The translations under genes and the position numbers were made by a program. From an uncultured Bacteroidota bacterium (GTDB lineage Bacteria > Bacteroidota > Bacteroidia > Flavobacteriales_D > Crocinitomicaceae): a DNA stretch of 64,000 nt. The stretch's first letter is position 1, and the number at the start of each line of letters is the position of its first letter. This document shows, piece by piece, positions 1-64,000 of this stretch. Below the pieces are notes generated by a model that was not told the DNA's origin, searched no databases, and saw only the letters and a list, made by a program, of their open reading frames with translations. The DNA lies in the NCBI GenBank assembly GCA_937899625.1, contig CALCCB010000075.1, forward strand, positions 1-64,000, written 5' to 3'.

Positions 1-796
1 GATCCGACGCGGTGGGCTGGGGCCAACCGGAACCGCGCAGGGGCCGAACGGCACAGTTGGGCGGCAAATAGCTCAGCAGCCTACGAACCGCTTGAAGGCA
101 TTCGACCTCGTTGGGGTAGGTAAAATGCGCAATGCCCGAGCGTGTGGCATGGGTTGTGGCCCCGCCCAGTTCTTCGGAACTCACCTCTTCGTGGGTCACC
201 GTTTTGACCACATTGGGTCCGGTAACGAACATGTATGAAGTTTCTTCCACCATGAAAATGAAATCTGTCAAGGCGGGAGAATACACTGCTCCTCCGGCAC
301 ATGGTCCCATGATCACCGAAAGTTGAGGGATAACTCCTGAAGCCAGCGTATTTCGATAAAAGATATCTGCGTAACCCGCAAGAGATACAACCCCTTCCTG
401 AATTCGGGCGCCCCCTGAGTCATTCAATCCGATTAGGGGTGCTCCGTTCTTCATCGCCATATCCATCACACGACAGATCTTGGCAGCGTGAGTTTCGGAA
501 AGTGAACCTCCTAAAACAGTAAAATCCTGAGAGAACACATAGACCAATCTTCCATGAACCGTTCCATATCCTGTGATCACCCCATCTCCAGGAAATTTTT
601 GTTTCTCCAATCCGAACGACGTTGCGCGGTGTTCAACAAATTGTCCTATTTCATGGAATGAACCTTCATCAAGCAACAAGGTAACTCGCTCTCTTGCAGT
701 CAACTTTCCTTGTTGGTGCTGCTTGTCGATCCTTGCCTGTCCACCTCCTAACCCAGAGGCCTCTCTTCTATTCAAAAGGTCTTCGTTCTTATTCAT
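1..796 (-). CDS. Acyl-CoA (propionyl-CoA) carboxylase beta / carboxyltransferase subunit, C-terminus truncated by window edge
   Basis: Reverse-strand reading [49 protein letters not shown]...[16 protein letters not shown]...; not in the ORF track because it runs off the window. Confidence 0.93.
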
Positions 797-957
797 TGTC
801 TCAATTTTACAGGGAACAAATATACTTTTTTAGGTCGGTAGTCAGGATTTGTTCGATCGATTTCTACCCAAAATACATTAACAAATATTTAAGTAACAAT
901 TATTGTATAATCGTGGGGAATTCACGTAATTTTGCAAAAATTAAAAAAACTAACCGT

Positions 958-1389
958 ATGAAATCTTTTATCAGAACCGCTGCTTTCCTTTTGTTAGCAG
1001 TATCCGCTATCGCTGTTGCTTCTTGTGGTAAATACGAAGAAGGACCAGGATTTTCTCTACTTTCTAAGAAAGCAAGAATTGTTGGTGAGTGGTCACTTAG
1101 CAGTATGACTGTTAATGGTCAGTCACAAGACCTTTCAGGAACAACTGTTGCAGTAAACATTAAAAAAGATGACACATACACTGTGACTACATCTTATACT
1201 TTTGGTGGAGCAACTTTTACAGACACTGAAAATGGAACTTGGAAGTTCTCTGATGACAAAATGAAGTTGGTTACTACAGATTCTTCTGGTTCTGTTTCAG
1301 AAATCGAAATCATCATGTTGAAGAACAAGGAAATGAAGTTAAGAGATGTTGAAGGTAACTCTACAACTATCCAGACTTACATTCAGTAA
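958..1389 (+). CDS. Lipocalin-like lipoprotein
   Basis: ORF 694..1389, but Met at 958 gives a signal peptide with lipobox (MKSFIRTAAFLLLAVSAIAVASCGKYEEG) and lipocalin-like VGEWSLSSMTVNG...GTWKFSDDKMKL. Confidence 0.75.
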   Translation: MKSFIRTAAFLLLAVSAIAVASCGKYEEGPGFSLLSKKARIVGEWSLSSMTVNGQSQDLSGTTVAVNIKKDDTYTVTTSYTFGGATFTDTENGTWKFSDDKMKLVTTDSSGSVSEIEIIMLKNKEMKLRDVEGNSTTIQTYIQ

Positions 1390-1407
1390 TTCAAAACTTT
1401 GAATTTG

Positions 1408-1437
1408 AAAAGGTCGGCAAATGCCGGCCTTTTTTTA
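1408..1437 (+). terminator. Rho-independent terminator
   Basis: AAAGGTCGGCAAATGCCGGCCTTTTTTT hairpin plus T-run after the lipoprotein gene. Confidence 0.85.
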
Positions 1438-2769
1438 TATAGCCCCGCGCGCTTTTAATTCCAGATACTTATTGATGGTATCAATACTCAAGTTATCTGG
1501 AGTAGTAAGGATAGTCTGTATTCCGTTTTGTTTCAATTCTCTCGCCATTCTTGATTTGAGCGTGATCACGCGTTCAGCAACCGCTGAAATATATACGTCA
1601 TTCGTTGTTTCCAATGGCTTGAAGGCATACTCCTGAAGATCGGTGTTTTCAAAGAAAACGATCACCAACAAATGTTTCTGATTGATCCTTCTCAACATTG
1701 GTAATGCTCGCCTCATGGCAAACTCGGTCTGGAAATTCGTAAACAAAACGAGAAGTGAACGTGTGCTAATGGTTCTTCGGATCGTTTGGTACAACAACTC
1801 GTAATTCGGCTCCCTGAAATGGGTTTTTTGATTGTACAGTTCCTCAAGGATCCTTCTCATCTGACTACCTGTTCGGTTGGCTGGTAATTTAGTCCCGATC
1901 TTATCCGAAAAGGTGATCAATCCTGTTTTATCTCCGTTTTTGAGTGCGATATTCGAAAAGACCAAAGTAGAGTTGATCGCATAATCCAGCACGCTCATCT
2001 CATTGAATTCTACTTGCATGTTGCGGCTCTTGTCTATCAAGCAGTAAATATGTTGAGACTTTTCTTCCTGATATTGATTTACCATGAGGTCAAACTTTCT
2101 ACTTGTCGCTTTCCAGTTGATCGTTTTCACCTCATCGCCCTGTACATATGCCTTGATCTGTTCAAATTCACTATTGTTTCCGATTCGTCGAACTTTCTTG
2201 ATCCCTACTGACGTCTTTTGTTGCTGGAAAACGAGAAGCTCGAATTTCTTTAGCTGTAAAACCGAAGGATACACTTGCGTTACCATTCCCGAAGGAACCA
2301 CGTATTTACGACTTACAAGATTGAAAATGGATGAAATCCTGAAAAATGCATCTCCAAAGAAATACTCACCCCGTTGTTTCGGGAGAAAGTCATAATGAAA
2401 CTCTTTCTCACCCTCAGGTGCCAAGATCCCAATGAACACCTTATCTCTTTCCTGCATTTGCTCGGGAAATCCCTCGTAGAGCATGAATGTAACAGGTTGT
2501 AAGCCTTTATTTCTGACAACAAGTTTCACAGGATTATTGTCTCCCAGTGAAAGCCTTTCATTGACATGCCGTTCAAAATCCAATGGCTCCTTGTAGAGAA
2601 ATACTAATAGTGCATCTAGAAGGGTGAGACCAAATAAACTTACCGTACTCACTTTCGCAACAAAATAAAGCTCGCGAACACCAAATGAGGCGGCGAACAA
2701 TACGATGATCACTCCACAAAGCAGAAAGAACCAGCGAGTCAGGTATATGGATCTCCAGAGATTGTTCAT
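1435..2769 (-). CDS. DUF58 domain-containing protein
   Basis: RRIGNNSEFEQIKAYVQGDEVKTINWKATSRKFDLMVNQYQEEKSQ motif, vWA-like fold, next to MoxR. Confidence 0.92.
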   Translation of the reverse strand: MNNLWRSIYLTRWFFLLCGVIIVLFAASFGVRELYFVAKVSTVSLFGLTLLDALLVFLYKEPLDFERHVNERLSLGDNNPVKLVVRNKGLQPVTFMLYEGFPEQMQERDKVFIGILAPEGEKEFHYDFLPKQRGEYFFGDAFFRISSIFNLVSRKYVVPSGMVTQVYPSVLQLKKFELLVFQQQKTSVGIKKVRRIGNNSEFEQIKAYVQGDEVKTINWKATSRKFDLMVNQYQEEKSQHIYCLIDKSRNMQVEFNEMSVLDYAINSTLVFSNIALKNGDKTGLITFSDKIGTKLPANRTGSQMRRILEELYNQKTHFREPNYELLYQTIRRTISTRSLLVLFTNFQTEFAMRRALPMLRRINQKHLLVIVFFENTDLQEYAFKPLETTNDVYISAVAERVITLKSRMARELKQNGIQTILTTPDNLSIDTINKYLELKARGAI

Positions 2770-3863
2770 TAACGAGGCACTTCGATCGTTTTAAGAATAT
2801 CAGCTATTACTTCTTCAGGAGTTATTCCTTCCATTTCAGCTTCCGGGGTAAGTATCAATCTATGATTTAGAACATGTGTAGTCACGAATTGAATGTCCTC
2901 CGGAGTTACAAAATCACGACCACGAATCGCCGCAACAGCTTTAGAAGCCTTTAACATGGAAAGTGAGGCTCGAGGAGAACCACCCAGATACACCTTTCCA
3001 TGATTACGTGTTTTGTGCGTGATGGCTGCAATGTATTTCAATAAATTATCCTCTACGATCACCTTCTCAACGATCTGTTGAACCTTACGGATCTCTTCAG
3101 CAGAGAATACTGGCACCACCTCATGAAGATCAGGGGTTTGAATATTGTTTTTGTAGCGATGCAGGATCTCCTCCTCCTGATGTAATTCCGGATAATCGAT
3201 CTTCACTTTGAAAACGAAACGGTCGAGCTGTGCTTCTGGTAAATTGTATGTTCCTTCCTGCTCGATAGGGTTTTGTGTAGCAATAACCAGAAATGGGAAG
3301 CTCATCGGATACTGATTCCCGTCGTAAGTGATCTGTCGTTCTTCCATCACCTCAAAAAGTGCAGCCTGAGTTTTAGCTGGTGCCCTGTTGATCTCATCGA
3401 TCAGCACGATATTGGAAAAAATTGGACCTTTCTTAAACGAAAAGGTTGAATCTTTCATATTGAACACGCTCGTTCCGATCACATCCGAAGGCATCAAGTC
3501 AGGTGTAAACTGAATTCTTGAAAAATCGATCGCCAACGCCTTACTCAAGACCTTTGCAGATAAGGTCTTTGCCACTCCCGGTGCTCCTTCAAGAAGAATG
3601 TGTCCGTTGGAAAAGATTCCGGCAAGTAATAGTTCAACCATATGATGTTGACCGATCACAAATTTTCCGATCTCATGACGTACATCATTCACCTTATTTG
3701 CCACCCACACCAAGTCTTGATTGTGTCGTTCGAATCCATAAGATCCGGTTGGTTCAGAGGCCGGCTTCGTTTCTTCATTCGAAGCGGAAGATCCTGAAGA
3801 CTCCCCATCCTTGGGAAGGTATGCTGAAAAATCTTGTTGTTCGTTGTTTTCTTCTGTACTCAT
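2769..3863 (-). CDS. MoxR family AAA+ ATPase
   Basis: LLEGAPGVAKT Walker A, QFTPDLMPSDVIGTSVF, LIDEINRAPAKTQAALFEVMEERQIT. Confidence 0.96.
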   Translation of the reverse strand: MSTEENNEQQDFSAYLPKDGESSGSSASNEETKPASEPTGSYGFERHNQDLVWVANKVNDVRHEIGKFVIGQHHMVELLLAGIFSNGHILLEGAPGVAKTLSAKVLSKALAIDFSRIQFTPDLMPSDVIGTSVFNMKDSTFSFKKGPIFSNIVLIDEINRAPAKTQAALFEVMEERQITYDGNQYPMSFPFLVIATQNPIEQEGTYNLPEAQLDRFVFKVKIDYPELHQEEEILHRYKNNIQTPDLHEVVPVFSAEEIRKVQQIVEKVIVEDNLLKYIAAITHKTRNHGKVYLGGSPRASLSMLKASKAVAAIRGRDFVTPEDIQFVTTHVLNHRLILTPEAEMEGITPEEVIADILKTIEVPR

Positions 3864-3875
3864 TGCTACAACTAT

Positions 3876-5549
3876 TTAAATTAAATCGTGTTCTGTAAAA
3901 TATCTTTCTAATCGCTGAAGACCTGTACTTCCCAGTTCTCCTACCCTTATCAATAACGACTGTTCATCCAGGAAATGAATCACACAAAGATTCCCTGAGA
4001 TTTCAACTCGATTGATCTGGTTTGATTTCAAGGTAATCTTTTTTCCAAAAAGCGGAATCATTTGAAGTTCATCTCCTTTGATAATAACATAAGGTCTTCC
4101 CATACGAATGAATGCAAGAGCAAGAATACCAGCCCCTAAAGGCCAGAGCAAGATTCCTGCACCGTTTGCTTTTACCAGGAAATACGTCCCGATAAAAATC
4201 ACTGCTAAACCAACCATTGTGAAAACGAAATTCAGCCAAACTGAACGATAGATCCTGAATTCTTTCTGTTTCAAGCGCTGAACAAGGTCATCTCCGATCA
4301 ATCCTACCTGTTTGTAAAACTCATTCTTTCGTTTGACAATCTTAGTGAGTTCGTCTTCTGATACAACCGTTTCCTGCTCAAGGTCTTTTAACAGTTTATC
4401 AATTTCTGCAGAATCGATCCCAGCTCTTTCGGCCAGGTGGTTGATCTCGCGATGATCTGTTCTTTTTGAAAGATCAATAAAGAAATGTTTGAGCACAGTC
4501 TGATAGAAGTTCTTGCGGTGCAATTGCAATACGGCAGACGGATTGTCTCTGTTTCGATAGATCGATGCGATCGTTTCGACAAATACTGCTGATTGGTTCC
4601 TCTTTTTTCTATACAATGGTATTTCTGGCCGGATCCTTTTCGCTCTGAACAGGACAAACAAGATCAGCGACAGCAGTATCATCCCCATTGCGGCCAATAG
4701 AGGAGGTGACTTGAGAATGAACTGCAAATAACTGTCGTCTTTTTTTCCTCCTTTATTTTGATTAAGCTGCTCAAAGAAATCCATCGGCTCCTGTTTCAAT
4801 TCACCAATATTCAGGACACGGATCTTCTGATTTTTGAAGATCTTGCTCACTTCCCATGCATATCGGAATCCATCTTTTTGTATTAGGAAAACATTTCTGA
4901 AAGTCTCCGGCCCGGAATGGAGATAAACAGACCCTTCACCTACCGGAATGCGAATAAAGTTTGCTCTTCCCCGAATATTCGAGATCACATCGATCCCATG
5001 GCCCTGAAGTTTACTGTTTCCAAAACACAACCAATCATGAGGAAGAGTATCTCCCTGATAAATGTTGTACAATTTATACCAGGATGACTTTCTACCAATG
5101 ACCACTTTAGTCGTATAATCGAACTGATAATTTAGCACAGGATCAAATCGATCAAAAATATTAGAGGTCATTTTTCGCGAAAAGACAATGAGGTTCGACC
5201 CCCTCACCACCTGGCTCAGTATGGTATCTATTTCCTGATCATACAACCCAAAGGATTCTCCGACAAACAAATAGGTGGATGTGTCACCGATCTTTAAAAC
5301 CGAATCGAGTTGTTCCGGAGTGTCGATAAAATCACTCAAGGTTGTATCCGTGCGTGCTTCGATGCGCTCTTTAAACAATGACAATCCACATGGATCCTGA
5401 CTCTGCCAGTCGTAGGTATCTTCCCAGTTCGTAGAAACGTAAGCGGCAGTTGTATAACCACCTGTCTTTTCGGAGCCAAGGAACCAAACGAGAACAACCA
5501 TGATCACAACGATCATCAGCATCAGAAGATATTTGAATTGCTGACTCAT
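3876..5549 (-). CDS. DUF4350 domain-containing membrane protein
   Basis: N-terminal TM, DUF4350-like region (SLFKERIEARTDTTLSDF...), C-terminal TMs, cluster context. Confidence 0.75.
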   Translation of the reverse strand: MSQQFKYLLMLMIVVIMVVLVWFLGSEKTGGYTTAAYVSTNWEDTYDWQSQDPCGLSLFKERIEARTDTTLSDFIDTPEQLDSVLKIGDTSTYLFVGESFGLYDQEIDTILSQVVRGSNLIVFSRKMTSNIFDRFDPVLNYQFDYTTKVVIGRKSSWYKLYNIYQGDTLPHDWLCFGNSKLQGHGIDVISNIRGRANFIRIPVGEGSVYLHSGPETFRNVFLIQKDGFRYAWEVSKIFKNQKIRVLNIGELKQEPMDFFEQLNQNKGGKKDDSYLQFILKSPPLLAAMGMILLSLILFVLFRAKRIRPEIPLYRKKRNQSAVFVETIASIYRNRDNPSAVLQLHRKNFYQTVLKHFFIDLSKRTDHREINHLAERAGIDSAEIDKLLKDLEQETVVSEDELTKIVKRKNEFYKQVGLIGDDLVQRLKQKEFRIYRSVWLNFVFTMVGLAVIFIGTYFLVKANGAGILLWPLGAGILALAFIRMGRPYVIIKGDELQMIPLFGKKITLKSNQINRVEISGNLCVIHFLDEQSLLIRVGELGSTGLQRLERYFTEHDLI

Positions 5550-6394
5550 TTTGTTTCTTTCAGATGATCATAATAATTCTTCAATACCGGTTCGATCTCA
5601 CTAAAATCTGATCGATCCAGCTCATATTCTCCGTACCAAACCAATTCATAGATCCTCACGCACTCGCGAAACAAGTGTGCTTTAGGTTTTGCCCCAACTT
5701 CAGCCAGGTAATCAAAATTCGTCTTTTCTTTTCTCCATCTAATCCAGTTCAAACGGATCATTTCCTTTAATATAAAGGTAAAATAGATCCTTACCCCTTC
5801 CCGATAGTTGGCTTTCGCAAGCGCCTCATCCAATCTGAGCTCAAGTTCTGTCTTTGAGATGATCTCGGGATTCCATTCCATATCCACAAAGGTTCCCGCC
5901 ACCTTTTTATTAGAAGGTTTTCGTGATTTAATCAACCAATAGATCAAAAAGACCACAAGCGCAGCTATGATCAGGATCAAAAGAAACTTCCAAACTTCTG
6001 GTGAAATGGACGGTGGATCTACATCCGGAAGATCCACATCTGGTGGATCGATGTCAGGTGGATCAAATTCAGGCAATTTGATGGGATCCGGCATTTTTGT
6101 TTTCGGATCGTTGGGCATATCTCCCCCGTTCCCTTTTTGTTTTCCTTTATTCCTGACGTAATCGATCTGAGATGGAGAAGTGTGTCCCTTTGGCTGTTGA
6201 TCTCTATCATTATCCACCCCTTTCATTCCTGTTGGGCTGGTGCCATAATAATCTTTCGGACCGTTGTAATTCTTACTTTTCTGGTACTCGTATCGCTTTA
6301 CTGTTTCTTTCCATTTTTTTTCGACCGACTTTTGTTCCTGAGATAAACCGGAAAATGAAAAAGCAAGGATCAATATGGTGAGCAGTCTATTCAA
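5546..6394 (-). CDS. DUF4129-type single-TM protein with acidic Pro-rich linker
   Basis: Signal peptide, DPPDIDPPDVDLPDVDPPS linker, TM, C-terminal DUF4129-like region (ANYREGVRIYFTFILKEM...YELVWYGEYELD); 4 bp overlap with the next gene. Confidence 0.75.
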   Translation of the reverse strand: MNRLLTILILAFSFSGLSQEQKSVEKKWKETVKRYEYQKSKNYNGPKDYYGTSPTGMKGVDNDRDQQPKGHTSPSQIDYVRNKGKQKGNGGDMPNDPKTKMPDPIKLPEFDPPDIDPPDVDLPDVDPPSISPEVWKFLLILIIAALVVFLIYWLIKSRKPSNKKVAGTFVDMEWNPEIISKTELELRLDEALAKANYREGVRIYFTFILKEMIRLNWIRWRKEKTNFDYLAEVGAKPKAHLFRECVRIYELVWYGEYELDRSDFSEIEPVLKNYYDHLKETK

Positions 6395-8306
6395 AATCAG
6401 CTTGAGATTCGTTTAATCGACTACGTTTTCCAAATCGCTTGAAAGCCTCTCTCAATGAAACAGATTCTTCTTTTTCTCTGGATGAATAATAGCTAACAGC
6501 CATAGTAATTCCCATGAAAATGATCACCATAAATGAAAAGAGCAGGTAGACGATCTGTCTCACGATATTACTCCAGAAAATGTGCTCATCTGTATAGATC
6601 ATGGCAACTCTTTTAACAGTATCTGCCAACATATCCAAAAGATCCCTCACCAGGGGCTGATCATTGAATGGCTCATGAAAACTGAAAATGAACGCAATGG
6701 GCTGAGAAATGATGAAGACAATAAACACTGACATAAGGATCACCATCAAAGAAGTTCCATAACGATTGGCCGAATATGACCAGGAACGTATCCATCTGGC
6801 CCCAACAGGCCGTTCATCAAGCCCAAAAACGGCAGATTGAATAAAGAACAATGGCGAAATTAAAACGGCCCACATCAAAATAAACCAAGGCAACCCAAAG
6901 ACAAATAGGTACATGATCAGATTGCCCAGCCAGATCCAGTGAAAATTACTGATCAGGTATTTGAAAAAAGGCATTACTCCCTCTTTTTGATCTTTAAACT
7001 TAACAGAATGAAACACAGATGCCAGCACCAATGCAAGGATTACAGACCAAAGAAAGAAAACCACAAGGTCCATTGGATTCGAGAAATTATAACCAAATAG
7101 AATCCTTAGCTGAACTACCCAATCATAAAAATGTCTCAACCCCATGTCCTCGGAGTAATTACCTGCCTGTAAATACATGATCAAACCGACCAATGGCGCA
7201 ACAATGATGAATATCTTTCCGACAATACTCCCGATCAATGATCTGAACAAGGTAAAGCTATCTGACATCACCTCGCCGATCCCTCTCATCTTGTATAAGA
7301 GCACTGGAGTCCTTTCGGTCTGATCTCCAAGATCGTCCTCCTCGAGTAGCTCTGGATGCTTCCGTGCCACATAGATCGGGTAAAACACATATACAAACAG
7401 GATGACTGCGAATGAAAACAAGATCAATGTCCATTTGGACCAGTCGGGTAACACCTGATAATTGTGTGTCACATAACTCTCAAGGAAACCGGCGGCAATG
7501 ATAAAGGGCACAAGGCTCATCATGATCTTTAACCCACTTTTTACTGTCCGCTGCATACTTTGTAAGCGAGTATAGGATCCAGGGAAAAGAAAGCCATTTC
7601 CAGCAGTTATACCAGCTCCTCCTGCCAGAACGATGGCTGAGATCTCAAAGGCACCATGGATCCAGATCCCCAAAAAACTGGTGATCAACAATCCCTTCAA
7701 ATGAAAGAAATATTGAAAGGACCCTAACATAACTCCATTGGAAAACAATAAAAGATGGGTTCCCAATGTAAAGAAAAATCCTGCGAAGAAGGTGAGGAAT
7801 GCTACCTTAAGGTTATTTGTCGTGATCATGATGAACATGGACAGCTGATCCGGAGATTCATACACGGCCAAAGGATTTCCCTTCTGAATGTTCTCCAGTG
7901 TCATATTCACATACATGTCGCCCATGACAATTCGAGGGAAATCATGATTATAATGGGTCGTGATAATTCCGATCCCCATGTAGATCAGAAAAGTCACCAA
8001 TGCGAAAAGCAGACTTTTTCTTGCCTTATAAATCTCAATTGGAAGGGATGTTTTCCAGACTGTGATGAACTTCTTTAATGAAAGACCCTTTTGCTTGTTG
8101 ACTCCCAGGAAGACTTTTTGAGTCAACTGATTGAGGTATACCCTTACGGTTCTTCGCTTGTAAAAGGTTTGGGCATAGCTCAAGTCATCGGTGATATCCA
8201 TATACAGATCGCTCAGCTCCTCAGGCTCCTTCGAGCCATCGGCGTAAAGCTTTTCGAAGCGCGACCACTTCTCCTTATTCTGCTGGATAAAACTGGTTTC
8301 TTTCAT
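6387..8306 (-). CDS. Stage II sporulation protein M (SpoIIM/DUF95)-like membrane protein
   Basis: SpoIIM-like IWIHGAFEISAIVLAGGAGITAG...FLFPGSYTRLQSMQRTVKSGLKIMMSLVPFIIAAGFLESYVT. Confidence 0.9.
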   Translation of the reverse strand: MKETSFIQQNKEKWSRFEKLYADGSKEPEELSDLYMDITDDLSYAQTFYKRRTVRVYLNQLTQKVFLGVNKQKGLSLKKFITVWKTSLPIEIYKARKSLLFALVTFLIYMGIGIITTHYNHDFPRIVMGDMYVNMTLENIQKGNPLAVYESPDQLSMFIMITTNNLKVAFLTFFAGFFFTLGTHLLLFSNGVMLGSFQYFFHLKGLLITSFLGIWIHGAFEISAIVLAGGAGITAGNGFLFPGSYTRLQSMQRTVKSGLKIMMSLVPFIIAAGFLESYVTHNYQVLPDWSKWTLILFSFAVILFVYVFYPIYVARKHPELLEEDDLGDQTERTPVLLYKMRGIGEVMSDSFTLFRSLIGSIVGKIFIIVAPLVGLIMYLQAGNYSEDMGLRHFYDWVVQLRILFGYNFSNPMDLVVFFLWSVILALVLASVFHSVKFKDQKEGVMPFFKYLISNFHWIWLGNLIMYLFVFGLPWFILMWAVLISPLFFIQSAVFGLDERPVGARWIRSWSYSANRYGTSLMVILMSVFIVFIISQPIAFIFSFHEPFNDQPLVRDLLDMLADTVKRVAMIYTDEHIFWSNIVRQIVYLLFSFMVIIFMGITMAVSYYSSREKEESVSLREAFKRFGKRSRLNESQADFE

Positions 8307-8396
8307 AGCAAGGCAGAACGATAAATATAGTAAATAATGTCTACCCTGATTGATCGATATCGGCTCAATTCAAACTCAATATCAATCTATTGAAAT

Positions 8397-9395
8397 TCAG
8401 TGTTTTTTATGAGAAATCTCCAGGCTGCCGATCTTTAAGAAGAATCCACCTGAATTCCTTTTGGTAGGTTTAGCAGATCTGAAATCAATCTCCTTATTGG
8501 TCACTTCTGCGATCTTTTTTGTGATCGGCTTGATTGGATTACTCATTTGATCAAATCCAAGTGAGGCATAATCAGATCGCACTTGTTGTACAGGGGGTGA
8601 CTGAGACGGTTGAGTAATTCGAGAAGGTTCTTCATTGAACATAGCCAAGGTTAGGTTCCCTGCCGTCCTGGTTCTCATGTCATTGATCTTATCCAGTTCC
8701 TTTCGAGGTTGAGCATCTTCACCCTTTGATTCTTTATTGTCATCTGGGATTACAATCCCTTTCTCCGGCAACGTTGTTGTTTGATCCTGATCCGCTACAA
8801 ATTGATCCCGATTGATTGTCGGATCCTCCTCCAATTTACGCTCATCTTTTTTGATTTCGGGCGTATTTTTCTTTGCATAGGAAGGAGCCTCAGTGACATT
8901 TGTCCGGACTCCGATCCAAACAAAAAAGGCGATCACTGCCGCTGCGGCCGCAATCGAAAGGTAAGGCCATAGCATGATGGTCTTTTTCTTCTTTAGGTCA
9001 TCCTTGCCATCGAAGATCATGGTTGGAGCAGGTAGAATTGTCTTCTTGAACAACTCCATTTCTTTTGCCGCCGCTGGTGTTACAGACAGATAGATCTCCA
9101 GCTCGATCTGTTTCTGCGAGTTGAGCTGACCCTCGATAGAAGCGATCATGAATTGCTCGACTGTGCTTGCAGTAATGGTATCTGTGGAAAGGTCAACTTG
9201 TTTAAGTGTTGACAAGAAATCTTTATCTAAAGAAGACGAAGGCGATTGCAAAACTGGAAGTTCTTCCTCTTCCATTCTGAATTCAGGATGTTTTTTGAGG
9301 AACTCCATCAATAAGGCAGTATCCTCTTCGCCCAGGTTACACTCCAGGTAATCCAGGTAAAAAGCCTCATAATTGAAAATACTGATCTTATCCAT
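8397..9395 (-). CDS. Putative anti-sigma factor / single-TM protein
   Basis: One TM (WPYLSIAAAAAVIAFFVWIGV), stop/start overlap with the upstream ECF sigma gene. Confidence 0.65.
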   Translation of the reverse strand: MDKISIFNYEAFYLDYLECNLGEEDTALLMEFLKKHPEFRMEEEELPVLQSPSSSLDKDFLSTLKQVDLSTDTITASTVEQFMIASIEGQLNSQKQIELEIYLSVTPAAAKEMELFKKTILPAPTMIFDGKDDLKKKKTIMLWPYLSIAAAAAVIAFFVWIGVRTNVTEAPSYAKKNTPEIKKDERKLEEDPTINRDQFVADQDQTTTLPEKGIVIPDDNKESKGEDAQPRKELDKINDMRTRTAGNLTLAMFNEEPSRITQPSQSPPVQQVRSDYASLGFDQMSNPIKPITKKIAEVTNKEIDFRSAKPTKRNSGGFFLKIGSLEISHKKH

Positions 9396-9880
9396 TATAC
9401 AACGAGTTCTATTTTCTTTATATACTCCTTCAGCGACTGTCGGGCCCTGAAGATGTAAACTTTAACTTGAGATTCTGTCAGGCCTGTAACTTCAGCAATT
9501 TCTGCATAATTGTATCCTTCATAATCCCTTAGCATCACCACCGTCTTTTGGGTCTCAGGCAACCTATCAAGTGCCTCCTCCAAAATATCCTTGAGGTCGA
9601 ATGCCGCTGAATCTTCAAATCCTCTTTCTTTTCCGGCATACTCTATATCACCACTTTTCCCTTCTTTTTTGATCCAGTCAAGAATCGTGTGGTACGCCGA
9701 CGTGAACAAATAGGACTTTACTTTTTCGTAGCTGATCTCCTCATGTTTGATCCAAACTTTGGTGAACACCTCCTGTACAATATCCTTTGACGACATCTCA
9801 TTACGAAGATGCTTCATTGCAAATCGGAAGATCCCGTCAGCATATTCATCAATGGCCAGATTATACTCTTTGGCAGTCAT
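9395..9880 (-). CDS. ECF RNA polymerase sigma-70 factor
   Basis: Sigma2 (KHLRNEMSSKDIVQEVFTKVW) and sigma4 (LPETQKTVVMLRDYEGYNYAEIAEVTGLTESQVKVYIFRARQSLKEYI). Confidence 0.95.
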   Translation of the reverse strand: MTAKEYNLAIDEYADGIFRFAMKHLRNEMSSKDIVQEVFTKVWIKHEEISYEKVKSYLFTSAYHTILDWIKKEGKSGDIEYAGKERGFEDSAAFDLKDILEEALDRLPETQKTVVMLRDYEGYNYAEIAEVTGLTESQVKVYIFRARQSLKEYIKKIELVV

Positions 9881-10025
9881 CCTTTTTTGTTCGTTTCGGA
9901 GGTAAGACTGGCAAGTTACCGAAAAGTTACAGCGGGCACAAAAAATCGTAATCTCCTTTCATTTTTGTCATGTCAAATTTTCAAAAATTGAAATATGTGT
10001 ATCTTGCCGGGGCAAAACCCTACAC

Positions 10026-11038
10026 ATGCAACAAGACTATCAAAAGGAAATCTTTGAAATCATCAAACGAAAAAACAACGGAAAAGACTCACTTGGAAAT
10101 ATTGTCGGAGACGTACTGAGCTTAAGTCATGACGCTGTGTATAGAAGGTTCAGAGGCGAAACACACCTTACAATTTATGAGCTGGAAAAATTGTGTAAAC
10201 ATTTCGACATCTCTCTGGATTCACTTTTTAAAATCAATAAGAACAAAACCATCTTTGAGTTTCAGCCTGTTAATGAGTATGACTTTAGTATGTATTTGTA
10301 TCTGCAGAAAATGCGAGACTCACTTCTATATATTAAAGCACAGAAGAATCCTTCCATGGTCGTACTGGTCAACAATATCCCTATCCTTCAGCTTTTAAAC
10401 TACCCACAACTGGTTCGTTTTAAGCTTTTCTTCTGGGCAAAAACCCACTTGCAAGTCAAAGAATACCAGAATTAAAAATTCAAATACGATAAGATTGCCC
10501 CTGAATCTTTCAATACAGGACTTGAGGCCTTGAAGATCTACAATACAATTCCTACCAAAGAGATCCTGGATCCTGATTTTTAAGGGGATTTGCCAGAGAG
10601 ATCTATTTTTATTTTCAATCGGGACAGTTTGAGGATCCAAATTATGCATTGTATTTACTGGATGTAGTGGATCGATTTATTGATCACCTGCGTGCTCAGG
10701 TGACCGTCGGAAAGAAGTTTGTTTCGACCACCGAGCCACCGGCATCAGGAAATGATTTTGAAGTGTATTACAGTGAGACCCTGAATGGAACAACAAATGT
10801 TTTGTTTTCCTCAGATGATTTTCAGGGACTTTACATCGGACATAACATGATGAATTCACTCTTCACAACAGATAAGTTTTACATTGAAGAAAGCCAAAAC
10901 ATTTTAAACAAGCAAATGGCCATTTCAAGCATTATCAGTGTCGTAAATGAGAAGCAAAGGAATATCTATTTCTCTGGTATCAAGAGAATGGTCGATTCTT
11001 ACAGACAAAAGATCAAAACAGAACTGTTCGTTCAGTAA
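10026..11038 (+). pseudogene. Helix-turn-helix transcriptional regulator interrupted by an in-frame TAA (10473-10475) and a frameshift near 10577-10583
   Basis: 10026..10475 HTH N-terminus; same frame continues as KFKYDKIAPESFNTGLEALKIYNTIPTKEILDPDF; then LRGFAREIYFYFQSGQFEDPNYALYLLDVVDRF... in a shifted frame to 11038. Confidence 0.7.
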
Positions 11039-11088
11039 TCCCGTTTTCCGGTTAATTCATTTGATTTAATTTTCCAACCTATACCTAT

Positions 11089-11103
11089 TTGCGAAATTCG
11101 CAA
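11089..11103. promoter_or_regulatory. 15-bp palindrome, candidate operator
   Basis: TTGCGAA-A-TTCGCAA upstream of the 11186 gene. Confidence 0.3.
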
Positions 11104-11185
11104 GTGGTAAAATTGTACTGGCGTAATTCAGTTGAAGTTCGGCGCATAGGCTCAATAGTTTTGGGCTATACAAAATGCAAAAAAC

Positions 11186-11857
11186 ATGAACTTAATTTTA
11201 GCCAACCACAAACCTTTAAAATTTGATTCAGCAAGAAGGATCCTTCTGCTTGGAATTTCTTCCCTTCTTTTTTGTAGTGCACTAACCGCACAGGAAAATC
11301 CATGGGTCGCAAAACCAAAAGGAGAGAATCCATGGGCCACAGAAGATCCCAAAAAAGAACCATCTACGGAGCCTACAAAAACAATTGAAACCCCTGAGAC
11401 CCTGCCAAAAGAGGAGGCTCCAATTATTAAGATCGACTCTGCGAAGGTGCTTCCCATAAAAACTGAAAAACCAATAACTCTTAGTGCAACTGAAAGTCAG
11501 TTCGTTTTTAATGATCGAACCATCATCGTTGACAAGAGCAACCAATACTATAAGCTTCGACTAAAAGAAGAGGGGAAAAAACTTTATGCTTCAAACGCAC
11601 CCCTATATGGAGGAATATTGACTGGTGCTGTAATTAATGTCTATTCATTACCCATCAACATTATAGGATCTTTCATCCCAACCCACAGGACAAATTCGTT
11701 GATCGAACAATTCGAAAAAGACAATCCCAAGGCCACTGTTCAAGAATCAAGAGCCGTGAAAAGAGGGATCAATCAAAGAAGACTTGGTAAAGCCATGAAA
11801 GGAAACCTGATCGGCATTGGAATCAACATTATTGCACTCCTGATCATATTTTCTTAA
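11186..11857 (+). CDS. Exported hypothetical protein with NPW repeats
   Basis: Signal peptide ending SALTAQ; ENPWVAKPKGENPWATEDPKKEP; C-terminal TM. Confidence 0.65.
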   Translation: MNLILANHKPLKFDSARRILLLGISSLLFCSALTAQENPWVAKPKGENPWATEDPKKEPSTEPTKTIETPETLPKEEAPIIKIDSAKVLPIKTEKPITLSATESQFVFNDRTIIVDKSNQYYKLRLKEEGKKLYASNAPLYGGILTGAVINVYSLPINIIGSFIPTHRTNSLIEQFEKDNPKATVQESRAVKRGINQRRLGKAMKGNLIGIGINIIALLIIFS

Positions 11858-11923
11858 TCCAATTTCAAATCAAAATAATCTTTTAACCGATTTCACTGAA
11901 ATCACCAATTTAATTTCAAACAC

Positions 11924-13093
11924 ATGAAAACACTTGTTTTAACATTAGCTACAATTCTGGGAATCTCAACTTTAGGATATTCTCAAAAAAAATCTTCTAT
12001 TGCGATTGCTAACCCAGCAGTAACCGGACTTCATGCAACGCCTGAAATCACATCCAAATTGATCCGCCTTGAAATAGTTAAGCTAGATCAGTACTCTGTC
12101 TATGATGAATACGACATGCAAGAGGCTTATTCCAGCGACTCTAAATTAAGCACCAATTGCTTAAGCAAAGCTTGTCTTGTAAAATTGGGCACAAAGCTCG
12201 GAGTAGATTACATCGTATCGGGTAGCTATGATGCATTGGGAAATAAGATCGTTATTTCTTTAAAGATCATCGACGTTGCCAACGATGCAATTTACAAATC
12301 TGCTGTTCGAGAATTCGACAATCAGGAAGTAGAACTGCAGCGAATGACAGAGATCGTGTTGAAGGAAATGCATGGAGTTCCTGTTGAGAAAGAGCTCGTG
12401 GAACGATTAAAGTTTAACAATGAGCTGATCACTTCAAACAACGTTGGAAAAGTGAAAAATAACGGGCCAAGAATTGGTTTTGCCGTATTAACTGGTAGCA
12501 TCAATGAATTTGCCACTCGCTCAGCGAGTCTGGGAGGTCTTGACATAACTCCAGTGGTAAGCACGATCGGTTATCAGCTAGAGCAACAATATGTGGGTAC
12601 TGAAAAATTCTCTGCGCTCGTTGAGGGGATATTCAACATTTCAGGAATGGAACAAGGTAAGTTTTTACCTTCCCTATCGATCTTGAATGGATTCCGATTT
12701 GGAAAAGCTAGTTGGGAATTTGCTTTCGGCCCTGGTTTCAACCTCGCTCCAATATCACAAGGTTTCATTGATACTGAAGGACTTTTTGGAGAAACAAATC
12801 GATTTTATAACAGCCAGGACTGGAGAGAATATACAGAGGAAACATACGGGGCAGGTGCAGTAGTGGATATTGAAGATGTGTCAGACTATGAGTTTAAGGA
12901 TATGTTGGATAAAAGAGGTGACATAAAATTTGGGGCACAATTCATCATTGCAGCCGGAAGAACTTTCAGGGCCGGATCCCTAAACGTACCCGTGAATGTA
13001 TTCTATTCAAATAAAGGAAAAGGTGGTATGGTTGGATTGAACGTTGGGTTCAATGTAATGCAAACTAAAAAACCGATCAACTCAAGAAACTAA
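11924..13093 (+). CDS. Exported protein with CsgG/DUF2380-like N-domain and C-terminal barrel-like region
   Basis: Signal peptide; NCLSKACLVKLGTKLGVDYIVSGSYDALGNKIVISLKIIDVANDAI. Confidence 0.65.
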   Translation: MKTLVLTLATILGISTLGYSQKKSSIAIANPAVTGLHATPEITSKLIRLEIVKLDQYSVYDEYDMQEAYSSDSKLSTNCLSKACLVKLGTKLGVDYIVSGSYDALGNKIVISLKIIDVANDAIYKSAVREFDNQEVELQRMTEIVLKEMHGVPVEKELVERLKFNNELITSNNVGKVKNNGPRIGFAVLTGSINEFATRSASLGGLDITPVVSTIGYQLEQQYVGTEKFSALVEGIFNISGMEQGKFLPSLSILNGFRFGKASWEFAFGPGFNLAPISQGFIDTEGLFGETNRFYNSQDWREYTEETYGAGAVVDIEDVSDYEFKDMLDKRGDIKFGAQFIIAAGRTFRAGSLNVPVNVFYSNKGKGGMVGLNVGFNVMQTKKPINSRN

Positions 13094-13109
13094 TCTATAC
13101 CAAGAATAC

Positions 13110-13137
13110 AAAAGGGGCTTAACAGCCCCTTTTTTTA
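13110..13137 (+). terminator. Rho-independent terminator
   Basis: AAAAGGGGCTTAACAGCCCCTTTTTTT. Confidence 0.85.
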
Positions 13138-13151
13138 TTCATTAATAGAAT

Positions 13152-14345
13152 TTATTGCCTTATTGCTTTGATCCCCGGCAATTCAATCCCTTCAAGGTAT
13201 TCGAGCATTGCTCCTCCACCTGTTGAAACATAAGAAACCTTATCCGCAAGCTTGAATTTGTTGATCGCAGCTACTGAATCTCCTCCACCTATCAGTGAGA
13301 AAGCTCCTTTGGAAGTTGCATCAACAATGGCATTGGCAACATCGACTGTCCCTTGCTGGAAGTTTTCCATTTCGAATACTCCCATTGGTCCGTTCCAAAG
13401 GATCAATTTAGAATTCAATATGATCTCACGACATGCTTCCGATGTTTCAGCTCCTGTATCTAATCCCATCCATCCATCGGGAATTTCGTCGATCTTTACC
13501 GTCTTTCGATTGGCCTCGTTGTCAAATTTATCCGCGATCACCGTATCGGTTGGGATATACAAATTCACTCCTTTTGCTTTTGCATCCGACATGATCTTGC
13601 GGGCAACATCCAGGTAATCATCTTCCACCAATGACGAACCAACCTTTCCACCATTCGCTTTCACGAATGTATAGGCCATCCCTCCTCCAACGATCAGATT
13701 GTCGACCTTATCCAGTAAACGCTCAATGATCGTGATCTTCGAAGATACTTTTGCTCCCCCAACTATTGCCGTTAATGGCTCTTCAGTTGAATTCAATACT
13801 TTATCCACTGCCTTGATCTCCCCTTCGATCAGGTAACCAAACATTTTATCGTTCGGGAAAAACTTTGCGACAATGGTTGTAGAAGCATGTGCTCTATGTG
13901 CTGTTCCGAAGGCATCGTTGATGTACACATCACCATATTTTGCCAGCTCTTCCGCAAAACTTTCAGTTCCTGCTGTTTCACGCTTGTGAAAGCGTACATT
14001 TTCCAGCATCAATACTTCACCAGGCTTCAATGAAGAGCTCATTTCCAGCGCTTTTTCACCAATACAATCATCCGTAAATTTCACATCTACTCCTAAGACC
14101 TTCGATGTATGCGCAACAATGTGGCGAAGGGAGAACTTATCTTCAGGTCCGTCTTTTGGTCGACCCAAATGCGACATTAACACAACGCTTCCGCCTTGCT
14201 CCAAGACATGTTTGATCGTTGGAGCGGCAGCTCTGATTCTGGTATCGTCAGTTATCACCATTGTTTCTTTGTCTAATGGAACATTGAAATCAACACGGAT
14301 CAATGCTCTTTTTCCTGAAAAATCATACGAGTGGATGTCTGCCAT
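13152..14345 (-). CDS. pgk: Phosphoglycerate kinase
   Basis: [56 protein letters not shown]. Confidence 0.99.
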
Positions 14346-14436
14346 TTTGATTGTTTTTTAAAGCGCCACAAAGATAAGAACAAAGCGCAGTGAACAATCA
14401 AATTGAGAAACTATCCCGCATCAATACTCGATATTC

Positions 14437-14463
14437 AAAAAAAAGGGGGCTTATAGCCCCCTC
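14437..14463 (-). terminator. Rho-independent terminator for the fasciclin gene
   Basis: Reverse strand GGGGGCTATAAGCCCCC followed by T8. Confidence 0.85.
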
Positions 14464-14483
14464 TCCAAAGAATTGATGAATTC

Positions 14484-16031
14484 TTATTTCTTGATGATTC
14501 GAACTGTTCTTCTTCCACTTGCATCATCCATCTTCATTAAATATGTTCCGGATTGAAAATTGCTCATATCGATCGCTTGATTTGAGCTGAACGTGCCATT
14601 CAACAATACCTTACCGTTTAGGTCGATTACTGAATAATTACCTTCCCCTATCCCAGAGATAAAAATTTGATCCTCTGTTGGATTCGGATATAAGCTTACC
14701 TGATTTGCTGTGCCTTCTTCAATTCCTGCAAAAGAAGGAAGTAATACTTTATCCAGGACATGAACCACTCCGTTATCAGCTGACACGTCTGCTAGTGTTA
14801 CGTTTGCATCATTGATCACCACACCCGCACCAAGTGAAACAAAAATATTTGTGCCATTCACCGTTGCAACCGGACCGTCAGTCAAATCAGTCGACATTAC
14901 TGTTCCAGCAACAACATGATATGTAAGAATATCTGCCAGTTCTGGAAGTGCTAAAATTCCATTTAAGTCTGTTCCAAGAGCTGCAGCCAGATCATCGAAA
15001 GCTGCATTAGTCGGCGCAAAAACGGTAAACTCAGCAAGTGGATTCGTTAATACTGGTAATAATTCGGCTGTAACTACTGCTGTTACCAAAGTAGAAAATC
15101 CATTATCGATCGCTACATCAGCAACTGTTTCAATTGGCAATACTACCGCATCCAGAATGTGAACAACCCCATTGTATGCAGTAACATCAAAACCAGTCAC
15201 TTCTGCATGGTTTACAAAAACGTCTCCTGCTCCTGTAACAGTCAATTTAAGTGTATTTGTAGCGCTTAACGGTTGAGCGATCAAACCATTTGTAACTGCG
15301 GATGATGGAACCTCAGTTCCCAAAACGTGGTAAGTAAGTACATCTGCCAAATTCGGAAGTGCCAAAAGACCGTTTAGATCTGTCCCTAAAGCTGTTGCTA
15401 GGGCGTCAAACGCAGCATTGGTTGGCGCGAATACAGTGTATGATGCCAACGGATCTGTTAACGCCGGTAACAATTCGGCTGTAACTACTGCTGTTACCAA
15501 AGTAGAGAATCCATTATCGATTGCCACATCAGCAACTGTTTCAAACGGCAATACTACTGCATCAAGAACATGAACAACCCCATTATCTGCATTCAGGTCA
15601 AAACCTGAAACCTCAGCTTGGTTTACAAATACATTTCCTCCTCCAGTAACTGTAAGCTTCAACGTGTTTGTCGTGCTCAATGGTTGAGCGATCAATCCAT
15701 TCGTTACCCCTGAAGAAGGAACAGTTGAACCAAGAACATGGTAAAGTAAAATATCATCAAGATTCGGCAATGCCAACAAACCATTGATATCTGTTCCCAA
15801 AGCATTAGCTAAATCAGTAAATGCCTGATCTGTCGGTGCAAACACTGTCAAATTAGCGGAAGGATTCTGCAAAGCACCTTGCAATCCTTCCTGAAGAATC
15901 GCTGCCTCCAGGTATGTGTGGTTTGAACTTGTTGCAATAATGTCGTCAAATACGTTCGTCTGTGCAAACGATGACGAGCTCAAGAGAATTGCCCCGATGG
16001 CCCCAATTAATTGTAATTTTTTTGTTTTCAT
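14484..16031 (-). CDS. Fasciclin (FAS1)-repeat secreted protein with T9SS sorting domain
   Basis: Three FAS1 units (TVFAPTNAAFDALATALGTDLNGLLALPNLADVLTYHVL, ADNGVVHVLDAVVLP); C-terminal VSLYPNPTEDQIFISG...GTYLMKM. Confidence 0.95.
   Translation of the reverse strand: MKTKKLQLIGAIGAILLSSSSFAQTNVFDDIIATSSNHTYLEAAILQEGLQGALQNPSANLTVFAPTDQAFTDLANALGTDINGLLALPNLDDILLYHVLGSTVPSSGVTNGLIAQPLSTTNTLKLTVTGGGNVFVNQAEVSGFDLNADNGVVHVLDAVVLPFETVADVAIDNGFSTLVTAVVTAELLPALTDPLASYTVFAPTNAAFDALATALGTDLNGLLALPNLADVLTYHVLGTEVPSSAVTNGLIAQPLSATNTLKLTVTGAGDVFVNHAEVTGFDVTAYNGVVHILDAVVLPIETVADVAIDNGFSTLVTAVVTAELLPVLTNPLAEFTVFAPTNAAFDDLAAALGTDLNGILALPELADILTYHVVAGTVMSTDLTDGPVATVNGTNIFVSLGAGVVINDANVTLADVSADNGVVHVLDKVLLPSFAGIEEGTANQVSLYPNPTEDQIFISGIGEGNYSVIDLNGKVLLNGTFSSNQAIDMSNFQSGTYLMKMDDASGRRTVRIIKK
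15061..15542 (-). repeat. Near-identical DNA repeats within FAS1 units, 411 bp period
   Basis: aattcggctgtaactactgctgttaccaaagtaga at 15061 and at 15472, with near-identical flanks. Confidence 0.85.
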
Positions 16032-16222
16032 ATTATTTTGTTTAACCTTTTATTATAATGCTTAAACAGGCTTGATTCAATAATGTTCATACCTCTTCGT
16101 TTTTTAACATTTATTTCAAATGATCTTTGCCATTCAATATCAATGATTTATGAGTCTTACTCCTCATTTTTATTTAAAAAGTATATCACTTAGGGCTTCT
16201 AATTTCTTACCTTCATATTCCC

Positions 16223-17629
16223 ATGTCAGAAAGCAAACAGATCTTTACACTGAAGCAGGTCGTGAATTCGATCAAAAAGACGATCGAAGATCGCTATCAG
16301 CAAGCTTATTGGGTAAAGGCGGAGATCCACAAGTTGAACTTGTATCCTTCCGGACATGCGTTTCCGGAATTGGTTCAGAAGGAAGATGACAAGATCGTGG
16401 CACAGATCAATGGGCAGATCTGGAAAACCAATTTGCAGCGGATCAATCAGAATTTCATCAAAGTCGTAAAAGAACCTTTGAAAGAAGGAAACACCATGTT
16501 GCTTCAGGTGAGGATAGTTTATCACGAGATCTTTGGCTTGAGCTTGCAGATCCAGGACATTGACCCGAGCTTTACCCTGGGTGAATTACAGAAAGAACGC
16601 GATGAAACCTTAAAAAGGTTGCAAAAAGAAGGTGTGATCAATGCCAATCAGCGTTTGGAATTCCCCATTCTCCCCAAAAGGATCGCAATCATTTCTGCAG
16701 ATACGAGCAAAGGGCTTTCGGACTTCATGAAAGTTCTGGACCATAACGCATGGGGATACCGATTTTTCACCATGCTTTTCCAGGCTTATCTTCAAGGTGA
16801 TATGGCTGTCCATTCCATTCTGGAACAGCTTGACAAGATCGAGAAAGTGAAACATCATTTTGATGCGGTCGTCATCGTTCGCGGCGGAGGTGGAGAAGTG
16901 GGGATGTCGTGCTACAACAACTACTCCCTTTGTCACAAGATCGCTACGTATCCCTTGCCTGTTCTAACTGGAATTGGTCATTCCACGAATCTTACGGTTG
17001 CCGAAATGGTCGCCTATCGCAATGCGATTACCCCAACAGAACTAGCCGATTTCCTGATCCAGAGCTTTCACGAGTTTTCGGTTCCGGTCCAGGAAGCGCG
17101 CAAAACGATCATGAACTATTCGATGAAGCTCCTTCAACTACACAATCAGGCATTTAGCAGTGAAACCAAACATTTTCGTAATGCTGCCGGACTCTATCTG
17201 GGCAAGGAAAAGAACTTGTTGACTGAAACCGTACATCATTTTAGAAGAAACTCTTCTTTGACCCTTGTCAGAAACCAGGAATACATCGCTACCCTTGGAA
17301 GATCACTGCAAAAGGAAACTACAGATCTTTTGAATGAACAACGATTGTCGATCCTTGAAGAAACAGAGAAATTGAAGAGAATGGTTCTTGGTGTATTTCA
17401 GCAAGAGCAAAAAAATATGGAGCATCTGGAAGCCGTTATACGGATTCTTGATCCAAAGCAGGTCCTGCGCAGAGGTTATTCTATTGTGACTTTTGAAGGG
17501 AAGACTTTGAATAGGGACAATTGTCCCAATATAGGTTCAAAAATTCACGTGAACTCAATTGATGTTCAACTTGAAGCCACAATTGATAAATTTTCTACCG
17601 AAAACCCAGATAATTCCAAACCAATGTAA
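16223..17629 (+). CDS. xseA: Exodeoxyribonuclease VII large subunit
   Basis: FPILPKRIAIISADTSKGLSDFMKVL, VVIVRGGGGEVGMSCYNNYSLCHKIATYPLPVLTGIGHSTN. Confidence 0.96.
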   Translation: MSESKQIFTLKQVVNSIKKTIEDRYQQAYWVKAEIHKLNLYPSGHAFPELVQKEDDKIVAQINGQIWKTNLQRINQNFIKVVKEPLKEGNTMLLQVRIVYHEIFGLSLQIQDIDPSFTLGELQKERDETLKRLQKEGVINANQRLEFPILPKRIAIISADTSKGLSDFMKVLDHNAWGYRFFTMLFQAYLQGDMAVHSILEQLDKIEKVKHHFDAVVIVRGGGGEVGMSCYNNYSLCHKIATYPLPVLTGIGHSTNLTVAEMVAYRNAITPTELADFLIQSFHEFSVPVQEARKTIMNYSMKLLQLHNQAFSSETKHFRNAAGLYLGKEKNLLTETVHHFRRNSSLTLVRNQEYIATLGRSLQKETTDLLNEQRLSILEETEKLKRMVLGVFQQEQKNMEHLEAVIRILDPKQVLRRGYSIVTFEGKTLNRDNCPNIGSKIHVNSIDVQLEATIDKFSTENPDNSKPM

Positions 17630-17685
17630 GCTGTAATTATTATTTTTACTTGGAATCCAATGTATCTTCAAAGCAAGATATTTAT

Positions 17686-18600
17686 ATGAAAGAAAAAACG
17701 CAACCAATTAACATTTTAGTTATTGAAGATGAAATCATGTATGCAAAGATGATTCAATTTCAATTGCAAAAACTGGAAAATTCAGATTTCAAAATTAATC
17801 TATACTCTGCCGCATCTATAACAGAATCTGCTGATTTTATAGACCTTCTTGAACCTGATATTATCCTTCTGGACCTGTGGCTGCCTGAAACAAGTGGCTT
17901 TGAAACTTATAGAACCACCAAAGAGAACTTTCCTAACTGTGCTATCATTGTTATGTCGGGAACAGCAAGTGAAAGTATGACCAAATTACTCGTTGAACAT
18001 GGAGCTCAGGATTTTTTAATGAAATCAGATATCGATACTGAAGTTTTGAAACGAACACTTTCTAAATCCCTGCGCCGATTGGATTACATTAGGTCCAAGG
18101 CAGAAGTTGAAGTTCAGTTTGATGAGTTTTTTGAGAATTCTTTGACTCCAATTTGTGTATATAACTTGAAAAATCTGAAAGTGGTATACGGCAACCCTGC
18201 ATTAAAGGATTTAATTAAATTATCTGATTATGCAGAGCTGATAAAATATATGTCACAGCTCCTGAATGAATTATATGACAATCAGAAGATCAAAATTGAA
18301 CAAAAATCGGCTAATATTGATATAAAAACCCCCAACAAAGAAATTCTAAATGTTCGAATTTATTTTTCATACTTGAAATACAACGAAGATGTTGTTGTTT
18401 GCTATTTTTTTCCTGAAAACTCCTCAAAGAATATAAACAACATATTAACCAAGAGTGATGTAATCTATCTTCAAAACAAAATTGAGCAATTAGAAGAATT
18501 CTTAAACGAGGGAATTGATTATTCGGAGAATGAATCATCTCAAGATCTTGAGGTTCTAAAAAAAATGCAGCAACTAATCAACAAAATATACCCAAATTGA
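17686..18600 (+). CDS. Response regulator (REC) with PAS-like C-terminal region
   Basis: REC domain NILVIEDEIMYAKMI...DIILLDLWLPETSG...MSGTASE; ORF opens at a TTG at 17650, ATG at 17686 preferred. Confidence 0.85.
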   Translation: MKEKTQPINILVIEDEIMYAKMIQFQLQKLENSDFKINLYSAASITESADFIDLLEPDIILLDLWLPETSGFETYRTTKENFPNCAIIVMSGTASESMTKLLVEHGAQDFLMKSDIDTEVLKRTLSKSLRRLDYIRSKAEVEVQFDEFFENSLTPICVYNLKNLKVVYGNPALKDLIKLSDYAELIKYMSQLLNELYDNQKIKIEQKSANIDIKTPNKEILNVRIYFSYLKYNEDVVVCYFFPENSSKNINNILTKSDVIYLQNKIEQLEEFLNEGIDYSENESSQDLEVLKKMQQLINKIYPN

Positions 18601-18626
18601 TTTTTATTTCCTAAATATAACTTCAA

Positions 18627-19001
18627 TTGAACGAACTCCTTAACAAACTTGAGTTTATAATCCTTGACGATGATAAAGGCTCAAATTTTCTAACCGAAGA
18701 AAGCATACTCGATGAACTGCCAAATGCATCAATTCGCACATTTTACAAAGCAATTCAATGTTTGGAATATTTGACATTAAATAATGGAACAAGAATATTA
18801 CTTATTGACATAAATATGCCAAGTATAACTGGCTGGGAATTTATAAAAGAGCTCCAAGAAAGGAATTTACAGGAAAGAATCATTATTTTGACTGCATCTT
18901 CAAACGAAGACGATAAAATAAGGGCAACAAAAGAAGGTGTTCACTTTATGAATAAGCCCATCAATGTGGAAGAACTGAAAATGATTATTTCGAGGGACTA
19001 G
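18627..19001 (+). CDS. Stand-alone response regulator receiver protein
   Basis: REC: IILDDDKGSNF, LLIDINMPSITGWEFIKEL, IIILTASSN, NKPINVEEL; TTG start. Confidence 0.85.
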   Translation: MNELLNKLEFIILDDDKGSNFLTEESILDELPNASIRTFYKAIQCLEYLTLNNGTRILLIDINMPSITGWEFIKELQERNLQERIIILTASSNEDDKIRATKEGVHFMNKPINVEELKMIISRD

Positions 19002-19004
19002 AAA

Positions 19005-20399
19005 ATGGGCTCATTTTTATCAAGAAACGAAAACATCAGGATCTGGATCATTGAGGATAATTCCGGTGATTTATTATTGCTGCAGGAGACCTTGCTTGAT
19101 TTGAATTTCACCTCCAGAAATATTCGCCCTTTTACGGATTTATTAGAACTAAAAGAAGCACTTAAAAACGATCAACCTGATGTGATCCTGCTAGATCTTT
19201 TTCTTCCTGGGTTTAGTGGTATTGAAACTTTTGAAAATGTGATGACAATGTCGCCATCCAGTCCAATCATTGTTCTTTCAGGCCTTGACAATATGGAAAC
19301 AGCCCTTGCCTGTGTGTCGAAAGGTGCACAAGATTACATCATTAAGGGTGAGATGGATGAAGAATTGATCAATAAAACGATCAATTATTCTATTGAACGT
19401 TTTAAAAATACAATTGAGCTCCAAAAATCTGAAGAAAAATACAGGCAATTGTTCACGGCAATTCCGGTAGCTGTGCTTTCGTTAGATGGTGCACTTAATA
19501 TCATTGATTTTAATGAAGCCTCCCGTAGCTTAATGAAAATCTCTCCTCCTGAGCAAGGAGGAAATTATTTAGAACTTTTTCCAAATGAATTTACTGCATC
19601 CGAAGCAATCACCGCACTTGCAGAAGAGGGTCGTAAATTGTTGAAGCTTTCATACCCTAACGGTGAAACTTATTATTATGAACAATCTGCAGAGGTCAGC
19701 TATTTTGGATCTAATAAACGATATCTTGTTACTCTTTTGGATAGAACTGAGATCGTTACAAAAGAATTAAACAAAATAAAAATAGTACATGAAACACTTG
19801 ATGAGGAGCGGAACAGATTCTCCAGAGAGCTTCATGACGGGTTGGCGCAAAACCTTGTAGTTGCTAATCTGCGACTGGAAATGCTAAGGGGGTCTGATGA
19901 AAAGAAGAACGAGATTGTTAAAGCGAGCCAGGACGCTATCAATTCGAGCATAAATCTATTGCGATCTATCAGCTATAATTTATCCCCCCCCGAGCTTGAA
20001 AAGGGTTTACTTGCAGCGATAAAAGCATTGTTCAATAGACTTCAAAACGTTAATTCCATAGAGTTCATACTTATAACTTCTGAGGTCGAAGAAGCCCTCG
20101 ACTATTCATATTTCGATGAGTACTCAATATACAGAATCATACAGGAATTCACGAATAACTCTATTAAATACAGTTCTTGTAATGAAGTCAGTTGTGAAAT
20201 AGATTATAAAGATGATGAGCTAAAGATCATTATTCAAGATAACGGAAAAGGATTTGATCAAACGACAACGTCTGCAGGTATTGGTCTTCAAAACATGAAA
20301 CAAAGGGCATTCGCGGCAGGATTTTCGATGGAATTGATCTCTACACTCGGTGCAGGTACCCGACTTATTTTAACCTCTAAAATGGTCGATCAACTTTGA
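19005..20399 (+). CDS. REC-PAS-HisKA_3-HATPase hybrid histidine kinase
   Basis: REC DVILLDLFLPGFSG; EERNRFSRELHDGLAQNL H-box of HisKA_3; IIQDNGKGFD. Confidence 0.92.
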   Translation: MGSFLSRNENIRIWIIEDNSGDLLLLQETLLDLNFTSRNIRPFTDLLELKEALKNDQPDVILLDLFLPGFSGIETFENVMTMSPSSPIIVLSGLDNMETALACVSKGAQDYIIKGEMDEELINKTINYSIERFKNTIELQKSEEKYRQLFTAIPVAVLSLDGALNIIDFNEASRSLMKISPPEQGGNYLELFPNEFTASEAITALAEEGRKLLKLSYPNGETYYYEQSAEVSYFGSNKRYLVTLLDRTEIVTKELNKIKIVHETLDEERNRFSRELHDGLAQNLVVANLRLEMLRGSDEKKNEIVKASQDAINSSINLLRSISYNLSPPELEKGLLAAIKALFNRLQNVNSIEFILITSEVEEALDYSYFDEYSIYRIIQEFTNNSIKYSSCNEVSCEIDYKDDELKIIIQDNGKGFDQTTTSAGIGLQNMKQRAFAAGFSMELISTLGAGTRLILTSKMVDQL

Positions 20400-21548
20400 T
20401 CATTTCTTATAAAAAGAAACCAGAAATTCAGAACCTTTACCCAGTTCAGATTTTAGACTAATCGATCCTCCAAGCCTTTCCATAATTTTCTTAGAAATAC
20501 TCAATCCGATACCGGATCCACCGTATTCGTCTCTCAAGTGAAGTCTGGTAAACACTTCAAAAATTTTCTTGCGGTCTTTGGGATCGATCCCTATACCATT
20601 ATCTGTTACTGTAACTACAACATCCCCTTTTTCATTCCGAATGCCTTTAACAGAAATAATCGCTTTCTGGCCATTAGGCTGGTAAGTTATTGCATTGCTG
20701 ATCAGGTTTTGAAAAACATGCTTTAGAGGTGAATCCATACCTTGAACCTTTGGAAGTTTTTCCACCTCAATTCTAGCTTCTGAAGAATCGATCTTTCTTT
20801 TCAAAGAAAGTAGGACATCGTTCATGATTTCGTTCAAATCCACTTCTTTAAAATCATTATCCGACAATTTTCCGGCCCTTGAAAATTCAAGCATATCGGT
20901 AATTAGCGTTTTCATTCGGTCAGCTCCATCTATCGCATAATTTATATACTTTTTCCCTTTCTCATCGAGTATCGGATTGTATTTTTTCTCCAATAATTGC
21001 AGAAATCCTGTGATCATCCTCAAAGGTTCTTGAGTATCATGTGAAGCCACATAAATGAATTGTTCAAGCTCCTCATTCTTCTCAGTAAGTTGAATCGTTT
21101 TTTCATTCACCAGGTTTTTTAGATGCAGCGCTCTATCATCTAATTCCCGAATCATTTCATTTGCTTGAAGTAGATTAGAAATACGTAATTCGAGCTCTAC
21201 CAAATCAAAGGGCTTCCGCAAGATATCATGTGCTCCTGCTTTAAGAACATCTTTTAATGTGTCTTGAGAAACATCTGCTGTGAGTACCATTATTCGCATG
21301 GCACCTTCCAGATATTTTTGCTCGGAAAGCCAATTTAGAATATCTGTTCCCGAAAGATATGGCATCATGACATCCAACAATATGAGGTCAGGCTCATTTG
21401 TTTTCACCAAATGCTCTACATCTCTTGAATCATTAGTTGACACATAGTTTGTATAGCCATTGATCATTAAAAAATTTTCCAGCAATATGGTATTTGCTAT
21501 TTGATCATCTACGATCAATATTCTGGCTTTTTGATTATGAGACTTCAT
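20400..21548 (-). CDS. REC-HisKA-HATPase hybrid histidine kinase
   Basis: REC DLILLDVMMPYLSG; QFIYVASHDTQEPLRMI; VTDNGIGID; GGSGIGLSISKKIMERLGG. Confidence 0.93.
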   Translation of the reverse strand: MKSHNQKARILIVDDQIANTILLENFLMINGYTNYVSTNDSRDVEHLVKTNEPDLILLDVMMPYLSGTDILNWLSEQKYLEGAMRIMVLTADVSQDTLKDVLKAGAHDILRKPFDLVELELRISNLLQANEMIRELDDRALHLKNLVNEKTIQLTEKNEELEQFIYVASHDTQEPLRMITGFLQLLEKKYNPILDEKGKKYINYAIDGADRMKTLITDMLEFSRAGKLSDNDFKEVDLNEIMNDVLLSLKRKIDSSEARIEVEKLPKVQGMDSPLKHVFQNLISNAITYQPNGQKAIISVKGIRNEKGDVVVTVTDNGIGIDPKDRKKIFEVFTRLHLRDEYGGSGIGLSISKKIMERLGGSISLKSELGKGSEFLVSFYKK

Positions 21549-21558
21549 TTGTATATGA

Positions 21559-24500
21559 TTAATGGTCTAAATAACTATCTAGTATGTCTAGAAAACAAGC
21601 TATATCAATCGGTTTTGTTATATAATGTGCAGCTCCTTCCTTTTTCAGTTTTTTGATATTGTCTTCAGTTGCATCAGCACTGACAATAATTACAGGGATG
21701 TCTTTACAGTTCTTTTCTTTCTTTAGCTTTTTCAGGACTTCTGATCCATGCATATCAGGAAGATCCAAATCCAGAAGCACCAGGTCTGGCAAACAATCAA
21801 TAACCTGAGCTATACCTTCTTTACCGCTTATTGAGTATGCCAAATCAAATTTTGGCCTTTTTAATTTGAAGATATCTTTCACCAGATTTAGATTCATCTC
21901 GTTGTCTTCAATGTACACTACTGAAGCTTTCTTTTTAGCTACAACTATTTTTTCAAGCTCCCTTTGCTTAACCTCAAAAAGAGCTAAATTATCTGAAGTA
22001 CATTTTGGAAATTCAAACCAGAATGTTGAACCTTGCCCTGGTTCACTTTCTAAACCAATATTTCCGTTAAGTGCCTGCACTAACTCTTTGGTAACTGCCA
22101 ACCCCAACCCGGTACCTTCAATTGAAGAATTTTGTGCGCCCAGCCTTTCAAATGGATTGAACAATTTAGCCTGGTCGTTTGCGGAAATCCCAATGCCTGT
22201 ATCCTTTACATTCACTCTGATCATCGTTATTCCACCTTCAGATTCCATTGGCTCCAGGCTTAGATACACCTTGCCATTCTCATTATTGTATTTGATCGCA
22301 TTGCTTATCAAGTTGGTAAGGATCTGATTTATTCTCTGATTGTCGGCTATAACTTTGTATTCATCATTTATACTTTTATCATAAACGATCTGTATTTTCT
22401 CCTTTTCTGCTAATGGAGCAACCATTGCACAAATACTTTTAATCGAATTTGTAATATTCACAGGTTCAATTGAAAGATTAATAGAACCGGCTTCAATACG
22501 TGAGATTTCAAGAACCTCATTGATCAGTTGTAACAAATGCCTGCCACTGGTAAGGATATGCTTTACTGATGCTTCTTGAGTGTCACTCAGTTCCCCCATT
22601 TCCAGTAACTGTGCAAACCCAAGAATTGAATTCATTGGAGTTCGCAACTCATGACTCATTCTGGACAAGAAATTACTTTTTGAAGCGTTGGCTTCTTCTG
22701 CGGATCTTCTCGCCTGGATCAATTCGATCTCTTTTTGCGTTTGTTCAGTTACGTCACGGGCTACTGCATAAATGAAATTCCCAACGGGAGATGAGTACCA
22801 CTCTATGAAACGATACCCTCCTTCCTTTGTTCTATATCTGTTCACGAACTTAACAATTCGGCGGTTATTCTGAAGATCTGCCATTGCAGCTAAAGTTGAG
22901 TCAATATCTTCCTCATGCACAAACTCCAAGAACTGTGCTCCCTCCAGTTCAGACCTCTTGTAATGCAAAACATCTTCAAAGGCCTTGCTCAACTTTATAA
23001 ATTGACCTTGTTGATTAGCAATGCATAGCATATCCAAAGAAACTTCGAAGAATGTTTCCAAACGACTAACGGCAGCCATCAACTCTGACGTTCGTTCTTT
23101 CACTTTCTCTTCCAGTTTCAAATTAAGTTCAATGATCTCATTTTCAATTTTTTTCCTTTCTGTTATATCAATAACAGATATTGAAATGAACTGATCATTA
23201 CCTTGTTGATCGGATATTATTGAAGCATTGATCAAAGCGGGGAAGGTTTGACCTTCATTTTTTCTGTGTTCAAGCTCTGCGGAATTGATACGCTTTAGAG
23301 CCAATAACCGTTTCCTCAACACCATGTGTTGAGGCACTGAAACATCACTCAAATGATCAACATAGTTTTTCCCGATCACGTTCTCCTTAGCAATATCATG
23401 CATTTCTGCATAGTACTCGTTACAATACAAGATTTGCCCATCCATGTCAGTAATTAACCTTCCGTTTACTGCATCGTCAAATACTTCTTTAAAAAGATTA
23501 ATTTCTTCTTCCTGCTTTAGCTTTTCTGTAATATTCTCCTGGATAGCTACATAATTTTCGATCTCTCCATTATCGTTAAAGACCGGGAATATGGTAGAGG
23601 ATTCAAAGATAGGATCACCATTTTTTGTTCTGTTTTTAAACCGCCCCTTCCACGTTTCTCCCTTCCTGATCGTGTCCCATAGTTCTTTTGTCGAATCAGG
23701 CTCATCCCTATCAAAGCGCCACATACCGGGTTTTTGACCTATAATTTCCTGTTCGGAGTAGCCCAACTGTTTAATTACATTAGGATTGATGTATTCAATA
23801 CTACCCACTTTATCAGTCATGACCACACTTACCGGACTCTGGTTCACGATCTGAGAAAGCTGATGTACCCTTTTAAGATTTTCCTTTTCAATGGCAATGT
23901 CACGCCAAAGTACAAGTATGGAGTCTTTCCCTTGATATACCGTTTTGGTAAGATTGACTTCTGCCAAGAATGGCTCACCTGTTACTTTAAGGTGTACCCA
24001 TTCAAATTGAATACTGCCCTCCTTGTATACAGCATCGAAATATTCACGAGCCATTTCAGCAGATGTTTTACCATTTGGTTGAAACTCCGGAGAAATCATC
24101 GCTGGTGGCATGTTAATGATCTGATCCCTCGTAGCATTCATCAACTTTTCAGACGCGCGATTGCATTCAACAAAATGTTCTTCCTGTATCACCAAATATG
24201 CCTGTGGAGAGTCATAGAACAAGGTCTTGAAGTTTTCTTCGCTCTGTTTGATCTTCTCCTGGATCTTCCTTTCTTCAGTGATATCGCGCCATAAACACAA
24301 AATTGATTCACGTCCATTATATTCTGTTATGAACAGGTCAACATGTGTAAGGATAGTCAAACCATTTTGTTTTTTATGTGTCCATTCGAAACTAAAGTTC
24401 CCCTCTTTCTTTACTTTATCAAAATATTGTTCCGCTAGCACTTTGGAAGTAACCCCATTCAATTGGATCTTCGGTGAAATTTGTTCCGGTCTTTTTCCAA

Positions 24501-26229
24501 CAATGTATTCCCTATCCGAAGCCATTAATTTCATGGATGTCTCGTTGCATTCCACAAACTTATTATCCTGAATTACTAAATATGCTTGTGGGGATTCATA
24601 GAACAACGATTTGAAATTGGCAACACTCGCTTCGATCTTTTTCGCCTGCTCTTTTTCAAGCGTAATGTCCGAAGCATTCAATAGAACTGCCTCAACAGAC
24701 CCATGCTGATTGATTACCGGTTGAAAGGAAGATTTGAAATACCGTGTTTGGCCATTTAATTCTAGTTCGATGACCTCACTGATCCCTTCTTTGGTTTCAA
24801 TGATCGTTTTGATGTCCTTATCAATGTTTTTTTGTCGATCTTTCGGAAAAATGCTTTTCAAATTGAACTTTGAGGCGATTGCCTCTTCTACACTCATCCC
24901 AACCATTTTGGCAGCATGATCATTCGCAAAAAGTGCCCCCCCTTTAGGATCAAACATCGCTATGATCCCATCTGAACTTTCTACTAAGGAGCGGTATTTG
25001 GCTTCGCTTTCCTTAATCAATCGTTCACTCATTACTTCTTTTGTAATGTTGGAAGTCATGATCATGACGCTTACAGGTTCATCTGTAATCTTATCCAAGA
25101 CCTGAAAATTGGACCTGAACCAGATTTCCTTTCCTTGAATCACCACAGATCTTTCGGTAGTAAACCCTTCGTTCTCCTTGATCGCTTTTCGGACATTTTT
25201 CATTACAGCATCCCCATCAGTCTTTCCCATTGTTTCCCAGATGGTTTTTCCAATAAAAAAGTCAGGTGTTTGACCGATCATAGCTGCTGATTTGGAATTA
25301 ACCAAAATGTAGTGCCCATTTTCATCGACCACCGATACGAGGGCATCTGCTGCTTCTATCAATGAACGATATTTTCTTTCATTGTAGAGCAGCTTTTCTT
25401 GCATCTTGATAAGTTCAGTATTATCAATTCCAGTACAAATTATCTCAAAAGGATTTCCTAATTCATCCAGCTCTAATTTAAAGTCCCATAATGTGTGCAA
25501 TATACCGCCATCTTCTTTCGGCTTATCCATTTGGACTTTAACAATATGACTCGGTTTAGATATACATTCTTTTATTTTTTCGAGAACCATCTCATGGTGG
25601 TAGCTCATAACACTGTCTAAAGCCGATTCACCTATGCCCTTTTTATCGATATGGGCTTTTTTAAAACTTTTAAGATAAGAACGGTTGGCAAACTTTATTA
25701 TTCCTTCCATATCTGTTATTACAAGAAAGGCGGTTTGTGCATTAATAAATTTTTCCAGATTGTTTCTTTGATGATTCAAAGACCTTATGTTTCTACCAAT
25801 ATCATTTTCTAGCTTTCTCGAATAAGTGATGTCATCACACAACACGAAAGTTCCTGCAACTTCTAAATTAGATTCTTGAATGTCCGGTATTACATCAATA
25901 GATAAAAATATTTCTTTTGAATGGTTCGTTCTTGAAATTAATTTAAGTATAGTTCCATCGTTAGGACTTCCCGAATTGATTGCATTTATTGATGGATTTT
26001 GGGTGTAATCAATTTCATGACCGTCATGTGTATAAATATGCCAGGACTCCCAAAAATCAACGCCTTCGGTGTTGCACGGATTTTGAATGTCGAAAAGTTT
26101 CGATGCTGCATTGTTTAAGAAAAGTACATGCCCTTCAACATTTAAATAAATCGCAGGCTTGGTAAAATGGTTTAAGAAATTCTCAAAATCTTTATTCATC
26201 TTGGGATTTTTAAAATCCAGTAATTTCAA
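21559..26229 (-). CDS. Multi-PAS hybrid sensor histidine kinase with C-terminal REC
   Basis: 1556 aa; many PAS repeats, SNFLSRMSHELRTPMNSILGFAQLLE, GTGLGLAVTKELVQALNG, REC DLVLLDLDLPDMHGSEVL. Confidence 0.95.
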   Translation of the reverse strand: MKLLDFKNPKMNKDFENFLNHFTKPAIYLNVEGHVLFLNNAASKLFDIQNPCNTEGVDFWESWHIYTHDGHEIDYTQNPSINAINSGSPNDGTILKLISRTNHSKEIFLSIDVIPDIQESNLEVAGTFVLCDDITYSRKLENDIGRNIRSLNHQRNNLEKFINAQTAFLVITDMEGIIKFANRSYLKSFKKAHIDKKGIGESALDSVMSYHHEMVLEKIKECISKPSHIVKVQMDKPKEDGGILHTLWDFKLELDELGNPFEIICTGIDNTELIKMQEKLLYNERKYRSLIEAADALVSVVDENGHYILVNSKSAAMIGQTPDFFIGKTIWETMGKTDGDAVMKNVRKAIKENEGFTTERSVVIQGKEIWFRSNFQVLDKITDEPVSVMIMTSNITKEVMSERLIKESEAKYRSLVESSDGIIAMFDPKGGALFANDHAAKMVGMSVEEAIASKFNLKSIFPKDRQKNIDKDIKTIIETKEGISEVIELELNGQTRYFKSSFQPVINQHGSVEAVLLNASDITLEKEQAKKIEASVANFKSLFYESPQAYLVIQDNKFVECNETSMKLMASDREYIVGKRPEQISPKIQLNGVTSKVLAEQYFDKVKKEGNFSFEWTHKKQNGLTILTHVDLFITEYNGRESILCLWRDITEERKIQEKIKQSEENFKTLFYDSPQAYLVIQEEHFVECNRASEKLMNATRDQIINMPPAMISPEFQPNGKTSAEMAREYFDAVYKEGSIQFEWVHLKVTGEPFLAEVNLTKTVYQGKDSILVLWRDIAIEKENLKRVHQLSQIVNQSPVSVVMTDKVGSIEYINPNVIKQLGYSEQEIIGQKPGMWRFDRDEPDSTKELWDTIRKGETWKGRFKNRTKNGDPIFESSTIFPVFNDNGEIENYVAIQENITEKLKQEEEINLFKEVFDDAVNGRLITDMDGQILYCNEYYAEMHDIAKENVIGKNYVDHLSDVSVPQHMVLRKRLLALKRINSAELEHRKNEGQTFPALINASIISDQQGNDQFISISVIDITERKKIENEIIELNLKLEEKVKERTSELMAAVSRLETFFEVSLDMLCIANQQGQFIKLSKAFEDVLHYKRSELEGAQFLEFVHEEDIDSTLAAMADLQNNRRIVKFVNRYRTKEGGYRFIEWYSSPVGNFIYAVARDVTEQTQKEIELIQARRSAEEANASKSNFLSRMSHELRTPMNSILGFAQLLEMGELSDTQEASVKHILTSGRHLLQLINEVLEISRIEAGSINLSIEPVNITNSIKSICAMVAPLAEKEKIQIVYDKSINDEYKVIADNQRINQILTNLISNAIKYNNENGKVYLSLEPMESEGGITMIRVNVKDTGIGISANDQAKLFNPFERLGAQNSSIEGTGLGLAVTKELVQALNGNIGLESEPGQGSTFWFEFPKCTSDNLALFEVKQRELEKIVVAKKKASVVYIEDNEMNLNLVKDIFKLKRPKFDLAYSISGKEGIAQVIDCLPDLVLLDLDLPDMHGSEVLKKLKKEKNCKDIPVIIVSADATEDNIKKLKKEGAAHYITKPIDIACFLDILDSYLDH

Positions 26230-26401
26230 CTAAATAGGAAATCCGTATAAAATTAACACTAAATCCAACTAGTTTTACAGAAACGTCCATCGAAATTCTA
26301 TCAAACAAATGCGTTGATTAAATAACCATATTAAATATTAGCACTTTCTTTCGTGCTGAACCAGAAATAATTCATTAAAAACCATTTTATTTTTTAAAAA
26401 T

Positions 26402-26602
26402 ATGAATTCAGAATTAAATTATACTTCAGCTTTCAAAGAATTACAACAGATCGTCAGCGATATGGAAGACGGAGAGATCACTGTGGACGAATTGTCCGTG
26501 AAAGTAAAACGAGCAGCCGAGCTGATCAAGATCTGTAAGGAAAAGCTTTCCTCAACAGAAGAGGATGTTAGTCAGATCCTTAAAGAGTTAGAGCGTAATT
26601 GA
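26402..26602 (+). CDS. xseB: Exodeoxyribonuclease VII small subunit
   Basis: 66 aa: YTSAFKELQQIVSDMEDGEITVDELSVKVKRAAELIKICKEKLSSTEEDVSQILKEL. Confidence 0.93.
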   Translation: MNSELNYTSAFKELQQIVSDMEDGEITVDELSVKVKRAAELIKICKEKLSSTEEDVSQILKELERN

Positions 26603-26648
26603 CAAACTTTCTTGTTATTTATTTTTTAAATTTCCAGAAGCGCTTAAT

Positions 26649-26981
26649 ATGGAAAAGATCAAAGAAGAAATGGTGGGCTATCTGCCCAAGAGCTACAAAT
26701 TGTTGGAAGGTAAACTGACTTTATTTTCAACGCATATTGCCTTCGATTCTTATCAATACAGTGGAGGTTTAAGTCTGTTGAAAGCCATTTTTAATCGTGA
26801 CACCGAAAAAGATGATCCAAGCTTTACGCTTCAATTCAGTGACATTAAAGCCATTACTCAGGGGAAACACGGTCTACAGAAGAACGTATTGGAAATCCAT
26901 GATCAAAACGGTAAAGTATACAGGCTTGTCGTTAGAAGTTATGCCGAATGGGAAGACATCATTCACCACACCATGAGCTAA
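26649..26981 (+). CDS. Hypothetical protein, PH/GRAM-like
   Basis: Short cytosolic ORF with KLLEGKLTLFSTHIAFDSY...FSDIKAITQGKHGLQKNVLEIHDQNGKVYRLVVRSYAEWEDII. Confidence 0.55.
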   Translation: MEKIKEEMVGYLPKSYKLLEGKLTLFSTHIAFDSYQYSGGLSLLKAIFNRDTEKDDPSFTLQFSDIKAITQGKHGLQKNVLEIHDQNGKVYRLVVRSYAEWEDIIHHTMS

Positions 26982-27028
26982 TTTCCCAACACATTCCCAT
27001 CCTTTATCGTTCTATTGAAAACTGCTAT

Positions 27029-28543
27029 ATGAAACAACAACTACTGTTTGCCTTTTTCTTTCTCGGAATCCAAATCAATGCTCAAATTCAAGACACTACC
27101 TTTCATAAAGTGTTTTATGAGTCTACCATGAACATTGTCTCAAAATCAGGAGCCGTAAGTCCCGATGACGGACTGGTAATCGTGGGTGAGGTGGACAATT
27201 CTTACGCCTACATGATGAAGATCGATTCTGCCGGAACCTTTGAATGGTTTAAAAAAGCAGACGCACAATCCGGATTCAAAAAAGTGATCAGAACCTGGGA
27301 CTCTACATTTGTTGCAATTGGGGGTCAGTTCAATGTTGGCAATATGGTCAACGACGCATTTATCGTGAAATTTGATGTAAATGGAGATACACTCTGGACG
27401 AAGACCATTGAACATCCAACGGGATTGTCGTTGAACACTACCTCGATCGTAGAAAGTATTGACTCAAATTACCTCATCTGTGGATACACATCGGCACAGA
27501 ACAATTCATTCATGATAAAGATTTCCGCAGCAGGAGATCTTATTTGGAGCACCATTTTCAATCCAATCAACACTTCGTTGGCACAAGGGATTACCTATGG
27601 CCCTGACAGTACGATCTACATCTGTGGTCAATACAATGATGGGGTCAATTTTGTTTCATCCTATATTGCCTCCTTCGAGCACGATGGAACACCAATTTCT
27701 TCGACTGGCTATACTTCGGTAGACTTTTATGATATTGTTTATCACATGGATAGTCTTTTTGTTTTGGGAGCTCAGAGCTCAGAGATCTTAATTTCAAGAA
27801 TGGCAACCGATGGACAGATCGATTGGATGAATAGTTATTTCTATGTCTATGACAATACTCTGGATAAAATGCACCTCCACACTACCACAAACGGAAACCT
27901 TCTCACCATGGTGGGAGACAGAATGTTTACCACGAACGCCATTGAAATAGATCCGGAAGGATCTGTGGTCAACCAGAAGAATTTGATCATGGATGGAGTT
28001 GATCTATTGGAGACACAAAAGAATGGGTACTTTCTTCTGGGTTATGGCCCCCTCTATGGAATTAAGCTACTACAAGTTGACCATTTAGGAGTTATACGAT
28101 TGGATGAAACATTCAGTCCAAACAATGATTGTCTGTGGGATAGTTGGCAATCCATTAACCCAACTATCGTCACACCAGCATCGACAACTCTTCAAAGCAA
28201 TGGAACTTTGGTGGATAATCAATTAGCGATCGCATTCAACTCAGAATTGATCATTGATTACGAGGGCTGTGTAGATATATGGGGAGGAATCGATGAATCA
28301 GACCTACCGGAGATCTCCGTGTATCCTGTTCCGGCAAGTGACAAAGTCAATTTCAAACAGGATCAGGATCTTACTTTCTCACTTGTGATAACAGACCTAA
28401 CGGGTAGAATGGTAATTCAAAGAGCAAAAGTGATGGGTGAAACAAGCGTGGATGTATCCGGGCTTCCTCTAGGGAATTACATCTACAAGATCACTTTTGG
28501 TAATGATCAGGTTAGAACAGGAAAATTGAATATACTTCGGTAA
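27029..28543 (+). CDS. Secreted protein with T9SS type A sorting domain
   Basis: Signal peptide MKQQLLFAFFFLGIQINAQ (ORF track start at 26948 is upstream); C-terminal ISVYPVPASDKVNF...LPLGNYIYKITFGNDQVRTGKLNILR. Confidence 0.85.
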   Translation: MKQQLLFAFFFLGIQINAQIQDTTFHKVFYESTMNIVSKSGAVSPDDGLVIVGEVDNSYAYMMKIDSAGTFEWFKKADAQSGFKKVIRTWDSTFVAIGGQFNVGNMVNDAFIVKFDVNGDTLWTKTIEHPTGLSLNTTSIVESIDSNYLICGYTSAQNNSFMIKISAAGDLIWSTIFNPINTSLAQGITYGPDSTIYICGQYNDGVNFVSSYIASFEHDGTPISSTGYTSVDFYDIVYHMDSLFVLGAQSSEILISRMATDGQIDWMNSYFYVYDNTLDKMHLHTTTNGNLLTMVGDRMFTTNAIEIDPEGSVVNQKNLIMDGVDLLETQKNGYFLLGYGPLYGIKLLQVDHLGVIRLDETFSPNNDCLWDSWQSINPTIVTPASTTLQSNGTLVDNQLAIAFNSELIIDYEGCVDIWGGIDESDLPEISVYPVPASDKVNFKQDQDLTFSLVITDLTGRMVIQRAKVMGETSVDVSGLPLGNYIYKITFGNDQVRTGKLNILR

Positions 28544-29215
28544 TCAGTCTTCGTGTTCTTTGCCAAGTAGTATATGAATGTCATGGATCAGTTGATCCAC
28601 TTCCTTGGTTGAGGTTCCATCGTAATAACCACGGATTCGCATTTGCTGATCAACTAGTACGAAATTGTTGGTATGAATGAAATCACTTCCAACATCACCT
28701 TGGTTTTCTGCTTCAGCAGGTTTTAATACGAAGAATGATTTTCGAGCCAACGCATACAGATCTTCTTTTTTCCCGGTCAGGAATTTCCACTGAACATCGT
28801 CCGCTTTATGTCCAATGGCATAACGTTTCATTTGTTCAACCGTATCTGTATCGGGATCCACTGTAAAAGAAAGAATCTTAAAATCATCTACTCCTTTCAA
28901 TGACTTTTGAACGCGCTGCATCTGTGTATTCATCACCGGACAGATCGTTTGACAAGTCGTAAAGAAATATTCTGCCACGAATACTTTTCCTTTTACATCA
29001 GCATGTGAAATCGTTTTGCTATTCTGATCCTGAAACGAAAACGATCCTATTGTGTGTCCATAACCAATACGAAGCAATTCGGGATCAACCATTTCCTCTT
29101 CAAGATCTGTCGGATTGATAAAAGGAAGTTCTTCCTTCTCTTTCGGGCGGATCATAAAGTATGTAAACGTGATCCCTGCGATTGAAAAAATGATCAAAAA
29201 CCAGGTTCGGTTCAT
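28544..29215 (-). CDS. SCO1/SenC family protein
   Basis: GKVFVAEYFFTTCQTICPVMNTQMQ, FIHTNNFVLVDQQMRIRGYYDGT. Confidence 0.95.
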   Translation of the reverse strand: MNRTWFLIIFSIAGITFTYFMIRPKEKEELPFINPTDLEEEMVDPELLRIGYGHTIGSFSFQDQNSKTISHADVKGKVFVAEYFFTTCQTICPVMNTQMQRVQKSLKGVDDFKILSFTVDPDTDTVEQMKRYAIGHKADDVQWKFLTGKKEDLYALARKSFFVLKPAEAENQGDVGSDFIHTNNFVLVDQQMRIRGYYDGTSTKEVDQLIHDIHILLGKEHED

Positions 29216-29229
29216 GGGATAATTATTAC

Positions 29230-30456
29230 TTATTGAGGGTTTTGCTGTGGCCTTTTGAAGTTCTTCTTCTTTCGGAAGGGTTTTTTCTTCTTATTGCTTC
29301 GTTGTTCGATCTTCCATTCAGGGCCGGGTCCGAGTTCTTCTGGAACCGGAATTCTCTCTACCTCAGCCTCGATCAAACGCTCGATCTGCGCAAGCTTTCT
29401 CATGTCCTTCGGGTTTACCAAAGTGACCGCCTCTCCTTTTGTATTTGCTCTTGCTGTTCTTCCCACGCGATGTACATAATCTTCAGCATCAAAAGGTGTG
29501 TCGAAATTGATCACCATATTGATCTCCTTGATATCAATACCACGACTCATGACATCGGTCGCGACAAGTATTCTGATACGTCTCGATCGGAACCCTCTCA
29601 AGATCTCTTCTCTTTCTTCCTGGGTTCGGTTAGAAGACATCCCTTTCGATTGAAATCCTGCTGTTCTCAATTCTCTAACGATCTCATTCACCTTACTTTT
29701 TGATGAAGTAAAGATGATGATACTGACATATTCAGGTCTTTCCTTTAAGATAGATGCGATCAGCTTGATCTTCTGTTCATCGTAAGCAAGATAAACGGAT
29801 TGCTTCACCCCTGCAGCAGGCTTGGATATTGACAACGTGATCTCCTCCGGGTAAGAAAGGATCCTTTTGGCAAGATCCCTGATCTTTGGCGGCATTGTGG
29901 CACTGAACATTAGATTCTGACGATTGTCAGGTAACTGACTAATGATCTGCAAGATATCTTCAGCAAATCCCATGTCCAGCATCTTGTCTGCTTCGTCCAG
30001 AATCAAATGTTGAAGATTACTGAAATCAACATAACCCATAGCGATGTGTGAAAGCAACTTTCCGGGAGTAGCCACGATAATATCGGTCCCTTCGGAAAGC
30101 GTTTTCTTCTGTTCATCAAAATCTTTCCCGCTACCACCTCCATAAATCGCTATTGATCCGACAGAAACAAAGTAAGACAATCCCTGGATCTCCTGTTCGA
30201 TCTGCATCGCGAGCTCTCTCGTCGGAACGATGATCAGCGTGTTGATCGAAGTATCTTCTTTACCGGTAAGTTTATGTAGGATCGGTAGAATGAATGCTGC
30301 TGTCTTCCCTGTACCAGTCTGAGCACAGGCGATGAGGTCTCTCCCTTCAAGGATCAAAGGGATCGCTTGTTGCTGAATCGGGGTCGCATTGATAAACCCC
30401 ATATGGTCAATGGCGTCAAGGATCTGATCGTTAAGGCCGAGTTCTGTAAATTTCAT
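29230..30456 (-). CDS. DEAD/DEAH-box ATP-dependent RNA helicase
   Basis: MKFTELGLNDQILDAI; AQTGTGKTAAF, LDEADKMLDMGF, FSATMP, HRVGRTARA; start reset to 30456 from ORF start 30645. Confidence 0.95.
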   Translation of the reverse strand: MKFTELGLNDQILDAIDHMGFINATPIQQQAIPLILEGRDLIACAQTGTGKTAAFILPILHKLTGKEDTSINTLIIVPTRELAMQIEQEIQGLSYFVSVGSIAIYGGGSGKDFDEQKKTLSEGTDIIVATPGKLLSHIAMGYVDFSNLQHLILDEADKMLDMGFAEDILQIISQLPDNRQNLMFSATMPPKIRDLAKRILSYPEEITLSISKPAAGVKQSVYLAYDEQKIKLIASILKERPEYVSIIIFTSSKSKVNEIVRELRTAGFQSKGMSSNRTQEEREEILRGFRSRRIRILVATDVMSRGIDIKEINMVINFDTPFDAEDYVHRVGRTARANTKGEAVTLVNPKDMRKLAQIERLIEAEVERIPVPEELGPGPEWKIEQRSNKKKKPFRKKKNFKRPQQNPQ

Positions 30457-30486
30457 TGCATCAAAGGTAGGATAAATCCTTGTCAA

Positions 30487-30516
30487 CAAAAAAACGGGTG
30501 GTAAAACCACCCGTTC
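30487..30516 (-). terminator. Rho-independent terminator
   Basis: Reverse strand AACGGGTGGTTTTACCACCCGTTTTTTTG. Confidence 0.85.
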
Positions 30517-30523
30517 TTCATTT

Positions 30524-30730
30524 CTATCCAGCGTAACTTCGTTTCGCCCAATTGGCACAAGCCTTCTTTCTTCTTTTCGAAGTGCGCTTGTTCTTGCGTG
30601 CCTTCTTCTTGTCAATGTGCGAAGCAAAAACGGTTTCAGTAGCATCTGTATTCACCATTGAAACGGTCATTTCCTTTGCAGAAAGAGTAAAAGATGTCAG
30701 CAACACAATTCCAAAAAACAATCCTTTCAT
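30524..30730 (-). CDS. Small exported cationic protein (68 aa)
   Basis: Signal peptide MKGLFFGIVLLTSFTLSA, then KKKARKNKRTSKRRKKACANWAKRSYAG; own terminator. Confidence 0.6.
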   Translation of the reverse strand: MKGLFFGIVLLTSFTLSAKEMTVSMVNTDATETVFASHIDKKKARKNKRTSKRRKKACANWAKRSYAG

Positions 30731-30848
30731 TTTGTTAGATTTTGATTAGACGGGGCAAAATTACATCAATCAAAACGTCAGCACAAAAAATTTGTAACAC
30801 AATGAGTTAAAATTTTAACGAGGGAATTGTCAAACATTTTTCTGAATT

Positions 30849-31457
30849 TTGTTAGACATGATCGACATCTCAAAAATCGGAACAGAGTTATTAAACACAT
30901 CGCTAATTGAATGGGTTGCGGTGATTTGCAGTATGGCCTATGTTATTCTAATCGCACGTAAAAGAATCATTGCCTGGCTGTTTGCGCTTATCGCTTCATG
31001 CATCTATGTCTATCTGTGTATTATCAGTCAATATTACCTTGAATCATTCTTACAGATCTTTTATGTACTCATGGCCATTTATGGTTGGTATTCATGGAAT
31101 AGGGCAGAACAGCATGATGAATTCATCAAAAGATGGTCCCATAAAGCACATGGAATAAACATCGTTTTAAGTACGGTCATTACCTTGATACTCGGTTATA
31201 TTTTTGATCAATATACCGACCAAAGCCTCCCCTATCTTGATGCTTTTACGACGGTATTCAGTATCGCCGCAACATTTATGGTGGCACATAGAATACTCGA
31301 AAACTGGATCTACTGGATCGTTATCGATCTCTTATCTATTCAACTTTATGCGAATAAAGACCTGAATGCTACCGCAGTTCTTTTCATCATTTACTCCATT
31401 ATCGCTATTGTAGGTTTCTTCCAATGGAGGACTTTGTACAAAAACCAGTCTTTATGA
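30849..31457 (+). CDS. PnuC family vitamin transporter (nicotinamide riboside or thiamine/PnuT type)
   Basis: PnuC-like LIEWVAVICSMAYVILIARKRIIAWLFALIASCIY...MAIYGWYSW. Confidence 0.9.
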   Translation: MLDMIDISKIGTELLNTSLIEWVAVICSMAYVILIARKRIIAWLFALIASCIYVYLCIISQYYLESFLQIFYVLMAIYGWYSWNRAEQHDEFIKRWSHKAHGINIVLSTVITLILGYIFDQYTDQSLPYLDAFTTVFSIAATFMVAHRILENWIYWIVIDLLSIQLYANKDLNATAVLFIIYSIIAIVGFFQWRTLYKNQSL

Positions 31458-31963
31458 TCAGAATTGCGATCACTGGACCCGAGTCATCCGGCAAAACAAC
31501 ACTTTCTGAAGCTTTATCAAAAACTTTAAATGGGTTACTTGTCCCTGAATTTGCGAGAACATACCTCATGGATCTTGATCGAGATTACAATGAAAACGAC
31601 CTACTGATCATCGCAGGAAATCAATTCAAATCCAACAGTCAGTCCACGCATCTACCCTACCTCATCGCGGACACAGAAATGACTGTTTTGAAGATCTGGT
31701 CAGAAGTTAAATATGGTACTTGTGCCCCTGAGATCAAGGATCTTCTTAAGCAACAGCAATTCGATCATTACTTCTTATGTTTTCCTGATATTCCCTGGGA
31801 AGATGACCCCTTAAGAGAACATCCTGAAATGCGGGAAGAGCTTTTTCACCTTTACCATTCAGAATTGGAATCAAGACAACTTCCATATACCATTATTTCA
31901 GGAGATCCAGCACAACGCATCGATCTTTGTCTAAAAACACTTGGTGTAATCAATAAGAATTAA
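31454..31963 (+). CDS. NadR-like P-loop kinase/ATPase
   Basis: MIRIAITGPESSGKTTLSEAL Walker A; ATGA overlap with pnuC. Confidence 0.85.
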   Translation: MIRIAITGPESSGKTTLSEALSKTLNGLLVPEFARTYLMDLDRDYNENDLLIIAGNQFKSNSQSTHLPYLIADTEMTVLKIWSEVKYGTCAPEIKDLLKQQQFDHYFLCFPDIPWEDDPLREHPEMREELFHLYHSELESRQLPYTIISGDPAQRIDLCLKTLGVINKN

Positions 31964-31976
31964 TTAACTTTGTGCC

Positions 31977-32062
31977 GTCTCTAAGGGGTGCCCCGTCACA
32001 AAACGGAGCTGAGATCATACCCATTGAACCTGATACAGGGTAATTCCTGCGCAGGGAAGATG
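31977..32062 (+). ncRNA. TPP riboswitch (THI element)
   Basis: AAGGGGTGCCCC...AGCTGAGATCATACCCATTGAACCTGATACAGGGTAATTCCTGCGCAGGGAAG matches THI-box conserved segments. Confidence 0.96.
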
Positions 32063-32147
32063 ACCATTAACCTCCCGGAAGGGAAGAAAATTATTTACGT
32101 ACAACCACCAAGAATTGGCCCCTTGTTCTTGTTTAATTTTTAAAAAA

Positions 32148-34649
32148 ATGAAAACAAGAATGGTTAAGTCGTTGTGGGCAATAGTTTTAACGCTATCGCC
32201 GATCATCGCAAATGCACAACACGAGCTTCGTGGAACTGTTGTGAACGACAAAGGAGAATCTTTAACCGGAGTTAAAGTTCTCCTGCACAACACTTATTTT
32301 GGCACATACACTGATCACGAAGGAAAATACTTGATCAATAATGTACCTTCCAACACCTATGTGATCGAGCTTTCGTTGATCGGTTATCAAACCCTTGAAC
32401 AGGAAATTACAGTTTTAGAGGGTCAGTCAAAATTTGACTTCAGGCTACAACCTTCTGTTTTGAGCATTGAGGAGGTTCAAGTTACAGCAGTTAGGGCAGG
32501 ATCATTAACTCCGACAACCTATACTAACCTTAACAAAGCATCGATAACCACCATGAACTATGGACAGGACCTACCTTATCTTCTTGAAGGAACGCCTTCA
32601 ACAGTGGTTACATCGGATGCCGGAGCAGGAGTTGGTTACACGGGTGTAAGGATCAGAGGCGTTGATCCGACAAGAACGAACGTTACTGTAAATGGAATTC
32701 CATTGAACGACGCTGAATCGCACGGAGTATGGTGGGTAAATATGCCAGATTTTGCTTCATCAACAGATCAGATGCAAATTCAACGTGGAGTGGGAACGTC
32801 TTCCAATGGTGCTGCCGCCTTTGGAGCAAGTATCAACATTAAGACCGATAACATATCCAGGGATCCATACGCAGCAATTGACAATAGTGCCGGTTCATTC
32901 AACACCTTGAAAAACACAGTAAAAGCCGGAACAGGCCTGATCAATGAGCGGTTTTCTGTAGATGCACGTCTTTCCAGAATTAGTTCTGACGGATTTATTG
33001 ATCGCGCAAATTCCAATCTGAAATCGTTTTATCTGTCGGGGGCATATATTATGAAAAACTCCATGCTCAAAGTAGATATCTTTAGTGGTAAGGAGAAAAC
33101 ATATCAGGCATGGTGGGGAATTCCTCAATCAAAATACAAGGGCGATGAACAAGGGCTGCTTACGCACTTTTACAACAACTATTATCCCGGCGGGATCTAC
33201 GAAACTGCAAGCGATTCTTCCAATCTCTTCAATTCAGGATCGAACACCTATAATTATTACTGGTATGATAATGAGACAGACAATTATCAGCAGGACCACT
33301 ATCAGTTGCATTATTCAAAAACCTTCAGCAACAAATTAGCGTTCAACATTTCAGGGCATTATACCAGAGGAAGGGGTTACTATGAACAATACAAACGCAA
33401 TCAGGATTTTTCGACCTATGGATTCGACCCTGTGGTCCTTGGGACTGATACGATCCAGAACACAGACCTTATAAGAAGACGATGGTTAGACAATCATTTT
33501 TATGGAGCAGTTTATGCGATTGCATACCGAAACAACAAAAACATGATCATCACTTTGGGTGGAGGGGCGAATCAATACCTCGGTAATCACTTTGGAGAAG
33601 TGATCTGGGCAAGAACCGCTTCTCAATCCGAGATCGGACAACGTTATTATGAAAACGATGCGAACAAATACGAGATCAATAATTACCTTAAGTTCAATTA
33701 CACCTACAAGAAACTTGCGGTGTATGCAGACCTTCAGGTGAGAAACATTGGATACTCCTACCTTGGACTAGATCAATCATTTGGAATTTTGATCACATTG
33801 GAACAGAGTCTAAATTTCACATTTTTCAATCCAAAGGCAGGCTTAATGTATACCCTTTCAAACCGATCACAGTTTTACGGTTCATACAGTGTCGCACATC
33901 GTGAGCCGGTGAGGGATGATTTTATCCAAAGCACTCCGTCGAGCAGGCCAACTCCCGAACAACTTGGAAACACTGAGCTGGGTTTTAAATATCGGGCTAG
34001 AAAGACGTTTGCCAATGTTACTCTGTATCACATGAACTATAAGGATCAACTGATCCTGACGGGAGAGATCAACGATGTTGGAGCCTACAACCGCACTAAT
34101 GTTGAGCAAAGTTACCGGGCAGGAATTGAACTGGAAGGAGGATACATGATCAGTAAGAAATTGAGTGTCAGTGCAAATCTTACTTTTTCTCAAAATAAGA
34201 TCAAAGAGTTTACTGAGTTCATTGATAACTATGACAACTACGACAGTAACGGCAATATGATCCAGGATCAGGTTGTTCATTCAAATACAGATATTGCCTT
34301 CTCTCCAAATCTGATCTCTTCTGTGGGACTACTTTACGAACCTTTAAAAGGGCTTGAAATCACATGGTTGGCAAAATATGTGGGTTCGCAATATCTGGAT
34401 AACACCTCAAGCAAAGACCGAACGCTGGATCCCTATTTCATCAATAATGCAGGAATAAGTTATTCATTTAAAAATTGGGGGTTCAAGGACATTAAAATCG
34501 GTTTGATGGCAAATAATCTTTTCAATTACCGATACGCAAACAATGGTTACACCTGGGGCTACATCTTGGGTGGCACTCGAGTGATCGAAAATTTTGTTTA
34601 TCCACAGGCAGGGAGGAGCTTTCTAATAAAGCTGTCTTTACAATTGTAA
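32148..34649 (+). CDS. TonB-dependent outer-membrane receptor, predicted thiamine-related
   Basis: CarboxypepD_reg-like N-domain, plug VGYTGVRIRGVDPTRTNVTVNGIPLNDAESHGVWWVNMPDFASS, C-terminal AGRSFLIKLSLQL; downstream of TPP riboswitch; ATG at 32148. Confidence 0.95.
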   Translation: MKTRMVKSLWAIVLTLSPIIANAQHELRGTVVNDKGESLTGVKVLLHNTYFGTYTDHEGKYLINNVPSNTYVIELSLIGYQTLEQEITVLEGQSKFDFRLQPSVLSIEEVQVTAVRAGSLTPTTYTNLNKASITTMNYGQDLPYLLEGTPSTVVTSDAGAGVGYTGVRIRGVDPTRTNVTVNGIPLNDAESHGVWWVNMPDFASSTDQMQIQRGVGTSSNGAAAFGASINIKTDNISRDPYAAIDNSAGSFNTLKNTVKAGTGLINERFSVDARLSRISSDGFIDRANSNLKSFYLSGAYIMKNSMLKVDIFSGKEKTYQAWWGIPQSKYKGDEQGLLTHFYNNYYPGGIYETASDSSNLFNSGSNTYNYYWYDNETDNYQQDHYQLHYSKTFSNKLAFNISGHYTRGRGYYEQYKRNQDFSTYGFDPVVLGTDTIQNTDLIRRRWLDNHFYGAVYAIAYRNNKNMIITLGGGANQYLGNHFGEVIWARTASQSEIGQRYYENDANKYEINNYLKFNYTYKKLAVYADLQVRNIGYSYLGLDQSFGILITLEQSLNFTFFNPKAGLMYTLSNRSQFYGSYSVAHREPVRDDFIQSTPSSRPTPEQLGNTELGFKYRARKTFANVTLYHMNYKDQLILTGEINDVGAYNRTNVEQSYRAGIELEGGYMISKKLSVSANLTFSQNKIKEFTEFIDNYDNYDSNGNMIQDQVVHSNTDIAFSPNLISSVGLLYEPLKGLEITWLAKYVGSQYLDNTSSKDRTLDPYFINNAGISYSFKNWGFKDIKIGLMANNLFNYRYANNGYTWGYILGGTRVIENFVYPQAGRSFLIKLSLQL

Positions 34650-34873
34650 ATAAAATTGCACGAATAACCATTGCTTTTGGCCGGACATAAGATAATTCCC
34701 TTAAAATCATCATCTATTTATAGTTATATCATTGATAATAATTAAAATGTACTGCATGAAAAATATACTGTGGATTATGTTCAATTACCTGAAGAAATTA
34801 GTTGGAAATCTTTATCTTGCAATTTTTATTTTGATAAACATACTTTTTCGCTCCGCTAACAATCAAATAGATC

Positions 34874-35284
34874 ATGAATCTAAAAGCAATATACTGTGTT
34901 GATGATGATGATGTAATCAATAAAGTCTTACTGTTCCAAATTTCCAAGTTCATTGAACATGAAGAAATTGTTGTTGAAACATGTAATCACCCCAAGGAAT
35001 GTGTTGAAATGATGAAGGAAAACTATAGGTTAGGAATAGAACCCCTTGTTTGTGTGGTAGATTTTCAAATGCCAGAAATGAGGGGAGATGAATTTGCAAG
35101 AATTGTCAAATCTCTTTTTCCTAAAATAAAAATTATTATGCTTTCAGGAAATTCAAATGCTCTATTAGTTTCCGAACTCGAAGAGGAAGGTTGTCTGGAC
35201 TTCTATATAACAAAACCTTGGGAAAAAGATGACCTAAAAGACAAGCTCAACTTAAGTCTTCCGCTAAATCTTAAATTTATGTGA
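34874..35284 (+). CDS. Stand-alone response regulator receiver protein
   Basis: REC: YCVDDDDVINKVLL, VCVVDFQMPEMRGDEFARIV, IIMLSGNSN, ITKPWEKDDL. Confidence 0.92.
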   Translation: MNLKAIYCVDDDDVINKVLLFQISKFIEHEEIVVETCNHPKECVEMMKENYRLGIEPLVCVVDFQMPEMRGDEFARIVKSLFPKIKIIMLSGNSNALLVSELEEEGCLDFYITKPWEKDDLKDKLNLSLPLNLKFM

Positions 35285-36328
35285 ATGAAATTAATTACTA
35301 CTTTATCATTTATTACACTTTCCATTTTCTGTTTCGCCCAACCAACTATTCAAGTAAATGGTTATGGCCACTTGGAATATGAATTCTATGATTTACCGGA
35401 TGAGGGCAAATATGAAAGTGAGTTTGCTATAGGGGAGCATGATTTGTTCCTCACCAGCAAAATCAACAAGAAACTCTCGTTCCTTTCAGAAATTGTTGTA
35501 AAACCTGATAAAAAATCCAGCTCAGGATTTTCCGCATCAATTGAACGTGCAAGGATCAAATACAATTATTTCAAGAACCACAGCTTATTGTTTGGAAAAA
35601 TGCATACCCCCTTGAATTACTGGAATGATGTTTATCATCATGGGAGATTATTTTTCCCAACTATAGATAGACCAATGAATTTCGAATATTTCTTTCCAAT
35701 TCACACTACCGGTATTCGTGCCCAGGGTCAGAATATTGGAAGCTTAAATTTTGGTTATGATCTCATGTTGGCGAATAGTCTTGAGGGAATCTCTGCACAC
35801 CATAGTCGTCTTTTAATGTCTTACACTGCCTCCGTTCACATTAAACCTACTGATGGAATGCGCATCATGCTTGGGTATTATAACGATTATTTACCTTCAA
35901 ATGACAATGGATCACATGTAGAAATGAATATGGAATATGATGGAGAATTAACCATGAATCAGTTCTTATTCTCTTTTGCCAGAATGGAACGCAAACTTGA
36001 AATTCTTAATGAATTCGCATACACCATGACAAATACGGACAGTCTTGGTGCTTCCTCAAATTTTTCAAACTATCTGTATGTTGGTTATCGAATAAAAGAT
36101 ATCCATACGCCATTTGTCATGATTGATTATTTACAGATAGACCCCAAAGAATTGCACACAATTAGAAGAGAAGGAATAAAATATTCTTTAGGCTACAGAT
36201 GGGATATTGACCCTAAATGCAATGTTAAATTGCAACTGGAAAACTATATGCCTATTGATTTGAATGAAAATGTGCCAGGAATAACAAAAAAGTTTGAGGT
36301 AAAAATTCAGTTAGCTTATGCCTTATAG
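35285..36328 (+). CDS. Porin-like outer-membrane beta-barrel protein
   Basis: Signal peptide; alternating barrel strands; FGKMHTPLNYWNDVYHHGRLFFPTIDRPMNFEYFFPIHTTGI. Confidence 0.7.
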   Translation: MKLITTLSFITLSIFCFAQPTIQVNGYGHLEYEFYDLPDEGKYESEFAIGEHDLFLTSKINKKLSFLSEIVVKPDKKSSSGFSASIERARIKYNYFKNHSLLFGKMHTPLNYWNDVYHHGRLFFPTIDRPMNFEYFFPIHTTGIRAQGQNIGSLNFGYDLMLANSLEGISAHHSRLLMSYTASVHIKPTDGMRIMLGYYNDYLPSNDNGSHVEMNMEYDGELTMNQFLFSFARMERKLEILNEFAYTMTNTDSLGASSNFSNYLYVGYRIKDIHTPFVMIDYLQIDPKELHTIRREGIKYSLGYRWDIDPKCNVKLQLENYMPIDLNENVPGITKKFEVKIQLAYAL

Positions 36329-36743
36329 ACTGCTTATCATATTTGTGTTCTGTTGTTTTACCAACACTTTGTTCTCACAAAGTGATTGGAATGCAATCAC
36401 TGTGGTTGGTAATAAAACTGAACTCAAATCAATTTCCAAATCCAAACTTAAAAGAATTTTTAAAGGTTACGAATCACGTTGGAATAATGACAATGAAATT
36501 ATTGTTGTTTTGCACTCATCAAAATCACCGACCTGTGAAATCATGGCTCAAACTATCTTTGGAAGTTCAATGAAAACAGTTAAAAGATATTGGCTAAATC
36601 TCGTCTTTCAAGGAAGAGCAAATCCCCCTGTCTTTCTGGATGATAATCTCGAAATATTAAATTATGTCAAAAGTCACCCTGGTGCGATAGGAATTTTGGT
36701 TAATTATTCAGGGGCGACAGAATACCAAATTAACTTGGAATAG
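36318..36743 (+). CDS. PstS-like periplasmic phosphate-binding-domain protein
   Basis: Signal peptide; SISKSKLKRIFKGYESRWNND, GSSMKTVKRYWLNLVFQGRANPP, VKSHPGAIGIL. Confidence 0.8.
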   Translation: MPYRLLIIFVFCCFTNTLFSQSDWNAITVVGNKTELKSISKSKLKRIFKGYESRWNNDNEIIVVLHSSKSPTCEIMAQTIFGSSMKTVKRYWLNLVFQGRANPPVFLDDNLEILNYVKSHPGAIGILVNYSGATEYQINLE

Positions 36744-36747
36744 AAAT

Positions 36748-39042
36748 ATGCGGATTTTCTCATCTATTGCATTTCGAATTTGGATAATTTTTACTGCTGT
36801 TGGTTTGATAATATCGTTGCCAATGGCTTATTATTATAACAACTATCAGTTTGAACTACTTCAAGAATATACAAAAGGTCAGTTCGATGTTAACTCAAAA
36901 ATTACATCCAAAGCTGTAATTAATGCGCTTGATTTTGACGATTATGCCATACTTAATGGAATCTTAAATGAAATCAGCGAAAGTAAAAATTACTCCTTTG
37001 TAGCCATTTTAGAAAAAAATAATTTAGGCAAGGAAGAGGTGCTTACATGCATGCCAGCCGAAATGGAGAATCAAATATTAAAATTTGACTCGACTAAATA
37101 TTTATTTAGCAGGGCTCCCTTTAAAACAGAGGTGGTCGAGGGAGTAGTTATAATGGCTGCATCAAAGGAAGACGCCCTTAAATCTGTAAGCTCCTTAAAT
37201 AAACCTATAATTTACTTGGCAATTGCAGCAATTGTGGCGTCCGTGATCTTATTTGGATTTTCGATCTTTTTTCTAAGCCGGCCAATCTTTAAGTCTATCG
37301 AAATTGCCAATTCTTTAGGTATGAGAGATTACAGCATCCCAATAACTTATAGATCTGGAAAGGATGAAATATCCAGACTCAACAATGCTCTTTTAAACCT
37401 GAAAAATAATCTTATTGAATTAGATTCTGAAAATAGAAATTTATTGGAGGGATTGGAAACAAGAGTTGCAAGCATGACAGCTGATATCTCTTACAAAAAC
37501 GAACTTACAAACTTGCTGTTACAGGTCTCAACATTGTTTATGGACCATAAATCCGAAAAGTCACGAAATGAAACATACAATGAAATCAATGAAGAAATCG
37601 CTAAAAAACTTCAGTTGTTCAAATTCAGAAATTTTTCATTAGATCATTCTCAATACATTGATTTTTATGATGAGTCAGAATGCATGGATTGTTTTAAGTC
37701 TTTTCTGAAGTTAAATCCAGGATTCATTGAAAATCTAGAGATTAGAAAACTAATTCAGATACCCGAACAACACAAAGCATTTATTTGGTCACACTGTATT
37801 GGACACGAGTTTTATAATGCAGAAATCTTCCTTTATGCTTTTTCTAACATCTCAAATGGAGTTGAAGGGGTTATTTTCTTAGCAGAAAGTTTACAAAAAA
37901 AGATTCAAGCCAAAGAGTTTACGGATATGTTAGATGTTTATTATTCGTTGCTGACCAACTTTAATAAAAGTTTAATCTTTGAAAATGAATTGATTTCATT
38001 GAATAAGACACTCGAATCCAAGGTGTTGGAAAAAACAAGAGTGAACCTTGAAATTTCGAATACCTTAATAGCTCAAGATAAACTTGTTACATTAGGTGAA
38101 GTAGCTGCAGGAATTGCCCATGATCTAAATACTCCAATTGGCTCTATTAAAGCTTCCGCACAGGAGATCAATCAATTAATCGATGAGTTTTTAACTATTA
38201 TAACAGAAGTTACGAGTGAAGAATATCAATTTATTTTGTCATTTGCTTCAACACATGATTATTTGAGTAAGCACCGAACGGCTATTCAAAAACTTAAAAA
38301 TTCATCAGAACTAGTTAGTCAATTGAGGGGTGTTCTGATTAATCAACCTGATGAGCAAATTTCTAAAATTGCCTCACTGTTGAATAATGCAGGTTTTGAA
38401 CTCGTAGATTTTGATGAGTATGCTAATATTCTGCACTTTGAAAATACTGAAAAGATAATAAAGGGGATTAATATTCTTTGGTTGTTGCGTTCTTTCCTTT
38501 CGGGAATTGTGATTTCTTCAGAACGATCAGCTGGTGTAATTTCAAATCTACAAAATTTCGTTAAAGAAGATCTCACCCAAGAAAAATCAACTATCAACTT
38601 AGCCAAGAGTATTAAATCAATTGAACCTTTAATACGTCACAGAATTAAAGATAATATTGCATTGTTGATAGAAATAGATGATGCCATTAACATTCATGGG
38701 ATAGAGATGAAATTATTCCAGGTTTGGACTAATATTTCGAAAAATGCGATTGAAGCCTTTGAAGAATCACCAGAAGACCAAACAGATAAATACATTAAAA
38801 TCTTTACTAAAATTAAAGAGTCTAGGGTGCAAGTACACTTCGAAAATAATGGTCCCACCATCTCTGAGGAAAACCAGAAAAAAATCTTCAAAAAGTTTTA
38901 TTCAACTAAACATCGAAAAAATGGTACTGGTCTTGGATTGAGTATTGTTTCAAATATTATAGCTGAGCACTATGGTGAAATGAGGCTTACATCAGATCAA
39001 GTAACAACCTTTACTATAGATCTCCCACTTGTGTCAGATTAA
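36748..39042 (+). CDS. Membrane sensor histidine kinase
   Basis: Two N-terminal TMs, HAMP-like, EVAAGIAHDLNTPIGSI H-box, WTNISKNAIEAFEE N-box, TGLGLSIVSNIIAEHYG. Confidence 0.92.
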   Translation: MRIFSSIAFRIWIIFTAVGLIISLPMAYYYNNYQFELLQEYTKGQFDVNSKITSKAVINALDFDDYAILNGILNEISESKNYSFVAILEKNNLGKEEVLTCMPAEMENQILKFDSTKYLFSRAPFKTEVVEGVVIMAASKEDALKSVSSLNKPIIYLAIAAIVASVILFGFSIFFLSRPIFKSIEIANSLGMRDYSIPITYRSGKDEISRLNNALLNLKNNLIELDSENRNLLEGLETRVASMTADISYKNELTNLLLQVSTLFMDHKSEKSRNETYNEINEEIAKKLQLFKFRNFSLDHSQYIDFYDESECMDCFKSFLKLNPGFIENLEIRKLIQIPEQHKAFIWSHCIGHEFYNAEIFLYAFSNISNGVEGVIFLAESLQKKIQAKEFTDMLDVYYSLLTNFNKSLIFENELISLNKTLESKVLEKTRVNLEISNTLIAQDKLVTLGEVAAGIAHDLNTPIGSIKASAQEINQLIDEFLTIITEVTSEEYQFILSFASTHDYLSKHRTAIQKLKNSSELVSQLRGVLINQPDEQISKIASLLNNAGFELVDFDEYANILHFENTEKIIKGINILWLLRSFLSGIVISSERSAGVISNLQNFVKEDLTQEKSTINLAKSIKSIEPLIRHRIKDNIALLIEIDDAINIHGIEMKLFQVWTNISKNAIEAFEESPEDQTDKYIKIFTKIKESRVQVHFENNGPTISEENQKKIFKKFYSTKHRKNGTGLGLSIVSNIIAEHYGEMRLTSDQVTTFTIDLPLVSD

Positions 39043-39864
39043 TGTGCTTTTTATCCAGCCGATCATCTTGAAATAAGCACTATCTGCATCTAGATCGTTG
39101 TGTAATTCGTGATAACCGTCCGGAAAAAAAAATCCTTTCACATGATCTCCTGAGTGCTCGACCAGCTGTCTGGAAGCTTCAGCAGAAGTTAATCTATCCG
39201 CCTCACCATGCATAACTAACACAGGGATTTTGATCTCATGAGCTTTTTGGATGGCATAAGCTCCGGCCTTGTGAACATTAACAAAGAATGAAGCGGTTAT
39301 TTTATCATGAACAAGGGGATCTTTCTTGTATTTTTCTACTACTTCTGTTATCCTCGAAATCGCAGCCACTTCCAAACCAGTTGATTGAGAAAAACCAGGA
39401 TAAATTCCCGAGGCCATTCTACCTAAGGATACTTTCCATTTCGGAGGATCGAAAGCCAATCGTAAATAGGGCGAAGAAGCTATAATACCTTTTACCCTGG
39501 AATCCTGCTTCCTGATGGTATAATTCAATGCAAGATTTGCTCCCATGCTTTGGCTGAATAAGAAGGCCGGTAAGCCAGGAAACAGTTGAACAGATTCATT
39601 TATTACCATTTCAAGATCCTTCATTAAGTGCTCATACGAAGGGGAATGCCCCCTCTTCCCTGATGATCTACCGTGACCCCGATGATCAAAAGCCAATACT
39701 GAATATCCAGCACCATTCAATTTTTCTGTCAGCTCTGCATATCTACCCGCGTGTTCCCCCATCCCATGAATAATGATCACAATTGCTTGAGCATCTGCAA
39801 TTTGATCTATATACATCATCAATTCAAGTTCATCTTCTGTTTTCAGCTTTTTTTCCATTATCAC
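39034..39864 (-). CDS. Alpha/beta hydrolase (monoacylglycerol lipase-like)
   Basis: VIIIHGMGEHAGRYAEL, FDHRGHGRSSGKRGH, FLFSQSMGANLALNY, VLVMHGEADRLT. Confidence 0.93.
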   Translation of the reverse strand: MIMEKKLKTEDELELMMYIDQIADAQAIVIIIHGMGEHAGRYAELTEKLNGAGYSVLAFDHRGHGRSSGKRGHSPSYEHLMKDLEMVINESVQLFPGLPAFLFSQSMGANLALNYTIRKQDSRVKGIIASSPYLRLAFDPPKWKVSLGRMASGIYPGFSQSTGLEVAAISRITEVVEKYKKDPLVHDKITASFFVNVHKAGAYAIQKAHEIKIPVLVMHGEADRLTSAEASRQLVEHSGDHVKGFFFPDGYHELHNDLDADSAYFKMIGWIKSTLI

Positions 39865-39963
39865 GAAATTAAAAATTCAATGAAAATAACTTCAGCGTAA
39901 ATCGGATTCTTTTTCAATTCACAGGAATGTAATACCTTTGCTCTCAATAAACTAACCATACTT

Positions 39964-42900
39964 ATGAATTTCAATAAATGGCTCTTTGTCAGCACAATAT
40001 TCATCTCCTTAGCAGTTTCGAGCTCTTATTCCTATGCTTGTAATTGTCCTATTTTCGCTACAGCATCCGGATCTGATACACCAGGTACAACTGCTACGAT
40101 CACTGATTTTTCGTGTGCACAAGGCAATATTACATCCGCCTTTTTATCCTTCAACTTACAGGGCACAAATTGCCCGAGCTGGACATTTGCGAATGTGATC
40201 GTTAACGGTAACGTTATTGCAACAGGTCTTTGTTCTGCCGATAACATGGACCTTTCCCCGTTTTTTCCATTGACTTCTGTTTCAGTTACGGCTTTAGACA
40301 ACCCTGCAGATGGCGTTTCGGATAATGTCACTGTAAATATGTATTTAGGGTTGAATGGGGCTCAAGCAACATTCGGTTTCACTGCCCCAAGCTATGTCTG
40401 TTACGGTCAGCCAGTTCAGTTTAACAACCAAACACAATGTGCTTCTACTTATTCATGGGATTTTGGCGATGGTCAACAATCTAACCTTGAACAACCCTCG
40501 CACATCTATTCAGAAGCTGGATACTACTACGTTAATATGATGGCATTTGATGCCTCTGGCAGTTATATGGGTAATTACAGTCAAACTGTATTTGTGGCAG
40601 GGCATAAACCTTTTTTCAATTTGAGTGAAGATACCGTTTGTGTAGGAGATCAAATTCAAATCTGGGATGCGGGTTTTTTTCAAAACAATGCCAATGTCAC
40701 TTACACCATAAACTATGGTGATGGAAATCAGGAGGTTGTAAACAATTCATGGGCTAGCTTTAACCATTCTTATGCAACCGCTGGGGACTTTACTACAACC
40801 TTAACAATTGAATCCAATTGTGGTGTACAGATCATTGATACAATTATCCATGTTGGGAATAATTTGCCGGTAAGTGGTTTCATTGATGTATATGCAGGAA
40901 ATGGTGGGGCTATATGCCCTGGAACTCAAGTAAATCTCTACACTAATTGGGACCTTGATTATCTTTTTAATTATGGCGATGGCCTTACGGGAACAGCAGG
41001 AAATCATATATATCCATCGTTTGGCACCTATATTCCAAGCGTAACATTACAAAATGGGTGCGGAAATACTGCTACATACATTGGGAACCCGATCATCGTG
41101 ACAAATGTGCCATATTATTCAGGTGACGCATACATTGGGGCCAACATAAATAATATAAATAATCAGGCTTGTCCTGGTACAAGTGTCGGATTTTCGACCG
41201 CGAATGCATCTTCGTATAGCTGGAATTTTGGTGATGGGGGCACCAGTAACGTGCGATACCCATCACATATTTTTACAAATCCCGGAACTTATAATGTGGG
41301 GGTTACACTCTTTGACGGTTGTGGTAATGATACAACCCTAACAATGACGGTGCAGATCGTAACTAATCTTCCAATAAACCCAAATGTTGCGATCACATCG
41401 GATGTTCCAAGTGAGATTTGCATTGGAGATGGCTTTCAGTATAATGTAAGCTCGGCATATCAATATGAAAATTCAGGTACATTTCTGTGGAATTTTGGTG
41501 ATGGCACATTTTCTGACTCGAGAGATGGTTTCCATAGTTATTCCTCAGCGGGCACCTATTTAGTTTCATGTACAATTACAAATTCATGTGGTAATGACAC
41601 TACTTTATTCGCTCAAATAGCAGCAGGAACTAATATTCCTCCACAGTTTATCTATGCTGGAACCCCACAAGAAATTTATTGCCCAGGTGACAATGTCCCA
41701 CTAGTTGCCGCTCCATATAACGCTGCTTCGACTTTGGTTTGGGACATGGGTAATGGAACAACAATTGCGTCTCAAGATTCTCTTGTTTTGAATATTGAGG
41801 GAACAATGGTAGTTTACCATTTGGCAAACTATTCATATTCTTCTCCCGGCATCTACAATGTTCAAGCAACAATAACTAACGGCTGTGGACTCTCAGCAAC
41901 GGAGCAATTTGTTCTTACAGTTGGTTCAGGGGCAGAAATAGAGAACGCAGGATTTTTCATTGATTTTGATGAATATGTTTGTCTTGGAGAACCCGTTGTC
42001 TTTCGTGGATATGGAGGAAATGAGTTCTTTTGGAATTTTGGCGATAATTCAGGAATTGAATTGTCTAGTGCCGCACTAGAGCCTGTTGAACATAGTTACA
42101 ATACCCCAGGGTCCTACATCGTTACTATGATCGCTTTCAATAATTGTGGGGATACAGCAATGTTTACTCAACAGATTATAATTCCAGACTCTGATATGGA
42201 AATTATAACCAACTCACTTGACGCAAGCTGTTTACAGGCCGATGGTCAAGCCATTGCAAATGTAATCGGTCCAAATCCTCCTTACAGCTATAGCTGGACC
42301 AGCGGGGATAACACGAACATTGCAAGTGACCTTGAAGCAGGAATCTATGTTGTAACTGTTACAGATAATAAAGGCTGTTCTGACTTTGCCATCGCTACAA
42401 TATCTGACGCGCAAGCCCCTACACTGGCCGTTACCAATGTCATTGATGTAAGTTGTTTTGGCGAAGACAATGGCGCCATCGATATAACTCCTATTGGGAA
42501 TACTTCGGGCATCCAATACCTTTGGTCGAATGGTGCAACAACGGAGGATGTAAATGGCCTGGTAGCTGGTCCATACGAAGTTATCGCAACAAATGGTCAA
42601 GGCTGCATTGCAGTAGCCTCAATCCTGGTAGAACAACCAGGAGAAGTGAGCATTGCGTTTACTTCCAATGACGCTTCATGTAATTTAAGTAACGGAAGTG
42701 CAACTGCAGTCGTGAATGGAACTACTGGACCTTATACCTACATCTGGTCGAACGGACAAAGCGGTCCTAATGCTACTGGTCTCGCAGCAGGAGTTTATAC
42801 TGTTTCGGTCATTGACAACCAAAGCTGCTTGACAACAGCTAATGTTGCGATCAGTGAAACAAATGCCCCGGGAATCATTATGGATTCCATCGTGAACATC

Positions 42901-43953
42901 GGTTGTGGAGAAGGGGGAAGCGGAATCTATATTTCGCCAATCGGAGGAACGTTACCTTATACGTATGTTTGGTCGACTGGTGCAACAACTCAAGATCTAA
43001 TAGGTCTATCACCTGACGAATACTGGGTTTCGGTAACCGGAGCAAACGGTTGCGAGGGATATGAACTTTTTGAAATTGAATACGAGAACCCACTTCCAAA
43101 TCCAATTTGTGTTGTTACTGTCACTCCATCTCAGCACAATAAGGTGGCATGGGAAAAAATTGCCACAACCGGAATCGACCACTACAACATTTATAAAGAA
43201 AGTAGCTCTGCAGGATTATACTATTTGATGGGAACAGTGCCTTATGATTCCTTAAGTATCTATATTGACACCATTTCAAATCCTGCTGTTCAAGCATACA
43301 GATATAAGATCTCCGCAGTTGATAGTTGTGGTACTGAATCATACATCAGTTCTCAACACAAGACCATCCACCTGACACAAAACATTGGTGTTTCACAGGA
43401 AGTCAATCTGATCTGGGATAATTACACTGGTTTCTCCTACACTACCTATAATATACTTCGTTACGATGATGCTGCAGGATGGACGATGCTGACTTCTCTT
43501 CCAAGTAACGTGAATTCATATAGTGACTTGAATGCACCATTAGGAACAGCAACATCGTTGTACTATGTCATAGAAGTTCCTTTGGAAGCGCCTTGTGTAT
43601 CAACCACAATGCACGTAGAAAACAACAATACGACTCGTTCTAACCGAACCGAGGCTATTGCTGGAGATATTACCGATGGAATTTCAGAATTGAAATGGGT
43701 GAACAGTCTATCCGTTTATCCTAACCCATCAAAAGGATTGTTCCAGATCAATTTATTTGCAGGAGATGTTAATCAAGCAGCTTTTCAGGTAGTTGATGCT
43801 CAAGGAAGAATTGTTCGAGAACATCAAGAAGGCTACATGTATCATGGGCAGGAACTTGAGATGGAGCTCACTGATCTGACAACCGGAGTATATCTCTTGA
43901 AAGTTGAATTTGATGGAAATCTAATAACCAAACGAATTGTCATTCAAAAGTGA
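39964..43953 (+). CDS. Large PKD- and SprB-repeat surface protein with T9SS sorting domain
   Basis: Repeated YSWDFGDGQQSN/WNFGDG PKD motifs; SprB repeats (GIYVVTVTDNKGC); LSVYPNPSKGLFQINLF C-terminal domain. Confidence 0.93.
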   Translation: MNFNKWLFVSTIFISLAVSSSYSYACNCPIFATASGSDTPGTTATITDFSCAQGNITSAFLSFNLQGTNCPSWTFANVIVNGNVIATGLCSADNMDLSPFFPLTSVSVTALDNPADGVSDNVTVNMYLGLNGAQATFGFTAPSYVCYGQPVQFNNQTQCASTYSWDFGDGQQSNLEQPSHIYSEAGYYYVNMMAFDASGSYMGNYSQTVFVAGHKPFFNLSEDTVCVGDQIQIWDAGFFQNNANVTYTINYGDGNQEVVNNSWASFNHSYATAGDFTTTLTIESNCGVQIIDTIIHVGNNLPVSGFIDVYAGNGGAICPGTQVNLYTNWDLDYLFNYGDGLTGTAGNHIYPSFGTYIPSVTLQNGCGNTATYIGNPIIVTNVPYYSGDAYIGANINNINNQACPGTSVGFSTANASSYSWNFGDGGTSNVRYPSHIFTNPGTYNVGVTLFDGCGNDTTLTMTVQIVTNLPINPNVAITSDVPSEICIGDGFQYNVSSAYQYENSGTFLWNFGDGTFSDSRDGFHSYSSAGTYLVSCTITNSCGNDTTLFAQIAAGTNIPPQFIYAGTPQEIYCPGDNVPLVAAPYNAASTLVWDMGNGTTIASQDSLVLNIEGTMVVYHLANYSYSSPGIYNVQATITNGCGLSATEQFVLTVGSGAEIENAGFFIDFDEYVCLGEPVVFRGYGGNEFFWNFGDNSGIELSSAALEPVEHSYNTPGSYIVTMIAFNNCGDTAMFTQQIIIPDSDMEIITNSLDASCLQADGQAIANVIGPNPPYSYSWTSGDNTNIASDLEAGIYVVTVTDNKGCSDFAIATISDAQAPTLAVTNVIDVSCFGEDNGAIDITPIGNTSGIQYLWSNGATTEDVNGLVAGPYEVIATNGQGCIAVASILVEQPGEVSIAFTSNDASCNLSNGSATAVVNGTTGPYTYIWSNGQSGPNATGLAAGVYTVSVIDNQSCLTTANVAISETNAPGIIMDSIVNIGCGEGGSGIYISPIGGTLPYTYVWSTGATTQDLIGLSPDEYWVSVTGANGCEGYELFEIEYENPLPNPICVVTVTPSQHNKVAWEKIATTGIDHYNIYKESSSAGLYYLMGTVPYDSLSIYIDTISNPAVQAYRYKISAVDSCGTESYISSQHKTIHLTQNIGVSQEVNLIWDNYTGFSYTTYNILRYDDAAGWTMLTSLPSNVNSYSDLNAPLGTATSLYYVIEVPLEAPCVSTTMHVENNNTTRSNRTEAIAGDITDGISELKWVNSLSVYPNPSKGLFQINLFAGDVNQAAFQVVDAQGRIVREHQEGYMYHGQELEMELTDLTTGVYLLKVEFDGNLITKRIVIQK

Positions 43954-43961
43954 TTTAAATA

Positions 43962-43990
43962 GAAAGCCTTGTTAACGCAGGGCTTTTTTT
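43962..43990 (+). terminator. Rho-independent terminator
   Basis: AAAGCCTTGTTAACGCAGGGCTTTTTTT. Confidence 0.7.
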
Positions 43991-44001
43991 ATTTTTAACA
44001 C

Positions 44002-47000
44002 ATGAAACAAGGGGGAATGATCACAAAGGCCATATCAACAGTACTATTCATGTGCTTGTTTTGCGTAATTTCATTCGCTCAAAACAATCGTCAGCTCGGC
44101 TCACTGAACATTAGAAATTATCCGAGTACCGAGTACAATGGTCAAACCCAGATCTTCTCGATAGCACAAGACCAGAATGGGATCATGTATTTCGGAAATA
44201 AGACCGGAGTGCTTCTTTACGATGGTCGAAAATGGGAGACCATTAAAGTTCTGAATGAAAAGAATGATAGCTACGAAGTCAATGCTTTAGCAGCCTCACC
44301 GGAAGGTATCATTTATGTCGGAGCCAGGGGAGATCTTGGATATCTGGAATCGGATGCCAGCGGTAAAGCACATTTTGTCTCCATTGCTACTCAACTCGAT
44401 AAGGGCACGGATCTAAAAAATCCCAGAACCATTAAAGTCACCAATGACGGAGTATTCTTCTATTATGGAGATATCATCTACCAATACAAGAACAAAAAAC
44501 TAAAGGCCTGGAAAAGTCCAGAAAATGATGCCTATTACGGTATGTTCTATGCTGACGGAAAGATCTATGCTGCAAGATCGGCGACCGGGCTATATTCGCT
44601 TGAAAGTGGAGATTTCAAACCCGCACCCAACGGAGGCAAGTACAATTTAGACGAAAAGATCTACTCGATCCTTAATTTTGATAATGGTACCTACTTGCAG
44701 ACTACTGAAGGGAACATCACAAATATTTCAGATCCTTTTTATCCGGAAACTTTGGTGCTGGAAAATATTAAGCCTGCGTACAATGCTATCAATGTGTATG
44801 ATAAGTATTTTTCAAGCGGGTCCTTTTCAGATGGACTGCTTGTCTATGATCGTAACTTCAGGTTGATCTATCGAATTGATATTGGAACGGGACTGATCGA
44901 CAACAACATCAATTGTCAATATCTGGATCGTGAGGGAAACATTTGGGTAGGAACCAACAAGGGAATTTCCAAAATTGACATCATATCACCTGTCAGCCGT
45001 TTCGGGATAAATTTTGGGATGACCAGTGGTGTTGAAGGGATCTGTGCATTTAAGGGAATCAAATATTTTGCTACACTTAGTGGGGTATATTACCTGAATG
45101 ATCAGCAAGGCGATCATGCTGAAAGGATCAAGAAAGTGAATGGTTTGAATATCGATTGTTATGGCATAAAAACTGTTGCATTTGGCAGAGACACCGTTCT
45201 ATTGGTCGCAGCGAACAATGGTGTTTGGATGCTTCGTGAAAAATTCGGAACACTCACATTGGTCTCAAAATGCGGTCCATACAATTTTGCACAATCCCCA
45301 AAAGATCCGAATCTTGTTTTCGTTGCCAATTATGATGGGTTGAGCTCGATCCGTTGGAACGGAGCTGGCTTCACAGATGAGGGGTATATCAACGGATTTT
45401 CAGAGGACATTTTCAATATTAACGTTCAAGCTGATGGGACACTGTGGTTAGGAACCATTGCCTCTGGTATTATCAAAGCCCATGTCTCAACCGTTAAAAC
45501 AAAAGGCAGATTGTCTACTATTGGGAATGGGAAAGACGGAGCACATTATATCACTTTGATCGACGGGGTTCCTCATGCGGGAAATGATAATGGCCTGTTT
45601 GAGATCAGAGGAAATCAATTGATTCCATCCAACATCTATACTTTCCCTAAAAAAGGATCTGTTCACCGATTGCTTAAAGATGCTTCAGGGCGATTATGGG
45701 CTATTCTTGTTCACGATAACACTCATTATGAGATCGGTTTTTTTGAAAACAATGCTCAGCACTCTTGGAATTCGATAGATTTCGTGCGCTTTTCCACAGA
45801 CATCGTTCACGGACTATTCGATGACCGAGGCGGATCGATATGGTTAGGTGGTCCCAATGGATTAATGGTATACAATCCAGAGATCAAAAAAGATTATGAT
45901 CCCGGGTTTTCCTGTTTCCTCCGCCAATTGACATGGTCTGATAGCGTGTTGTATTCGGGAATGCGCTTTTCAAAAGATCAGAAAATCAAATTCCCAGAAC
46001 TTCCGTATTCCTCAAAAGAAATTTCATTCGAAGCTGCAGCGACCACTTTCTACGATGAAGAAGGAACCGAATTCAGCTTCAAGCTGGACGGTCAGGACGA
46101 GGAGTGGACAAGTTGGTCAACGAACAATAAAAAATCCTATACAAACCTCAAAGAAGGAACATATACATTACACATTAAAGCCAGGAACATTTACGGTTTT
46201 GAGTCGGAAATAGCCACTTATACTTTTACCATATTGCCACCGTGGTACAGAACGATCTGGGCGTACATCATTTATATTCTGATAGGTATTGTCCTCTATT
46301 ATTTCTCCGTGAAATTTGCCAATCGACGGATCAGAAAACAAAAAGAACATCTCGAAGAAGTTGTCAAAGAACGAACTGCCGAAATTGTAGAACAAAAAAT
46401 TGAGATCGAAAAGCAAAAAGAGATCGTTGAAGAAAAGAACAAGGATATCATGGACAGTATCCGTTATGCGAAACGTCTCCAGGACGCTATTCTCCCAACA
46501 AGCGAATACATCAGCAGCTGTTTTAAGGAATCCTTTGTACTATTTAAACCAAAAGATATTGTCTCTGGAGATTTTTATTGGGTTCGCAAAGTGGATCACC
46601 TCGTCTATTTTGCGGTGGTAGATTGTACTGGACACGGAGTTCCAGGAGCTTTCGTAAGTATAGTTGGAAACAATGGTCTTAATCGAGCGATCAAGGAATT
46701 CGATCTTGTTGATCCTGCCGAAATCCTGAATAAATTGACAATCCTAGTGGAAGATGCTTTTCGTCAACAAGGGTATTCTGAGGTAAGGGACGGAATGGAC
46801 ATCGCCCTGTGCTGCCTTAACACGCAAACCGGTGAATTGACCTATTCAGGAGCAAATAATCCAATTTACATTTTATCAGGTGAAGATCTAAGAGAGATCA
46901 AGGCAGACAAACAACCCATCGGTCACTTTGAAGACAGAAAACCGTTCACCTCACATACGGTTCAGTTACAACCGGATGACACGGTTATTCTATTCAGCGA

Positions 47001-47190
47001 TGGGTTTGCTGATCAATTTGGAGGGCCAAATGGGAAAAAATACAAGTACACTAAGATGAAGGCTTTCCTTGTGGAACATTCCAATGAATCACTTCAGGAA
47101 ATTGGAGAGCAGATGAAATCTGAATTCGAAAACTGGGTGGAAGGCTATGATCAGATCGATGATGTCTGTGTAATGGGTGTCAGGTATTAA
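44002..47190 (+). CDS. Two-component-type propeller + Y_Y_Y + TM + coiled coil + SpoIIE phosphatase
   Basis: Propeller repeats (DREGNIWVGTNKGISKI), Y_Y_Y (FSFKLDGQDEEWTSWSTNNKKSYTNLKEGTYTLHIKARN), SpoIIE (SGDFYWVRKVDHLVYFAVVDCTGHGVPGAFVS). Confidence 0.95.
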   Translation: MKQGGMITKAISTVLFMCLFCVISFAQNNRQLGSLNIRNYPSTEYNGQTQIFSIAQDQNGIMYFGNKTGVLLYDGRKWETIKVLNEKNDSYEVNALAASPEGIIYVGARGDLGYLESDASGKAHFVSIATQLDKGTDLKNPRTIKVTNDGVFFYYGDIIYQYKNKKLKAWKSPENDAYYGMFYADGKIYAARSATGLYSLESGDFKPAPNGGKYNLDEKIYSILNFDNGTYLQTTEGNITNISDPFYPETLVLENIKPAYNAINVYDKYFSSGSFSDGLLVYDRNFRLIYRIDIGTGLIDNNINCQYLDREGNIWVGTNKGISKIDIISPVSRFGINFGMTSGVEGICAFKGIKYFATLSGVYYLNDQQGDHAERIKKVNGLNIDCYGIKTVAFGRDTVLLVAANNGVWMLREKFGTLTLVSKCGPYNFAQSPKDPNLVFVANYDGLSSIRWNGAGFTDEGYINGFSEDIFNINVQADGTLWLGTIASGIIKAHVSTVKTKGRLSTIGNGKDGAHYITLIDGVPHAGNDNGLFEIRGNQLIPSNIYTFPKKGSVHRLLKDASGRLWAILVHDNTHYEIGFFENNAQHSWNSIDFVRFSTDIVHGLFDDRGGSIWLGGPNGLMVYNPEIKKDYDPGFSCFLRQLTWSDSVLYSGMRFSKDQKIKFPELPYSSKEISFEAAATTFYDEEGTEFSFKLDGQDEEWTSWSTNNKKSYTNLKEGTYTLHIKARNIYGFESEIATYTFTILPPWYRTIWAYIIYILIGIVLYYFSVKFANRRIRKQKEHLEEVVKERTAEIVEQKIEIEKQKEIVEEKNKDIMDSIRYAKRLQDAILPTSEYISSCFKESFVLFKPKDIVSGDFYWVRKVDHLVYFAVVDCTGHGVPGAFVSIVGNNGLNRAIKEFDLVDPAEILNKLTILVEDAFRQQGYSEVRDGMDIALCCLNTQTGELTYSGANNPIYILSGEDLREIKADKQPIGHFEDRKPFTSHTVQLQPDDTVILFSDGFADQFGGPNGKKYKYTKMKAFLVEHSNESLQEIGEQMKSEFENWVEGYDQIDDVCVMGVRY

Positions 47191-47191
47191 T

Positions 47192-47572
47192 TCACTGTCT
47201 ATAGTAAACCAACCCCTGAATTTTCATCGTCCAGATTCCATTGGAATTTTGATACGGTTCTTCGTCGATCCGCAAAGGGTAATTTGAACTACCGATCTTC
47301 ATTTGTGTTCTTGACGAATTCATGACTGCCTTACCAAATTGAGTACTCACACAATTGCAAAGATCAGTTCCACAGGGAGAACATGTGTTTTTAAAACTTC
47401 CATCAGCTCCATCAATGATGATCTCACTTCTGACGTTCATGTTCAAAATAGTGTCAAAGATGATATCCGTTTTCCAAACTCCCTCAAAATCTGAATTGTA
47501 TTTATAGACAGGCTTGTTGCAGGCAAAGAATAGTCCTGATGCAATGAGGAGCAGAAACAACGTTTTTTTCAT
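47192..47572 (-). CDS. Small lipoprotein, hypothetical
   Basis: MKKTLFLLLIASGLFFACNKPVYKYN lipobox; start reset to 47572. Confidence 0.7.
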   Translation of the reverse strand: MKKTLFLLLIASGLFFACNKPVYKYNSDFEGVWKTDIIFDTILNMNVRSEIIIDGADGSFKNTCSPCGTDLCNCVSTQFGKAVMNSSRTQMKIGSSNYPLRIDEEPYQNSNGIWTMKIQGLVYYRQ

Positions 47573-47635
47573 CTTGAGATACTTAGAGTAAATGTATGAA
47601 AAAGACAATTGTCTCAAATAAAAACCCGAAATCAT

Positions 47636-47849
47636 TCTTTGGATGAGGCGCGAATTAATCGACGGTTCATTGATAATAATTCAAAAGAAGGGTTTGCCCA
47701 TTCTCACTGAGTGGAGAATGATCTGGCTAAAGGATAGAAAATTATCTCCTGTGGCTAAAGGTTTTCTGGAGTTCATTCGAGCGGAGAAAGAACGTATCAA
47801 AAAAGACCATTTTGAATGGTATGAAAAAACAAAAGACTCACTTCGATAA
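47636..47849 (+). pseudogene. C-terminal remnant of a LysR-family transcriptional regulator
   Basis: ELIDGSLIIIQKKGLPILTEWRMIWLKDRKLSPVAKGFLEFIRAEKERI resembles the LysR effector-domain tail; no HTH or remainder upstream (in-frame TAA at 47619-47621). Confidence 0.7.
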
Positions 47850-47858
47850 GTGAGTCTT
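47833..47858. terminator. Hairpin, probable bidirectional terminator
   Basis: AAGACTCACTT-CGAT-AAGTGAGTCTT perfect inverted repeat between the LysR remnant and the tRNA. Confidence 0.65.
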
Positions 47859-47863
47859 GTTTG

Positions 47864-47937
47864 TGACCCCGGAGGGATTCTAACCCCCAACCGCTGGAGC
47901 CGAAATCCAGTGCTCTATACAGTTGAGCTACGGAGCC
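47864..47937 (-). tRNA. tRNA-Arg(TCG)
   Basis: Reverse strand GGCTCCG TA GCTC AACTGTATA GAGC A CTGGA TTTCGGC TCCAG CGGTT GGGGG TTAGAAT CCCTC CGGGGTC A folds as a cloverleaf; anticodon TCG. Confidence 0.93.
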
Positions 47938-48062
47938 TAATATGGGCGTCAAAAATACAAAGGGAAAGTCAGCCATGCAAACAGGCTTCTCATTTAGTTG
48001 TAAATTCAAGTACTTTCCAATATTTTTGACATCCCTGCGTTATTTTAATGCAATTCTATTTT

Positions 48063-50375
48063 ATGCGATCGATCTTCTTAATTCTCCTGATATTCTCTTC
48101 TGCGGCATCTGCACAGGTAGGAATGGGACAATGGCGTTTACATGTCCCCAACCGAATAGCAATTGATGTAGACGGAGGGAACGGGGTCGTTTATTCAGCT
48201 TTCACAAATGGTCTTCTTGAATATACGATCGAAGACGATGATAAACGTCTTTGGACAGCAGTAAATGGGCTTTCTGATATATCATTAACCGGCCTGCTCT
48301 ACAGTAGTAACTCGTTATACATTGGTTATGAAAATGGGAATTTCGATAAGCTTAAAGATGGCCGCGTAACTAATATTCCAGCCATAAAGCTTGCTCAAAT
48401 CCAGGGTTCAAAGCGAATCAATAAGATCGTTGCGCACGACGGGTTTATATACCTGGCCACCGGATTTTCAATCGTAAAAATCGATCCAAACAAAGATGAG
48501 GTTAAAGACACCTATTATCCAACTGGCGGTAATGACGCAATACTCGATATTGATTTTAGAAATGATTCTATTTATGCCCTGAGCAGCACAAGATTGTATC
48601 GGGGGTATCTGAATAACATTGCCTTGAGCGATTCAGCTCAATGGGTGATCGATAGTCGAATCCCTTATGATCTGAATGAGCCATACGCCGAGATCGAAAT
48701 GGTGGATAATCAATTATACCTACTCTACAAGGTGGCAGGTTATGGGGCGGATTCAGTATTTCGGGTTGATAACTCAAGCTGGCAACTTGTAAATCAAGAA
48801 TCGTTTTCTCTTGAAATCAATTCAATTGATCAGCATGAAGGGGCATTGATGGTGAATTTTGAAGGTGGAATGCTCGCATACAATTCTGATCTTTCCTATG
48901 CTTTTTCAGCGACCACTTATTCATTCGGTGAATTCCCATCCATTAAAAATTCAATGGTACTTGATGGTTATACCTGGATTGCTGACGGTAAGAATGGACT
49001 CGTCAGATTCTATAATAACTTTTCAGCGTTAAAGATTCCCTTTGATGGACCTCCAAAAAATGAGTTCTACGGAATGGACTGGCACAATGGCAAACTTGCC
49101 GTTGCGGGAGGGGGCCTTTCATCCATTGCCCCTACTTTCAGTGGATCAGGAGTTTATGCCTTTGAAGATGAGGTTTGGACCCTTCATGACCGAGATAATA
49201 CCTCGGCTTGGAATGGGCAACCGATCTGGGATTTCCTGAGCGTAAGTATCGACCGAGAAAAGGGAGAAAAAATGGCTGTCGGGACTTTCTCTGAGGTTCC
49301 ATTATCCCTCTTTAATGAAAGCGGTCAAGTTACCCAAACATTCACGCCATCAAACTCTCCTTTGGTAACATCAGACCCATCAGGTACATGGTCATTGGTT
49401 TCCAGTGTCAATTATGACGACAAAGGAAATCTATGGGTATTAAATGCTTATTCAGACAAGCCACTGAATGTCTACTCCAAAGATGGTCTATGGTACTCAT
49501 ATGATTGCGGTACTGCTGCAAAAAATCGTTTCTCTAAGAAAATGGTGATTGATTATAACGGCAACAAATGGTTTTCTCTGGATAATGCAGGAATCTTTGG
49601 CTACCATGATGGGGGTACGCTCTCGGACAATTCAGATGACAAGTTCAAAAATCTCAATACCGGACAAACAACAGGAAACCTACCATCCAACAGGGTAAAT
49701 GCTCTTGCTGTTGATTTCGATAACGAGATCTGGATCGGCACAGACAATGGTTTTGCTGTTCTGTATAATTCAGAAGGAGCATTTGATGCTGGTGCTGGTG
49801 AATATAACGCTCAGCGCATCAAGGTAGAATATGAAGGTAACGTTGAATATGTACTGGGTAACACGTCTATCAGTGATATTGAAGTAGATGGCGGAAATCG
49901 CAAATGGATCGGCACCTCCAATTCCGGTATCATCCTTTTATCTCCCGATGGCCTGGAGATCATAGAACAACATACCACGCAAAATTCTCCTCTCATCTCA
50001 GACAATATTCTTGATCTTCAATTGGATCATTCGACAGGTGAATTGTTCATCGTCACTGACGAAGGATTGATCTCCTATCGCACAAACGCAACGTATGAAG
50101 ATCCTGAGTACAGCTCTGTAACTGTCTTCCCTAATCCTGCTCGTCCTGAATTTCAAGGCCCCATAACTATTCAGGGCATCCGATACAATTCGGATGTTAA
50201 GATCACCGATATTGCCGGAAATTTGGTCTATAAGACCACTTCGAACGGTGGAACTGCAACTTGGGATGGTAAAACGCTGAATGGTGATAGAGTTCAAACA
50301 GGAGTTTATCTCATCTGGACAGCTGCAAATGACGGTCAGGGCAGAAAAGTAGGCAAAGTACTGGTAATTCATTAA
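48063..50375 (+). CDS. porZ: PorZ-like T9SS beta-propeller protein
   Basis: Signal peptide MRSIFLILLIFSSAASAQ; GQWRLHVPNRIAIDV...; propeller repeats; C-terminal VFPNPARPEFQGPITIQG...GVYLIWTAANDGQGRKVGKVLVI; adjacent to recO. Confidence 0.82.
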   Translation: MRSIFLILLIFSSAASAQVGMGQWRLHVPNRIAIDVDGGNGVVYSAFTNGLLEYTIEDDDKRLWTAVNGLSDISLTGLLYSSNSLYIGYENGNFDKLKDGRVTNIPAIKLAQIQGSKRINKIVAHDGFIYLATGFSIVKIDPNKDEVKDTYYPTGGNDAILDIDFRNDSIYALSSTRLYRGYLNNIALSDSAQWVIDSRIPYDLNEPYAEIEMVDNQLYLLYKVAGYGADSVFRVDNSSWQLVNQESFSLEINSIDQHEGALMVNFEGGMLAYNSDLSYAFSATTYSFGEFPSIKNSMVLDGYTWIADGKNGLVRFYNNFSALKIPFDGPPKNEFYGMDWHNGKLAVAGGGLSSIAPTFSGSGVYAFEDEVWTLHDRDNTSAWNGQPIWDFLSVSIDREKGEKMAVGTFSEVPLSLFNESGQVTQTFTPSNSPLVTSDPSGTWSLVSSVNYDDKGNLWVLNAYSDKPLNVYSKDGLWYSYDCGTAAKNRFSKKMVIDYNGNKWFSLDNAGIFGYHDGGTLSDNSDDKFKNLNTGQTTGNLPSNRVNALAVDFDNEIWIGTDNGFAVLYNSEGAFDAGAGEYNAQRIKVEYEGNVEYVLGNTSISDIEVDGGNRKWIGTSNSGIILLSPDGLEIIEQHTTQNSPLISDNILDLQLDHSTGELFIVTDEGLISYRTNATYEDPEYSSVTVFPNPARPEFQGPITIQGIRYNSDVKITDIAGNLVYKTTSNGGTATWDGKTLNGDRVQTGVYLIWTAANDGQGRKVGKVLVIH

Positions 50376-50378
50376 TCA

Positions 50379-51065
50379 GTGAAGCAGACAGACACAGGAA
50401 TTATCCTGCATAAGATCAATTATTCAGAAAGCAGCTTAATACTAACGCTCTATACCAGAAACAACGGACTTCAGCGCTATATTTTTCAAGGGGGGAAAAA
50501 GAAGCATTCGGCGGTGTTTCCGATGAGTCATGTTGAATTCACCTACTATTCAAGACCTGACAGTGAACTAGGAAAAATGACCGAGGCTTCCTCAACTGGT
50601 ATCTCAGTGGAGATCCCGTTTCATCCTTTACGTTCATCAATCGCGTTTTTTTTGGCGGATGTTCTCCGTCAATGCTTAAAGACAGAACAAAAGGATGTGT
50701 CTCTTTTTGAATTTCTTGAAAAAAAGATCGAACTATTAAACCGAGAAGATCAACTGGGTTCTTTTCCTCATGAAACACTCACACAGCTCACCCATCATCT
50801 TGGACTGATGCCTAATGTGGAACCAGGAGATTACTTTTTATTACAGGAGGGGTCTTTTTCAGAACATCATGCATTCGATCAAACTGCCGAAAAAGGAGAG
50901 GCCGTTGATGCTTTTCGTATGCTTCTTTTAAATGAAATCCCACAACCATTTCATTCAGTGCAACGCAAGCAAACACTCAATCTTATATTGAGATATTACA
51001 ATCTGCATGTTCCGAATTTTAACGTGGAACGATCCCTAGAAGTACTCAGGGAAATAATGGAATAA
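50379..51065 (+). CDS. recO: DNA repair protein RecO
   Basis: TDTGIILHKINYSESSLILTLYTRNNGLQRYIFQGGKKK. Confidence 0.92.
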   Translation: MKQTDTGIILHKINYSESSLILTLYTRNNGLQRYIFQGGKKKHSAVFPMSHVEFTYYSRPDSELGKMTEASSTGISVEIPFHPLRSSIAFFLADVLRQCLKTEQKDVSLFEFLEKKIELLNREDQLGSFPHETLTQLTHHLGLMPNVEPGDYFLLQEGSFSEHHAFDQTAEKGEAVDAFRMLLLNEIPQPFHSVQRKQTLNLILRYYNLHVPNFNVERSLEVLREIME

Positions 51066-51092
51066 AAAAGTCACCATTCCAGTGACTTTTTA
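51063..51092 (+). terminator. Hairpin terminator after recO (symmetric, may serve both strands)
   Basis: AAAAAGTCACCATTCCAGTGACTTTTTA. Confidence 0.75.
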
Positions 51093-51129
51093 CTAATGCA
51101 AGTAGAGAGTTAAACGTTATACTTTGGCC

Positions 51130-52842
51130 TTAATTATTCTTTGGCTCCTTTATAAAGATAGAAGAAAAATCCAGATTCTCCATAGAATTCGTTTTAAAAT
51201 CACGAACTCTCGCATTAACCATCAGGATAAAATCATCCGTCATGATCGGCATCACGGCTGCTTCATCAATGATCATCTGATCACATTTAACCATTAATTT
51301 ATTTCTTTTCTCTAGGTCCGTTTCCATCATTGCTTTTCTAAACAATGCGTCGTACGCTGTATTTCTGAACCTGAAGGAATTCACTGTCATGCTGTTTTCC
51401 TTAATGTTTCCACTATAGAACAAGCTCAGGAAGTTTTCTGCATCCGGATAATCCGCTACCCAACCTGATCTCCAGATCTTCGCCTTTCCTTTGTTGATTG
51501 CATCATCGCGTTCATTGATCGTACACAGTTTGATCTTCAAGTCAATGCTTAATTCCTTCTTGATCTGATCAGCTACTCCCTGACACATTTTATGCGTCGA
51601 TGATCCCTCGATCGCGTTAACATAAAAATCCAATGCAGGAAAGCCCTTTCCATTTGGAAAACCTGCCTTCGCCAGAAACGCTCTAGCTTGGTCAGCATCT
51701 GTTTTGAATCCTTTCACATCCTCGTAAGGGAAATTATCCATCTTTGGTACAAAACCATGTTTCGTTGCCCAACCTTCACCCAACAAATATTGATCAACGA
51801 TCACATCTCTGTTTACAGCCAGGTTAAATGCTTTTCGAACAAAAGGATTACTGAACTCTTCACTTTCACATGCGAAAGCCACATAGTTGATGTTCATTGA
51901 AGACTCAGACTCAACCTTATGCTTAATGTTTTTACCTGCTTGAGCTTCTTGTAAAGTTCCAAACACATTCTCGATCTCTTCAACAGGAATTTCCAATACA
52001 ATATCTACTCCTTTGTTTCTGAATGCCAAAAGCTCATCCTTCTTCTTTTTGGTGTAGGACATTGTGATCTTATCAAGGAATGGAAGTTGGTTACCCAACT
52101 CATCCTTTCTCCAGTAACCAGGATTTCGTTTTAGGGTAATTCCATTGGCTGACATCTCGTCCAGCATAAATGGTCCTGTACCTACAGGATGCGTCCCGAT
52201 CTCTTTACCATACTTCTCATAAGCCTCGCGAGGGAAGATTCCAAGATTTGTATGTGTTAGAATCTTATCAAACCCAACAAATGCGTCTTTTAATTTGATC
52301 TCCACTTCATTTCCGTTCACCTTAATGCCCGAAACACCTGTTTTTGGAAGAGATGTTTTTGAACGATTATTGAAATCAGCAGCTCCTTCAATTCTGTCCA
52401 CCAGCAAATAGCTCATCTGATTGAACTTCAATCCTGAACATGCCATTTCGAGTACGAATTTCACATCCTCGGCGGTAACCTCTCGAGTTCCGTTCGGAAA
52501 ACAATCATCTTCATGAAACTTAACTCCCTTTCTGATCTTAAATTTAAACGTCTTAGCATCCTCACTAACAGAATACGATTCCGCTATTGATGGAACGACA
52601 TTCATGGTTTCAATGTCAATCTTCAAAAGCGGTTCATAGATCTGGCAATTGATCCGTTGAGAATAAAGATCCACTTTTTCCATGGGGAAAAGGCTTTCTA
52701 CCTTTTCGGAGGACATGAACTTGAATTCACCTCCATACATTTTTCCCCCAATTGCTTCCTTTTGTTGTTGTTCTTTCGAGCCGCCACAAGAAATTAGTAC
52801 GGTTGTCAGGAAAGAAAGCGCCAAAAGTGAATGGAATTTCAT
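51130..52842 (-). CDS. ABC transporter substrate-binding lipoprotein (SBP_bac_5, peptide type)
   Basis: Lipobox TVLISCGG; ISAESYSVSEDAKTFKFKIRKGVKFHED; SGWVADYPDAENFLSLFYS. Confidence 0.92.
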   Translation of the reverse strand: MKFHSLLALSFLTTVLISCGGSKEQQQKEAIGGKMYGGEFKFMSSEKVESLFPMEKVDLYSQRINCQIYEPLLKIDIETMNVVPSIAESYSVSEDAKTFKFKIRKGVKFHEDDCFPNGTREVTAEDVKFVLEMACSGLKFNQMSYLLVDRIEGAADFNNRSKTSLPKTGVSGIKVNGNEVEIKLKDAFVGFDKILTHTNLGIFPREAYEKYGKEIGTHPVGTGPFMLDEMSANGITLKRNPGYWRKDELGNQLPFLDKITMSYTKKKKDELLAFRNKGVDIVLEIPVEEIENVFGTLQEAQAGKNIKHKVESESSMNINYVAFACESEEFSNPFVRKAFNLAVNRDVIVDQYLLGEGWATKHGFVPKMDNFPYEDVKGFKTDADQARAFLAKAGFPNGKGFPALDFYVNAIEGSSTHKMCQGVADQIKKELSIDLKIKLCTINERDDAINKGKAKIWRSGWVADYPDAENFLSLFYSGNIKENSMTVNSFRFRNTAYDALFRKAMMETDLEKRNKLMVKCDQMIIDEAAVMPIMTDDFILMVNARVRDFKTNSMENLDFSSIFIKEPKNN

Positions 52843-52884
52843 GATCTTTTAATTTAGTATTAACAAATATATCAAAATAGAGTA

Positions 52885-53853
52885 TCAATAACCGACTTTC
52901 GTCCTAACCCTTTTCAACACATCTTGAGCAACTTTACGAGCTCTTTCTGCGCCAAGGCTGAGTTGTGCATCGATCTCATGTTTGTTTTGCATCAGGTGTA
53001 CGTACATTTTTCGATTTGGTTCGAATTTTTCAAGGATCAATTCATACAATGCGTTTTTTGCATGACCATAACCAAATCCTCCTGCCAGATATTTGGATCT
53101 CATTTCCTCCTGCTGCTCAATCGATGCCAATAACCTATACAATGCAAACACATGACAAGTATCAGGGTCTTTTGGGTCTTCCAGCTCTTTACTATCTGTT
53201 ACGATCGAATTGATCTGTTTCTTTAATTGCTTTTCCGGTAAAAAGATATCGATGTAGTTGTTTCTCGATTTACTCATCTTCTCCCCGTCTGTTCCTGGGA
53301 TAAGCATAGTATCCTCCTGCACCTTGTCCTGCGGCAGAACAAAAGTCTCTCCCATTTTACTGTTAAAACGAGCGCCTACATCTCGCGTCATTTCGAGGTG
53401 CTGCAACTGATCTTTACCCACCGGGACAACCTCTGCATCGTACAACAAAATATCGGCAGCCATCAGCATTGGGTAGGAGAACAATCCACCATTCACATCT
53501 TCCAAACGATCTTTTTTGTCTTTGAAAGAATGGGCAAGCTCCATTCTGCTGAACGGAAAGTAGCACAGCAAATACCACATAAGCTCAGTAACTTCCGGAA
53601 CATCGCTTTGACGATAAAAAACTGTTTTTGAAGATTCTATACCGAATGAAAGCCAGGTGGCTGCAGTAGAATACGTGTTTTCACGCAGCAGATCTCCATC
53701 TTTAATCTGTGTCAATGAATGCATATCTGCAATGAAAAGGAAAGACTCGTTCGACGGGTCATTTGCCATTTCGACTGCAGGAATGATCGCTCCTAAAATA
53801 TTCCCTAAGTGCGGGGTTCCTGTACTTTGAATTCCCGTGAGTATTCTCGCCAT
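52885..53853 (-). CDS. trpS: Tryptophanyl-tRNA synthetase
   Basis: ILTGIQSTGTPHLGNILGAI (HIGH-like), GTDGEKMSKSRNN (KMSKS). Confidence 0.97.
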   Translation of the reverse strand: MARILTGIQSTGTPHLGNILGAIIPAVEMANDPSNESFLFIADMHSLTQIKDGDLLRENTYSTAATWLSFGIESSKTVFYRQSDVPEVTELMWYLLCYFPFSRMELAHSFKDKKDRLEDVNGGLFSYPMLMAADILLYDAEVVPVGKDQLQHLEMTRDVGARFNSKMGETFVLPQDKVQEDTMLIPGTDGEKMSKSRNNYIDIFLPEKQLKKQINSIVTDSKELEDPKDPDTCHVFALYRLLASIEQQEEMRSKYLAGGFGYGHAKNALYELILEKFEPNRKMYVHLMQNKHEIDAQLSLGAERARKVAQDVLKRVRTKVGY

Positions 53854-53945
53854 ATCTCCTCCATTTTTTCAACGAAAATACTTAATTTCGGGCGAAACCT
53901 GACACACCACTGTGCCGGACAATGTATATATTTTAAATTTGTTCT

Positions 53946-54707
53946 ATGCAGATCGTGACGGGTGTATTATCACTGTTTTGGAAACTATACATCGGTATTG
54001 TTTTCACTGGCTTTGCGATTTTACTTTACCCCTTCTTTCTTACCCTTTTATCTCGTCCGCAGTGGAAAAAGAAGAGCTTCAAACTGTTCGTTTTCTGGAG
54101 CTGGATGATGCGGATCCTCTGTTTTTATCATGTGAAACGAATTGAAGACCATCCACTTCCTGAAGGACCATATGTGATCGTCGCTAATCATTCAAGCTAT
54201 CTGGACATTTTCTTCATGCACTCGATCTTACCGGGACATCCTTTCTTATTCCTTGGTAAAGCTGAATTATTGAAATACCCCATTATTTCAACGTATTTCA
54301 AAGGATTGAACATTCCAGTATACCGAAAGGATCGCTCGAAAGCAGGAAGGTCATTCGTAAAAGCTCGTGAGGCTGTGGCCGAGGGATGGTCGATCGTAAT
54401 CTTTCCCGAAGGAGGAATTCCTGACGAGGATAATCCGAGAATGGTACCCTTTAAAGCCGGTGCGTTTAAGTTGGCAAAACAGCTGGGCTTACCAATTGTC
54501 CCGCTAACCTTCACCAACAATTATCACCTCTTTTCTGATCCGACAGATCTCCTTGGTCCCGCGCATCCAGGAATTTCGAGACTTTATATTCATCCCTTCA
54601 TCTCAAAAGAAAAGGTAAATGAAATGTTCGACAAGGAGCTTTCACAGCATTGTTTTGAGGTCATCAATGACCCGATATTGAAGGAACACCCGCATCTTTC
54701 AGCATAA
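53946..54707 (+). CDS. plsC: 1-acyl-sn-glycerol-3-phosphate acyltransferase
   Basis: VIVANHSSYLDIFF, IVIFPEGGIPDEDN, PFKAGAFKLAKQLGLPIVP. Confidence 0.93.
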   Translation: MQIVTGVLSLFWKLYIGIVFTGFAILLYPFFLTLLSRPQWKKKSFKLFVFWSWMMRILCFYHVKRIEDHPLPEGPYVIVANHSSYLDIFFMHSILPGHPFLFLGKAELLKYPIISTYFKGLNIPVYRKDRSKAGRSFVKAREAVAEGWSIVIFPEGGIPDEDNPRMVPFKAGAFKLAKQLGLPIVPLTFTNNYHLFSDPTDLLGPAHPGISRLYIHPFISKEKVNEMFDKELSQHCFEVINDPILKEHPHLSA

Positions 54708-54731
54708 ACATTTTCTAATTACTTTTGCATC

Positions 54732-55022
54732 ATGAAGATCACAGAAGAAATTGTAGACCATATTGCTCACCTTGCCAGACTTCGCTTCCCGGGAAACCAA
54801 AAAGCTGAAATCATGGCGGATATGGAAAAGATCACGAATTTCATGGATAAGCTGAGCGAAGTAGACACTGAAAATGTGGAGCCATTGATCTTTATGACAG
54901 ATGAAGTAAATAAGCTTCGTGAAGATGAAGTGAAAATGGACATTTCAAAGGATGACGCATTGAAGAATGCTCCTAAAAAAGATTCTGATTACTTCAGGAT
55001 TCCGAAGGTTCTCGATAAATAA
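54732..55022 (+). CDS. gatC: Asp/Glu-tRNA amidotransferase subunit C
   Basis: VDHIAHLARLRF...DMEKITNFMDKLSEVDTENVEPL...LREDEV...FRIPKVLDK. Confidence 0.95.
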   Translation: MKITEEIVDHIAHLARLRFPGNQKAEIMADMEKITNFMDKLSEVDTENVEPLIFMTDEVNKLREDEVKMDISKDDALKNAPKKDSDYFRIPKVLDK

Positions 55023-55036
55023 TCGGCGATTACTGC

Positions 55037-55447
55037 CTAGAAAAATCCTCTCGACAATCCAATTCCAATAAAAGCGATCGCCAAGGCGAGTAATAGGTTG
55101 ATTCTCCCTGTCCAGGAAGCGATCTTTCTCAACTTAGGATCAGGTTGTCTTTCGAGATCTTCAAGTGCCCTTTTTCCGATGTAAAAATCGTGGTAAGCCC
55201 CAATGATCAGCATTGATCCAAACAAAATTAACTTGATCAACAACCAGTGACCGTACTGAGAGTCATGATAAAAGGACCATTCAAAGGGGATATGTCTGAA
55301 ATGAAGGTTCAGGACACCGGTAAATACGAGACCAATCAGCGTGATCCATCCAACCGTTCTCAATCTCATTCCTGTAGTATACAACAAGTGCATACGATCC
55401 GGGTGATTCTTTCTTGAAGGCAAGAGAACCAATGGCAAAAACAGCAT
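55037..55447 (-). CDS. CopD-like membrane protein (N-terminus may be disrupted)
   Basis: Several TMs; upstream in-frame codons encode LAAVWIGG joining MLFLPLVLLPS but are cut off by TGA at 55472-55474. Confidence 0.6.
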   Translation of the reverse strand: MLFLPLVLLPSRKNHPDRMHLLYTTGMRLRTVGWITLIGLVFTGVLNLHFRHIPFEWSFYHDSQYGHWLLIKLILFGSMLIIGAYHDFYIGKRALEDLERQPDPKLRKIASWTGRINLLLALAIAFIGIGLSRGFF

Positions 55448-55509
55448 ACCACCAATCCAGACAGCCGCCAGTCAAAAATGAAAAAAGACAGAAAAAACCA
55501 ACCCGGACC

Positions 55510-56085
55510 CTAATCGAGTATATCTGAACGCTCGTCTACACGAAACCCTCCCGATTGTTCAGCGATCAGTCTTTTCAACGTCTCATGTTCCGTTTTGGTC
55601 ACCACATACGTCTTGGAAAGAGTGTCGTGCCATCCCCTTTCGCCGAGGCACGAAAGAGCTTCAAACGGAATGATCCGCGCAAACGACCTTCCTAATAGAG
55701 TGGCATTATCGGGCTTATCTCCATATTCGTCGATCACGACTGAATTCGTCACCAGCTTTCCTATGGAAGTCCCCATCGCTGCCTCGACAGAAAAGTAATA
55801 AATTCCTGTAATCAACATTGAAACCCCATTCCAGGTAAGATCCGGAACTTTACTCGCTGTGTAAGGATCTATCGCCGCAAACACGAACCCTATCCCAAAA
55901 TTGATCGTATAGAGAATCACCAGGTCGATCAGGTAATGACCAAATCTTTTCCATCCTTGAACGGTTTGAACTTTCCTTTTCACGGCCGCCTGATAAGGCT
56001 CCGCTGTGCGGTTACCAAAAGCATCCCTTTCCCTGTGATAGAAAGTTTTCTCTTCAGTTAGATCAGTGATCTTCAGCTTTGTCAT
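55510..56085 (-). CDS. RDD family membrane protein
   Basis: RFGHYLIDLVILYTINFGIGFVFA...GTSIGKLVTNSVVIDEYGDKP...LGRSFARIIPFEALSC. Confidence 0.93.
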   Translation of the reverse strand: MTKLKITDLTEEKTFYHRERDAFGNRTAEPYQAAVKRKVQTVQGWKRFGHYLIDLVILYTINFGIGFVFAAIDPYTASKVPDLTWNGVSMLITGIYYFSVEAAMGTSIGKLVTNSVVIDEYGDKPDNATLLGRSFARIIPFEALSCLGERGWHDTLSKTYVVTKTEHETLKRLIAEQSGGFRVDERSDILD

Positions 56086-57143
56086 AAACTCCAGTTGTAC
56101 TTATCCAATTCACTTACACATGCCATTAAAAGGTCTATGCTTCCTTCAATGTCCTTTTTATGCGCCATTTCGATCACTTGATGAAGGTGTCGCGTGGGGA
56201 TGGAAACTGCCCCAGCGATTGATCCTCCTTCGGTCATTCGTTGAATTCCAGCAGTGTCTGTTCCACCGGCAGTCAAGATCTCCGGCTGCCATTTGATCTT
56301 GTGCTTATCTGCCGTTTTTTTCATGTAATCCACCATTCTGTAATCGCAAATGGTTGAAGCATCCATGATCTTTATGGCTGCACCATCACCCAGTTTAGTG
56401 ATCATTTCATGCGCAGCTGCACCTGGAAGGTCAAAAGCAATGGTTGTGTCAAGACCGAATCCAAAGTCAGGATTGATGCGCAATGCAGAAACATTTGCCC
56501 CACGAATTCCGACTTCTTCCTGAACTGTAAAGACTCCGTAAATATCATATGGGACCTTTTTCCCTTTCAGTTTTCGAAGCGTTTCGATCAAAATAAAAAC
56601 AGCCAATCGATTGTCCAAGCTTTTTCCATTTACGCATTCTCCCATCTCGATGAATTCTCTTTCTCGTGTAATGGGATCACCGATATTGATTAGTTTTTTT
56701 ACCTCTTCAGCGGGCAAACCTGTATCAATAAAATAGTCAGAGAGCTTCGCTACCTTTTCTCTTTCTGCTGCTGTCATGACATGGATCGGTTTGGAAGCCA
56801 TAACTCCAATAACATCCTTTTTCCCATGGATCAATACGCGCTGAGCTGTCAATGTTTTAGGGTCAAAACCCCCAAGAGTATGAAAACGAATAAATCCTTT
56901 ATCATCAATATGAGTTACGATAAAACCGATCTCATCCATATGGGCACCGATCATGACTTTTTTACGATCCGCAGGCTTTGAAGAGCCTCTTTTGATCGCG
57001 TAAACATTACCCATATTATCGGTTTGCACCTCATCGGTCAATCCTTTCAGCTCTTTCAGAACCAGATCTCTAATTCTCTTTTCAAACCCAGGTGCACCAG
57101 GCACTGTACATATCTGTCCCAGTAATTTCGTGTTGATCGCCAT
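56082..57143 (-). CDS. M42 family metallopeptidase
   Basis: PGAPGFEKRIRDLVL, IGAHMDEIGFIVTHI, SLDNRLAVFILIETL, VFTVQEEVGIRGA. Confidence 0.96.
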   Translation of the reverse strand: MAINTKLLGQICTVPGAPGFEKRIRDLVLKELKGLTDEVQTDNMGNVYAIKRGSSKPADRKKVMIGAHMDEIGFIVTHIDDKGFIRFHTLGGFDPKTLTAQRVLIHGKKDVIGVMASKPIHVMTAAEREKVAKLSDYFIDTGLPAEEVKKLINIGDPITREREFIEMGECVNGKSLDNRLAVFILIETLRKLKGKKVPYDIYGVFTVQEEVGIRGANVSALRINPDFGFGLDTTIAFDLPGAAAHEMITKLGDGAAIKIMDASTICDYRMVDYMKKTADKHKIKWQPEILTAGGTDTAGIQRMTEGGSIAGAVSIPTRHLHQVIEMAHKKDIEGSIDLLMACVSELDKYNWSL

Positions 57144-57241
57144 TGTTGTTTTGTTTGGATTAAAAATAGAAATTCTCCTTGATTTCGATCCTTGGAACTT
57201 GAGGAAGTTATCAATTCTATGATTTGAATTATCTTTAACCT

Positions 57242-58603
57242 ATGTCTAAACTGAGATCAGCGTTTTTTTGTCAGAATTGTGGTTATGAAACTCCAAAATG
57301 GTTGGGTAAATGTCCTTCATGCAAGGAGTGGAATACTTTTGTAGAGGAGCTAATCGAAAAAACCGTTCCGACCGTTGTTGCTTTCTCCGGTGTGACCAAG
57401 AACGCAAAACCTCAGCCATTGCAGGATGTTGAACAGAGTGACCAGCAGCGACTACCTCTTCGTGACAAAGAGCTTCAACGAGTATTAGGTGGAGGATTAG
57501 TGCCCGGATCTCTTGTTCTCTTTGGTGGTGAGCCTGGAATTGGAAAATCTACACTGATGTTGCAGATGGCCATTCAGGAAACTCAACTGAAAATCCTGTA
57601 TGTTTCCGGAGAAGAAAGTGAACAACAGATCAGGATGAGAGCCGAACGCATTGGGCTTGAAAATCAGCAATGCTATATACTAACCGAAACCAATCTTCAG
57701 AACATTTTTAAACAAGCGGAAGATACGCAACCACAATTGTTGGTGATCGACTCCATTCAAACGCTTTTCTCATCAAATATTGAAAGTTCACCGGGTAGTA
57801 TTTCCCAAGTCAGAGAGTGCACTGCTCAGTTACTTCGATACGCGAAACAAACCGGAATTCCAGTGTTCCTGATCGGACATATTACGAAAGAAGGAACATT
57901 AGCAGGTCCCAAAGTCCTGGAACATATGGTAGACACCGTTCTTCAATTCGAAGGAGACCGAAATCACGTCTATCGTCTCTTACGATCCATTAAAAATCGT
58001 TTTGGGAGTACCAATGAGTTGGGCATCTACGAAATGGTGGGGAGCGGTCTTCGTCAAGTGGAAAATCCATCTGAGATATTGATCACGAACACAGATCAGA
58101 CATTGAGTGGTGTTGCGATCGGCGCAACGCTTGAAGGCTTACGTCCCATGCTAATAGAAGTTCAGGCGTTGGTCAGCACTGCTGCATATGGAACTCCTCA
58201 ACGTTCCTCAACAGGTTTTGATGTAAAGCGTTTAAACATGTTGCTAGCCGTAATGGAGAAGCGCTGTGGATTCCGCTTGGGGGCGAAGGATGTATTCCTG
58301 AACATTACTGGAGGAATTAAGGTGGATGATCCAGCCATTGATCTCGCCGTTGTTGCTTCGGTACTTTCCTCAAACGCGGATCTCCCTATTGATTCAAAGA
58401 TCGCTTTATCTGCAGAGGTGGGTCTGTCCGGTGAGATAAGACCCGTCAACAGAATAGAGCAACGCATCTTTGAAGCCGAAAAACTCGGATTCGAGCGCAT
58501 TGTGATCTCCAAATATTGCAAAGGAATTGATCCGAAACGCTTTAAAATAGAGCTCGTTCAGTGCGGCAAGATCGAAGAAGTTGTCAAGGCACTCTTTGCT
58601 TGA
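57242..58603 (+). CDS. radA: DNA repair protein RadA
   Basis: N-terminal zinc finger FFCQNCGYETPKWLGKCPSCKEWN, FGGEPGIGKSTL, Lon-like C-domain. Confidence 0.98.
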   Translation: MSKLRSAFFCQNCGYETPKWLGKCPSCKEWNTFVEELIEKTVPTVVAFSGVTKNAKPQPLQDVEQSDQQRLPLRDKELQRVLGGGLVPGSLVLFGGEPGIGKSTLMLQMAIQETQLKILYVSGEESEQQIRMRAERIGLENQQCYILTETNLQNIFKQAEDTQPQLLVIDSIQTLFSSNIESSPGSISQVRECTAQLLRYAKQTGIPVFLIGHITKEGTLAGPKVLEHMVDTVLQFEGDRNHVYRLLRSIKNRFGSTNELGIYEMVGSGLRQVENPSEILITNTDQTLSGVAIGATLEGLRPMLIEVQALVSTAAYGTPQRSSTGFDVKRLNMLLAVMEKRCGFRLGAKDVFLNITGGIKVDDPAIDLAVVASVLSSNADLPIDSKIALSAEVGLSGEIRPVNRIEQRIFEAEKLGFERIVISKYCKGIDPKRFKIELVQCGKIEEVVKALFA

Positions 58604-58611
58604 TTAATGCA

Positions 58612-59181
58612 TTAATATCCATTTCTCACCGGTAAACCCCTGGTAGGTTTGATTCCAAAAAGGAGAAAAAAGCGTTCGATCTTTTCCCAGTAGCCCAGCT
58701 TATTCAGCATTGGATTGAGATAACAGGTCATTACACAATAGTTCACGTTGTATGGGGAAGTGTGATGCAGACCATGCATTCTTTTTGACTGTATTAATCC
58801 AATCCATTGCAACCATCCTATCAATCTGCCATTTTCCTTTTTAGTTCGATGAGAAATAGCGTGCAGCTCATTCGCAAATGAAGCATAGATAAGGACAAAG
58901 ACAACCTCCCAAACCAAAACATTCAAAAAATAGGCTCCTGCTAACAAAATGGTTGCAATGATGAGTGACAATCTAATTCTCGACCATGAGCTATCCTTCA
59001 AAAATTTTCTGGGCTTTTCATGATGTTCCAGATTGGGTATTACTACTAGTTTCCCAAGGACCTTCCAATTGGGATTCCCATATGCATCTTCCCACCAATG
59101 TACCGTCCCTGTTATAAGATCCGTTAAAAGGATCAATCCGAATATTTTAAGTAATACGAACATGACTTGTTTTTTCTTCAA
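58612..59181 (-). CDS. Kua/TMEM189/CarF-type desaturase (putative plasmanylethanolamine desaturase)
   Basis: LITGTVHWWEDAYGNP, NLEHHEKPRKF, FANELHAISH, KRMHGLHHTSPYNVNYCVMTCYLNPMLNKLGYWEKIE. Confidence 0.8.
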   Translation of the reverse strand: MKKKQVMFVLLKIFGLILLTDLITGTVHWWEDAYGNPNWKVLGKLVVIPNLEHHEKPRKFLKDSSWSRIRLSLIIATILLAGAYFLNVLVWEVVFVLIYASFANELHAISHRTKKENGRLIGWLQWIGLIQSKRMHGLHHTSPYNVNYCVMTCYLNPMLNKLGYWEKIERFFLLFGIKPTRGLPVRNGY

Positions 59182-59438
59182 AACTATTTCACAAGCCTAC
59201 CACCAAACGAATCAAATATTTATTCTTTATTACTCTATTTATCATTCACAACAATCTACTTCTCCTATATATAGGGGGTTTTTAAATTCATTTATTACGA
59301 TATTTTTGATCCATTCCGGGAAGAAAACCCTTTGTTTCGAGCCCTGTGTGCTTTTTTAGTGTATCTTTATATTCAGTTGCCAACAGATCCTCTTAAAAAC
59401 AATCATTGATCTACCCGGGCACAACCAATCAAAACTTT

Positions 59439-60194
59439 ATGAATAATCTCAACTTAGCCGTCCTTATTGACGGAGACAATATACCTTCTGCACACATCAA
59501 AGAGATGATGGAGGAAATCACCAAATACGGAAATCCAACGATTAAAAGAATTTATGGTGACTGGACAAAGCCCAATCTTTCAAAGTGGAAAAACCTGTTG
59601 CTTGAAAATGCAATTACCCCAATCCAACAATACGGGTATACTTCTGGTAAAAACGCAACAGACTCAGCGATGATCATCGATGCTATGGACATCCTGTACA
59701 GCGGGAAAGTAACTGGTTTTTGCCTGGTTTCGAGCGACAGTGATTTTACACGACTTGCCACTCGCCTCAGGGAGGCAGGAATGCAGGTGATTGGAATTGG
59801 AGAAAAGAAAACTCCCAACCCTTTCATCGTTGCTTGTGACAAGTTTATTTATATCGAAATCCTGAAAGGGCAATCCGAAAAGAAGGACGATACTTCGATT
59901 AATTCCAAAAGGAACAACGTTGATAAGATCACACAACGAGACATTAACCTCATCAGAACAACCATATCCGATCTTTCAGATGATGATGGATGGGCATTTC
60001 TTGGTGATGTAGGGAGTCTCCTGCAAAAGAAACAACCCAATTTTGACTCCAGAAACTACGGATTCGAAAAGTTAACCCCGCTCATCAGGTCTATTGGTCT
60101 GTTCGAATTGGAGCAGCGAGAAAACCCAAAGAGCAAACACAAGCTGATCTTTGTGAAGAATACAGAGAAAGCAGTGTCGCAATCAAAAAAGTGA
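59439..60194 (+). CDS. NYN-domain (PIN-like nuclease) protein with C-terminal LOTUS/OST-HTH-like domain
   Basis: LAVLIDGDNIPSAHIKEMMEEI, NATDSAMIIDAMDILYSGKVTGFCLVSSDSDFTRLATRLREAGMQVIGIGEKKTP; C-terminal DDDGWAFLGDVGSLLQKKQPNFDSRNYGFEKLTPLI. Confidence 0.92.
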   Translation: MNNLNLAVLIDGDNIPSAHIKEMMEEITKYGNPTIKRIYGDWTKPNLSKWKNLLLENAITPIQQYGYTSGKNATDSAMIIDAMDILYSGKVTGFCLVSSDSDFTRLATRLREAGMQVIGIGEKKTPNPFIVACDKFIYIEILKGQSEKKDDTSINSKRNNVDKITQRDINLIRTTISDLSDDDGWAFLGDVGSLLQKKQPNFDSRNYGFEKLTPLIRSIGLFELEQRENPKSKHKLIFVKNTEKAVSQSKK

Positions 60195-60266
60195 TTGGAC
60201 ATATACTCCCAGTTTTCGATTTTCTGCATATTCTTTTTTGTACCTTGGATTAATTTCTGAATTGAT

Positions 60267-61100
60267 ATGAAAAACCATGTCTTAAAATCTCTGATCCTTT
60301 CCCTTTTTTGTGGATCGCTGTTGGCTCAGGTAGATAAAGTTGAAGTTCAATTAACGGGAAAAATTGACAAGTACCCTATTGAAGTGGCGTTTAACTCCTT
60401 TAACAGAACAACAGGAGAACTTGAAGGGGTTTATCGATATGCCGGGAAGAAGAACTACATTCAATTAAAGGGTCAAATGGTTGACCGCGTGATCTATCTC
60501 GAAGAGAGCTACAAGGATGAAATTACTGGAGTTTTTTACCTTGAAGAAAATGAAAAGGAACTTACAGGAACATGGATCTCCGGGAGCGGCAACAAATCCT
60601 TTGATGTTTCACTGAATACAAATGATCATACCTATTTTCCTCTTTCAACGAAATCACTTGAAGAAATTTCAGAAGTAAATGAAGTTAGCGCAGACCTTAC
60701 AGGATCCTATGGGGTTGAATTCTACTGGATCAATGATATGTGGTTCTCAGAGGAAACCAAACAGCTAGAAGTAGGCTTTAATGGTGGCTTTGCCGTATTG
60801 GAACAATTGGGAACGGATTCATTGCATTTTCAGGTTGAGGTGATCTGTGGACCCACCTATCATTTTGCAATGGCAGACGGCATTGCCTATCTAAAAGACA
60901 CGGCATACATCTACACCAACGAAGACGGTTGTGAGATCAGCATTACAGGTGGAGGTAAAAGGGCCAGGTTATCGGCTAACATGTCTTTTGAATGTGGTTT
61001 CGGTGCGAGAGCTTTTCTTGATCACGAATTTATTAAGATCAGTGATGAGCCTCGTTTTGGAGAGGATACATCACTTGAGGCAATGAAGCAGAAAGAATAG
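60267..61100 (+). CDS. Exported hypothetical protein
   Basis: Signal peptide MKNHVLKSLILSLFCGSLLAQ; no family recognised. Confidence 0.7.
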   Translation: MKNHVLKSLILSLFCGSLLAQVDKVEVQLTGKIDKYPIEVAFNSFNRTTGELEGVYRYAGKKNYIQLKGQMVDRVIYLEESYKDEITGVFYLEENEKELTGTWISGSGNKSFDVSLNTNDHTYFPLSTKSLEEISEVNEVSADLTGSYGVEFYWINDMWFSEETKQLEVGFNGGFAVLEQLGTDSLHFQVEVICGPTYHFAMADGIAYLKDTAYIYTNEDGCEISITGGGKRARLSANMSFECGFGARAFLDHEFIKISDEPRFGEDTSLEAMKQKE

Positions 61101-61103
61101 TGC

Positions 61104-63041
61104 TTATCGCTTATTGATCAACTTTCTCAAACCATTCAGCTCAACAACATATGATCCGCTTGAAAGGCTACTTATATCTATCGATGCGTCAGCAGATCCT
61201 TTCATAACCACTTGTCCTCTCATATCATAGATGAGGTAGTCATATTGAGTTTTATCTCCTTTAATATACAGCACGTCCTCAACCGGATTAGGATACAGAA
61301 CCAGTCCAGGATTCTCATTCCCTTCAACACCAAGCAGATTTGGATCATTTTGAATGGTGCCATTTTTATTAATTACCCAGTTTAATGGATCGATGGTGAT
61401 GCTGTTATTGATCTGACCGATATTTTCAAGCAGGAACAAATCCTGATTGCTAGAAATATTGAAACGTATCGTCGTGTCAGGCAGAGAAGGGCGTGTGAAT
61501 TTTAGATCTATTGGATTTGTGAACGTTGGAGTTACTGTTGGTTTCGATGAATTATGCGAAATCTGAACGTATGCATTATTTCCGACCTGATTCCATCTTA
61601 CTGAATACGTAAGATATCCTTCTCCAAAATACCATTGCTCAAAAAACGGCGCTAAATCGACCGATGTTTCGGCTTCCAAATGTTCCTTCAGGTCAATTCC
61701 TTTCGCTGTACTATCCGAATAAGCTGTTTGAAAGGATCGTAATGCGTTAAAAAACTGAACATCATCATTGATCAAATAACGCATCGTGTGAACGATACTT
61801 GCCCCTTTATCATAGGTGAGGCGACCTGAAAAGATTCTGTTTTCATTTAAGCTATCCAACACCCAAACACTTCCCCCTGTTTGTGACATCACATTATCAT
61901 GTACGTCAAGCATGTGCTGATCCTTTTCTGCTGGATACAGATTTTCCAACATCAAATACTCAGAATAAGACGCAAAGCCTTCATTGACCCAGATATCACA
62001 CCATGAAGCACACGTTACATGATCGCCCCACCATTGATGTCCAAGCTCATGAGAAGTCAATCCTTTTTCAAAGAATCCTTGTGTTGTCATCGTCTGATGT
62101 TCCATTCCTCCGGATAGCGGAGCCATGCAGTGTCCATATTTCTCATCTTCATAAGGATAAGGTCCATACAGCTCATAAAACAACTCGATAAAATCTGCTG
62201 TTTCGTTGATGCGCGTTTGAAAATTAGTAAGCGTTGCCGGATTATCGTAAATAAAGTTCTGGATCATGATCGGAGCCGGAGCACCAACGGGATTCGCATA
62301 GATTGTATAATCAATATACTTTGCGACAGAAACCGAAACCAGGTAATAATCGATCGCATGACGGTGTTTCCATTCAAAACGTTTGAAACCATTACCCAGA
62401 TCAACAACGTTCTCTAATAATCCATTCGAGCCTGCCATACAAGTATCCGGAACCGTTATTTTAACTTGAGAACTATCTGCTTTGTCGGTAAGTGATTGTT
62501 TACATGGCCACCACTCATAGGCAGAAAAGGGCTCTGACAATGACCAAACCACCCTGTTCCCCCAAGTAGGAGAAGAAGCAGCTGTCATACCCGCACCTCC
62601 AAAAGGTGTTGTTCCTGCTGTGGGGGGTGTTCCGTTGTAATCAACTGCCACCACAAAATCCGTCCCTGTTGTTGCATTCAATGGAACTTTCACTGCCGAC
62701 CCAGCTCTATTAAAACTTACAGGAGTACCATCCAGACGGATCTGCGTAATCGTAAAATTACTGTGTAACTCAAAAAGAACAGAGTCCAGAGCCACAACTG
62801 TTGTTCCGTGGATCTCTCCTGTTCCTACTACGTCCGTTACCACATTATTCATGGCAATATCGAGCGCGTAAAAATGCACGTCATACTTTTCCGTTTCTGC
62901 AATCTGTCCAACAGACAGTGAGGCGCTTTTCGTGGGATACTCAGTTGATCTTCTTTTAGAACAATAATTATTGTCTTCTCGCTGAGCGTAAGTAGATGAA
63001 ATGGCAATAACGCCAATCAGAAATAAAGAGAGCTTAAGCAT
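61104..63041 (-). CDS. M1 family aminopeptidase with T9SS sorting domain
   Basis: GGMEHQTMTTQGFFEKGLTSHELGHQWWGDHVTCASWCDIWVNEGFASYSEYL; C-terminal LVLYPNPVEDVLYIKGDK. Confidence 0.96.
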   Translation of the reverse strand: MLKLSLFLIGVIAISSTYAQREDNNYCSKRRSTEYPTKSASLSVGQIAETEKYDVHFYALDIAMNNVVTDVVGTGEIHGTTVVALDSVLFELHSNFTITQIRLDGTPVSFNRAGSAVKVPLNATTGTDFVVAVDYNGTPPTAGTTPFGGAGMTAASSPTWGNRVVWSLSEPFSAYEWWPCKQSLTDKADSSQVKITVPDTCMAGSNGLLENVVDLGNGFKRFEWKHRHAIDYYLVSVSVAKYIDYTIYANPVGAPAPIMIQNFIYDNPATLTNFQTRINETADFIELFYELYGPYPYEDEKYGHCMAPLSGGMEHQTMTTQGFFEKGLTSHELGHQWWGDHVTCASWCDIWVNEGFASYSEYLMLENLYPAEKDQHMLDVHDNVMSQTGGSVWVLDSLNENRIFSGRLTYDKGASIVHTMRYLINDDVQFFNALRSFQTAYSDSTAKGIDLKEHLEAETSVDLAPFFEQWYFGEGYLTYSVRWNQVGNNAYVQISHNSSKPTVTPTFTNPIDLKFTRPSLPDTTIRFNISSNQDLFLLENIGQINNSITIDPLNWVINKNGTIQNDPNLLGVEGNENPGLVLYPNPVEDVLYIKGDKTQYDYLIYDMRGQVVMKGSADASIDISSLSSGSYVVELNGLRKLINKR

Positions 63042-63083
63042 AACATGGTTTTGTACGAAAATACAGATTTCCTTTTCAATGTC

Positions 63084-63887
63084 CTATAATTGAATTTCAG
63101 ACAAATAAAAAGCCATTCCCAATGGAATGAGATTTGCATCCAAAGCCACACACCATCTGTCATCACTTCGTGGAGTAATGCCAAGTATCAATCCAACATA
63201 GATCAGGTATGACCCAACAAAAAGGAGTGATTCCAGAATATTTACATTGATTTTTGCGATATAAACATAAAATACTGTAACAAACACCAGCGATAGGATC
63301 TTGCTTGATCTCATGCCAATGACCATTGGAAGCGTTCGTTTTTCGACTTCGTCATACTTCAGATCACGTATGTCAAAAGGGACTGTTATTCCATAAATAA
63401 AAAGAAAACCAGTAAGGGAGGGCCACATTTTATTTTCCACAATACCCCCCATCGGAACATAGATCAACATGAAGGACCAAACCACGGCGATCAATATTGT
63501 TTTAATATAAGGTACATCCCGCAATGGTTTTTTTACAACGGGTAAAACATACCAAACAGAAACTACCGCAATGAGTCCGGTGCCAATCCATATTTCTATG
63601 CCAGAAGGAACGAAGATCAACAAACCGCCGACACCATTTAACAAGGATACCATAGATAAAATCCATAAACCTCTTCTATTCGCGTTAACCCATGTCAACC
63701 AAACCGACGGATTATTGATTCCTGATGATTTGATCAAACGATGAAAATTATAGGTACCAAGAACAAGACAAAAAATGATCAGTGCATAAATCACTGGTTG
63801 TTGATTCTGCACAAAACGAGACCAACCAAACGTGAAAATTGCCGCGCCTAATGCGACAATCCAATTGCCATAAATAATATTTGAAAT
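63084..63887 (-). CDS. UbiA-like prenyltransferase-family membrane protein, start uncertain
   Basis: VPFDIRDLKYDEVEKRTLPMVIG motif; ORF track starts at GTG 63812, but the frame stays open upstream with KFISNIIYGNWIVALGAAIFTFGWSRFV; 63887 is an ATT. Confidence 0.65.
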   Translation of the reverse strand: MSNIIYGNWIVALGAAIFTFGWSRFVQNQQPVIYALIIFCLVLGTYNFHRLIKSSGINNPSVWLTWVNANRRGLWILSMVSLLNGVGGLLIFVPSGIEIWIGTGLIAVVSVWYVLPVVKKPLRDVPYIKTILIAVVWSFMLIYVPMGGIVENKMWPSLTGFLFIYGITVPFDIRDLKYDEVEKRTLPMVIGMRSSKILSLVFVTVFYVYIAKINVNILESLLFVGSYLIYVGLILGITPRSDDRWCVALDANLIPLGMAFYLSEIQL

Positions 63888-63907
63888 GAACTTACCGATG
63901 AGGAAAG

Positions 63908-64000
63908 TTAACCAATTTCTCTGAGCACCTTCTCAACAGTGATCTGACTTATACAGCCGCACTGTTTCTTTTTCTTACAATCCGGACAATCCTGATCATG
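63908..64000 (-). CDS. C-terminus of a Cys-rich protein, truncated by window edge
   Basis: Reverse strand HDQDCPDCKKKKQCGCISQITVEKVLREIG*. Confidence 0.55.
   Translation of the reverse strand, partial: HDQDCPDCKKKKQCGCISQITVEKVLREIG

Follow-up and report, generated by a model that had tools for sequence, protein, structure and literature searches.

The four genes at 34,874 to 39,042 of the window (the whole stretch analysed, i.e., 64,000 nt, positions 1–64,000 of contig CALCCB010000075.1 in assembly GCA_937899625.1 of an uncultured Bacteroidota bacterium, Crocinitomicaceae) are probably a member of a widespread modular sensing system, in which an outer-membrane β-barrel, a small periplasmic protein modelled as one lobe of PstS (half-PstS) and an inner-membrane receptor are combined, whereby the half-PstS would serve as adaptor. 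The invariant core of this arrangement is the barrel together with the half-PstS and not the set of four genes, and in Bacteroidota the pair usually adjoins an inner-membrane receptor whose output is swapped between species. The module is apparently undescribed so far, as the literature searched, in which subscription papers were sparsely covered, contained no account of the barrel/half-PstS pair.

Operon layout and encoded proteins

The sequence-only reading of the window had described four nearly contiguous open reading frames, and the ORF listing bears out positions and junctions to the base: the receiver stop is directly followed by the ATG of the barrel gene, barrel and half-PstS genes overlap by 11 bp (36318–36328), and 4 bp separate the half-PstS gene from that of the kinase. 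The features are as follows.

34874–35284, + strand: single-domain response regulator, 136 aa (Response_reg)
35285–36328, + strand: predicted outer-membrane β-barrel, 347 aa, core component (signal peptide, C-terminal strand, homologues)
35594–35674, + strand: barrel family signature, residues 104–130, GKMHTPLNYWNDVYHHGRLFFPTIDRP (invariant columns)
36318–36743, + strand: predicted periplasmic half-PstS, 141 aa including signal peptide, core component (PBP_like_2, AlphaFold, Foldseek)
36582–36629, + strand: half-PstS family signature, residues 89–104, KRYWLNLVFQGRANPP (peak conservation)
36748–39042, + strand: inner-membrane sensor histidine kinase, 764 aa (HATPase_c, HisKA, HAMP)
36748–37281, + strand: kinase input region, residues 1–178, with TM1, periplasmic PAS/CHASE8/LapD-like domain and TM2 (alignment, AlphaFold)
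37291–37413, + strand: HAMP linker, residues 182–222 (weak match, E 0.014)
38092–38169, + strand: HisKA phospho-acceptor stretch, residues 449–474 (weak match, E 0.003; ...AGIAHDLNTP...)
38704–39030, + strand: HATPase_c catalytic domain, residues 653–761 (E 6e-19)

On the 5' side the operon is preceded by a TonB-dependent receptor gene ending at 34649, and on the 3' side it meets a convergent α/β hydrolase gene (39034–39864, − strand); inspection of the neighbouring ORFs and their families revealed no ABC permease gene adjoining the four genes, which confirms what had been claimed earlier. No match to a Bacteroidota-type promoter pattern was found 5' of the operon, window-wide matches not exceeding chance expectation.

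The response regulator carries the receiver residues VDDD, VVDFQMP, MLSG and KPW, and since Response_reg (E 7e-16) covers the entire 136-aa protein, it has no output domain, as had already been stated. With a kinase possessing phospho-acceptor and ATPase domains and a receiver in one operon, the genes have the composition of a two-component system. In the window's relatives (L018–L024) the regulator gene likewise lies 5' of the barrel, and in other loci it was found downstream, fused or absent; the regulator is an accessory of variable position that is often missing.

The second gene product had been read as a porin-like barrel. This holds for its homologues, which match Porin_4 (best 1e-17), Porin_O_P and OMP_b-brl as well as OmpA chains (E 8e-4), whereas the window protein itself stays below every Pfam threshold. 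Its assignment as β-barrel is made through these homologues, the N-terminal signal peptide and the last strand (...IQLAYAL), as judged from the sequence. Barrels of the family comprise 330–450 aa, and across 13 relatives the columns G104, K105, H107, W113, N114, H118, H119, G120, P125, T126, R129 and P130 are invariant.

The half-PstS matches PBP_like_2 (PF12849) with E 2e-4, which is under the Pfam cut-off, at model positions 92–183 of 267, and PBP_like_2 was the sole Pfam match among 74 members of the family. As single window sequences gave only noise against the PDB, profiles and folds were required: the AlphaFold model (pLDDT 90.5) retrieved by Foldseek top matches which are all PstS-type phosphate-binding proteins (E 1.6e-5), and according to this model the protein is a single lobe of the PstS-type fold. 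Within the 74 sequences F97, G99 and P104 are invariant and L93, V96 and Q98 are kept in at least 90%, rendering the stretch 89–104 a candidate contact or ligand site.

The 'PstS-type motifs' noted earlier are thus upheld with respect to the fold but not with respect to the ligand site, as only one lobe is present and the phosphate-ligand motif (R, D, S-G-T) is not kept across the 74 members when aligned with phosphate-bound 4gd5. Here, the R-E-D-G-S-G-T columns of 4gd5 are mostly occupied by S/K, S/T, K/N, T/S, P/E, a variable residue and G/A, respectively. A sensor for phosphate or another oxyanion acting via the PstS-like protein would be in line with the PstS fold, with the weak matches of a few barrels to the phosphate-selective porin family and with the precedent of PstS and CtpL (PMC4926252). 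However, with a single lobe and without the canonical phosphate-binding residues such sensing does not follow, phosphate is unlikely to be bound via the canonical site, and this explanation is regarded as improbable.

For the periplasmic domain of the kinase an AlphaFold model (pLDDT 93.3) was obtained, which by Foldseek resembles a WalK model (E 1e-8) and the periplasmic domain of a LapD orthologue (4u64, E 0.0098). Among the receptors of the relatives, CHASE8 was matched in 3 of 58 and LapD_MoxY_N in 1 of 58, both with weak E-values, and the modelled fold is PAS-like; HAMP is present in 54 of the 58. The kinase input region is shared by cyclase, MCP and SpoIIE receptors.

Conservation of the barrel/half-PstS pair

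Two selections of loci were used, one made by the barrel only and the other by the half-PstS only. The former yielded 80 loci, 77 of which had enough flank: the half-PstS is the next gene downstream of the barrel in 77 of 77 (in L066 and L075 it was located by six-frame search, longer antisense ORFs being present there), and in 72 of 75 the gene after that codes for a membrane receptor that shares the periplasmic domain of the kinase. Reciprocally, a homologous barrel adjoins the half-PstS at 53 of 58 sites of the latter selection (55 barrel matches overall), and the linked sites include Gamma- and Betaproteobacteria. Redundancy is low, given that 61 of 63 complete loci survive clustering at 90% barrel identity, the linkage extends over very divergent genomes, and the frames are intact at 30–40% identity. 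The conserved neighbourhood in relatives that had been named as a check on the earlier proposal was thereby found. Considering each gene singly, all four belong to common classes, so that one might picture an ordinary two-component system beside which the genes of an unrelated porin and a degenerate PstS lie by chance; yet the reciprocal linkage rules this out, intact frames and correlated distances (see below) likewise stand against it, and its probability is negligible. The arrangement is far beyond chance.

Receptor outputs were identified as HATPase in 41 of 45 and as cyclase in 3 of 45 cases, and an MCP chemotaxis transducer, a SpoIIE phosphatase and HK were also seen. In Proteobacteria, where loci were drawn from complete plasmid records, MCP or GGDEF-EAL proteins are neighbours of the pair; in Caballeronia the pair is followed by a GGDEF-EAL protein whose periplasmic domain is unrelated and dCache-like. 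Some loci, mostly on Proteobacterial plasmids, possess the pair without an adjacent receptor, and barrel and half-PstS may have a function of their own.

Evolutionary distances of the components are correlated, with values of 0.838 (barrel and half-PstS), 0.842 (barrel and periplasmic domain) and 0.848 (half-PstS and periplasmic domain), for which shared inheritance of the gene block may be part of the source. Correlations with the ATPase domain, which sits on the same kinase as the periplasmic domain and was delimited by a domain model, reach only 0.42–0.48; the partial correlations amount to 0.79–0.81. These tracking distances, the swapped outputs and the linkage together identify barrel and half-PstS as the core. 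As a consequence, the four-gene system proposed earlier stands as a conserved signalling arrangement but not in its composition, as the core comprises two genes, the regulator is variable and the kinase output is replaced elsewhere.

Relation to phosphate uptake

PstC (TIGR02138) gave no match in the window genome (94.6% complete) and was not detected in seven same-family relatives carrying the system; full PstS was not detected in the window genome either, and a PiT transporter is present. A half-PstS serving a distant PstCAB, which would have contradicted the earlier reading, was rejected, as neither PstC nor full PstS was detected in this 94.6% complete genome. The protein shares with PstS of PstSCAB the modelled fold of one lobe, but it is half as large instead of two-lobed, lacks the ligand motif and the transporter, and carries an additional conserved YWLxLVFQGRxxxP stretch. 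The claim that the genes are not part of PstSCAB uptake is sustained by the conserved gene order together with the undetected PstC.

A different uptake function was considered, in which the barrel would be a solute-specific porin, the half-PstS a carrier to a transporter encoded elsewhere and the receptor a regulator or reporter of uptake. The Porin_O_P and Porin_4 matches among barrel homologues, the solute-binding-protein fold of the half-PstS and the pairs without adjoining receptor are compatible with this; however, no permease recurs beside the pair, the co-directional flanking genes being mainly receivers and kinases, PstC is undetected as described, and a single lobe that has lost the phosphate residues cannot make the usual two-lobe cleft unless dimerised. 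Uptake is consequently judged unlikely.

Comparison with known systems

The closest working analogue, by layout, is YfiBNR. YfiR folds like a single binding-protein lobe, i.e., half of such a protein, and passes between two partners that it binds, namely the outer-membrane protein YfiB and the YfiN PAS domain (PMC4655355, PMC3375315). Both systems comprise an outer-membrane protein, a small periplasmic protein shaped like one ABC binding-protein lobe, and an inner-membrane receptor in which HAMP and an exchangeable output follow a periplasmic domain, of PAS type in YfiN and PAS-like by the modelled fold here (PMC3375315, PMC4655355). In contrast, the periplasmic protein is PstS-like (PF12849) here and not YfiR/DUF4154: membership in the YfiR family was ruled out, as DUF4154 (PF13689) is unmatched in the window genome and in the 74 half-PstS members. 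The outer-membrane partner is a tightly linked barrel with Porin_4/OMP_b-brl matches instead of a Pal/OmpA-like lipoprotein.

The analogy brings up a narrower form of the adaptor explanation, namely an envelope-state sensor without small ligand, in which the half-PstS would move back and forth between barrel and receptor in the manner of YfiR and would report outer-membrane or barrel-assembly status. The YfiBNR-like layout, the PAS/CHASE8/LapD-like receptor domain and the loss of the canonical ligand motif agree with it, but the barrel is porin-like and not a peptidoglycan-binding lipoprotein, and chemotaxis outputs fit a solute better than envelope stress; this narrower form is held to be rather doubtful.

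In the phosphate chemotaxis of Pseudomonas aeruginosa the chemoreceptor CtpL is a binding partner of PstS and is stimulated by it, i.e., a PstS-type protein docks on a chemoreceptor periplasmic domain (PMC4926252), as is proposed here for the half-PstS. That PstS, however, is two-lobed and shared with the PstSCAB transporter, and the described mechanism involves one receptor type and no outer-membrane barrel. With LapD/MoxY receptors the periplasmic domain has in common the structural resemblance to 4u64, the likeness by sequence being weak. The LapD periplasmic domain binds the periplasmic partner LapG; here no LapG-type protease was seen, the partner would be the half-PstS, and the outputs are others. 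In NspS–MbaA, LuxP–LuxQ and similar receptors a periplasmic binding protein relays its ligand state to a membrane receptor, a relay which is proposed for the half-PstS too, but their binding proteins are full-length and from other families, and no barrel is known to be coupled to receptors of this type. NspS–MbaA is treated in PMC5646818.

Proposed mechanism

The suggested mechanism assumes that barrel and half-PstS form a near-obligate input pair, whereby the half-PstS adaptor would dock on the PAS/CHASE8-like periplasmic domain of the receptor. Depending on whether it is free, barrel-bound or carrying a solute that has entered through the barrel, the adaptor would set the receptor conformation, which would be passed via TM2 and HAMP to whichever output is fused. 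In the window this would be the histidine kinase, which would phosphorylate the stand-alone receiver encoded with it; in other loci it would be a nucleotide cyclase, a chemotaxis transducer or a SpoIIE phosphatase. We infer the direct contacts, the direction of signalling and a function of the barrel as outer sensor or gate. The earlier suggestion of an envelope-spanning sensor rather than an uptake system is partly supported by the conserved signalling arrangement without PstSCAB, for which a sensor would be the best reading. As a tentative extension, the porin-like barrel may itself be the sensor, holding or releasing a one-lobe adaptor that carries its state through the periplasm to interchangeable receptors, which would make up a signalling class not recognised before; outer-membrane sensing would then feed all main types of bacterial output, namely phosphorelay, cyclic nucleotides, chemotaxis, phosphatase and possibly c-di-GMP.

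If the adaptor mechanism holds true, a half binding protein would have been used twice as periplasmic relay, once as YfiR of another family and once derived from PstS, a barrel would head a signalling chain, and input candidates would become available for many orphan kinases, cyclases and chemoreceptors. Public annotations split the module into 'porin', 'hypothetical protein' and 'phosphate ABC transporter substrate-binding protein', alongside various kinases or chemoreceptors, and its unity is hidden because the components are annotated separately. Small 'PstS' genes are poor evidence for phosphate uptake.

Gene content and conservation of the neighbourhood

The four open reading frames and the junctions between them were confirmed as described in the sequence-only reading, which had also reported, correctly, a receiver devoid of an output domain:

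34874-35284: receiver; Response_reg match over its whole length, without output domain
35285-36328: outer-membrane barrel; no family match above threshold
36318-36743: half-PstS (PstS-like periplasmic protein, 141 aa with signal peptide); PBP_like_2 below cut-off, covering the middle of that model only
36748-39042: kinase; HATPase_c (6e-19), weak HisKA and HAMP

Further along the window (39964-43953), a 1329-aa protein was found whose PKD-like repeats and C-terminal sorting-type tail (VYPNPSKG...) are typical of type IX secreted proteins.

In a family search covering 150 genomes, about twelve had strong homologues of the half-PstS; the four genes stand in identical order in seven retrieved loci (L018-L024), and the barrel adjoins the half-PstS in five further ones (L025-L029). 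The nearest relative in this search belongs to the same genus (G140, 89% half-PstS identity), and a scan of named genomes yielded a Crocinitomicaceae MAG record with 96% barrel identity (JALRFI010000092). The nearest relative's kinase frame ends at 584 aa instead of 764 (L018:8642-10396; L034:11464-13218), which reflects a frameshift, a pseudogene or an assembly error. Conservation in relatives, on which the sequence-only reading depended, was documented with the barrel alignment, which was run against 84,980 named genomes and gave 80 loci that were kept: in a six-frame search, the half-PstS came immediately behind the barrel in all 77 loci with enough downstream sequence, followed in 72 of 75 by a gene with the N-terminal membrane/periplasmic region of the window kinase. 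These barrel-chosen loci (1.2 Mb) hold only 79 half-PstS matches in total. The complete loci among them are not near-copies: 61 of 63 were left at 90% barrel identity. Some phylum labels derive from draft bins, and the near-identical loci L060 and L061, seemingly from one project, were binned as Gemmatimonadetes and Verrucomicrobia; at least one is mis-binned, hence phylum counts by MAG label need care.

The reciprocal search started from sites chosen by the half-PstS only, which came from Bacteroidota genomes, from the genomes behind loci assigned to other phyla and from complete plasmids; it used a barrel profile built iteratively on the barrel-chosen set. The barrel adjoins the half-PstS on the same strand at 53 of 58 sites, with 55 barrel matches in total, which is strong evidence that the two form a functional unit. 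The pair was found in Pseudoalteromonas, Alteromonas, Saccharobesus, Photobacterium, Vibrio and Halomonas, and also in Pseudomonas, Caballeronia, Massilia, Ideonella and Comamonadaceae. Among Bacteroidota genomes the half-PstS occurs in at least 29 of 396, a lower bound since at most 10 candidates were scored per genome. Locus L161 carries the pair in tandem duplication ahead of one downstream protein, the protein after the pair in its relative L157 being an MCP. On an Alteromonas plasmid, Type IV CRISPR genes (csf1, csf2, csf3, csf5) lie near the pair (L195:6540-9315).

Nature of the half-PstS

The predicted model of the half-PstS is confident (pLDDT 90.5) and its best PDB matches are PstS-type phosphate-binding proteins, of whose 240-320 residues about 125 are aligned, so that the protein is, by this model, one lobe of a two-lobe protein. 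Of the PstS-type motifs claimed earlier, the fold of one lobe thus stands, but the ligand motif R-E-D-G-S-G-T of phosphate-bound 4gd5 is replaced throughout the family (mostly R by S/K, D by K/N, S by P/E and T by G/A); what is conserved is [KR]YWLxLVFQGRxxxP. A pstCAB operon elsewhere using this protein was looked for, and neither PstC nor a full PBP_like_2 protein was detected in the window genome, a draft of 94.6% completeness, which possesses a PiT transporter; PstC was likewise found in none of seven family relatives carrying the system. Taken together, and with 5% of the genome missing, a role in PstCAB is very unlikely in this setting. Full-length PstS-like lipoproteins of the same family (about 300 aa) are encoded at L030:5631-6539, L031:5123-6031 and L032:3737-4651, followed in L031 and L032 by a gene for a protein of about 560 aa rather than by an obvious permease pair; they possibly represent another PstS-derived non-transport system.

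Receptors, evolutionary coupling and proposed mechanism

The third protein, i.e., the inner-membrane receptor encoded after the pair, carries HATPase_c in 41 of 45 cases and an adenylate/guanylate cyclase domain in three (L081, L085 and L107, two of them Maribacter records), there joined to the same periplasmic domain, which gives these bacterial cyclases a candidate input from the periplasm. The wider set has MCP transducers, SpoIIE phosphatases and kinases in this position. For Betaproteobacteria, an MCP follows the pair in Ideonella and Massilia and a GGDEF-EAL protein in Caballeronia; the periplasmic domain of the latter is dCache-like and unrelated to the shared one, so the pair can couple to more than one receptor type. 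On P. aeruginosa plasmids the MCP precedes the pair, and one of the two MCP-porin-half-PstS clusters (L200, L201) adjoins an RND efflux operon. For the shared Bacteroidota periplasmic domain, a small PAS-like fold flanked by long helices is predicted (pLDDT 93); structurally it comes closest to the WalK sensor and to a LapD orthologue's periplasmic domain. CHASE8 and LapD_MoxY_N match a few members, at weak E.

Across 61 loci, pairwise distances gave correlations of 0.838 between barrel and half-PstS, 0.842 between barrel and periplasmic domain, and 0.848 between half-PstS and periplasmic domain, whereas the ATPase domain, although sharing its polypeptide with the periplasmic domain, reaches only 0.42-0.48 with any of the three. 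Label permutations never exceeded 0.16, and partial correlations controlled for the ATPase domain amount to 0.79-0.81. Hence the barrel, the half-PstS and the periplasmic domain evolve together as a block, and it is the outputs that are exchanged. The correlations support contact among the three parts, short of proof because co-inheritance of the gene block adds to the values.

The most likely mechanism assumes that barrel and half-PstS constitute the input, that the half-PstS would dock on the receptor's periplasmic domain, and that the signal would be carried via TM2 and HAMP to whichever output domain is fused to the receptor. For the window, phosphotransfer would go from the kinase to the receiver encoded with it; as this receiver has no DNA-binding domain, it would have to act via protein contact or relay. 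That PstS-type proteins are able to dock on receptors follows from the binding of PstS to the P. aeruginosa chemoreceptor CtpL (PMC4926252), the second precedent. The closest parallel is YfiBNR, and the present system may work like it by analogy, but it differs in lacking both DUF4154 (the YfiR family) and a Pal-like lipoprotein and is therefore not a member.
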